Source: Paludibacteraceae bacterium (lineage in GTDB: Bacteria > Bacteroidota > Bacteroidia > Bacteroidales > Paludibacteraceae). Taken from it: DNA of 34,116 bases. This document shows positions 1 through 34,116 of the stretch, in pieces. Position 1 is the first letter of the stretch. Each line of letters begins with the position of its first letter. Under the pieces are notes generated by a model. It searched no databases. It had not been told where the DNA came from and saw only the letters and a program-made list of their open reading frames with translations. Location: positions 1 to 34,116 of the forward strand of contig JAKSKU010000024.1 in assembly GCA_024401565.1 (NCBI GenBank), in the 5' to 3' direction. The translations under genes were made by a program, and so were the position numbers.

Positions 1-61
1 GGAATCGAACCCGGATCTAAAGTTTAGGAAACTCGTATTCTATCCGTTGAACTACGAAGCC
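1..61 (-). tRNA. tRNA-Arg (CCU), 3' end cut by window edge
   Basis: Read on the minus strand from position 61, the sequence folds as acceptor 5' strand GGCTTCG, D arm GTTC/GAAT, anticodon loop TTCCTAA with anticodon CCT, variable region and a T arm whose 5' stem and GGTTCGATTCC core are visible. The 3' half of the T stem and the acceptor 3' strand lie outside the window. The CCU anticodon decodes the AGG arginine codon. Confidence 0.9.
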
Positions 62-127
62 ATCGCCGAATTTAGCAACGCAAAGATAATCTTTTTTTAT
101 GAATTTCAAATAAAATATTCAAAGCAA

Positions 128-1042
128 TCATTTCTTTCCTCTCGACTTGTTGACGAGCAGCACTCCAGAAACAACCGCGATGCATGAGAACACTTTCATT
201 GGCGAGAGTGTGTCCATACCAAGATAGATGCCAAGAGACGTCGCTACGATAGGCTGCATGTACGAGTAGAGGCTCACCAACGTCGGACGCAAGTTTTTCT
301 GACCGACAGGAATCAGAAAATAAGCGATGAATGTGGCGAAAAGCACAAGGTAGCCCAATTCAAGCAAACATATTGTCGGCACAGACGCGAAATCTACAGA
401 CAACAAATCAGGTGCAGAAAACGGAGCCGACATAGCAAACGAAAAGAGAAATATCCATTTCATGAAAGTCACGACTGAATACTTCTGAATCACCGGGCGG
501 AAGATTCCAAGGTACGACGCGAACAAAACACTGTTGAGCAAAATAAGCATGATTCCGAACGGAGTTGTCGTACGGGCAGTGTCTGCAGTGGCTATACTAC
601 TGTTATAGATCAACAGAATGACGCCAGCCAAACTGATCGCGACACCCAACGCTTTCTTTTGAGTGATCGGCTCCTTCAAGGCCACCGCCGCAAAAAGCAT
701 GGTGAACACAGGGCCCAACGAAGCGATGATGGAGCAGTCGAACGGAGTCGTATAATTAATGCCGACAAGAAAAGTAAGCTGGGTGCCATAGTAACCAAGC
801 AGGCTAGCCAACAGAATCTTAACAAGGTCGCGTTTATCCACCGTCTCCTTAGGAGAGAATACGGACAGAATCCAAAACAACAATCCAGCCCCAACGGAAC
901 GCAAAGTGAAAAGGGAAAGCGGTGTGAAAATATGTGAATTCGTCAAATCCTTCGTCAACACAATATTGAAGCCAAAAATCAAATATGCTCCGCACGCCGC
1001 GAAATGGCCCGCAACCAAGCTTTTTCTATTACCGTCTTCCAT
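128..1042 (-). CDS. DMT-superfamily (EamA/RhaT-type) transporter
   Basis: About ten hydrophobic segments in two repeated halves, the size (about 300 aa) and the conserved second-half end (repeat of a glycine-rich helix plus VSLYSYMQPIVA) fit the drug/metabolite transporter superfamily, usually inner-membrane exporters of small metabolites. The substrate cannot be read from sequence. An in-frame ATG exists at 1072, but a TAATTTTG -7 element lies at 1070-1077 on this strand, so transcription should begin near 1063; the start MEDGNRKS at 1042 is therefore preferred (1054 is possible). It is divergent from cdsA and followed downstream by a tRNA gene in the same orientation. Family call is strong, specificity unknown. 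Confidence 0.85.
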   Translation of the reverse strand: MEDGNRKSLVAGHFAACGAYLIFGFNIVLTKDLTNSHIFTPLSLFTLRSVGAGLLFWILSVFSPKETVDKRDLVKILLASLLGYYGTQLTFLVGINYTTPFDCSIIASLGPVFTMLFAAVALKEPITQKKALGVAISLAGVILLIYNSSIATADTARTTTPFGIMLILLNSVLFASYLGIFRPVIQKYSVVTFMKWIFLFSFAMSAPFSAPDLLSVDFASVPTICLLELGYLVLFATFIAYFLIPVGQKNLRPTLVSLYSYMQPIVATSLGIYLGMDTLSPMKVFSCIAVVSGVLLVNKSRGKK

Positions 1043-1069
1043 CAGAAAAGTCATTAAATAAACAAAATG

Positions 1070-1077
1070 CAAAATTA
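1070..1077 (-). promoter_or_regulatory. -7 element (TAATTTTG) of the DMT transporter gene
   Basis: Matches the Bacteroidetes TAnnTTTG consensus on the minus strand. No clear -33 TTTG is visible at the right distance. Its position excludes translation from the ATG at 1072. Confidence 0.55.
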
Positions 1078-1124
1078 CTATTTTTCCAGCATTTTGCTAA
1101 AAAGAGTGAAAAAAGCGCACAATA

Positions 1125-1156
1125 TTTGTATATAAAGCCTTCTCGTACTATATTTG
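1125..1156 (+). promoter_or_regulatory. Bacteroidetes sigma-ABfr-type promoter of cdsA
   Basis: TTTG at 1125-1128 and TATATTTG at 1149-1156 are separated by 20 nt, an exact match to the -33/-7 consensus of Bacteroidetes primary sigma factors. Transcription would start near 1163, leaving a 28-nt leader before the TTG start at 1191. Confidence 0.75.
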
Positions 1157-1190
1157 CTCTAATTTGTAAACTTAAAAACTTCCAAATACT

Positions 1191-2057
1191 TTGAAAAACT
1201 TAGTTATAAGGGCATTAACTGGTGCTGTACTCCTAGGAGTGATGATCACAGCCATTATGATGCCGCCATACATATTCGGTATCGTATTTTTTGCATTGAC
1301 AATGCTTTGCCTATATGAATTTTACAATTTGTGCTACAGAGTCGAGCAAGCAAAACCTATTTCACGTTGGGCAATGTGCGGAGGAGGAATGTTGTTCCTT
1401 TCAGTCTATTTGTCCCAGTATTACCAAATACCATACTTAGTGCCATTGATCTATGTGCCGTTCTTCACAGGAACATTCGTTGTGGAGCTTTTCCGCAACA
1501 ACGGATCTCCTATTCTTAATGTTGCGATGTCATTGCTAGGACATATATATGTGGCGCTTCCATTCTCATGCATGTGTATGATTGAGAGTATGGGTGCGGA
1601 CGGCAGTGCTCCGGGAGCAAACTGGCAGGGTAGCCTGTTAGTTTTGGCTTTCTTCATCGCGATATGGGTTTCAGACACAGGAGCCTATTTGTCAGGGCGT
1701 GCTTTCGGACGCCACAAGCTTTATGAGAGAGTCTCTCCTAAAAAATCGTGGGAAGGATTCATCGGCGGCTTCATTCTGGCAACAGCATCAGGTTACTGTT
1801 TTGGCAAGTTCTGCCCTAACCTTCCGGCAATCAACGGACACGAGTTGTGTGAATGGCAATGGGCAGTATTCTTTGCCTTCATGTGTGTGCTTGGAACATT
1901 GGGTGATTTGGTGGAGAGCCTATTCAAACGCTACTTCAAAGTGAAGGATTCAAGCAATATGTTGCCAGGACACGGAGGCTTCTTAGACCGATTCGACAGT
2001 GCCATTATTGCAGCTCCGTTCGCATATGTCATCCTGCTCTTTTTTTTCACAAAGTAG
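1191..2057 (+). CDS. cdsA: Phosphatidate cytidylyltransferase
   Basis: CdsA makes CDP-diacylglycerol from phosphatidic acid and CTP at the inner membrane, the branch point of phospholipid synthesis. The 288-aa product has about eight membrane segments and ends with the family signature: SPKKSWEGFIGG in the middle, then SLFKRYFKVKDSSN followed by the LPGHGGFLDRFDS motif with the metal-binding aspartates. The start is TTG at 1191, the only sensible one given the promoter at 1125-1156 and the MKNL N-terminus. It is separated from psd and pssA, the next enzymes of the pathway, by three polysaccharide export genes. Identification is secure. Confidence 0.96.
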   Translation: MKNLVIRALTGAVLLGVMITAIMMPPYIFGIVFFALTMLCLYEFYNLCYRVEQAKPISRWAMCGGGMLFLSVYLSQYYQIPYLVPLIYVPFFTGTFVVELFRNNGSPILNVAMSLLGHIYVALPFSCMCMIESMGADGSAPGANWQGSLLVLAFFIAIWVSDTGAYLSGRAFGRHKLYERVSPKKSWEGFIGGFILATASGYCFGKFCPNLPAINGHELCEWQWAVFFAFMCVLGTLGDLVESLFKRYFKVKDSSNMLPGHGGFLDRFDSAIIAAPFAYVILLFFFTK

Positions 2058-2078
2058 CATAATATTCGAGAAATTATA

Positions 2079-2086
2079 TAATTTTG
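2079..2086 (+). promoter_or_regulatory. -7 element (TAATTTTG) upstream of the export genes
   Basis: TAnnTTTG match about 85 nt upstream of the GTG start at 2171. No good -33 TTTG is present. It suggests that the polysaccharide export genes have their own promoter with a rather long leader rather than relying only on cdsA read-through. Confidence 0.5.
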
Positions 2087-2170
2087 CAAAAATTGCATGT
2101 TAATTAACGGGGAATCTACGTTACATTTAATCGCAACTACCTAATTTAAGGATTATTAAAAATTATTGAC

Positions 2171-2968
2171 GTGAAAAGAACATTTAAATTTTTGTTGATT
2201 GCAATTTGTGCAATACTGTTGTCTTCTTGTAAGACTCAAGAGAAGATTCTGTATTTCCAGGACGTACAGTTAAACAAGAACGAACCAGTTGTTGGCTCAC
2301 GCGACATACGTTTGCAACCGAAAGACCAGATTTCTATTATCGTCAATAGTAAGGATCCTCAGTTGGCAGCATTGTTCAATCTTGCCACATCAAGCAATCA
2401 AGTAGGCATGGGCGGTGGTGGCTCTGGAGCCTCTTCTTCAAAAATCTCCGGATATACAATCGACGACAAGGGTGAGATCGACTTCCCTGTACTTGGAAAG
2501 ATCAAAATCACAGGAATGACAAAGAGTGAGGTGGCAGAGCACGTCAAGACATCTTTGATAGAAGCAAACTTGATCAATGACCCAGTTGTCACAGTTGAGT
2601 TCATGAACCTATATTTCTCAGCATTGGGAGAGGTCAACAGTCCAGGTAAATACATGATATCAAAGGACCAGATCACATTGCTTGAGGCACTAAGTATGGC
2701 TGGAGACTTGTCGATCTACGGTATTAGAGATGGAATCTATGTCATCAGAGAAGAGAACGGACAACGTATCACATACAAAACTGACATTCGTTCAAAGAAT
2801 CTATTCGCGTCTCCTGCGTATTTTTTGAAGCAGAATGATGTGATATATGTTGAGCCAAACAAGACAAAGACAAAGAACTCTCGTGTTGGTAGCGCAACAG
2901 GACTAGTGTTCAGCTGTATCGGTGTGTTCTTCACTGTCTTGAACCTTGTTCTCAACCTTACAAGATAA
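2171..2968 (+). CDS. Wza-like polysaccharide export lipoprotein
   Basis: Outer-membrane polysaccharide secretin component that would conduct capsule or exopolysaccharide chains to the surface. The 265-aa product starts with a lipoprotein signal whose lipobox is LLSSC (Cys20), then the polysaccharide export domain (KDQISIIVNSKDPQL, about residues 55-130) and an SLBB-like domain (GEVNSPGKYMI, about 160-225). A hydrophobic C-terminal segment, roughly 240-262, resembles the membrane-spanning helix of Wza. Starts with GTG at 2171. It lies 30 nt upstream of a Wzc-like kinase, the usual partner. Several outer-membrane export families share this layout, so I do not name it wza outright. Confidence 0.9.
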   Translation: MKRTFKFLLIAICAILLSSCKTQEKILYFQDVQLNKNEPVVGSRDIRLQPKDQISIIVNSKDPQLAALFNLATSSNQVGMGGGGSGASSSKISGYTIDDKGEIDFPVLGKIKITGMTKSEVAEHVKTSLIEANLINDPVVTVEFMNLYFSALGEVNSPGKYMISKDQITLLEALSMAGDLSIYGIRDGIYVIREENGQRITYKTDIRSKNLFASPAYFLKQNDVIYVEPNKTKTKNSRVGSATGLVFSCIGVFFTVLNLVLNLTR

Positions 2969-2998
2969 TTTTATAAAGGATAGCATAAAAGATTAGAG

Positions 2999-5365
2999 AT
3001 GTCACAACAATCTCAGAATAGAAATATACAAAACAACCAAGAGGAGGAGGAAATCAACATTTCCGACCTCCTTCAGTTGTGTCTATACAATTGGAAATGG
3101 TTCGTATTGTCAATCGGACTATGTATGTCTGTTGCCATACTTTACCTGATGTCAACATCTCCAATTTATACGCGTACAGCAACATTGCTAATTCTATCCG
3201 ACAAAAAAGGAAAATCAGCAACAAGCATGACTAACGAATTCCAAGATTTGGGATTATTCACCAACACCACAAATATCAACAATGAACTTTTGACATTGAA
3301 ATCGCCATCGTTGATGACACAGGTGGTTAACAACCTTGACTTGGCAAACAAATACGTGGTCAAAGATGGTCTCAAGAAGACCAATCTATACAAGGTGTCT
3401 CCTGTCAAAGTCGTATTGCCAGACCTTGACAATGTAACTGACAACATCTCGTTCAAGATCAATGTTAGCAAGAACAACAGAACAGTGTCACTTTCAGATT
3501 TCAAACTAAATGCAGATGAATCTGAAAAGACAATAACAGGAGATCTCAACGACACATTAGCAACCCCAATAGGCAGAGTTATTGTAAACGAGACAACATA
3601 TTTGTGTGACGATGCCGAAATATACTACAGCCACAGCAGATTGAAATCAGTCACAGACGGATACTGCAACAGCCTGACAATCAGTTTGGCAGACAAAAAC
3701 TCAGACGTTTTAAACCTATCTATCAACGATCCGTCTCCAGCAAGAGCAGAAGACATTCTAAACTCATTGATCTTTAACTATAATGAGAATTGGATTCAGG
3801 ATCGCAACGAATTGGCGACAAAAACATCTACGTTTATCACAGAACGTCTTCAAATGATTCTTCAGGACTTGACAGGAATCGACAAGAACATTGCAACATT
3901 TAAGGGAGAGAACCTTTTGCCAGACATCAAAGCTGTATCTCAAATCTATTTGGAGCAGAATTCAGAAAGTGTGAAGCAATTGCTATCCCTAAACGGACAG
4001 TTGATGACATTAAAGTATATCAATGACGTTCTAAGCAGCAAAACATTTGAGGAGCCTCTTCCATCTTCTTCCGCTCTATCTAACGGAAGCATACAGCAGC
4101 AGGTAATCAAATACAACGAGAAGTTGCTGGAAAGAAACCGTTTGATTTCAAACAGCAGTTCCAACAACCCACTGGTCAATGAATCGACAGAGACTTTGAA
4201 AGAGATGCAAAAAATCATCCTTCAGAGTGTGAAAAGTGAGATTACTGCTCTTACTATGCAGATAGAGCAGATAAAGCAGCAGGAATCTAACACTATAAGC
4301 AAATTGGCCCGCAACCCTAACCAGGCCAAATATCTGTTGTCGGAGGAACGTCAGCAGAAAGTCATGGAAGGTTTGTATTTGTTCCTACTTCAGAAACGTG
4401 AAGAGAACGAGCTTTCAAAAGCATACGACGCATACAAGTCGAAGATAATCACAGAGCCTCGAGGAGCTGACGCACCAATATCTCCACGCAGACCTATCAT
4501 TCTATTGGCCGCATTTGTAATCGGTTTGGCTATTCCGGCTGCCATCTTCTACATCTTGGAAAGCATGAACACTAAAGTTCGTACTAGAAAAGATCTAGAA
4601 TCTATGATAGTCCCTTTTTCTGGAGAGATTCCTATGCAACCTACAGGTGACACAGGCAAACTTGCCGTTCAACAAGACAACAGAAATCTTATCAACGAGT
4701 CATTCCGTGTGCTTCGTTCAAACACAGACTTCATTCTTGGAAACGACAATAAAAAGGTTGTGATGATAACATCACTCAACCAAGGTAGCGGAAAGAGCTT
4801 TATCTCTGCCAACCTTGCCGCATGCGCAGCTCTCCGCGACAAAAAGGTCATTGTATTGGATTTAGACTTGCGTAGAGGAACATTGTCAAAGATTGTAGAC
4901 TCTCCTAAACTAGGTTTGTCAGACTATTTCAATGGCAAGGTGAAGAATTGGAGAGACGTGGTAGCCACAACAGAGGAGAACCACAACCTACACGTTCTCC
5001 CTACCGGCACAATGCCACCAAACCCAACTGAGCTTTTGCTTAACAAGAACTACTTGTCAGACATGATGACAGAATTACGCAATGAATACGACTATATATT
5101 CGTAGACTGTCCTCCTGTTGACGTGGTAGCAGACGCAGGCATTGCGGCGAAATATGCGGATATGACAATATTCGTTTTGAGAGCTGGTTTGATGGAGAAA
5201 AGTCATCTTCATATTGTTGACGAGTTCTATAATGAAAAGAAATATCCTATGATGTGTGTCGTTCTTAACGGAACCAACACAGACAATTATAAATACGGGT
5301 ATGGTTACGGCTATAGCTATGGTTACGGTTATGGCTATGGAAAAAAAGAAAACTCATACTATTAA
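2999..5365 (+). CDS. Wzc-like chain-length determinant / BY-type tyrosine kinase
   Basis: Inner-membrane co-polymerase and autophosphorylating tyrosine kinase that controls polysaccharide length and export. The 788-aa product has a first TM near residues 34-56, a long coiled-coil periplasmic Wzz/GumC region, a second TM near 502-526, then a cytoplasmic kinase: Walker A QGSGKS (Lys599), Walker A' VIVLDLDLRRG and Walker B YIFVDCPP. The C-terminus is an unusually regular tyrosine/glycine tail (five GYGY-type units, about 12 tyrosines), the substrate for autophosphorylation. The TAA stop overlaps the ATG of the phosphatase gene by one base (TAATG), so translation is probably coupled. Confidence 0.94.
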   Translation: MSQQSQNRNIQNNQEEEEINISDLLQLCLYNWKWFVLSIGLCMSVAILYLMSTSPIYTRTATLLILSDKKGKSATSMTNEFQDLGLFTNTTNINNELLTLKSPSLMTQVVNNLDLANKYVVKDGLKKTNLYKVSPVKVVLPDLDNVTDNISFKINVSKNNRTVSLSDFKLNADESEKTITGDLNDTLATPIGRVIVNETTYLCDDAEIYYSHSRLKSVTDGYCNSLTISLADKNSDVLNLSINDPSPARAEDILNSLIFNYNENWIQDRNELATKTSTFITERLQMILQDLTGIDKNIATFKGENLLPDIKAVSQIYLEQNSESVKQLLSLNGQLMTLKYINDVLSSKTFEEPLPSSSALSNGSIQQQVIKYNEKLLERNRLISNSSSNNPLVNESTETLKEMQKIILQSVKSEITALTMQIEQIKQQESNTISKLARNPNQAKYLLSEERQQKVMEGLYLFLLQKREENELSKAYDAYKSKIITEPRGADAPISPRRPIILLAAFVIGLAIPAAIFYILESMNTKVRTRKDLESMIVPFSGEIPMQPTGDTGKLAVQQDNRNLINESFRVLRSNTDFILGNDNKKVVMITSLNQGSGKSFISANLAACAALRDKKVIVLDLDLRRGTLSKIVDSPKLGLSDYFNGKVKNWRDVVATTEENHNLHVLPTGTMPPNPTELLLNKNYLSDMMTELRNEYDYIFVDCPPVDVVADAGIAAKYADMTIFVLRAGLMEKSHLHIVDEFYNEKKYPMMCVVLNGTNTDNYKYGYGYGYSYGYGYGYGKKENSYY

Positions 5366-6078
5366 TGGGAATATTTAGCATTTTTAATTCAAAAAAAGAA
5401 TTAAAGAAATCCGGCATATTGGATGGTTTTACAGACAATCACATCCACCTTTTGCCAGGCGTCGACGACGGAATTCAATCTATAGATGATTCTTTGGAGT
5501 TGCTCGGCATTATGGAGGCAGCGGGAGTAAAAGAAATCTGGTGTACTCCGCACATAATGGAGGACATTCCAAACCAAACAGATTTCTTAAAAATGCATTT
5601 TGAGAAATTAAAATCACTATACTCAGGAAACATAAAACTCAACTTAGCCGCGGAATACATGATTGACAGCCTTTTTCTTGAAAGATTGGAAAAAGACGAT
5701 CTATTGATACACACCAACAACCATGTGCTTGTAGAATCATCAACAGTGTCCGCTCCATACGGGTTCAAAGGAACATTAAAAGACCTTATGAAGAAGGGGC
5801 ATTTTGCTCTTCTTGCGCACCCTGAAAGATACATTTTCCTTAAAATGAAGGATTATGAGGAACTTAAAGCAATGAAAGTGAGATTCCAGCTCAACATCAC
5901 TTCGCTATTAGGTTTGTATGGACAACAAGTAAAAGAAAAAGCAGAAAAACTTCTTGAGGCAGGCTATTATGAAGCTGTCGGCACAGACACCCACAAGGTA
6001 AAAAGATGGCTTCAGATGGAAGAGCAAAAGCTAAACAAGAAAATAATTAAGCAGGTCCGTGAAATCCCAGGATTGTAA
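5365..6078 (+). CDS. PHP-family tyrosine-protein phosphatase (CpsB/YwqE type)
   Basis: Manganese-dependent phosphatase that would remove phosphate from the tyrosine tail of the neighbouring Wzc-like kinase, completing the phosphorylation cycle. The 237-aa protein carries the PHP metal motifs in order: DNHIHLLPGVDDG (His26, His28, Asp34), WCTPHIMED (His63), the AAEYM glutamate, LLAHPERY and GTDTHKVKR. Unlike eukaryote-type low-molecular-weight phosphatases (Wzb), this family uses a metal centre. Its start codon overlaps the kinase stop. No signal peptide, so cytoplasmic. Identification by motif is secure. Confidence 0.93.
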   Translation: MGIFSIFNSKKELKKSGILDGFTDNHIHLLPGVDDGIQSIDDSLELLGIMEAAGVKEIWCTPHIMEDIPNQTDFLKMHFEKLKSLYSGNIKLNLAAEYMIDSLFLERLEKDDLLIHTNNHVLVESSTVSAPYGFKGTLKDLMKKGHFALLAHPERYIFLKMKDYEELKAMKVRFQLNITSLLGLYGQQVKEKAEKLLEAGYYEAVGTDTHKVKRWLQMEEQKLNKKIIKQVREIPGL

Positions 6079-6100
6079 TTTTCCAATGAAAAGTAGGGAT

Positions 6101-6124
6101 ATTTAGTTTTTTTGACTAAATTTG
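6101..6124 (+). promoter_or_regulatory. -7 element and overlapping dyad before psd
   Basis: TAAATTTG at 6117-6124 matches TAnnTTTG. It overlaps the right arm of a 7-bp inverted repeat, ATTTAGT (6101-6107) and ACTAAAT (6115-6121). The gene starts 30 nt downstream. A separate promoter for psd-pssA is likely; operator function of the dyad is only a possibility. Confidence 0.5.
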
Positions 6125-6153
6125 CGAGCCATAATTAATAGACAATAAAAAGA

Positions 6154-6813
6154 ATGACTATACACAAAGAAGGAAAAGGAATGCTATTGACGCTACTAGT
6201 AATGATAGCGTTGGTAATAACTGCATCATATGTTTATTTTGGAACAAATGCTGCTTCTATCGCTATTTCCTGTCTCAGCATAGGCGTATTCTTATTCTTC
6301 TTGAATTTTTTTAGAAATCCCAATCGCGTATTTGAGGGTTTTGAAGACGGCATGATCATTGCTCCGGCAGACGGAACTGTTGTGATTGCGGAACCTGCAG
6401 AAGAGCCTTTCTTTTTTAAGGACAAAAGAATTCAAGTGTCAATTTTCATGTCGGTGCTTAACGTGCATGCCAATTGGTATCCAACAAGAGGCAAGGTGGT
6501 TTATTACACTCACAATGACGGCAGATTCATGGCCGCCAACCTTCCTAAATCAAGTACAGAAAACGAACGATCAACAATAGTCATTGAGCTTGAAAACAAG
6601 ACTCAAGTTTTATTAAGACAAGTGGCGGGTGCGCTTGCTCGCCGTATTGTAACTTATTCACGTGAGGGAGATACGTGTGATGAAAACCAGCAGCTTGGTT
6701 TCATCAAATTTGGTTCACGTGTTGACCTTTACTTGCCGATGGACAGCGAAATTCTAGTCAAAGTCGGAGACAAGACTACTGGAAACCAGACTGTCATCGC
6801 AAGAGTAAAATAG
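6154..6813 (+). CDS. psd: Phosphatidylserine decarboxylase proenzyme
   Basis: Converts phosphatidylserine to phosphatidylethanolamine. The 219-aa proenzyme has two N-terminal hydrophobic segments (about 10-50), the APADG motif (70-74), the VLNVHANWYP active-site region (101-110) and the self-cleavage motif KFGSRVD, where cleavage between Gly187 and Ser188 would create the pyruvoyl cofactor and split off a short alpha chain. This is the short form of the family (around 220 aa) rather than the long E. coli form with LGST. The gene is 8 nt upstream of pssA, which supplies its substrate. Confidence 0.95.
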   Translation: MTIHKEGKGMLLTLLVMIALVITASYVYFGTNAASIAISCLSIGVFLFFLNFFRNPNRVFEGFEDGMIIAPADGTVVIAEPAEEPFFFKDKRIQVSIFMSVLNVHANWYPTRGKVVYYTHNDGRFMAANLPKSSTENERSTIVIELENKTQVLLRQVAGALARRIVTYSREGDTCDENQQLGFIKFGSRVDLYLPMDSEILVKVGDKTTGNQTVIARVK

Positions 6814-6821
6814 CGAGATTT

Positions 6822-7559
6822 ATGAATAAAATAATCAAAAGCATTCCAAACGGACTGACTTGCACAAGCCTTTTCTTCGGCTGTTTGTCTGTGCTCTGTT
6901 CAATAGAAGGAAATTTCCTTTTTGCAATGATTTGCATATTGATCGGATCAGTGTTTGATTTCAGCGACGGATTTGCCGCAAGAGCATTGCACGCATCGTC
7001 ACCAATCGGTAAAGAACTAGATTCACTTGCCGACCAAGTCAGCTTCGGTGTAGCTCCTGGTTTTGCGATGTTCTACTGGATGAAGGGTCACGCTAACTGT
7101 ACATGCTGCGAATACTTGCCATACATCGCATTCATGATCACTGCTTTCTCAGCCTTGAGACTGGCAAAATTCAACGTTGACGAAAGACAGACAACAAGTT
7201 TCATAGGTTTGGCTACTCCAGCTAACGCAATGTTCCTATCGTCACTTATAGCTACAGCTGACATGCTTTTGAAAGACGGCACAAACAATTGGTTCACAGA
7301 TTTCTGCTGCAATCCTATTGTGATGACTGTGATAACAATCGTAACGTCACTCCTATTGGTTTCGGAAATCCCAATGTTCTCGCTAAAGATCAAACATTGG
7401 GGTTGGAAAGAAAACGAAAGAAAATTCATACTTGTAGGTTTTGGCATCATCGCAATAGCCGTGTCAAGCGTTATGGGCCTTCCATTTGCTGCAGTGTTCG
7501 CGATAATCCTTTTCTACATCGCGATGTGTTTTGTAGACTACTTCTTTTTGAATAAATAA
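6822..7559 (+). CDS. pssA: CDP-diacylglycerol-serine O-phosphatidyltransferase
   Basis: Makes phosphatidylserine from CDP-diacylglycerol and serine. The CDP-alcohol phosphatidyltransferase motif DGx2ARx8Gx3Dx3D is complete: Asp49-Gly50, Ala53-Arg54, Gly63, Asp67 and Asp71. The 245-aa product has about seven or eight membrane segments, as expected for the integral-membrane (type II) enzyme. It is co-transcribed with psd and followed by a strong terminator. Confidence 0.95.
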   Translation: MNKIIKSIPNGLTCTSLFFGCLSVLCSIEGNFLFAMICILIGSVFDFSDGFAARALHASSPIGKELDSLADQVSFGVAPGFAMFYWMKGHANCTCCEYLPYIAFMITAFSALRLAKFNVDERQTTSFIGLATPANAMFLSSLIATADMLLKDGTNNWFTDFCCNPIVMTVITIVTSLLLVSEIPMFSLKIKHWGWKENERKFILVGFGIIAIAVSSVMGLPFAAVFAIILFYIAMCFVDYFFLNK

Positions 7560-7575
7560 AGGAATTTATAGCCAT

Positions 7576-7612
7576 AAAAGACGGAGATGGATACCCATCC
7601 CCGTCTTTTTTA
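7576..7612 (+). terminator. Intrinsic terminator after psd-pssA
   Basis: AAAGACGG and GATGG pair with CCATC and CCGTCTTT around a short loop, followed by a run of T (TCTTTTTTAT). It closes the phospholipid operon and separates it from the vWA/tubulin operon. Confidence 0.9.
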
Positions 7613-7644
7613 TATTACCACACTAAAATATTTCACACTACTTC

Positions 7645-7690
7645 TTTGCTTTTATCATCAAAAAACATTAATATTGTAAACTATGTTTAC
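7645..7690 (+). promoter_or_regulatory. Promoter and dyad of the vWA/tubulin-like operon
   Basis: TTTG (7645-7648) and TAATATTG (7669-7676, one mismatch to TAnnTTTG) are 20 nt apart. A 6-bp palindrome GTAAAC-TAT-GTTTAC (7676-7690) overlaps the end of the -7 element and the expected transcription start near 7683. That is where a repressor would compete with RNA polymerase, though it could also be a small leader hairpin. Confidence 0.6.
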
Positions 7691-7705
7691 TACAATTAAG
7701 ACGCA

Positions 7706-9313
7706 ATGAGAAATAGGAGTTTAAAGTATTTATTTGTGACATTGATGGCACTTTTGGCAGAGACTCTTTTTGCCCAGTCGCCACTCCACTATCTTGAATC
7801 GACATTTCCTCGTTTAACTGAAATATACAAAGATGACATAGACAAAAGTCACGCTCACTACGTCTTCGCCATTGATGTGTCCGGTTCAATGAACGCATAT
7901 GAGCCAACAATGGTTCCGCTTCTTAAAAACTTCATACAGGCGTTGCCCAACGGAGATAAAGTGACGGTAATCCCTTTTGGAACTGAGATCAAGAATCCTA
8001 TGGGTTTCTCTGGCATCATCTCAAATGAGATGAAAAGCACGTTGTGTTCAAATATGGAACGTCTGTATCGCAACCCTAATTACGATCAGTTGTTTTGCGA
8101 CCATACAAACATCTACAAAGCGATAAACGGTATATCAAACGCAGTGATAACAAATTCGGAATACAAGGTCAATATTCTGATTCCGTTGACCGACTTCCTT
8201 AATAACATTCCAAAAGTGCCGCCTCATCAGTTCAACAAGAGACGTCTGACGGCTGAAGAGTTATCAGAGATGAGAAGCCAGCTTGCTTCCGCAATCAAAG
8301 GTAGCTATGTGCGATGTGTGGCTGTAGAGCTAGGCAATGAAACTGAAAACAGACAGCAGAAGGAGTTTTGCTTGGATCAGTTGCAGAACAACGTGTTTGA
8401 TGTGGCAGAAAACGGTTTGGAGATTGTTTCGACCAACAACTCAAAAGAGGCTATCGAACAATGGTTTGAGCAGTTGAGACGCGATATTCTTGTCGTCAAA
8501 CTACGTTCCATCATCGATTCAGAGAACAAAGCCGGCAAAGTAAGGATGTCCACAAAGATGGATATCGACGGTAACACCATCTCCGACATCACTTGGAGTC
8601 CCAACCGTCTATACTCAAAAATCAAGATCGACTCCACATTCCTTCGCCAGCAAGGGTTTGTCTTTGTCAACGACACAACAAACTATCAAACAATGCGTGA
8701 CACCATCCTGCATCTAGAACTTGGACAGGCGAAACACCAGAATTATGGATTTCACTATTTGAACGACAGTCTGTCGCTTGGAATCTCGCTGCCAACAGAT
8801 TTCGATTCCGAACTGGAGAAACTAGGCATAAGCAAACCTTTGTCGTCGACCAACACAGAAGAGAACCAGTGGATTTTCACATTCTTCCTTCCTTTCTGGG
8901 TCACATGTTTGGCTGTCTTCTTGATTATCCTTTACATAATATTGGCGATAAGAGCTGCGTCTATCAATGCAAAGGAAAAAATGAGCGGAAAAATCGTAGT
9001 GTCTGACGCCACTGGAGGAGAAATATTCACAAAGAAAGTGGCTGAATGCGATAAACTCACTATCGGAAAAAGCGCAGATATCAGAGTTGACGATGCAGAA
9101 TGGACACTATGCGTGACAAAGGTGAAACCATCACCGCTGCTGCTATTCAAGAAACCATATTTTGAATGGTCGGCTACAAAAGGGTACGTAGGATCAAAGA
9201 TGGGCACAACAGGCTGCATCAACACAAGAAACGATAATTTATTGAAAGTAAGCTGTGGAGGTCGCAAATCCGACATCACACATAAAGTAAGCTTACGTCT
9301 TAACACGAAATAA
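7706..9313 (+). CDS. Membrane-anchored von Willebrand factor A domain protein
   Basis: First gene of a five-gene operon. Residues 1-23 form a cleavable signal peptide ending LFA/Q. A vWA domain covers about 45-270, with MIDAS motif DVSGS (Asp57, Ser59, Ser61), a threonine in CDHTNIYKAI and an aspartate in IPLTDF. After a beta-rich region, a TM segment lies at about 391-415, followed by positively charged residues and a 120-residue soluble tail. This predicts a periplasmic vWA domain and a cytoplasmic tail. The tail contains LTIGKSADIRVDD, which resembles the first strands of an FHA domain (LtIGR...DI.L.D), with Lys for Arg. vWA domains bind ligands through a metal ion; no ligand can be read here. 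The next gene begins 14 nt later. Confidence 0.88.
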   Translation: MRNRSLKYLFVTLMALLAETLFAQSPLHYLESTFPRLTEIYKDDIDKSHAHYVFAIDVSGSMNAYEPTMVPLLKNFIQALPNGDKVTVIPFGTEIKNPMGFSGIISNEMKSTLCSNMERLYRNPNYDQLFCDHTNIYKAINGISNAVITNSEYKVNILIPLTDFLNNIPKVPPHQFNKRRLTAEELSEMRSQLASAIKGSYVRCVAVELGNETENRQQKEFCLDQLQNNVFDVAENGLEIVSTNNSKEAIEQWFEQLRRDILVVKLRSIIDSENKAGKVRMSTKMDIDGNTISDITWSPNRLYSKIKIDSTFLRQQGFVFVNDTTNYQTMRDTILHLELGQAKHQNYGFHYLNDSLSLGISLPTDFDSELEKLGISKPLSSTNTEENQWIFTFFLPFWVTCLAVFLIILYIILAIRAASINAKEKMSGKIVVSDATGGEIFTKKVAECDKLTIGKSADIRVDDAEWTLCVTKVKPSPLLLFKKPYFEWSATKGYVGSKMGTTGCINTRNDNLLKVSCGGRKSDITHKVSLRLNTK

Positions 9314-9327
9314 AAAGGTATAATAAT

Positions 9328-12300
9328 ATGGCAAACGAAAAACACATTTTCATCGGTTTGGGAGGTTCAGGCTGCCAAACAGTAACACAAATCAAGGAGA
9401 AGGTTTATGCTAACCGTTATCCTACACATACAGCTACAAAATCTCGTTTGGATGCGATGAACGAATCATATCGCTTCCTTTTCATAGATACTGACCAACG
9501 TGACATAGATCAGGCGAACAAGCGCAACCGCAAGGATTTCGAGGAAGGCAGAGTGCCGTTCATCAACCCACAGTCGGACCTTGTAAACCTTGGATTGGCA
9601 AACCCTCAGGCTATCTACTATGAGGCAACACAGGACACATCAACATTGATCAACAAGAGAATATTGGAGGCATGTTCTCCAGAACTTGCAGTGAAGATTC
9701 CTGATCAGCCACTAGGATTCGGAGCAGGAGCGTTCCGTATCAAATCACGTATTGCATTCGCCCACTCATTGGCTGATTTCCAGACAAAGCTACAGTCCGC
9801 TATATCTTCATTGAACGATGTCAAGAACGTCGGCGGAGAGAGCTGCACCATCTTCTACTGGGTAGTAGGTAGCTCTAACGGTGGTACTGGTAGTGGTATC
9901 GTCAACGACGTGCTATACCATATCAACCAGGTACACAAGCAGGTGGTAGGCGACGGTGACCCACAGCTAGTGCTAATCATGTATATGCCTAAAGTATATA
10001 TCGACTGCAACGCGACAGAGGAGAAATACGCGTTGAACGCATACGCCGTATTCTCAGAGGTACAGGCATTCAAAGAGATGAGCCAGAGCAGCCAGCAGAA
10101 CACCGTAATGCATAGAATGGCATTCGTCAACGACTATAATCTGATTGACAGCAAACGCAAGTATTGCCCATTCTACTACATGATTCCTATTGATATCCAG
10201 ACAGATAAGGGAACATCTTTGGGCAACACACACGTGATGTACCACAATACAGCCGAGATGATCTACATCTTGCATCACGGCGCAGGCGGAGAGACATTCC
10301 GTTCGGATATCGACAATTACATGAATGACATCATGGAGAGAAATCACGAAGATTTCTTGGTTCCGATGGGATATGTTCAGCTACACAAGCCAACTGACCA
10401 GTTTGCCCGCTATTTCAGAAGAAGATTCGAAAGAGACGTGCTTCGCACCTGGCTTCTTAACGCTGACGCGAAAGAGAATGCCATTCCAGACAGTCAATTG
10501 CCAGCCCTTTACAAGAAATTGTTCCGCGAACTAGACCACAAGATTCCAGACACAGTTGCAAAACAATTGGTTGGCGGCTCACTAAGCGACTTGGAGGACG
10601 AGGCTCTCGACCCTTCAATCATCGCAGGCAAGAAGGAGCTTCCTTCTGTTTTGAAGTTAAACAACGTGTTGACTACATTGGAGACTATCGAGCAAAACGT
10701 GCGCTCGGCATCCAAAACAGTCGAGAAGAGATCAGAGACCAAAGAATTGCTTGTCAGTGGCGCTTGGAAGCAGGCAGAAGAGTGGATACGCGAATATGGA
10801 CTTATCTACGCAATCAATGCCGTGGATGCAGTCAGAACATATGTAAGAGGCATCTACGAGCAGCAGGAGAACTCAACTAAAGACCGCAAAGACGAGCTTG
10901 ACAGCAAGTTTGAGGAGTTGAAGAAACTTGAGGCAAAAGCTGCAGACATCACCGTTCTAGAGAACATCGGAATCAGCAGCAACAATGCCCAGATCAATGA
11001 GTATCGCAACGCTTTGGAAGAGTACGTTAATGAGTTTACAGACCACGTCATACTAGATTGGGCACACGACTTGATCCGCGATTTCTGCAACAACGAAAAG
11101 ACAGATGAACTTTCAAAGTTGAAGTCACAGTTGATGATGATCAAAGACAAGGCGTCAGAGATGAACGAACAGGCCGTACGCTATTACGACCGTTTGGCTA
11201 CTGAGTTTGGCAACACTGCCTTGGATGTGACAACTGTATACCTTCCTATGCTGAAGGAAATCTGCAGTGGAGACGGTTGGAAAGCAAACAACTTCTTCAG
11301 CCGCTGCTACCGCAACATCATCGGTGCTGACGAAGACAGAGCAGAGACTCCAAACCGTGATGACTTGAGCAAGCTTATCAAGGAAGGCATCTACGAGACA
11401 AAGAACGAAAAGCGTCTTGAGCAGTTGATGGCCAACCAATATATTCTTATTGAGAAAGATAAGAAAGCGAAGAACGGAAAAGAGAATATGATCGAAGAGT
11501 GCCGTTTCTTCACAAACCCTACTCTTGAGGAGCGTAAGCCAGAGGCCATCATCGAAGATTTCATCGACTTCGCGCAACAGGCTCTCGACGTAGCAACAAG
11601 AGAAAACAAGAACATCCAGGAGAATTGGGCAAACAAGAAGGTATCACACTTCTTCCATGATCTGCCCAATGATCAGAAAGATGAGGTACGCAAGAGTTTG
11701 AGCCCTGCATTGTTCTTCAACTACAACACCGCTCGTATCGAAGTGATGAAGAAAGAGGAGCACATGGTGTTCGTGGCTCAGGATATGGACCTCGCAAAGG
11801 AGATGCTTGGATACGAGGAAGGAAATATCCGTCACCGTTATGTGTCGGGTGGAGACGCTAACTCCGCATTGGTACTTAAGTCAAAATACGGTTTGTCATT
11901 CCGCGACTACCGCATCTACGACAACATCGAGTCGGTATACAACAACGCGACATTCCGTGAGAAATACCACTTCCACCATGATTTCGCTCAGTTCCTTGGA
12001 AAGATTACTCTTAATGATCTTCCTGACGAGGTGCTTGCACAGCACAGAACATTCGCGAAGATGTTGATTTTGAAGGAGTACGAGAAAGATTTGGAACCAT
12101 TGTTCTACAAGGATGAGTTTGACACAGAGTCATACGAGACATCAATGTACTTGGTAAATCCAAAGAACCCGACTTCGTTTGAAGTGGCTCGTCCTGAAGC
12201 ATTCACAGTACACAAAGGATCTCTTTGCCTACGTAAGATAGAGAACGGCAAGAAGCTATACGATGAAGTGACAGGAGCAGACTTCAGCATCCAGTTTGAC

Positions 12301-12612
12301 GAATACTTCCGTCTATTCTACAACAGAAGATACAGCGAGACACTCGACCGTATGCTTCAGGCAATCCTTCGTCAGAGAAAGACAGCGTTGGACTCAAATG
12401 GCAGCATCATCACCGATAAAAACGGCAAGGCTGTGATCTACGATGGAGAGCAGATCTTGAAAGACGGATACGTTGAGAAACAGAAGTCAGTATTGAAGAC
12501 ACTTTCTACATTGAAACAGCAGAGCGCTACAGAAGATGAGAAGCGTCTTTACAATATCTTCTTCAATATCATCCGCAACGAGTACGACACTGTACACAAG
12601 TTTATAAGCTAA
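9328..12612 (+). CDS. Giant tubulin/FtsZ-like GTPase-domain protein
   Basis: The 1094-aa product starts with HIFIGLGGSGCQT (residues 6-18), a tubulin-type nucleotide loop, followed by the strand YRFLFIDTD (48-56), GFGAGAFRIKSR (130-141) and the tubulin signature loop NGGTGSG (184-190), which differs from GGGTGSG only at the first position. These features fit the Tubulin-like (Tubulin_2/FtsZ-like) family, not FtsZ itself, which is about 400 aa. Residues from about 350 onward are mostly helical, with charged stretches near 450-620. I do not see a clear T7 catalytic NxDxxE motif, so GTP hydrolysis and polymerisation are uncertain. No TM segment: cytoplasmic, perhaps recruited to the membrane by its operon partners. 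Confidence 0.85.
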   Translation: MANEKHIFIGLGGSGCQTVTQIKEKVYANRYPTHTATKSRLDAMNESYRFLFIDTDQRDIDQANKRNRKDFEEGRVPFINPQSDLVNLGLANPQAIYYEATQDTSTLINKRILEACSPELAVKIPDQPLGFGAGAFRIKSRIAFAHSLADFQTKLQSAISSLNDVKNVGGESCTIFYWVVGSSNGGTGSGIVNDVLYHINQVHKQVVGDGDPQLVLIMYMPKVYIDCNATEEKYALNAYAVFSEVQAFKEMSQSSQQNTVMHRMAFVNDYNLIDSKRKYCPFYYMIPIDIQTDKGTSLGNTHVMYHNTAEMIYILHHGAGGETFRSDIDNYMNDIMERNHEDFLVPMGYVQLHKPTDQFARYFRRRFERDVLRTWLLNADAKENAIPDSQLPALYKKLFRELDHKIPDTVAKQLVGGSLSDLEDEALDPSIIAGKKELPSVLKLNNVLTTLETIEQNVRSASKTVEKRSETKELLVSGAWKQAEEWIREYGLIYAINAVDAVRTYVRGIYEQQENSTKDRKDELDSKFEELKKLEAKAADITVLENIGISSNNAQINEYRNALEEYVNEFTDHVILDWAHDLIRDFCNNEKTDELSKLKSQLMMIKDKASEMNEQAVRYYDRLATEFGNTALDVTTVYLPMLKEICSGDGWKANNFFSRCYRNIIGADEDRAETPNRDDLSKLIKEGIYETKNEKRLEQLMANQYILIEKDKKAKNGKENMIEECRFFTNPTLEERKPEAIIEDFIDFAQQALDVATRENKNIQENWANKKVSHFFHDLPNDQKDEVRKSLSPALFFNYNTARIEVMKKEEHMVFVAQDMDLAKEMLGYEEGNIRHRYVSGGDANSALVLKSKYGLSFRDYRIYDNIESVYNNATFREKYHFHHDFAQFLGKITLNDLPDEVLAQHRTFAKMLILKEYEKDLEPLFYKDEFDTESYETSMYLVNPKNPTSFEVARPEAFTVHKGSLCLRKIENGKKLYDEVTGADFSIQFDEYFRLFYNRRYSETLDRMLQAILRQRKTALDSNGSIITDKNGKAVIYDGEQILKDGYVEKQKSVLKTLSTLKQQSATEDEKRLYNIFFNIIRNEYDTVHKFIS

Positions 12613-12661
12613 GTTTATAGACATTAACAATCGGGGATAACCCATTAATTAGAAAGAACCA

Positions 12662-15382
12662 ATGCTTCCTCTTTGGATTATTGATCTAACAAATAACACA
12701 GAAAGGCGACGACATTTCAGGTCGCTGCTCGGAAAATTGCAAGGCGTCCTCCTTCAGGAGGATGCCCAAGCATGGTTGGACGACGAGGCAAAGCATGACA
12801 ATCAGCAATGGCTATACACCCATTTCGACAATCCGTTTATCGAGACATCGCTCAATGACGATGTGACGATGGCTGAAGACATTTATAACTTCCAGGAAAA
12901 AATTGTCCGTGCAGGACAAGGCTTTGTCAAGATGTTAAGAAAATCAAACGTCGACAGTTCCGTCACTCTCAACATTGTAGTGCTTGGCGATTCAACGGAG
13001 TCGTTATCGCAACTTACATTTCCTTCAATAGCTGTAATGATACAGAAGGAGAAAGGAAGAATACTGCCTAACCATATCCATCAGGGCATAGCCATTGTCG
13101 GAGCTTACTACGTACCATCAGACCTCAACAGTTTGGATGTGCTCGTACGCCAAAAAGTCTATCTTTCTCTACGTGAGATAGATGTACAGCACAACATCCC
13201 GTCTATCAGAGGATACGACAAGATGTTCTTCTATCAGGATATCCAAAACCGTACGGAGAGCTATTTCCCACTTCTGTCTCAAAAAGAGCAGGCGGAGTAT
13301 CTGTTGCAGTCGATGATACACCTCTACTATGCATGCGACAAAGTGCACCCGCTTATCAACGGAAGCAGTTCAGACGATTGTTTCTATTTTGCATTGGGAT
13401 GCTCTTCCGCATTCTTTGACACCGAGCTGCAAGACAGAATAGAGAACGCGTCGGTGATGAACCATATCATAGATGTTCTCGAAAAGGAGGGCGACCTCGA
13501 ACAGCCTGATGAAAAAGATGAGTTGATTGATTTCGACAGAATAAGCGCAGAAAATATCATCCGTAAATTCCAGGATGTCGATTTCGATCTGTCAGACGCC
13601 AAAATGGAGGAACCCAACCCGCATCCTATCGGCGACTTCCTGCATAGAAAGCTGAAACGTCTGTACTATACCAGATATTTGAAATACTATCCGGCCAATC
13701 TTAGAATCAAGATTAACGATGTGATCAGCCGTGAGTCGAAAGACGTGCTGGAGGATATCAGCGCCACAAGAAAACGCTATCAATCAATCTATGCCGAAAC
13801 GACGTTGCCAGACGCCATCGAAAAACAGTTGATGTCGAGCGACAGTCATATAGGATGCCTTACCCGCATTGTCAGAAATCTGAAACTATTCAAGACACAG
13901 ATCGGCAAGATGAGGGTGAAGGTAAAAACACAAGTTGAGCAGAACATCTGGCACCATCTCTTCGAGCATAATGTGCCTAAAAACTTGAAAGATGAGTTTG
14001 AGGCCTATCACGAAGCATACAGCGAGGATAACGATGGCAAGAGAAACTCCCATAAGTGCGAGGAGATGAAGCAAGCCGCAATGAAGGATTTCGTAAACCT
14101 TCTACAGCAGGAAGCGACATTCCTAAGCCGATTAGGACGCGCTTTTCTGATGGGTACGGTAGCTGTGTTCGTATTTGTGCCGTTCCTTACAATGGTGGCC
14201 GAAGACATTTACTATTTCGATAATGTCAAAGCAAACGCCGTCTACTGGTCAACACTATTCTTTATCATACCTCTGCTTATCCAATTCGTCTGCATGTTCC
14301 TATATCATAGAAACAAAGGCAAGAAGGAGAGACGATTGAGAGCATTCTATCTGCACGATGCCTACGCACGTATCGCAAACAGAATAGAGTCGGAGTCGTA
14401 TGGCTTGTACGACTATATGCAGAGCCTATGCGACGAATATTTGAAACGTTGCAAATGGATAGAGAAGGATATTCGTCCGATAGACTTGAACGACCTGTAT
14501 ACAGGTACGGATCTGCCTATCACTATGTTCAACCAGCCTGTTATCCGCGGCTCATTTGCCAACAACAAGATGATCGACGACTTAGACAACGAGGCCCGCG
14601 AGATATACGTCAAAAGGATACCGCGTCGCGTCAACATTCTTGATGATGACGACTGCCATCTGCTTATCCACTCTTACAAAAATGAGGTCATGCAGCTTTT
14701 CGGCAGCGTAAAAGTCAAAGAGAAGAACGAAAGACGTTTCGACGAGAAACTTGGATATAAAGTATTTGTCTCAAACGCTGAGCGTCTGCAGGAAGAGCAG
14801 GAATTCTGGTCAGAAGAGAGAAATCTGTTCAAAACCAACTTGAAAGCGCGTATCGAAAAAGATATGCTGCCACGCAAGAACCCGACAATCGGAGAAAAGG
14901 TGTATGCTTATGCCGAGAGTCTCGACGACCACAATGTGCTTATTCCATTGATACGCGCAGCCGCCACTAACGGAGAATTCACATCTTTGGCAAACACAGA
15001 GCATGGAGACGTGAAAGCAAACGATCACCGTGTGCAATCACTGTTTGAGAACGAGATGCCAAACAACGCCACACAGTTCCAGTTTGACTCCCACATGAAC
15101 ATTCTCAACAAGTACATTTTTGTCACACGTTGGAGAACATTCGACTCATTGGCACTCAACAGAATACTTCCGTCTGAAGACTTCGACATGGAGATCAGAC
15201 AAAGCCGTGTGAACGATGAGGATTTGAACATTTTCTACAATTCACCGTCTTCCATCATCCTATGGGCTATATGCCAGAACGACAATTCAAGCGAATGGCT
15301 AAAACTGTTCGACAGCACAACGTTTGGAATATCGATGGAGAAAAGAAATGTTTATATTAAGAGATTAAACAGCAAAGATTGA
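12662..15382 (+). CDS. Two-TM operon protein with tubulin-like-fold-resembling N-terminus, unknown function
   Basis: No family recognised. The 906-aa product has two TM segments (about 492-512 and 525-548) separated by a short loop, with about 490 residues before and 350 after, so most of it should be cytoplasmic. Residues about 100-240 follow the order seen in the preceding tubulin-like protein: a strand LNIVVLGD, a loop, a helix, the strand QGIAIVGAYYVP, then FFYQDIQNRTES and a helix with EYLLQSMIHLYYA. These parallel YWVVGSSNGGTGSG, LVLIMYMPK, FYYMIPIDIQTDKG and AEMIYILHHGA, but the glycine-rich GTP loop is replaced by GDSTESLSQ. I infer a degenerate, non-GTP-binding tubulin-like domain anchored to the membrane. 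The gap to the upstream gene is 49 nt and to the downstream gene 4 nt. Confidence 0.7.
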   Translation: MLPLWIIDLTNNTERRRHFRSLLGKLQGVLLQEDAQAWLDDEAKHDNQQWLYTHFDNPFIETSLNDDVTMAEDIYNFQEKIVRAGQGFVKMLRKSNVDSSVTLNIVVLGDSTESLSQLTFPSIAVMIQKEKGRILPNHIHQGIAIVGAYYVPSDLNSLDVLVRQKVYLSLREIDVQHNIPSIRGYDKMFFYQDIQNRTESYFPLLSQKEQAEYLLQSMIHLYYACDKVHPLINGSSSDDCFYFALGCSSAFFDTELQDRIENASVMNHIIDVLEKEGDLEQPDEKDELIDFDRISAENIIRKFQDVDFDLSDAKMEEPNPHPIGDFLHRKLKRLYYTRYLKYYPANLRIKINDVISRESKDVLEDISATRKRYQSIYAETTLPDAIEKQLMSSDSHIGCLTRIVRNLKLFKTQIGKMRVKVKTQVEQNIWHHLFEHNVPKNLKDEFEAYHEAYSEDNDGKRNSHKCEEMKQAAMKDFVNLLQQEATFLSRLGRAFLMGTVAVFVFVPFLTMVAEDIYYFDNVKANAVYWSTLFFIIPLLIQFVCMFLYHRNKGKKERRLRAFYLHDAYARIANRIESESYGLYDYMQSLCDEYLKRCKWIEKDIRPIDLNDLYTGTDLPITMFNQPVIRGSFANNKMIDDLDNEAREIYVKRIPRRVNILDDDDCHLLIHSYKNEVMQLFGSVKVKEKNERRFDEKLGYKVFVSNAERLQEEQEFWSEERNLFKTNLKARIEKDMLPRKNPTIGEKVYAYAESLDDHNVLIPLIRAAATNGEFTSLANTEHGDVKANDHRVQSLFENEMPNNATQFQFDSHMNILNKYIFVTRWRTFDSLALNRILPSEDFDMEIRQSRVNDEDLNIFYNSPSSIILWAICQNDNSSEWLKLFDSTTFGISMEKRNVYIKRLNSKD

Positions 15383-15386
15383 CAGT

Positions 15387-17234
15387 ATGTTCGAAGATAT
15401 AAATAAAACATATTTTTTGCTTGCAGTAGTGGGGATCACTCTCCTCTACCTCTTCATCCGTCGTTTGAAGGAGAAGACGCGTATTTCTATCTCTGAACCG
15501 GGGAAATTTCTAAGAGACCTTGGATTGCTTAGCATCGTGGACGACGGTTCGCTGATGGAGCTCATGTTAAGCAACGTAGAGCTAGACAAACCAGTAGCCA
15601 GAGTGATGTCGGAGAACGAGAACCAGCCCAACGTCTGGATACTCGACGGTGACTTGGATGACGACTTCGACTCCTTCGACTACAGAATGCGAGGATACAT
15701 AACTCCAGAAGGATTCATCTACAAACAGTTTTACAAAAACGACAAACCTGTCCTTGTGGGCTATACCGCCAGACTGAAAGAGCCAAACAAACCGACAATA
15801 AAAGGCAAACGTTCGTGGACTTCATTATGGCTGGAGAGCGAACTGTACGCTTTTGAGGTCAATCCAGACGGTTCAATACCAGACAAGCCTCTTACAAAAA
15901 GAGTCGGATACGCTTGCAAGTCAGGCATCGCGTTCAACGGCAAACGTCCTGTAACATTCGAGGCAAAGGCATGTGCCACTGCCCTATTGTATCAGAAATA
16001 CGGTCCTAAGGAGAAGAAGAACATCATCTACCGCGAGCCAGTCTACGGCTGGAACGACACCGCGCTGCTGACAGCCATCGTCTACAGCGTGATCTTTATG
16101 ATTCTATACTTCACCTACACATGTATGCTCAACAAGCCTTTGCTTGGAAACGATTTCTATGCCGTTTTCATCCTTTACGGTTGCTATTACGCGCTGTGGG
16201 CCCTGATCAGACAGTTCAAGATCGACAGCATAGAGAACTCGCACAGCATTCAGCCGCATCTCGACATGCTCAACAAAGGTCTAGGATTGAAAAGATTCGA
16301 CTCTGCTATCGCTATTCTATGCTCTATAGCCGCATACTACATTTATTTCTTCATGGACTACGATCTGCTTCCGCTGATCGGAGCCGTCATGTATGGAATT
16401 TCCCATAATGCGTTGGCCAACAAAATACGCAGACCTTGGAAGATCGTCACTAATTTCGATGAGGAGAGAAACATGAACGATGAATCCTATGAAATAATGC
16501 CTTTTGCATCGATGACACCGCCTTCGGGAGAGATGGTTCGCGTGTTCGACTGGGATCTGGATTCATCTAACGGCAGAAAGCTACACGGAAATCTGACCGT
16601 GCATTTCTCTATGGATCTTTACGAGCAGATGCGTACGGAGAATCCTTTCTATTCACAAGACACCCAAAAAAGCAAACATGTGCGTGTGGCCGAGATGATA
16701 CACAGAATGCTTAACGACCATATCTACTCCGAACGAGTACGCTATATCGCCAGCTACATAATCAATGAGGCCAACTTTGCCAAACTGGATGAGATCAACC
16801 GTCTGCAGTTCGCATTGGATTTCGTGCAGGAGCCTAACATTGAATACGTACAAGACAGGTACAGCAAAAGCATACAGTATGCCCCAGAGTACATGAGATA
16901 CCCAGACGAGACACTATACGACCAGGAAGGTGACTGCGACTGCAAATCACTGCTTGCCGGTATGATTCTGTACTACATGGGCTACAAAGTGTTGTTCATC
17001 TCTTCAGCGATCAGGCAGCACACAGCCATCGCCATCGAGTTTAAGGAGAACGACTGGCTAAGCACCGTCTTCTCATCATACTCATCTTTCGAAAACGCAA
17101 TAATCGTACACAACCATAGAAAATACGTTTATTGCGAGACAACAGGTGATGGATTCAGAATCGGACAGCTTGTGGACGAAATGCGTGTGGACGATTTCGA
17201 GACAAGAATTGAAATAGAAAAAGAGGAGGAATAA
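15387..17234 (+). CDS. Five-TM protein with C-terminal transglutaminase-like cysteine peptidase domain
   Basis: The 615-aa product has one N-terminal TM (about 7-24) followed by FIRRLKEKTR, a soluble region, two TMs at about 228-275 and two more at about 307-345, followed by NKIRRPWK. Positive charges after TM1, TM3 and TM5 put the soluble regions, including the C-terminal domain, in the cytoplasm. Residues about 400-600 resemble the transglutaminase-like/cysteine-protease fold: EGDCDCKS gives Cys517, QHTAIAIEF gives His545 and YVYCETTG gives Glu584 as a candidate triad. Family members are mostly proteases or peptide-crosslinking enzymes. It starts 4 nt after the upstream gene. Domain call is good, substrate unknown. 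Confidence 0.8.
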   Translation: MFEDINKTYFLLAVVGITLLYLFIRRLKEKTRISISEPGKFLRDLGLLSIVDDGSLMELMLSNVELDKPVARVMSENENQPNVWILDGDLDDDFDSFDYRMRGYITPEGFIYKQFYKNDKPVLVGYTARLKEPNKPTIKGKRSWTSLWLESELYAFEVNPDGSIPDKPLTKRVGYACKSGIAFNGKRPVTFEAKACATALLYQKYGPKEKKNIIYREPVYGWNDTALLTAIVYSVIFMILYFTYTCMLNKPLLGNDFYAVFILYGCYYALWALIRQFKIDSIENSHSIQPHLDMLNKGLGLKRFDSAIAILCSIAAYYIYFFMDYDLLPLIGAVMYGISHNALANKIRRPWKIVTNFDEERNMNDESYEIMPFASMTPPSGEMVRVFDWDLDSSNGRKLHGNLTVHFSMDLYEQMRTENPFYSQDTQKSKHVRVAEMIHRMLNDHIYSERVRYIASYIINEANFAKLDEINRLQFALDFVQEPNIEYVQDRYSKSIQYAPEYMRYPDETLYDQEGDCDCKSLLAGMILYYMGYKVLFISSAIRQHTAIAIEFKENDWLSTVFSSYSSFENAIIVHNHRKYVYCETTGDGFRIGQLVDEMRVDDFETRIEIEKEEE

Positions 17235-17236
17235 AA

Positions 17237-18289
17237 ATGAATAAACGTACAATAACTACATTGTGTTCTGTCTCGGGTATATTCTTGGCAACAGCGCTAC
17301 TGGTAGGTAACGTCTACAAGAAAAGCTTGAGCAGACCTCCTATACGCCACGCAGAAATTCCCGATTCCACCCTTGACTTTCTAAGAGGAATCATCCGTAT
17401 GGGAGGCCACATGGCTGGCGTCAAAGTTGAAATCGACGGACCTTTTGACTGGGAAAACGAAAAAGACTTGGGCAACACCGAAGAGGATTGGGCTAAAGAG
17501 GAAGACGATTTCTTTATCGTCTACTACAAAAAAGATAAAGACGCGGTATGGCAAGGACATGCCTTGAACACACTAAAGGCCGCCAACGGCAACATCACAC
17601 CGCTTATCAAGCTAATGGGCAAGTACTACTACCCTAGCGATGCAAACGGAAGAAAACTGCCTATTTATCTGACAACTTCAGTGGAGCAATATGGAGAAGT
17701 CGCTAGCAAACTTTTAGGTGGTCCTTACGATTCAGGCTCATCAATCGGTGTGACGATATCACAGGTGGGAAGAGCAGGCTGTAAGGCGTCTATTGTGCTT
17801 CACCCTATTTGCTTCGTCGACCCGCCAAGAAGCCACAACGGCTATGTGTCGGTGCTGATGCATGAGATGAACCACTACACATTCATGTCGAACATCGATA
17901 TCGGCAAGAATGTCAGCTTCAGGAACTGGGAGATTGAGGGTATTGCAGACTACTGTTCCAACAATTTCATCGAGGATGTACATACGATCACAGATGAAAG
18001 CCGTATCTCATACATAGACAAAGACTGTAATCTATTGGAAGATTTCGACTCACCTGGCTCTGAGTATTGGGCAGGAGAATCATACTTCAGATTTATGGTT
18101 GAGGAACGAGGAGAGAAATTCCTGAAAGAATTCCTTCAAAAGGCATACGTGACAAAAGTGGAGAACACTTTCGCCCAAATGGATCTCAACCCAAGCAAAG
18201 AGCATACCAACTGGGTTGAAAACTTGAAAAAGAAGTCAGAAAAGCAAAAAGAAGAGTTTTTGTCACAGTTGCAAAACATGTCTAATTAG
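17237..18289 (+). CDS. Signal-anchored gluzincin-like metallopeptidase
   Basis: Last gene of the operon, 2 nt after the upstream stop. The 350-aa product begins MNKRT followed by one hydrophobic helix (about 8-26), a signal anchor or signal peptide, so the rest is predicted periplasmic. The zinc motif is HEMNH (His209, Glu210, His213) followed 20 residues later by Glu234 in the WEIEGIADY context. This is the gluzincin arrangement (HExxH then EGxAxY) seen in peptidase MA/M1-like enzymes, although this protein is much shorter than M1 aminopeptidases. Conserved zinc ligands and catalytic Glu suggest activity. Substrate unknown; the operon context suggests processing or turnover of a periplasmic component such as the vWA protein, which is inference. 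Confidence 0.8.
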   Translation: MNKRTITTLCSVSGIFLATALLVGNVYKKSLSRPPIRHAEIPDSTLDFLRGIIRMGGHMAGVKVEIDGPFDWENEKDLGNTEEDWAKEEDDFFIVYYKKDKDAVWQGHALNTLKAANGNITPLIKLMGKYYYPSDANGRKLPIYLTTSVEQYGEVASKLLGGPYDSGSSIGVTISQVGRAGCKASIVLHPICFVDPPRSHNGYVSVLMHEMNHYTFMSNIDIGKNVSFRNWEIEGIADYCSNNFIEDVHTITDESRISYIDKDCNLLEDFDSPGSEYWAGESYFRFMVEERGEKFLKEFLQKAYVTKVENTFAQMDLNPSKEHTNWVENLKKKSEKQKEEFLSQLQNMSN

Positions 18290-18450
18290 ACAGAATTGAA
18301 TAACTCGAGAAGAGCGGGAGAAATTAGCCTTCTATAGAATAAAAATGGAGATTATATAGCAGTTGCCCCAAATGAGCGTATAAATAAAAAGCGTGTGTTG
18401 GACAACTCGTGTATAATTACTATAAAAATTCTGGATGGATGTTTATCAAT
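18290..18450. other. Non-coding spacer after the operon
   Basis: No credible gene. The stretch around 18391-18412 (GCGTGTGTTGGACAACTCGT) resembles the first bases of the dispersed repeat at 30546 (GCGTGTTTGTCCAACTCGT), so it may be a small repeat fragment. Confidence 0.4.
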
Positions 18451-18483
18451 AAAAGCCGTCGACTGTGGTTGACGGCTTTTTTC
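18451..18483 (+). terminator. Intrinsic terminator of the vWA/tubulin-like operon
   Basis: GCCGTCGAC pairs with GTTGACGGC around a TGTG loop, extended by AAA/TTT, and followed by TTTTTT. It is about 160 nt downstream of the last gene. Confidence 0.88.
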
Positions 18484-18505
18484 ATACGCATTGTCTCGTT
18501 CTCTG

Positions 18506-18547
18506 GTAAACATCCAACTAGATATTTTTTCAAAGTTGGATGTTTAC
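18506..18547. repeat. 13-bp perfect inverted repeat
   Basis: GTAAACATCCAAC (18506-18518) and GTTGGATGTTTAC (18535-18547) are exact inverse complements with a 16-nt spacer. No T-run follows closely on either strand, so it is not a typical terminator. A related direct copy of TGGATGTTTA lies near 18436. Function unknown. Confidence 0.75.
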
Positions 18548-18616
18548 GTTCATTTCAAAATTAAATTATTTAGATGGAACAAACAATAGTACATCACTAT
18601 TTGACTGAAAAATAAG

Positions 18617-18647
18617 TCCCAAATTCGAATTAATCGGATTTGGGACA
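18617..18647 (-). terminator. Terminator of the Sel1/LRR gene
   Basis: GTCCCAAAT and ATTTGGGAC form a 9-bp stem, with CGA/TCG inside. On the minus strand the hairpin is followed by a T-rich stretch (TTATTTTTC) and lies 34 nt after the stop of the minus-strand gene. Confidence 0.7.
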
Positions 18648-18680
18648 AAATTTATTCATTAAAATGTAGATACGATTGGA

Positions 18681-20840
18681 CTATTCCTCGTCTTCGTCAA
18701 ACACTTCTTCATCATCACTATCCTCGTCAGAGTATCCTTCGTCATCAAAATAGAAGTCGACATATTTCTTCTCACTGAAATTAAAATTAATGACGGTACC
18801 TTCACTTATATTTAATTTATCACTATCTGAAAGGCACTCTCCTTCAACAAATAATTGAACTTTGCCTTCACACGGCACGCCGATACAAAGGTTCTTGAAA
18901 ATATATTCGTCGGAAAGGTCGTCTTCGTCAAAATCGTTTATAATTTCACCTCCATCGCAACAACTGTAATTAAGCGCATCATCCACAAGATTTTCGTCTT
19001 TTCCATCGAATTCAGTGCACAACCACAGTAGTTGTTCTACTTCTTGTTCGTTCAACTTGTCTTCACCTTTTCCATAACGGGTGATCTTTAATTTTTCCCA
19101 CTCTCCGAACATTCTCACATAGGCGTTGTCTCCCACATGCCATTCATATTCTGTCAGTTGTTGTTTTGCGGCAGCATCGCCTTGCGCAGCAAGTTTAGTG
19201 ATTTTTTCGATGTCAATTCTCTTTTCCTGATCGCCGTCAGGCTCATTTAAAGAATCACAATCATTGAAACAACCTTCACCTAATGTAATGGAATCAGACA
19301 GATTGATAGATGTCAAAGACTTACAATTCATGAAACAGATTATTCCTATAGTCGTGATAGTGTTGGGCAAAACGATACTTGTCAAAGACTTACATGCATA
19401 GAAACACCCACTAGGCAAAGAACTGATTGAATTTGGCAACTTGATATCAGTTAAAGACTCACAGTTATCGAAACAATGAGCCCCTAAAGACGTGATAGAA
19501 TCTGGCAAAATGATACTTGTCAAGGACCTGCAGTCCACAAAGCAGTAACCTCCCAATGATGTGAGCGAATTTGGCAACTTTACCTCTGTTAAAGATTTGC
19601 AACTATTGAAACAGTTTTCACCTAACTCCTTGATAGAATCAGGCAGAGAGATACTCTTCAAAGAATTACATTCACAGAAACAAGACTCTCCTATGAATGT
19701 GAGCGAGTTAGGTAGATTGACGCTTGTTAATTTCCTACATTTGTAGAAGCAACTCTTTCCAATTGACGTGATTGAATCAGGAAGGTTTACCTTTTCTAAC
19801 TCTTTACACTCATAAAAACACATATCAGGTAGTTCGACAATCGTATTCGGAAGAGTTATACTGGTCATATCAGATCCCTTTGACAATCCGTGAAAAGCAA
19901 AGCGATCTAACGCTGTCACCTTATATTTCTTCCCCTTAACAGCAATCTCTTCAGGAATAACCACATCATTCATTCCTCCATAATATTTTATCACTTTACA
20001 GGTATACCTAGAGGTGATCTCATATTTTACCTGGTCAATAACAATGTCATCTTCAAATGCCTTATTGAGCCATTTATGGTACAGTTCACTGTTTTTCTCA
20101 ACACCATTTCCACAATGATAGCAGTCTGCTACAACCTTACAAGCTTCGGTATGTCCTTGTTCTGCGGCTTTAAGGTACCATTTAAACGCCAAGTCGTAGT
20201 TTTCAGGAGTACCATAACCAAAACGATAGCAGCCTCCCAATTCATATTGTCCTTCAGCATCTCCTTGTTCTGCAGCCTTGGCGTACCATCCCAATGCTTT
20301 TTCTAAATCTTTTTCAACACATTTGCCATATCGGTAGCAATTGGCCAAACTGCATTGAGCTGACGCGTAGCCTCGTTCCGCACTTTTAGTATAGCATTCT
20401 ATGGCTTTCTCATCATCTTGATCTACGCAATCACCATTTTCATAACAGACACCTATTATGCGAGTAGACTCGTCATCGCCTAGTTCTGAGGCTTTACTCC
20501 ATAGTTCAAAAGCTTTCTTTAAGTCTTCTTCTACACCTTCACCATCATAGTATAAGAAACCTAAGTTGCGCATAGCTTTCGCATTTCCTTGTTCAGCAGC
20601 CTTGGTGTACCATTCCAACGCTTTCGCTAAATCATTAGCATCGTCATAACAGTACCCTATACGTCTGTTTATCTCAGAGTCGTTCTGATCAACCAATTTC
20701 AGGTAAAGTTCAAGGGCTTTCCCATAATCTTGTTCTACACCTTCTCCATAATAATAACAGTCTGCCAATTTACGTAAAGCAACGACGTCGCCCTGTTCGG
20801 CGTTTTTTGTAAGTTCTTTGATGTTAATTTGATTTTCCAT
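18681..20840 (-). CDS. Sel1-repeat / BspA-type leucine-rich-repeat fusion protein
   Basis: The 719-aa protein has three parts. Residues about 5-265 hold about seven Sel1 (TPR-like) repeats with the pattern A..GxAxAxxxLGxxYxxGxGVxxD, which mediate protein contacts. Residues about 300-540 hold about ten BspA-type (LRR_5) repeats of 23 residues with the pattern SLTSIxLPDSITSLGxxCFxxC. The last 170 residues include one more Sel1-like start, a beta-rich region and a strongly acidic tail (DDEEVFDEDEE). No signal peptide, so a cytoplasmic scaffold or adaptor is more likely than the surface adhesin role of classical BspA proteins. It stands alone, with its own promoter and terminator, convergent with the vWA/tubulin operon. 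The tandem 69-bp coding repeats invite expansion and contraction. Function unknown. Confidence 0.85.
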   Translation of the reverse strand: MENQINIKELTKNAEQGDVVALRKLADCYYYGEGVEQDYGKALELYLKLVDQNDSEINRRIGYCYDDANDLAKALEWYTKAAEQGNAKAMRNLGFLYYDGEGVEEDLKKAFELWSKASELGDDESTRIIGVCYENGDCVDQDDEKAIECYTKSAERGYASAQCSLANCYRYGKCVEKDLEKALGWYAKAAEQGDAEGQYELGGCYRFGYGTPENYDLAFKWYLKAAEQGHTEACKVVADCYHCGNGVEKNSELYHKWLNKAFEDDIVIDQVKYEITSRYTCKVIKYYGGMNDVVIPEEIAVKGKKYKVTALDRFAFHGLSKGSDMTSITLPNTIVELPDMCFYECKELEKVNLPDSITSIGKSCFYKCRKLTSVNLPNSLTFIGESCFCECNSLKSISLPDSIKELGENCFNSCKSLTEVKLPNSLTSLGGYCFVDCRSLTSIILPDSITSLGAHCFDNCESLTDIKLPNSISSLPSGCFYACKSLTSIVLPNTITTIGIICFMNCKSLTSINLSDSITLGEGCFNDCDSLNEPDGDQEKRIDIEKITKLAAQGDAAAKQQLTEYEWHVGDNAYVRMFGEWEKLKITRYGKGEDKLNEQEVEQLLWLCTEFDGKDENLVDDALNYSCCDGGEIINDFDEDDLSDEYIFKNLCIGVPCEGKVQLFVEGECLSDSDKLNISEGTVINFNFSEKKYVDFYFDDEGYSDEDSDDEEVFDEDEE

Positions 20841-20890
20841 TTTGTGTATATCATTTTTTCGGTTAACATCTATATTATTAATTATATCTG

Positions 20891-20922
20891 CAAATATAGC
20901 CTAAAAAACGCTATAAAACAAT
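20891..20922 (-). promoter_or_regulatory. Promoter of the Sel1/LRR gene, abutting a MITE-like element
   Basis: On the minus strand TATATTTG (20891-20898) fits the -7 consensus exactly and ATTG (20919-20922) lies 20 nt upstream as an imperfect -33. The MITE-like element begins only 2 nt further upstream, so nothing of the original region beyond -33 remains adjacent. Confidence 0.6.
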
Positions 20923-20924
20923 AA

Positions 20925-21113
20925 GAGGGTGTATCAAAATGTTAACCCAAGTTTTTCGAGCTTACATTTTGTCACTTTTTATATGAATAAAGCCGTTTCA
21001 GAACTTAAAAATTACAGTTAAGTCTCTGAAACGGCTATATTTTTGGCGAAATTAAAAATCAACTTACATTTTGATAGTTTGATTTTTTATAAATTGAGTT
21101 TTGATACACCCTC
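20925..21113. mobile_element. 189-bp MITE-like element with 15-bp terminal inverted repeats
   Basis: GAGGGTGTATCAAAA (20925-20939) and its exact inverse complement TTTTGATACACCCTC (21099-21113) bound a non-coding segment. Inside is a long hairpin, AGCCGTTTCAGA (20991-21002) with TCTGAAACGGCT (21025-21036), extended by ACTTAA/TTAAGT. No ORF of useful size lies within. This is the structure of a miniature inverted-repeat element, mobilised in trans by a full-length insertion sequence with the same ends. No clear target duplication is visible. Confidence 0.78.
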
Positions 21114-21123
21114 CTAAACCATT

Positions 21124-21313
21124 CTAAATTTCATTGATTCTGTCTGGTGTCAGTTTTTCGTAGTCTCCATAGTCATTGGTTAAGGCCTCCAAGACCTTGA
21201 CGAAATAGTCCCTTGGAGACACGCCGTTTAACTTGCATGTCTCCACCAAAGTGTAAACGGACGGATTGACCGTTCAGATAACGCGTTGTCAATATCGTAG
21301 TTGACGTTGACTA
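21124..21313 (-). pseudogene. IS66-family transposase remnant (C-terminal, collapsed)
   Basis: On the minus strand one frame reads YDIDNALSERSIRPFT (21250-21296), the IS66 IDNxxxERxIRPF motif. One base shifted, the next frame reads SVYTLVETCKLNGVSP and continues to ERINEI-like end and a stop at 21124-21126, the IS66 C-terminal LxETxKLNG motif. About 25 residues normally found between the two motifs are missing, and the join lies at a shared GTTTACACTTTG, suggesting an internal deletion. The N-terminal 400 or so residues are absent. The fragment abuts the stop codon of the adjacent gene. Confidence 0.82.
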
Positions 21314-21976
21314 TCAATCATCGTGATGATGATGATGGTGATGCGAGCCACCGCCTGAGCTTGGTCTCTGTTTATAAGTTATGTGGTACGAGTAAAGCAA
21401 GATGGCAGTCTTACCGTCTGGCATTATTTCCAACTTGAAATTTCGATAATCATACTTATAATCAGGTTCGTCATCTGACACGTCGGGTTTTACCATATCT
21501 ATCCAAGAGCTATCCTCTTCTGGATCAACCACTTCAGACATCTCCTCAAACACAATAGGGAATAAAAGCACACTGCCGTCTATTCTTGACACACCGCTAG
21601 GATCCATCTTTTCTAGCTTGGCGTTGTCAATGGGTTCTTCAAACTCAATAACCCATTTGTCATATTCCTGAGATTCTCTTTCATACGTCTTTACATTGAA
21701 CTTAGGCAAAACAAGAACTCCCGCTTCATTTTCAGCCAAGAATTTACGGACGTACGATTCTTGTGTCCTTTCTTTTTGGAATTCATCGCTAACATGATCA
21801 ATACAAGACACGCAACCTTTGAATAAAGCGAACGGGAGAATTGCCATTATCAAAAAGGTTATCCCCATTTTATTCTTTGAAACGTCTTTATGAAATATCT
21901 TGACTATTAAGAATTTGATAATAGCAAACGCAACGACTAAGAGTATTAAATAGACTAGGTAAAAGGCCATTCCCAT
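21314..21976 (-). CDS. Small membrane protein with His-rich C-terminus, unknown function
   Basis: Not recognised. The 220-aa product has two N-terminal hydrophobic segments (about 4-25 and 38-58), then a soluble acidic region with beta character, ending in a Ser/Gly linker and seven consecutive histidines plus DD. The tail could bind divalent metals. It follows the DUF456 gene on the same strand with a 27-nt gap, so the two are probably co-transcribed. The IS66 remnant begins exactly at its 3' end; the reading frame could therefore have been altered at the C-terminus, although the tail itself shows no IS66 similarity. Confidence 0.7.
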   Translation of the reverse strand: MGMAFYLVYLILLVVAFAIIKFLIVKIFHKDVSKNKMGITFLIMAILPFALFKGCVSCIDHVSDEFQKERTQESYVRKFLAENEAGVLVLPKFNVKTYERESQEYDKWVIEFEEPIDNAKLEKMDPSGVSRIDGSVLLFPIVFEEMSEVVDPEEDSSWIDMVKPDVSDDEPDYKYDYRNFKLEIMPDGKTAILLYSYHITYKQRPSSGGGSHHHHHHHDD

Positions 21977-22003
21977 ATCTATAAAAATTTCTAATGTTAA
22001 TAA

Positions 22004-22510
22004 TCAGTTTTTCACCATATCCAAGCCGAAAGCTATCAATCTCCATCCGCAGTACACGCCCAAGACAAACTTTACCGTCGTCGCAATAATAAATCCAATT
22101 AGGTTACCCATACCTGATTTAACCGCCACGTCATTGCTTTGTCCCGCAATATACTCTCCGATTATCGCTCCCAAAAACATACATATGATTGTAGACGTAC
22201 CGGGAGGCAACGGCAAAGGCAAGAAGAATCCAGCCAACAGGCCGACTATACTACCCTTCACTCCAGCGGAAGTGCCTCCAAACTTTTTTGTCGTCCACAT
22301 AGGCAGAAAGAAATCCACCGCAAAAGTCGCGGCCACAAGTATGAAAATGACAAAAAGCTCCAGATTCGACATGTTTACGTCGGCACAAAAACGAGCGATC
22401 AGCATCGCCACAAGATACAAAGGAGTGCCAGGCATTCCTGGAATCACACTTCCCAAAAGGCCAAGCCCAACCAAAATAAGACACAATACTAAAATCATTC
22501 CTATCTCCAT
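22004..22510 (-). CDS. DUF456 family membrane protein
   Basis: About 168 aa with five or six hydrophobic segments and the DUF456 pattern GLLGSVIPGMPGTPL near the start and FLPLPLPPGTSTIICMFLGAIIGEY in two glycine-rich helices (quoted in part). The family is widespread and uncharacterised, integral to the inner membrane. An upstream in-frame ATG at 22549 exists, but a CAATTTTG -7-like element (22538-22545, minus strand) puts transcription start near 22531, so MEIGMIL at 22510 is the preferred start. Divergent from sufB. Confidence 0.82.
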   Translation of the reverse strand: MEIGMILVLCLILVGLGLLGSVIPGMPGTPLYLVAMLIARFCADVNMSNLELFVIFILVAATFAVDFFLPMWTTKKFGGTSAGVKGSIVGLLAGFFLPLPLPPGTSTIICMFLGAIIGEYIAGQSNDVAVKSGMGNLIGFIIATTVKFVLGVYCGWRLIAFGLDMVKN

Positions 22511-22537
22511 AAGCTCTATCTTTATAAGTTTATAACG

Positions 22538-22545
22538 CAAAATTG
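22538..22545 (-). promoter_or_regulatory. -7-like element of the DUF456 gene
   Basis: CAATTTTG on the minus strand differs from TAnnTTTG only at the first base. No -33 is convincing. It bears on the choice of start codon at 22510. Confidence 0.35.
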
Positions 22546-22590
22546 GCAAAAAATCATTGTCTATCTCTAAAACTAACCCACTAATTTTAT

Positions 22591-22598
22591 TAATTTTG
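22591..22598 (+). promoter_or_regulatory. -7 element (TAATTTTG) of sufBCD
   Basis: Exact TAnnTTTG match 23 nt upstream of the sufB ATG. No clear -33 or recognisable IscR/Fur-type operator is visible in the 70-nt intergenic space. Confidence 0.5.
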
Positions 22599-22620
22599 CA
22601 AAAATATGTAAAACGACTCT

Positions 22621-24057
22621 ATGGATAATATAGTAGATAAAGTCACCACTGAAGATTATAAATACGGTTTTACCACCGATATCGAGACCGAGGTCATACC
22701 CAAAGGTCTCAACGAAGATATAGTCCGTCTTATCTCAAAAAAGAAAAATGAGCCCGACTGGATGCTTGAGTTCCGTCTTGAAGCCTTCCGTCACTGGCAG
22801 ACGCTTACTGTGCCAACTTGGCCTCATCTTTCCATCCCAGAAATCGATTTTCAAGACATTTACTATTACGCCGCTCCTAAAAAAGAATCTGAAGGGGCAG
22901 AAAACAAGGAGATAGATCCTGAGCTTCTTAAGACTTTCGACAAACTTGGCATTCCTCTACACGAACAGAAGGCCCTTTCAGGCATGGCTGTAGACGCGGT
23001 GATGGATAGTGTCTCTGTCAAGACTACCCAACAGGAGGCTTTGGCAGAACTTGGCATCATCTTCTGCTCGATCGGAGAGGCAGTGCAGAATTATCCGGAG
23101 CTTGTACGCAAGTATCTTGGCACAGTTGTCAGTCATACAGACAATTTCTACGCCGCTCTTAACTCAGCTGTGTTCAGCGACGGCACTTTCGTATATATAC
23201 CCAAGGGCGTCCGTTGCCCTATGGAGCTTTCTACATATTTCCGTATCAATGCAAAAGGCACTGGTCAGTTTGAGCGTACACTGATCGTTGTCGACGACGA
23301 CAGCTACGTCTCTTACCTTGAAGGATGCTCCGCTCCAATGCGCGACGAAAACCAGCTGCATGCGGCAATCGTTGAGCTTATAGCTTTAGAGAATTCAGAA
23401 ATCAAGTATTCGACTGTTCAGAACTGGTATCCTGGAGACAAGGAAGGCAAGGGAGGTATCTACAACTTCGTTACAAAAAGAGCTCTTTGCAAAGGAGCTA
23501 ACTCAAAAGTTTCTTGGACACAGGTGGAGACTGGTTCCGCCATCACTTGGAAATATCCGAGCTGTGTGCTTATGGGCGACAACTCCGTAGGCGAGTTCTA
23601 CTCTGTGGCGGTGACAAACAACTACCAGCAGGCCGATACAGGAACAAAAATGATACACATCGGCAAAAACACTCGTTCGCATATCGTATCGAAGGGTATC
23701 TCAGCCGGACACAGCCAGAACAGCTACCGCGGACTGGTGAAGGTGGTGGAGAACGCCACAAATGCGAGAAACTTCTCTCAATGCGACAGCCTTTTGCTTG
23801 GCGACAAGTGCGGCGCGCACACATTCCCATACATGGAGGTAAGAAACGAGAGCGCAGTGGTGGAGCACGAGGCCACAACATCAAAAATCAGTGAAGACCA
23901 GGTGTTCTACTGCAACCAAAGAGGAATAAAAACAGAAGACGCTATCGCCCTTATCGTAGGTGGATATGCGAAAGAGGTGATCAGCAAACTGCCAATGGAG
24001 TTTGCGGTTGAAGCAAAAAATCTTTTAAGCATTTCATTGGAAGGAAGCGTCGGATAA
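22621..24057 (+). CDS. sufB: Fe-S cluster assembly protein SufB
   Basis: Scaffold subunit of the SufBCD complex, on which Fe-S clusters are built in the cytoplasm. The 478-aa length is typical. Recognisable motifs include the central SufB core [16 protein letters not shown] (in part), [26 protein letters not shown], the [15 protein letters not shown] stretch, and the C-terminal region with [19 protein letters not shown] and GGYAKEV. ATG at 22621 is preceded by the promoter. First gene of a sufB-sufC-sufD operon; sufC starts 18 nt after its stop. Confidence 0.96.
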
Positions 24058-24075
24058 TCAATAAAACAAAGAATT

Positions 24076-24837
24076 ATGTTACTAGAAATAAAAAATTTAC
24101 ACGCTATAATCAAGAGCAACGGCAAAGAGATTCTAAAAGGTATCAATTTGACCATCAATCCAGGTGAGGTTCATGCTATCATGGGGCCAAACGGTTCTGG
24201 CAAGAGCACACTGTCTTCTGTGTTGGCTGGAAATCCAAGCTACGAGGTGACAGAGGGAGAGGTGATCTTCAACGGCAAAAACCTTCTTGAGTTGTCTCCA
24301 GAAGACAGAAGCCACGAAGGATTGTTCTTGAGTTTCCAGTACCCAGTGGAGATTCCTGGAGTGAGCATGTCCAACTTCATGCGCGCGGCAATCAACGAGC
24401 ACCGCAAATACAAAGGTCTTGAGGCACTTTCAGCATCAGATTTCTTGAAGTTGATGCGTGAGAAGCAGGAGTACGTTGAGCTAAACAACAAGCTTGCAGG
24501 CCGTTCGGTGAACGAAGGATTCTCAGGCGGAGAGAAAAAGCGCAACGAGATTTTCCAGATGGCAATGTTGGAGCCAAAATTGTCTATTCTTGACGAGACA
24601 GACTCTGGTCTTGATATCGACGCACTACGCATCGTGGCAGGCGGTGTCAACAAGTTGAAGAATGCAGAGAACGCAAGCATCGTCATCACACACTACCAGC
24701 GTCTGCTTGACTATATCGTGCCAGACTTCGTGCATGTGCTATACAAAGGAAAGATTGTGAAGAGCGCAGGCAAGGAATTGGCTCTTGAGCTAGAGGAGAA
24801 GGGTTACGACTGGATTAAAAAAGAGTTAGGAGAATAA
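24076..24837 (+). CDS. sufC: Fe-S cluster assembly ATPase SufC
   Basis: ABC-type ATPase that drives conformational change in the SufBCD scaffold; not a transporter. The 253-aa protein has Walker A GPNGSGKST (37-45), a Q-loop FQYPVEIPG, the signature FSGGEKKRNE, Walker B with the SufC hallmark ILDETDSGLDIDAL, and the H-loop ITHYQRLL. Only 3 nt separate its stop from sufD. Confidence 0.96.
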   Translation: MLLEIKNLHAIIKSNGKEILKGINLTINPGEVHAIMGPNGSGKSTLSSVLAGNPSYEVTEGEVIFNGKNLLELSPEDRSHEGLFLSFQYPVEIPGVSMSNFMRAAINEHRKYKGLEALSASDFLKLMREKQEYVELNNKLAGRSVNEGFSGGEKKRNEIFQMAMLEPKLSILDETDSGLDIDALRIVAGGVNKLKNAENASIVITHYQRLLDYIVPDFVHVLYKGKIVKSAGKELALELEEKGYDWIKKELGE

Positions 24838-24840
24838 TCT

Positions 24841-26190
24841 ATGGTAGAAGAATCATACATAAGCATCTACAACAAGTATAGAGAGTTGCTGCAGGAGACC
24901 ACTGCCGCACCGCTCGATGCAATACGTGACGACGCGTTTGATGTGTTCTGCCGTATGGGATTCCCGACAGACGAACAGGAGCGCTACAAGCGTAGCAACA
25001 TAGCCAACGTGTTTGGCACTGAATACGGAATGAATATCCGTCGCGTGGAGATCGCAAGCACAACAGCGCCATACAGATGTGACGTGCCAGGATTGAAGAC
25101 ACACAATTTCTACGTTGTAAACGACATCTTTGCGGAAGCTATCGCAAAAGAAGAGATAGCTGAGTTGGCAAAGCAGGGCGTCATCGTTGGCTCATTAAGC
25201 ACCGTCGCAAAAGAGCATCCTGAAATCATCAGCAAATATTACGGCAAGATCGCGCCGCATAAGTCAGACGTATTAGTAGCGTTCAACACTGCTTTCGCGC
25301 AAGATGGTTTTTTGCTATATGTGCCTAAGAACGTGCACATTGAGCGTCCGATCCAGCTTATCAATTTCATGCACGCTGATTTCGACTTGTTGGCAACAAG
25401 CCGCAACCTCATCATTCTGGAGGAGAACGCATCGGCAAAAGTGCTTGTATGCAATCACAGCGAGTCAGGCCACAATTTCTTGGCCAACAGAGTGACAGAG
25501 GTCAGTCTGGCAGAAAACGCAAACTACTGCCATTACGAAATATGTGACTCTGAACGTCAGACAACCAACGTCGGATCCCTATACGTCGAACAGGCAAAAT
25601 CGTCGGTGGCAAACATCAACAACATCACACTACGCACAGGCTACACTCGCAACAATATCCGCGTCAACCTAAGCGGAGAGTATGCCGAGACAACATTGTG
25701 CGGAATCGGAATCGGTGATGAGCACGACCATATCGACAACGACACATACATCAACCATAAAGTGTCGCACTGCAAGAGCACAGAGCTATTCAAATACGTC
25801 ATGGACGACTGCTCATACGGTTCGTTCGCAGGACGCATCCTAGTGGAGAAAGACGCTCAGAAGACAGAGGCATACCAGAGCAACAAGAACATCTGCGCCA
25901 AGTCGACAGCCAAGATGTACACAAAACCACAGCTTGAGATCTATGCCGACGACGTGAAGTGTTCGCACGGAGCCACAGTCGGCCAAATCGACGAAGACGC
26001 GTTGTTCTATCTGCGTACACGAGGCATTTCAGAGAAAGAGGGAAAAATGTTGCTTCTTCTTGCGTTCACAAACGATATTGTGGAGAAGATAGACATTGAG
26101 GCTTTGAGGAACAGAGTCAAAGTGCTAATCGAGAAGAGATTCCGCAGAGAAGCTCATAAGTGTGCGACATGCAACTCATGTCATATTTAA
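24841..26190 (+). CDS. sufD: Fe-S cluster assembly protein SufD
   Basis: Third subunit of SufBCD, paralogous to SufB, needed for iron entry to the scaffold. The 449-aa protein shows the SufD core (IERPIQLINFMHAD, LIILEENASAKVLVCNHS) and the conserved C-terminal region with CSYGSFAGRILVEKDAQKTEAYQSN (in part) and DDVKCSHGATVGQIDEDALFYLRTRG. The last residues, HKCATCNSCHI, add a cysteine cluster CxxCxxC at the very C-terminus. sufS and sufE, often next, are absent here; the following gene is a membrane protein. Confidence 0.95.
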   Translation: MVEESYISIYNKYRELLQETTAAPLDAIRDDAFDVFCRMGFPTDEQERYKRSNIANVFGTEYGMNIRRVEIASTTAPYRCDVPGLKTHNFYVVNDIFAEAIAKEEIAELAKQGVIVGSLSTVAKEHPEIISKYYGKIAPHKSDVLVAFNTAFAQDGFLLYVPKNVHIERPIQLINFMHADFDLLATSRNLIILEENASAKVLVCNHSESGHNFLANRVTEVSLAENANYCHYEICDSERQTTNVGSLYVEQAKSSVANINNITLRTGYTRNNIRVNLSGEYAETTLCGIGIGDEHDHIDNDTYINHKVSHCKSTELFKYVMDDCSYGSFAGRILVEKDAQKTEAYQSNKNICAKSTAKMYTKPQLEIYADDVKCSHGATVGQIDEDALFYLRTRGISEKEGKMLLLLAFTNDIVEKIDIEALRNRVKVLIEKRFRREAHKCATCNSCHI

Positions 26191-26218
26191 GAAACAAGAG
26201 CAATAAAGGCGAAAAATC

Positions 26219-27454
26219 ATGGTGCTCAATTACATTTGGATAGGTTGTTTTATTATTGCGTTCGTCGTAGCAATCCTGCAGTGCATTATACATCAGGATT
26301 ATATGGTGTTCGAACGCATAGTACGCAGCACATTCCACATGTCAGAGTTTGCTGTGATGAAAATAGCTCTTCCTCTTGGAGGAGTGATGATTCTATGGCT
26401 AGGATTGATGAATATCGGCGAGAAAGCCGGAGCGATAAACTTCCTTTCTAAAATCATCGGTCCATTCTTCAACAAGCTCTTTCCAGAGGTGCCCAAAGAC
26501 CATCCCGTCAACGGGCAACTTCTTATGAATTTTTCAGCCAACATGTTAGGGCTAGACAATGCCGCCACTCCTCTTGGGTTGAAGGCCATGAAAGGCTTGC
26601 AGGACTTGAATCCGAACAAAAAAGAGGCAAGCGACGCTCAAATCATGTTTCTTGCCCTCAACACGTCAGGCCTGACACTTATCCCTATCACAATTCTTGC
26701 CCAAAGAAGTGTGTTGGGAGCAGCTGATCCAACAGACATTTTCATTCCATTATTGCTTTCCACCTTTGTCTCGACGGTGGCAGCGATCATCTACGTCGGA
26801 ATCAAACAGCATTTAAATCTTCTGAACAGAGTCGTCATCGGCTGGCTACTAGGAATATGTCTGGTCATCGGGCTTATGATGTTTGGATTCTCACAGCTAG
26901 ATCAGGAGCAGATGATAAAGACATCCAAAATTGTCAGCAATGCCCTGCTCTTCACAATTATCGTCACATTTGTCGGTGGAGCCGCATACAAAAAAGTAAA
27001 TGTCTACGAATGCTTCATTGAGGGAGCAAAAACTGGATTCGAGACCAGTATCAAGGTGATGCCATACCTGGTGGGCATGCTGGTGGCTATCGGAGTGTTC
27101 AGAGCATCAGGAGCCATGGACTACTTGATGTATGGATTGAAATGGATATGGAATTGGACAGGTCTCAACTCTGATTTTGTAGACGCGTTGCCAGTGGCGA
27201 TAATGAAACCTCTATCGGGAAGTGGAGCCAAAGCAATGATGGTGGAGACGATGCAGACATTCGGCGTCGACAGTTTCACCGGCAAACTGTCATGTTTGTT
27301 CCAAGGAGCAGCAGACACAACATTCTACATTGTAGCGCTGTATTTCGGATCAGTGGGAATCAAAAAAACAAGATACGCAGTCACAGCCGGACTTGTGGCA
27401 GACACAATAGGCGCGATAGCTGCTATATTCATAGGATACTACTTTTTCAACTAA
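26219..27454 (+). CDS. Nucleoside-recognition (Gate) domain membrane protein, SpmA-SpmB fusion type
   Basis: 411 aa with about ten hydrophobic segments. The first half has the SpmA-like NMLGLDNAATPLGLKAM, and the second half the SpmB-like SGSGAKAMMVET and GAADTTFYIVALYFGSVG. In Bacillus, SpmA and SpmB are separate proteins affecting spore core dehydration; the fused form is common in non-sporulating bacteria, where the function is unknown. The Gate domain suggests transport. It follows sufD by 28 nt in the same direction and may be co-transcribed, though a link to Fe-S assembly is not known. Confidence 0.88.
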   Translation: MVLNYIWIGCFIIAFVVAILQCIIHQDYMVFERIVRSTFHMSEFAVMKIALPLGGVMILWLGLMNIGEKAGAINFLSKIIGPFFNKLFPEVPKDHPVNGQLLMNFSANMLGLDNAATPLGLKAMKGLQDLNPNKKEASDAQIMFLALNTSGLTLIPITILAQRSVLGAADPTDIFIPLLLSTFVSTVAAIIYVGIKQHLNLLNRVVIGWLLGICLVIGLMMFGFSQLDQEQMIKTSKIVSNALLFTIIVTFVGGAAYKKVNVYECFIEGAKTGFETSIKVMPYLVGMLVAIGVFRASGAMDYLMYGLKWIWNWTGLNSDFVDALPVAIMKPLSGSGAKAMMVETMQTFGVDSFTGKLSCLFQGAADTTFYIVALYFGSVGIKKTRYAVTAGLVADTIGAIAAIFIGYYFFN

Positions 27455-27512
27455 ATTATCCAATTTTAAAGATATTTAAGATATATTTAAGAGTATCCTA
27501 TAGATTATATTT

Positions 27513-27520
27513 TAACTTTG
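27513..27520 (+). promoter_or_regulatory. -7 element (TAACTTTG) of the outer-membrane protein gene
   Basis: Exact TAnnTTTG match 37 nt before the ATG. The -33 TTTA is spaced 23 nt away and unconvincing. Confidence 0.5.
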
Positions 27521-27557
27521 CAAAAACAAAACATAGAACCATTAAAAACGGAGAGTT

Positions 27558-28946
27558 ATGAAGATAGGATATTTTGGTATTGCACTATGTGCAGCGATGT
27601 CTGCTACAGTGGCAAACGCGCAGATCAATGCTAATGCATTCTCTGCATTGGATTTGAGTATTGAAGACCCTACTTTAGGTTCTGCAAGATATTCGGGTAT
27701 GGGTGGTGCCATGGGTGCTATCGGAGGCGTGACAAGCGCATTGAAGGATAACGCTGCAAGTATCGGAACAAGCACAAGATCTGATATCGGCTTAACTTTC
27801 GACCTATATTCCAACAACGACCGCCAGTGTTCGTTTGCAGTGAGCGACGCTTCCCTTCTTTTCAACATCGACCACAGAAACAGCAGCGGATACATGTCGT
27901 CTGCATTGGCTATCACTTACAACCGTAACCGTACATTCGACCGCGCCCACTATCGTGAGGTGGAATACCCTACTGGTTTTGCAAAAGACAAGGGTGAAGA
28001 CGAAGGTGGTACAGACGCTATCAATTTCGCATACGCAGGTAACATCAACAATATGATCTATTTTGGTGCAGCCGTAGGCATCACAGACCTTCGCTACACT
28101 AAACAGTCTATTTACAATTTTGAAAGCGACTATACATCAGAAGACAATGTATCTGATGATTACGTAGTCAATTCAAGAGGTACAGGATGCAACTTCAATG
28201 TAGGTTTGATTGTCCAACCAACCGACTTCATGCGTATAGGTGCCGGATTGCAGACTCCAACTCTATACAATATCGAAGAAGACTGGTCGTTCTACAGCCT
28301 CGACTTCGAAGGTGAGAAGTGGGATGAGTACGAATTCAAACTACACACTCCTATGAAGTTCTCCGCTCAATTGGGATTCATGCTTGGAGACAGAGCTAAT
28401 ATCGGCATCGACTACTCTATGAGAAACTACACTCGTATGTGGGGTGAGTTCGACATGAAGATGAGAGAGTTGGAGAAAGACGTCAAAGCAGTGATGAAGA
28501 CACAGCACACTATAAAAGTAGGTGCCGAGGTCAACGTTATTGACGGTCTTGACTTGAGAGCAGGTTACGCTATAGCAACAGCTCCTATCGAGTCTATGGA
28601 AATCGCTTGCGCTAACCTTTCACAGATGGGTGGTATATACGCTGGAGATTACTGGAATAAGAAAATGGTGGAATATGAAGACCACGATACAGAGGTCATC
28701 CCTTACTACGATGGTCCTTACTTCTCATTGGTGACACCACAGGTACGCCACTACATTAGCGCTGGTTTCGGATACAGCGGAAAGATCGCATACGTTGATT
28801 TCGCTTACATCCATAAAATCGCTAACGAGCAGCACATCGAGCAGCTTCCTTTGACTAGACTTGATTGCGCAAAGATTGCAAGCCAGTATGAGGATCAGAA
28901 AAATACAAGCAACCATTTCATGCTTTCTTTCGGATTCCACTTCTAA
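27558..28946 (+). CDS. OMPP1/FadL-like outer-membrane beta-barrel protein
   Basis: The 462-aa product has a signal peptide (MKIGYFGIALCAAMSATVANA, cleaved before Q) and the N-terminal region SARYSGMGGAMGAIGG typical of the Bacteroidetes OMPP1/FadL/TodX group, often loosely annotated hemin receptor. Alternating aromatic/hydrophobic strands run to the end, and the last residues FGFHF fit a C-terminal outer-membrane insertion signal. FadL relatives carry hydrophobic compounds across the outer membrane; the substrate here is unknown. It has its own promoter and terminator. Confidence 0.88.
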   Translation: MKIGYFGIALCAAMSATVANAQINANAFSALDLSIEDPTLGSARYSGMGGAMGAIGGVTSALKDNAASIGTSTRSDIGLTFDLYSNNDRQCSFAVSDASLLFNIDHRNSSGYMSSALAITYNRNRTFDRAHYREVEYPTGFAKDKGEDEGGTDAINFAYAGNINNMIYFGAAVGITDLRYTKQSIYNFESDYTSEDNVSDDYVVNSRGTGCNFNVGLIVQPTDFMRIGAGLQTPTLYNIEEDWSFYSLDFEGEKWDEYEFKLHTPMKFSAQLGFMLGDRANIGIDYSMRNYTRMWGEFDMKMRELEKDVKAVMKTQHTIKVGAEVNVIDGLDLRAGYAIATAPIESMEIACANLSQMGGIYAGDYWNKKMVEYEDHDTEVIPYYDGPYFSLVTPQVRHYISAGFGYSGKIAYVDFAYIHKIANEQHIEQLPLTRLDCAKIASQYEDQKNTSNHFMLSFGFHF

Positions 28947-28970
28947 TAGAAGGTTTGAAAACAATATAGA

Positions 28971-29000
28971 AGAGACGCGATTTTGTCGCGTCTCTTTTTG
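28971..29000 (+). terminator. Intrinsic terminator after the outer-membrane protein gene
   Basis: AGAGACGCGA and TCGCGTCTCT form a perfect 10-bp stem around TTTTG, followed by TTTTTGC. The rest of the gap to 29170 has no gene. Confidence 0.92.
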
Positions 29001-29146
29001 CATTTTAAGGCGGCTAAGAGACAGTTGCCCCACAAGCCAAGCCCGTTAACAGCACAAAAGTCACATACGGCAAAAGAGAGCCGTTTATTCGCTTTCTTCG
29101 ACCGTCATCCACAGCCGTACTAAAGCACATAGTTTATAAAGCATCA

Positions 29147-29177
29147 TTTATTTCTATTCTCTTTTTTCGTAACTTTG
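29147..29177 (+). promoter_or_regulatory. Promoter of the MATE gene
   Basis: TAACTTTG (29170-29177) is an exact -7 match, with TTTA (29147-29150) 19 nt upstream as an imperfect -33. The ATG is 25 nt downstream. Confidence 0.55.
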
Positions 29178-29202
29178 CAATAGAATTTAGAACACACTAA
29201 AA

Positions 29203-30546
29203 ATGTCTGATAAAAACGGGTCAAACTACGAATTCCTAACAACAGGAAGTATCCCCAAAGTGATACTTACTATGGCCGTGCCGACGGTAGTGAGTATGCT
29301 GGTGACCAGTTTCTACAATATGGCAGACACCTTCTTCGTCGGCAGAATCAACACTCAGGCCACAGCGGCAGTGGGCGTCTCCTTCTCACTGATGTCCGTG
29401 ATCCAGGCAATAGCCTTCTTGTTCGGCCAGGGCAGTGGCACCTATATCAGCCGTCGGCTCGGGGCCAAAGATGTGGAAGACGCAAGCCGCATGGCAAGCA
29501 CCGCTTTCTTTGCCGCATTGGGCGTAAGTTGCCTTATCACACTCTTTGGATTCATTTTTCTCGATCAATTGGCCAAATTTCTTGGGTCAACACCCACAAT
29601 CCTACCCTACGCCAAAACATTCATGAGCTGCATTCTTATCGGATGCCCCTTCATGATCTCCACACTTGTGATCAACAATCAAATGCGATTCCAAGGCAAT
29701 GCGTCGCTGGCAATGTATGGCATCCTCAGCGGAGCCGTCATCAACGTCATGCTTGTCCCTCTCTTCATCTTTGTATTCGACATGGGAATTCTCGGAGCCG
29801 GTCTTGGCACATTATTAGGACAGTTTTGTGGATTTTGCGTCATCTTCACGATGTCGAGAAAAGGGAATAATTTAAGGATCAACCCAAGGCATATCACCTT
29901 CTCATACAAATATGCCAAAGAGATCATTCGCGGAGGGTCACCGTCGCTCACAAGACAAGGACTGATGGCCATAAGCACATCCATGCTTAATGTAGCGGCA
30001 GGCGTTTATGGCGACGCTGCAATCGCCGCGATGTCTGTCGTCACACGTATCTGCTTCTTCATACAGAGCGTAGTGATCGGTATCGGACAAGGATTCCAAC
30101 CGTTGTGTGGATTCTGCTACGGAGCCAAACTGTATCAGCGAGTACGCGACGGGTATATGTTCGCCGTCAAAGCATCCGCAATATTTCTGATTGTATGTGT
30201 GGCGGCAGGGGCGCCGTTTGCCGACACACTGGTGAGAATCTTCCGCGACGACGAGATGGTGATCGCAGTAGGCACGCCAGCACTACGTTGGCAGATGCTG
30301 ACGTTCCCGTTGGTGTCAGTCATTCAGATGAGCAACATGATGTTGCAGACGACGGGAAGAGCTTTGCCAGCCAACATTCTGGCAGCGTCACGCAACGGAT
30401 TCTTTTTTATACCATCTATACTTATCCTTCCATACTTCTTTGGGCTTGATGGTGTGGAAGCGGCTCAAGCACTATCCGATTTTCTTTCCTTTCTTCTTGC
30501 CACTCCGTTGGCATTGTGGATGCTTGGACAATTAAAAGGGAAATAA
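29203..30546 (+). CDS. MATE family efflux transporter
   Basis: 447 aa with about twelve TM segments in two homologous halves and the MATE motifs PTVVSMLVTSFYNMADTFFVG near the N-terminus (quoted in part), FLFGQGSGTYISRRLGAKD, and GIGQGFQPLCGFCYGAK in the second half. These proteins export cationic drugs or metabolites with a Na+ or H+ gradient across the inner membrane. Substrate not predictable. The stop codon is embedded in the first bases of a dispersed repeat copy that starts at 30541. Confidence 0.94.
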   Translation: MSDKNGSNYEFLTTGSIPKVILTMAVPTVVSMLVTSFYNMADTFFVGRINTQATAAVGVSFSLMSVIQAIAFLFGQGSGTYISRRLGAKDVEDASRMASTAFFAALGVSCLITLFGFIFLDQLAKFLGSTPTILPYAKTFMSCILIGCPFMISTLVINNQMRFQGNASLAMYGILSGAVINVMLVPLFIFVFDMGILGAGLGTLLGQFCGFCVIFTMSRKGNNLRINPRHITFSYKYAKEIIRGGSPSLTRQGLMAISTSMLNVAAGVYGDAAIAAMSVVTRICFFIQSVVIGIGQGFQPLCGFCYGAKLYQRVRDGYMFAVKASAIFLIVCVAAGAPFADTLVRIFRDDEMVIAVGTPALRWQMLTFPLVSVIQMSNMMLQTTGRALPANILAASRNGFFFIPSILILPYFFGLDGVEAAQALSDFLSFLLATPLALWMLGQLKGK

Positions 30547-30743
30547 GCGTGTTTGTCCAACTCGTATTTTCACCACAGAGACACAAAGTTCACTGAGAAA
30601 GTCTGCGACTTTTTCTATGAGAAAAAGAGATTAACCGGAGTTGATTTGAGAGTTTTAGGAGATTTTATAGGTTGTCCAAAAATGAGGATTGTTAAGAGCG
30701 GAACGCCTAACCCCTCCCACCAACGCGAGTCCGTAGGACGAGC
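30541..30743 (+). repeat. Dispersed intergenic repeat, copy R1 (about 200 bp)
   Basis: Begins AAATAAGCGTGTTT, contains CACCACAGAGACACAA, GTCTGCGACTTTTTC and AACCGGAGTTGATTTG, and ends with a module CCTAACCCCTCC...CGCGAGTCCGTAGGACG, in which TCC-GTA-GGA forms a small dyad. Very similar over its whole length to R2 (31742-31945) and in its first half to R3 and R4. A 67-codon open frame inside is not conserved between copies. Confidence 0.85.
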
Positions 30744-30759
30744 CAAAATGAAATGATAC

Positions 30760-30787
30760 AAGAGCGGTCAAACGATCGCTCTTTTTT
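30760..30787 (+). terminator. Intrinsic terminator after repeat R1
   Basis: AAGAGCGGTC and GATCGCTCTT pair (one G-T) around AAAC, followed by TTTT. Probably ends transcripts from the MATE gene that read through R1. Confidence 0.78.
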
Positions 30788-30865
30788 ATTGATAATCAGT
30801 CAAAAAAAATAAAAAAAGATAGTAAAATATTTTGAAAAGCTTTAATGAAAATCAAAATAAATTAC

Positions 30866-30873
30866 TATCTTTG
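30866..30873 (+). promoter_or_regulatory. -7 element (TATCTTTG) of the small RHH operon
   Basis: Exact TAnnTTTG match. Transcription would begin near 30880, giving a leader of about 60 nt before the 27-codon ORF. The nearest TTTG upstream (30831) is too far for a -33. Confidence 0.5.
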
Positions 30874-30875
30874 TA

Positions 30876-30940
30876 GTGTAATCAATGAGGGTTACACGGC
30901 ACGTGAGGACGAACCTCCGAAACAGTTTAAGCAATTGATT
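30876..30940 (+). promoter_or_regulatory. Structured leader with mutually exclusive pairings
   Basis: GTGTAATC (30876-30883) can pair with GGTTACAC (30890-30897), and GAGG (30905-30908) with CCTC (30914-30917). Alternatively AATCAAT (30880-30886) pairs with ATTGATT (30934-30940), directly before the ATG at 30941, which would bury the ribosome-binding region. The palindromic arm also sits at the transcription start and could be a protein-binding site instead. Confidence 0.4.
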
Positions 30941-31024
30941 ATGGCACGAGTCAAAGAAGTCCAAATCAAGGTTGAAACTTCAATTGGTGAGGTTACCATA
31001 AAGGAAAAGCCAAATAAGAAGTAA
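30941..31024 (+). CDS. 27-aa basic peptide, unknown
   Basis: ATG to TAA, encoding a lysine-rich peptide beginning MARVKEVQIKVETS and ending EKPNKK, with alternating charged and hydrophobic residues that could form a beta hairpin. It is the first ORF after the promoter at 30866 and 69 nt upstream of the RHH gene. Too short to assign to a family, but its position in a promoter-to-terminator unit makes translation plausible. Confidence 0.4.
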   Translation: MARVKEVQIKVETSIGEVTIKEKPNKK

Positions 31025-31093
31025 AAACCGAGGGCGGAAAGTTAGAGGCTTTCCAAACCCTTTTGCTTAAATGTTGACGCAAAAATAAACAAT

Positions 31094-31267
31094 ATGGAAA
31101 CACAAACAAAACAAAGAGGAGGAAAAAGAGAAGGTGCAGGACGCAAAAAGACAACTGCAAAGCAAATAGGCTTTTGTGCCACGCAAGAAGTTGTTGATGT
31201 ACTTGCAGATGTGGCAAACAAAAGTGAGTTTATTTGTAAGGCTATTTTAGCATATATAAACAGATAA
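31094..31267 (+). CDS. 57-aa ribbon-helix-helix-like DNA-binding protein
   Basis: The product begins METQTKQRGGKREGAGRKK, a basic GGKRxGAGRKK stretch common in small mobile-element proteins. Then comes a likely RHH fold: strand KQIGFCAT, helix QEVVDVLADV, a turn with NKSE, and helix FICKAILAYI. RHH proteins bind operators as dimers, often as antitoxins or plasmid/transposon regulators. No toxin is recognised, but the third ORF of this unit is a candidate partner. The palindromic leader at 30876-30897 is a plausible binding site (inference). Confidence 0.65.
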   Translation: METQTKQRGGKREGAGRKKTTAKQIGFCATQEVVDVLADVANKSEFICKAILAYINR

Positions 31268-31269
31268 AT

Positions 31270-31570
31270 ATGGAAATAGAAGAACTATTGCAGCATCCTC
31301 GAAAAGTGTGGAATGTTGGCAAAGAACAAGGTCTAAAGACCGAATGGGGAGTTTACCTGGGGTATTGAGACTGAAGAGGAAACGGGGAGAATAATAATAT
31401 ATGTAGGAGGCTCTGCATATTTGGATGGGAAACCTATAGGTCTCACAATACCGATGACGATTCACTTGCTGAGCACGTTTGTGGATAGTGATGAATTCCC
31501 TGAAGCACTGATCCCGGTTGTTTGCAATGCAGAAAGAAAACTGTTGAAGAAAATGCAAGACGTTGGATAA
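31270..31570 (+). pseudogene. Frameshifted ~99-aa third gene of the RHH operon
   Basis: ATG at 31270, 2 nt after the RHH stop, opens a frame of 32 codons (MEIEELLQHPRKVWNVGKEQ...) that ends at TGA 31366-31368. Skipping one base in the GGGG run at 31359-31362 continues as GIETEEETGRIIIYVGGSAY to a TAA at 31568-31570 overlapping the terminator stem. Both parts read as one ordinary acidic small protein of about 99 aa. This may be a true mutation, a sequence error, or a +1 frameshift. Family not recognised. Confidence 0.6.
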
Positions 31571-31587
31571 ATCTAACGTCTTTTTTT
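31559..31587 (+). terminator. Intrinsic terminator of the small RHH operon
   Basis: GACGTTGGAT pairs with ATCTAACGTC (one G-T) and is followed by seven T. The stem includes the stop codon of the frameshifted gene, which supports the restored frame as the original one. Confidence 0.85.
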
Positions 31588-31619
31588 ATACATTTAGGAC
31601 AACAAATTAAGTTTTAAAT

Positions 31620-31627
31620 TATATTTG
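31620..31627 (+). promoter_or_regulatory. -7 element (TATATTTG) of a truncated short ORF
   Basis: Exact TAnnTTTG match 24 nt before an ATG at 31652. The gene it once served appears to be lost into repeat sequence. Confidence 0.45.
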
Positions 31628-31651
31628 CATTACATAAATATTAATGCAAAA

Positions 31652-31798
31652 ATGAACGATTTAGAATTTGAAATGAATCGTGTTATTGAGGTGGCGGTAG
31701 CCCTAACCCCTCCTCCTCGCGAGTTCGTAGGACGAGCGTTTAAAATAAGCGTGTTTCTTCAACCCGTATTTTCACCACAGAGGCACAATGATCACTGA
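31652..31798 (+). pseudogene. Short ORF whose body runs into dispersed-repeat sequence
   Basis: The frame begins MNDLEFEMNRVIEVA behind a good -7 element, but after about 14 codons the DNA is the end module of the dispersed repeat and then copy R2, giving a 48-codon chimera. The first codons probably belong to a gene truncated by repeat insertion or recombination. Confidence 0.4.
31692..31738 (+). repeat. End module of the dispersed repeat, isolated copy
   Basis: Contains GGCGGTAGCCCTAACCCC and CGCGAGTTCGTAGGACGAGC, matching the ends of R1 and R2, and leads directly into R2. It looks like the tail of a copy whose first half has been lost. Confidence 0.7.
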
Positions 31799-31945
31799 GA
31801 AAGTCTGCGACTTTTCTATGAGGAAAAGAGATTAACCGGAGTTGATTTGAGAGTTTTAGGAGATTTTATAGGTTGTGCTAAAATGAGGATTGTTAAGGGC
31901 GGAACGCCCTAACCCTTCCTAACTGCGCGAGCCGTAGGCGAGCGC
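31742..31945 (+). repeat. Dispersed intergenic repeat, copy R2 (about 200 bp)
   Basis: Aligns with R1 along its length: AAATAAGCGTGTTTC, CACCACAGAGGCACAA, AGTCTGCGACTTTTC, AACCGGAGTTGATTTG, then GGCGGAACGCCCTAACCC and a GCGCGAGCCGTAGGCGAGCG end. Same orientation as R1. Confidence 0.85.
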
Positions 31946-31974
31946 ATAAAAATAAGCATGTTTAGACATCTCTA

Positions 31975-32120
31975 ACAATCACCACAGAGACACAATGATC
32001 ACAGAGAAAGTCTACGACTTTTATATGAGGGAATGAGTTGATTTGGAGTTGATTTAAGAGTTTTATTTATTGGCAGTAAATAAAACTAGTCAATTTTATT
32101 TATTGGCAGTAAATAAAATT
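31975..32120 (+). repeat. Repeat copy R3 with two AT-rich palindromes, left of the ATPase gene
   Basis: Starts ACAATCACCACAGAGACACA, shares AGAGAAAGTCT and GACTTTTAT with R1/R2, then diverges into GAGTTGATTTAAGAG and two palindromes. Palindrome 1 is 32061-32085 (TTTTATTTA / TAAATAAAA). Palindrome 2 is 32092-32120 (AATTTTATTTA / TAAATAAAATT). Both have loop TTGGCAG. The whole block recurs as R4 after the gene. Confidence 0.85.
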
Positions 32121-32121
32121 A

Positions 32122-32129
32122 TATTTTTG
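32122..32129 (+). promoter_or_regulatory. -7 element of the ATPase gene, abutting palindrome 2
   Basis: TATTTTTG matches TAnnTTTG and lies 1 nt after palindrome 2, so the palindrome covers the -33 region. Occupancy by a protein or cruciform formation there would affect polymerase binding. The ATG is 35 nt downstream. Confidence 0.55.
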
Positions 32130-32164
32130 CATCAGATAAACGACAACTTATACAAAATAGCACG

Positions 32165-33430
32165 ATGCAAAAAGATATTTTTAGAACACTTATCAAAGAG
32201 GGACAAGAAGATATAGAGAATATAGAATTAGTAAAACGACCTTTTGAATTTGAAGAGGAAGGCAGATACGTTCTTGTCGGCATCAGACAAGCGGGGAAAT
32301 CATATTTACTATATCAGCGTGCCAAAGATTTTTTGGAGAAAGGACACAACATAAAAGAATTTGTCTATATAAATTTCGACGACGAGCGTCTTTTAGGAAT
32401 GACATCAGATGATTTTGATTTGATTCTGCAAGCATACTCATCGACATATAATTATAAACCAATATTATTTTTTGATGAAATACAAAATATTGATGGCTGG
32501 GAACATTTTGCAAGAAGGTTAGCAAACCAAAAATATATGGTTTTTATAACTGGATCCAACGCGAAAATGTTAAGCCGAGATATCGCGACTACATTAGGTG
32601 CTAGATATTTCGACGAGAAGGTTTTTCCATATTCGTTTGAGGAATTTTTAATAGCTCACGATATCAAACTGGATGACGATTGGGAATTTTCCAAACAAAA
32701 GAATAGTGTCCAACTCTATTTCTCAGATTATTTCAAATGGGGAGGTTTTCCTGAGTTGTTGTTATATCGCAACAAACGTCATTGGCTCAATGGCTTATAT
32801 GAGAAAATCCTTCTTGGTGATATTATCCAACGCAACAACATAAAAAACGAGCATGCAATTCGCTTAGCAATAAAAAGGCTTGCGGAGAATGTAAAACAGC
32901 CGACTTCATACAATCGTCTTGCAAATATGATTAAGAGTACGGGGATATCTACCAATACGGCATCCATCATCGATTATATCAACCATGTAAAGGATGCATG
33001 TCTGATATTCACTCTTGAAAACTATGCTTCAAAATTTGCAGAGAGAGAAAGCACTAAAAAACATTATTTCACAGACAACGGGTTGCTGTCTATCTTTTTA
33101 ACCGACGAGGACACTTCTCTGCTTGAAAATCTATGTGCAATAACTCTTTACAAGAAATACAACAAGACAGAAAGTGCACCTCAATTATACTATTATAACA
33201 AGAATGTCGAAGTGGATTTCTATATACCGGATGACGCCATTGCCATTCAAGCGTCATATAGTATTCAGAATACAGAGACCAGAGTTCGCGAAGTTTCAGC
33301 ATTAATAGCACTTAACAAATTATATCCATTGAAACGAGCAATAATCATCACTTACGATGAAGAGGAGACTATCGAAGAATCAAATCTGACTATTGAAGTC
33401 ATCCCAATTTGGAAATGGTTGTTAAGATAA
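32165..33430 (+). CDS. AAA-family ATPase with DUF4143 domain
   Basis: The 421-aa protein has Walker A GIRQAGKS (about 39-46), Walker B ILFFDEIQNI (about 99-108), sensor TGSNAKML, and then a DUF4143 C-terminal half with a winged-helix-like segment (about 245-280) and EVDFYIPDDAIAIQASYSI. DUF4143 ends in a nuclease-like fold; here EVDF...IQAS keeps the acidic residue but lacks the usual lysine, so cleavage activity is doubtful. Such ATPases occur in many copies in Bacteroidetes, and their function is poorly defined. The gene is flanked by direct-repeat blocks R3 and R4. No partner toxin or antitoxin gene is adjacent. Confidence 0.9.
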   Translation: MQKDIFRTLIKEGQEDIENIELVKRPFEFEEEGRYVLVGIRQAGKSYLLYQRAKDFLEKGHNIKEFVYINFDDERLLGMTSDDFDLILQAYSSTYNYKPILFFDEIQNIDGWEHFARRLANQKYMVFITGSNAKMLSRDIATTLGARYFDEKVFPYSFEEFLIAHDIKLDDDWEFSKQKNSVQLYFSDYFKWGGFPELLLYRNKRHWLNGLYEKILLGDIIQRNNIKNEHAIRLAIKRLAENVKQPTSYNRLANMIKSTGISTNTASIIDYINHVKDACLIFTLENYASKFAERESTKKHYFTDNGLLSIFLTDEDTSLLENLCAITLYKKYNKTESAPQLYYYNKNVEVDFYIPDDAIAIQASYSIQNTETRVREVSALIALNKLYPLKRAIIITYDEEETIEESNLTIEVIPIWKWLLR

Positions 33431-33442
33431 AAAGCAGCTTCG

Positions 33443-33594
33443 AACAATCACCACAGAGACACAAAGATCACAGAGAAAGTCTGCGACTTTTCTATGAGGA
33501 AAAGTGTTGATTTGGAGTTGATTTAAGAGTTTTATTTATTGGCAATAAATAAAAAACAGCCAATTTTATTTACTGGCAATAAATAAAATCGGCT
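33443..33594 (+). repeat. Repeat copy R4 with two AT-rich palindromes, right of the ATPase gene
   Basis: Same order as R3: AACAATCACCACAGAGACAC, GTCTGCGACTTTTC, TTGATTTGGAGTTGATTTAA, then palindrome 3 at 33530-33554 (arms TTTTATTTATTG and CAATAAATAAAA around one G) and palindrome 4 at 33563-33589, extended by AGCC/GGCT to 33558-33594. The last hairpin lies between convergent genes and, followed by ATTTCTGTATTTTT, may terminate the ATPase transcript. Confidence 0.85.
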
Positions 33595-33612
33595 ATTTCT
33601 GTATTTTTCTCC

Positions 33613-34116
33613 CTACCCTATCGTCTTCATTATCTCCGCCGTCTTATCCAATATAGCGATGATTTTCTGATAATGACGAATGTCATCCAACGACAGGGTG
33701 CGACTCTTACGGTCTTTCAACCATTTCTGTGCTGGCTGATAACCTCCTACATAAAAGTCCCACGCTGTTTCACTTACTCCAGAAAAACATTGTTCACTGT
33801 TTATCCAAACGCATCCATCCGCATATTTCGGGATCTCCACTTCGTTGCTTCCTGCTTTTGGAAATTTTGGCAGCGATGCCATTGGCAAACTTGCTCGCAT
33901 CAGATGCAGATCGATCAGTTCATTTCCCAAATCCACAAGTCTCTTATACTCTTTTTCATCCGTAGGCTGAGGAATACGTGGGAAATCTATCTTCAAAAAC
34001 TCTTTATACTTCTCCCTGTAGCTTGGAGAGTGAAGCACAGCATAGATATAAGCAAAAAACTCCTCTGCGTTTCGTCCGCCTAACATCTCTTCCTTGATAT
34101 TCAAATGACGTCCACC
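33613..34116 (-). CDS. Type ISP/IIG restriction-modification enzyme, C-terminal part (partial)
   Basis: The frame is open to the window edge on the minus strand, so the 5' part is missing. The visible 167 or so residues contain FFAYIYAVLHSPSYREKYKE, FLKIDFPRIPQP, LVDLGNELIDLHL, VWINSEQCFSGV, WDFYVGGYQPAQKWLKDR and SLDDIRHYQKIIAIL. This is the C-terminal target-recognition region of large single-chain enzymes that combine helicase or nuclease and N6-adenine methylase domains. The motif series is intact, so the gene may be functional. A TTG or ATG within the frame near the edge should not be taken as the start. Confidence 0.88.
   Translation of the reverse strand, partial: GGRHLNIKEEMLGGRNAEEFFAYIYAVLHSPSYREKYKEFLKIDFPRIPQPTDEKEYKRLVDLGNELIDLHLMRASLPMASLPKFPKAGSNEVEIPKYADGCVWINSEQCFSGVSETAWDFYVGGYQPAQKWLKDRKSRTLSLDDIRHYQKIIAILDKTAEIMKTIG

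Follow-up and report, generated by a model that had tools for sequence, protein, structure and literature searches.

What does a tubulin-like protein do in an operon whose other products are all predicted to carry membrane segments? The question is raised by a 34,116-nt stretch of DNA (the window) forming positions 1 to 34,116 of contig JAKSKU010000024.1 from a Paludibacteraceae bacterium. Operons that pair the tubulin-like family FtsZl1 with a vWA gene, together with the idea that they remodel membranes, have been in print since 2010, when FtsZl1 proteins were predicted to run a membrane machine (Makarova and Koonin; PMC2875224). The initial annotation built on this precedent and proposed that five genes here encode a GTP-regulated, membrane-spanning complex with two hydrolases and a second tubulin-like module.

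A conserved five-gene operon

The locus comprises the following features, of which the five open reading frames (7706–18289) lie, as annotated, 14, 49, 4 and 2 nt apart in the ORF list:

7576..7609, plus strand: terminator hairpin of the upstream gene (−19.6 kcal/mol, equalled by none of 200 shuffles)
7645..7676, plus strand: promoter-like site of the Bacteroidales type, TTTG-N20-TAATATTG, with a single mismatch, ~30 nt 5′ of gene 1
7706..9313, plus strand: P1 gene, 535 aa; VWA_2 and VWA_3 above cut-off
9328..12612, plus strand: P2 gene, 1094 aa; PF13809, E = 1.1e-32
12662..15382, plus strand: P3 gene, 906 aa; remote tubulin likeness by hhalign, TM hairpin
15387..17234, plus strand: P4 gene, 615 aa; multi-TM, C-terminal transglutaminase-like domain
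17237..18289, plus strand: P5 gene, 350 aa; HExxH-(20)-E, N-terminal TM anchor
18454..18482, plus strand: hairpin of an intrinsic terminator with a T run after it (−18.8 kcal/mol, equalled by none of 200 shuffles)

The hairpin at 7576–7609 closes the upstream gene and thereby sets the operon apart from the genes that precede it. Of the single promoter and single terminator proposed earlier, the terminator is borne out by the strong hairpin at 18454–18482. The promoter site fared less well: scored against the Bacteroidales consensus, it carries a mismatch, and since one-mismatch sites number 12 across the window (5.1 expected) and the window scan found no exact match near the operon, it constitutes weak evidence. 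A generic scan of the whole window stayed at chance level (17 promoters against 20.5 expected, 10 terminators against 9.6), and the 18454 hairpin was absent from its list.

Whether the genes stay together across Bacteroidales, a point on which the initial annotation had let its reading depend, was followed over 39 contigs, counting at each step only those that reach far enough. P1 precedes P2 in 38/38, P3 follows P2 in 36/36 and P4 follows P3 in 36/36, while P5 comes after P4 in 26/36 and is absent in the other 10. The same order is thus found again wherever a relative's contig is long enough, which exceeds chance, and the five genes are one conserved operon in which P5 is dispensable. The five proteins also diverge together (Spearman 0.715–0.914 over 23–35 loci, the pairs not being independent). 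The spread is patchy: the gene set occurs in 29 of 300 genomes of the window's family, and in 395 genomes drawn evenly from the phylum it was found only in the window's own. The operon block belongs to gut Bacteroidales, and the naming of a herbivore host or sample in 22 of the 37 locus record titles points to an accessory trait tied to this habitat. GC content is 0.448 in the cassette and 0.417 elsewhere in the window, and the GC3 of the cassette resembles that of the suf genes; neither measure gives a sign of recent import.

The tubulin-family protein and its vWA neighbour

Residues 7–372 of P2 match Tubulin_2 (PF13809; 114 bits against a cut-off of 27), so that the tubulin-like nature ascribed to the 1094-aa protein, the other point on which the earlier reading hung, holds by profile search. 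The domain of ~370 aa is followed by a long C-terminal region, a TM peak is absent, and the overall length is consistent with the FtsZl1 family, whose C-terminal region is alpha-helical with coiled coil. The glycine-rich loop that had been noticed lies within SNGGTGSG at residues 183–190, and the glycines of the T1 and T4 loops, including GGTG(S/T)G, are invariant in all 22 aligned P2 sequences (39 loci have P2). P2 stays under the cut-off of PF00091 (20.7 against 33 bits), and a PDB sequence search with its profile returned no tubulin or FtsZ, the best match being a chemosensory protein at 0.16. By its profile match, P2 is assigned to the Tubulin_2/FtsZl1 family, with intact GTP loops. It is unlikely to be the division tubulin, because the same genome also carries two canonical ftsZ genes, in tandem.

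Predicted membrane segments in P1, P3, P4 and P5 agree with the membrane setting proposed earlier, the topology of all the operon proteins being judged from hydropathy and charge only. P1, annotated as a vWA membrane protein, exceeds the Pfam cut-offs of both VWA_2 and VWA_3, and the MIDAS residues D57, S59, T134 and D163 are invariant in the 33 aligned sequences (of 38 P1 found). Its predicted layout consists of a signal-peptide-like N-terminus, the vWA domain, one TM segment (397–415) and a C-terminal domain of ~120 residues predicted to be cytosolic.

A candidate membrane-anchored pseudo-tubulin

The two TM segments expected in the 906-aa P3 appear as two family-averaged peaks, 494–512 and 522–540, which form a hairpin (494–540) followed by a long C-terminal region. 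No Pfam family matches P3 or recurs consistently among its 35 homologues, and a PDB sequence search with the P3 profile gave nothing up to E 10. Profile–profile comparison with hhalign pointed to a remote similarity between the N-terminal ~300 aa and the tubulin domain when a broad Tubulin_2 profile (36 near and 14 distant sequences) was used. This pairing scored 35.4 (pair P 9e-4) and exceeded 200 of 200 shuffles (maximum 20.5 in 120 column shuffles and 28.1 in 80 block shuffles); adding two P3-like proteins gave the best pair (39.1, pair P 2.6e-4), and another pairing scored 31.2 against a maximum of 26.0 in 60 block shuffles. Across the 12 profile pairs tried, pair P spanned 0.00026–0.47; the hhalign probability was 23–42% in the best pairings and never above 42%. 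Full-length P3 profiles gave no signal with tubulin, nor did the closest Tubulin_2 set by itself (pair P 0.28–0.47), and re-aligned versions scored lower.

Candidate relatives of P3 adjoin Tubulin_2 genes elsewhere; the best two among 13 neighbours tested were those at loci L064 (pair P 0.0078, with 238 columns aligned) and L066 (0.033), and neither of these matches the tubulin profile itself (0.45 and 0.36). The glycine-rich GTP loop is absent from P3, where GDSTE or GNAEE lies close to the corresponding position. The second tubulin-like module gains limited support from this remote similarity, several comparisons being negative; P3 may be a membrane-anchored pseudo-tubulin without a GTP loop.

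The transglutaminase-like and metallopeptidase-like proteins

P4 had been described as a five-TM protein with a Cys517/His545/Glu584 triad. All three residues are present, and a simple scan resolved four family-averaged TM peaks (5–23, 225–243, 256–274 and 304–322) and not the fifth. The side of the membrane on which the C-terminal domain lies hinges on this possible fifth segment. The transglutaminase-like assignment holds for relatives, since DUF553 scores above its cut-off in two homologues, L086 and L107, and Transglut_core just does so in L086, and at E up to 0.1 DUF553 is matched in 15/34 and Transglut_core in 11/34 homologues; the P4 of the window itself has no transglutaminase profile match. 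One homologue, L088, bears an FGE-sulfatase-type domain. The best match of the P4 profile in a PDB sequence search, at 0.86, was not significant. P4 is thus transglutaminase-like, yet often a pseudoenzyme: of 36 operons, 18 lack the catalytic Cys, the 12 nearest ones among them, and the other 18 keep it in at least one domain.

P5 has an N-terminal TM anchor (9–27), flanked on both sides by positive charge (2.0 and 2.8 K+R), and carries HEMNH209 and E234 as annotated. HExxH is kept in 21 of 25 homologues and lost in four, and E234 is kept in at least 90%. These residues speak for the peptidase MA assignment made earlier, which no family profile confirmed above its cut-off. The window's P5 has no Pfam match, the best matches of its homologues to the four commonest zincin families are weak (1.7e-4 to 1.8e-3), Peptidase_MA_2 stays below cut-off in the homologue L091 (18.9 against 32.4 bits), and flagellinolysin reaches 0.0039 with 16.7 bits against a cut-off of 205. 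A PDB sequence search with the P5 profile gave nothing significant, the best match being to a collagenase at 0.2. The claim that two hydrolases define the system is therefore weakened, with the P4 Cys missing in 18/36 operons, P5 itself in 10/36 and HExxH in 4/25.

A proposed machine and its alternatives

We consider it an evenly balanced proposition that the products of the locus make up a single inner-membrane machine of the FtsZl1–vWA kind, which, on a signal from outside, would assemble or remodel a complex bound to the envelope. On the cytosolic side P2 would polymerise in a GTP-dependent manner or act as a scaffold switched by GTP, with P3 as its fixed membrane partner or cap. The vWA domain of P1 would bind a peptide or surface ligand outside in a metal-dependent manner and relay its state via the single TM segment to the cytosolic tail. 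The transglutaminase-like domain of P4, which lacks its Cys in every second operon, would mainly bind a partner, and P5, where kept, would be an accessory membrane-tethered metalloprotease, its action outside being a guess. The Synechocystis mutant data given below also count in favour of such a machine. The operon shares with FtsZl1 systems (PMC2875224) an N-terminal tubulin domain with the GGTGSG loop in a protein of ~1000 aa with a long C-terminal region, an adjoining vWA gene and unnamed membrane proteins. It differs from them in lacking protein kinase, P-loop GTPase and OmpA families by Pfam, and in adding P3, the transglutaminase-like membrane protein and the metallopeptidase-like protein in fixed order, although some of P3–P5 may be among the families A1–A2 and B1–B9 of its additional files. 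Makarova and Koonin were unable to align the T6–H7 region of FtsZl1 and, finding no counterparts of it, raised the option of no filaments. A tentative possibility is therefore that P2 never forms filaments and serves as a scaffold, monomeric or oligomeric, that GTP switches; set against it, the same authors state that all tubulin-superfamily proteins characterised so far form filaments (PMC2875224).

Among the wider alternatives, an anti-phage or anti-invader conflict system, in which the tubulin and vWA proteins sense and set a threshold and P4 and P5 provide a proteolytic trigger, finds its model in the GAP1-N2 systems, centred on a GTPase, that Kaur et al. described in 2020. In the accessible part of that paper, ~52% of these are tubulin-centred with vWA, in a membrane setting, with two tubulin genes in Firmicutes, and an FGE-sulfatase-type domain such as that of the L088 homologue is among the effector types (PMC7159879). 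The patchy distribution would also suit it. The operon differs, however, in having no GTPase or FNIII protein by Pfam: none of the five proteins matches a P-loop GTPase, FNIII, protein kinase or OmpA family of Pfam, or PADLOC up to E 1, and P2 has no match in phage records, plasmid records or viral contigs. In 135 flanking proteins analysed of 198 collected, PADLOC matches were few (MzaA 3; SspA, DndA, IetA and TRIP13 2 each; the remaining families 1 each, 25 listed of 27), raw counts with no background set that give no clear sign of a defence island. The 25 commonest of the 157 Pfam families in these proteins were mostly metabolic or general and held no integrase or transposase, and we regard the conflict reading as unlikely. 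Insertion at an empty site could not be shown: the two genes flanking the operon in the window, sufB and the preceding CDP-alcohol transferase gene, lie ~21 kb apart and in opposite relative orientation in one relative (G007).

A regulator or scaffold of surface structures, with the tubulin positioning or powering envelope appendages of motility, adhesion or secretion, seems similarly improbable. It draws on the one case that was found of mutants in a Tubulin_2 gene: in Synechocystis, disruption of sll0445 or either neighbour impairs phototaxis, and complexes with pilus-assembly proteins were reported (PMC9880817). The likeness of sll0445–sll0447 to the present operon is a Tubulin_2 protein within a multigene cluster; its partners, on the other hand, carry FtsA (FtsA-like) and DivIC domains, with no vWA in the text searched, and photosystem fluorescence was also altered in the mutants (PMC9880817). 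Near the operon no pilus or secretion family is prominent among the same 25 of 157 families (Por_Secre_tail 2/135, ExbD 2/135). That the operon works together with the capsule-export genes lying upstream of it in the window (Poly_export, Wzz/tyrosine kinase, CpsB) is suggested by proximity and disfavoured to the point of being very improbable, since a terminator lies in between, the upstream ORF pattern varies among relatives and, in two of them (G011 and G012), the CDP-alcohol transferase gene is on another contig than the operon.

A tubulin pair across the envelope?

Eukaryotic alpha/beta tubulin consists of paired superfamily members, and bacterial FtsZ–FtsA of a polymer plus a membrane anchor; here, by contrast, a degenerate tubulin equipped with TM helices would itself serve as the anchor. 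A bolder extension of the inner-membrane machine, which we put forward as doubtful, is a trans-envelope cytomotive machine in which P2 would be the active soluble tubulin and P3, having lost GTP binding, the membrane-spanning end piece, an anchor evolved from tubulin itself and a bacterial analogue of the alpha/beta pair, working together with a vWA sensor that faces outward and depends on metal. Other FtsZl1 genes would then have P3-like partners beside them that have gone unnoticed.

Among the papers listed by the literature searches there was none on the five-gene set, and no experiment on a Bacteroidales member was found. P2 and the vWA protein P1 belong to a known but almost untested group, and the full five-gene set, including a possible membrane-held, degenerate second tubulin, looks like a new version of it. 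A strictly ordered four-to-five-gene unit with a candidate tubulin partner is a minimal set to reconstitute, and if P3 is indeed a membrane-anchored pseudo-tubulin, it would represent a new way of fixing a tubulin-type polymer to a membrane.

Operon Layout and Distribution

The operon comprises five genes:
7706-9313, forward strand: P1, vWA protein
9328-12612, forward strand: P2, tubulin-like protein (1094 aa)
12662-15382, forward strand: P3, proposed membrane partner
15387-17234, forward strand: P4, transglutaminase-like, with C517/H545/E584
17237-18289, forward strand: P5, metallopeptidase-like, with HExxH

Re-examination of the sequence returned the five ORFs and their gaps as placed by the initial annotation, and likewise the tubulin loop of P2, the triad residues of P4 and the HExxH...E motif of P5. 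The terminator that it had read as closing the operon was recovered, being one of two (the other ends the upstream gene), while its single promoter is a candidate site that departs from the Bacteroidales consensus at one position. On the minus strand directly past the operon (window 18681-20840) lies a gene for a large protein with Sel1 repeats and BspA-type leucine-rich repeats.

Gene order was followed in 39 contigs, namely the window, locus L052 and 37 loci that a single search of the named genomes returned with short patterns, which were derived from an alignment of eight close relatives and are thus biased toward them. Among contigs reaching far enough, P1 precedes P2 in 38/38, P3 follows P2 and P4 follows P3 in 36/36 each, and P5 follows P4 in 26/36 (P1 was not judged in L079, which begins too near P2, and L093, L100 and L106 stop in or just after P2). 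The proposal that relatives keep the genes as neighbours was therefore borne out. By title the 37 loci are mainly Paludibacteraceae or Bacteroidales MAGs, with single cases from Muribaculaceae, Prevotellaceae, Fibrobacter and an archaeon; the Fibrobacter (L080) and archaeal (L106) MAG contigs may reflect transfer or misbinning, L106 carrying only P1 and part of P2 of the operon. A herbivore host or sample appears in 22 of the 37 titles (“Lapin” and “caballi” taken as hosts), and RUG or RUI labels, used for rumen sets, stand in a further seven.

P2 was present in 10 and P3 in 9 of 61 genomes (the window's own counted). Across the order, Tubulin_2 turned up in 20 of 393 genomes, with a score above the cut-off in 16. 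Within the family the P3 profile matched 29 of 300 genomes, and among 395 genomes sampled evenly from the phylum it matched only the window's own. Seven of eight same-genus genomes carry a divergent version of the set, whose P2 is 32% identical over the alignment (five aligned) and from which P5 is absent in all six whose contig reaches that far; in one of the genomes examined (G007) the divergent set and sufB lie on different contigs, although SufB is 95% identical. Genus g27 has versions of the set that are 82-83% identical. It follows that inheritance of the set has been patchy, whether through loss, through transfer or through both; the operon is real, conserved and patchy.

The Tubulin and Its Partners

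The vWA and tubulin-like assignments held in a Pfam search, P1 exceeding the VWA_2 and VWA_3 cut-offs and P2 that of Tubulin_2 (E 1.1e-32), and no match was found for any of P1-P5 with PADLOC. The four MIDAS (metal-site) residues of P1 are constant in 33/33 aligned sequences and the GTP-loop residues of P2 in 22/22. P1 has a signal-like N-terminal segment and a single transmembrane segment (397-415) followed by positive charge, so that its vWA domain is predicted outside; hydropathy and charge bias suggest this orientation and a soluble P2. The window's genome encodes at least three tubulin-superfamily proteins, P2 included, and since two tandem canonical ftsZ genes exist besides (G000:C1 90,307-92,995; 442 and 457 aa, both with the GGGTGTG loop and an FtsZ_C domain), P2 is unlikely to be the division tubulin. 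The ORF adjoining the tandem genes looks FtsA-like by eye.

The proposed second tubulin-like module, looked for in P3, gave a divided result. P3 exceeded no Pfam or NCBIfam cut-off, and its homologues, scanned singly (35 of 36) at E up to 0.1, gave no consistent family. Full-length profile comparisons with P2 were negative, and so were those of the N-terminal part with the nearest Tubulin_2 sequences (pair P 0.28-0.47). Against a broad Tubulin_2 set this part scored 35.4 (pair P 8.8e-4), higher than any of 120 column shuffles or 80 block shuffles, with P3 144-279 collinear with P2 213-381, in the latter half of the tubulin domain. Control pairings gave 0.12-0.34 (P1, P4 and P5 profiles) and 0.44-0.66 (reversed profiles). 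GDSTE or GNAEE stands close to the GTP-loop place. Among 13 tested neighbours of other Tubulin_2 genes, the best look-alikes of P3 were those of L064 (pair P 0.0078) and L066 (0.033), both directly downstream of the tubulin gene; neither matched the tubulin profile, and including them lifted the best score to 39.1, with 31.2, 24.5 and 17.2 in their other pairings. The N-terminal part of P3 is possibly, judging by sequence, a degenerate tubulin. Hydropathy and charge bias suggest that both ends of P3 are inside.

Other Tubulin_2 operons within the same order were seen at L064:2313-9394 (vWA-like, Tubulin_2, possibly P3-like) and L066:5428-15559 (TPR/aspartyl-protease, vWA-like, Tubulin_2, possibly P3-like, DnaJ), and at L062:89-3769 a large protein with an HSP70 match (2.8e-6) is encoded upstream of a Tubulin_2 gene.

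P4 and P5

Neither protein exceeded a Pfam or NCBIfam cut-off. When 34 of the 37 P4 ORFs were scanned singly (E up to 0.1), DUF553 (transglutaminase-like) matched 15/34 and Transglut_core 11/34, and the homologues of L086 and L107 exceeded the DUF553 cut-off, so the transglutaminase-like reading is backed by profile in these two and not for P4 itself. Of the metallopeptidase reading of P5 the motif stands; the zincin matches of its homologues (25 of 26 scanned) were weak and scattered.

The catalytic Cys of P4 is not constant among operons. With domains located by motif and the window's clade taken from the tree, its position is Ser or Tyr in all 12 other operons of that clade, and six further operons lack the whole triad motif; a single domain with Cys occurs in the window, L088 and six more. 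Ten operons (L079, L080, L082, L083, L086, L087, L090, L102, L103 and L107) have a tandem pair, divided between two ORFs in L079, in which the second copy always retains C, H and E, and Cys has been lost from the first in five. Residues 384-577 of the 1091-aa homologue at L088:8922-12194 form an FGE-sulfatase-type domain (E 9.4e-29). HExxH is lost from P5 in 4/25 (L079, L080, L090 and L102). Because both sites vary, the chemistry of P4 and P5 looks, from sequence comparison, accessory, and the “two hydrolases” of the initial annotation do not make up the core of the set, which consists of P1-P2-P3-P4.

By hydropathy and charge bias, P4 has four clear membrane segments of the five first assigned; the analysis suggests that its transglutaminase-like end lies inside only if the weaker fifth segment exists. 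The single N-terminal anchor of P5 is flanked by positive charge on both sides, so that P5 may face either side of the membrane.

Possible Function

Makarova and Koonin (2010; PMC2875224) defined the FtsZl1 family, to which P2 belongs, together with its vWA operons, and put forward membrane remodelling as the role; a referee there proposed transport or signalling instead. Tubulin+vWA neighbourhoods were placed within GTPase-centred conflict systems by Kaur et al. (2020; PMC7159879), and Tubulin_2 proteins are described as divergent, sparse relatives in PMC9871819. The only Tubulin_2 mutant evidence found in the literature searched concerns Synechocystis sll0445 (PMC9880817). Because such neighbourhoods are already published, the kind of system is known; this gene composition is new as far as literature searches show. 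The best mechanism, to which we give about an even chance, would be a tubulin-based inner-membrane machine with the vWA protein as sensor and P3 as membrane partner. Its cellular role may be envelope remodelling, surface-structure control or conflict.
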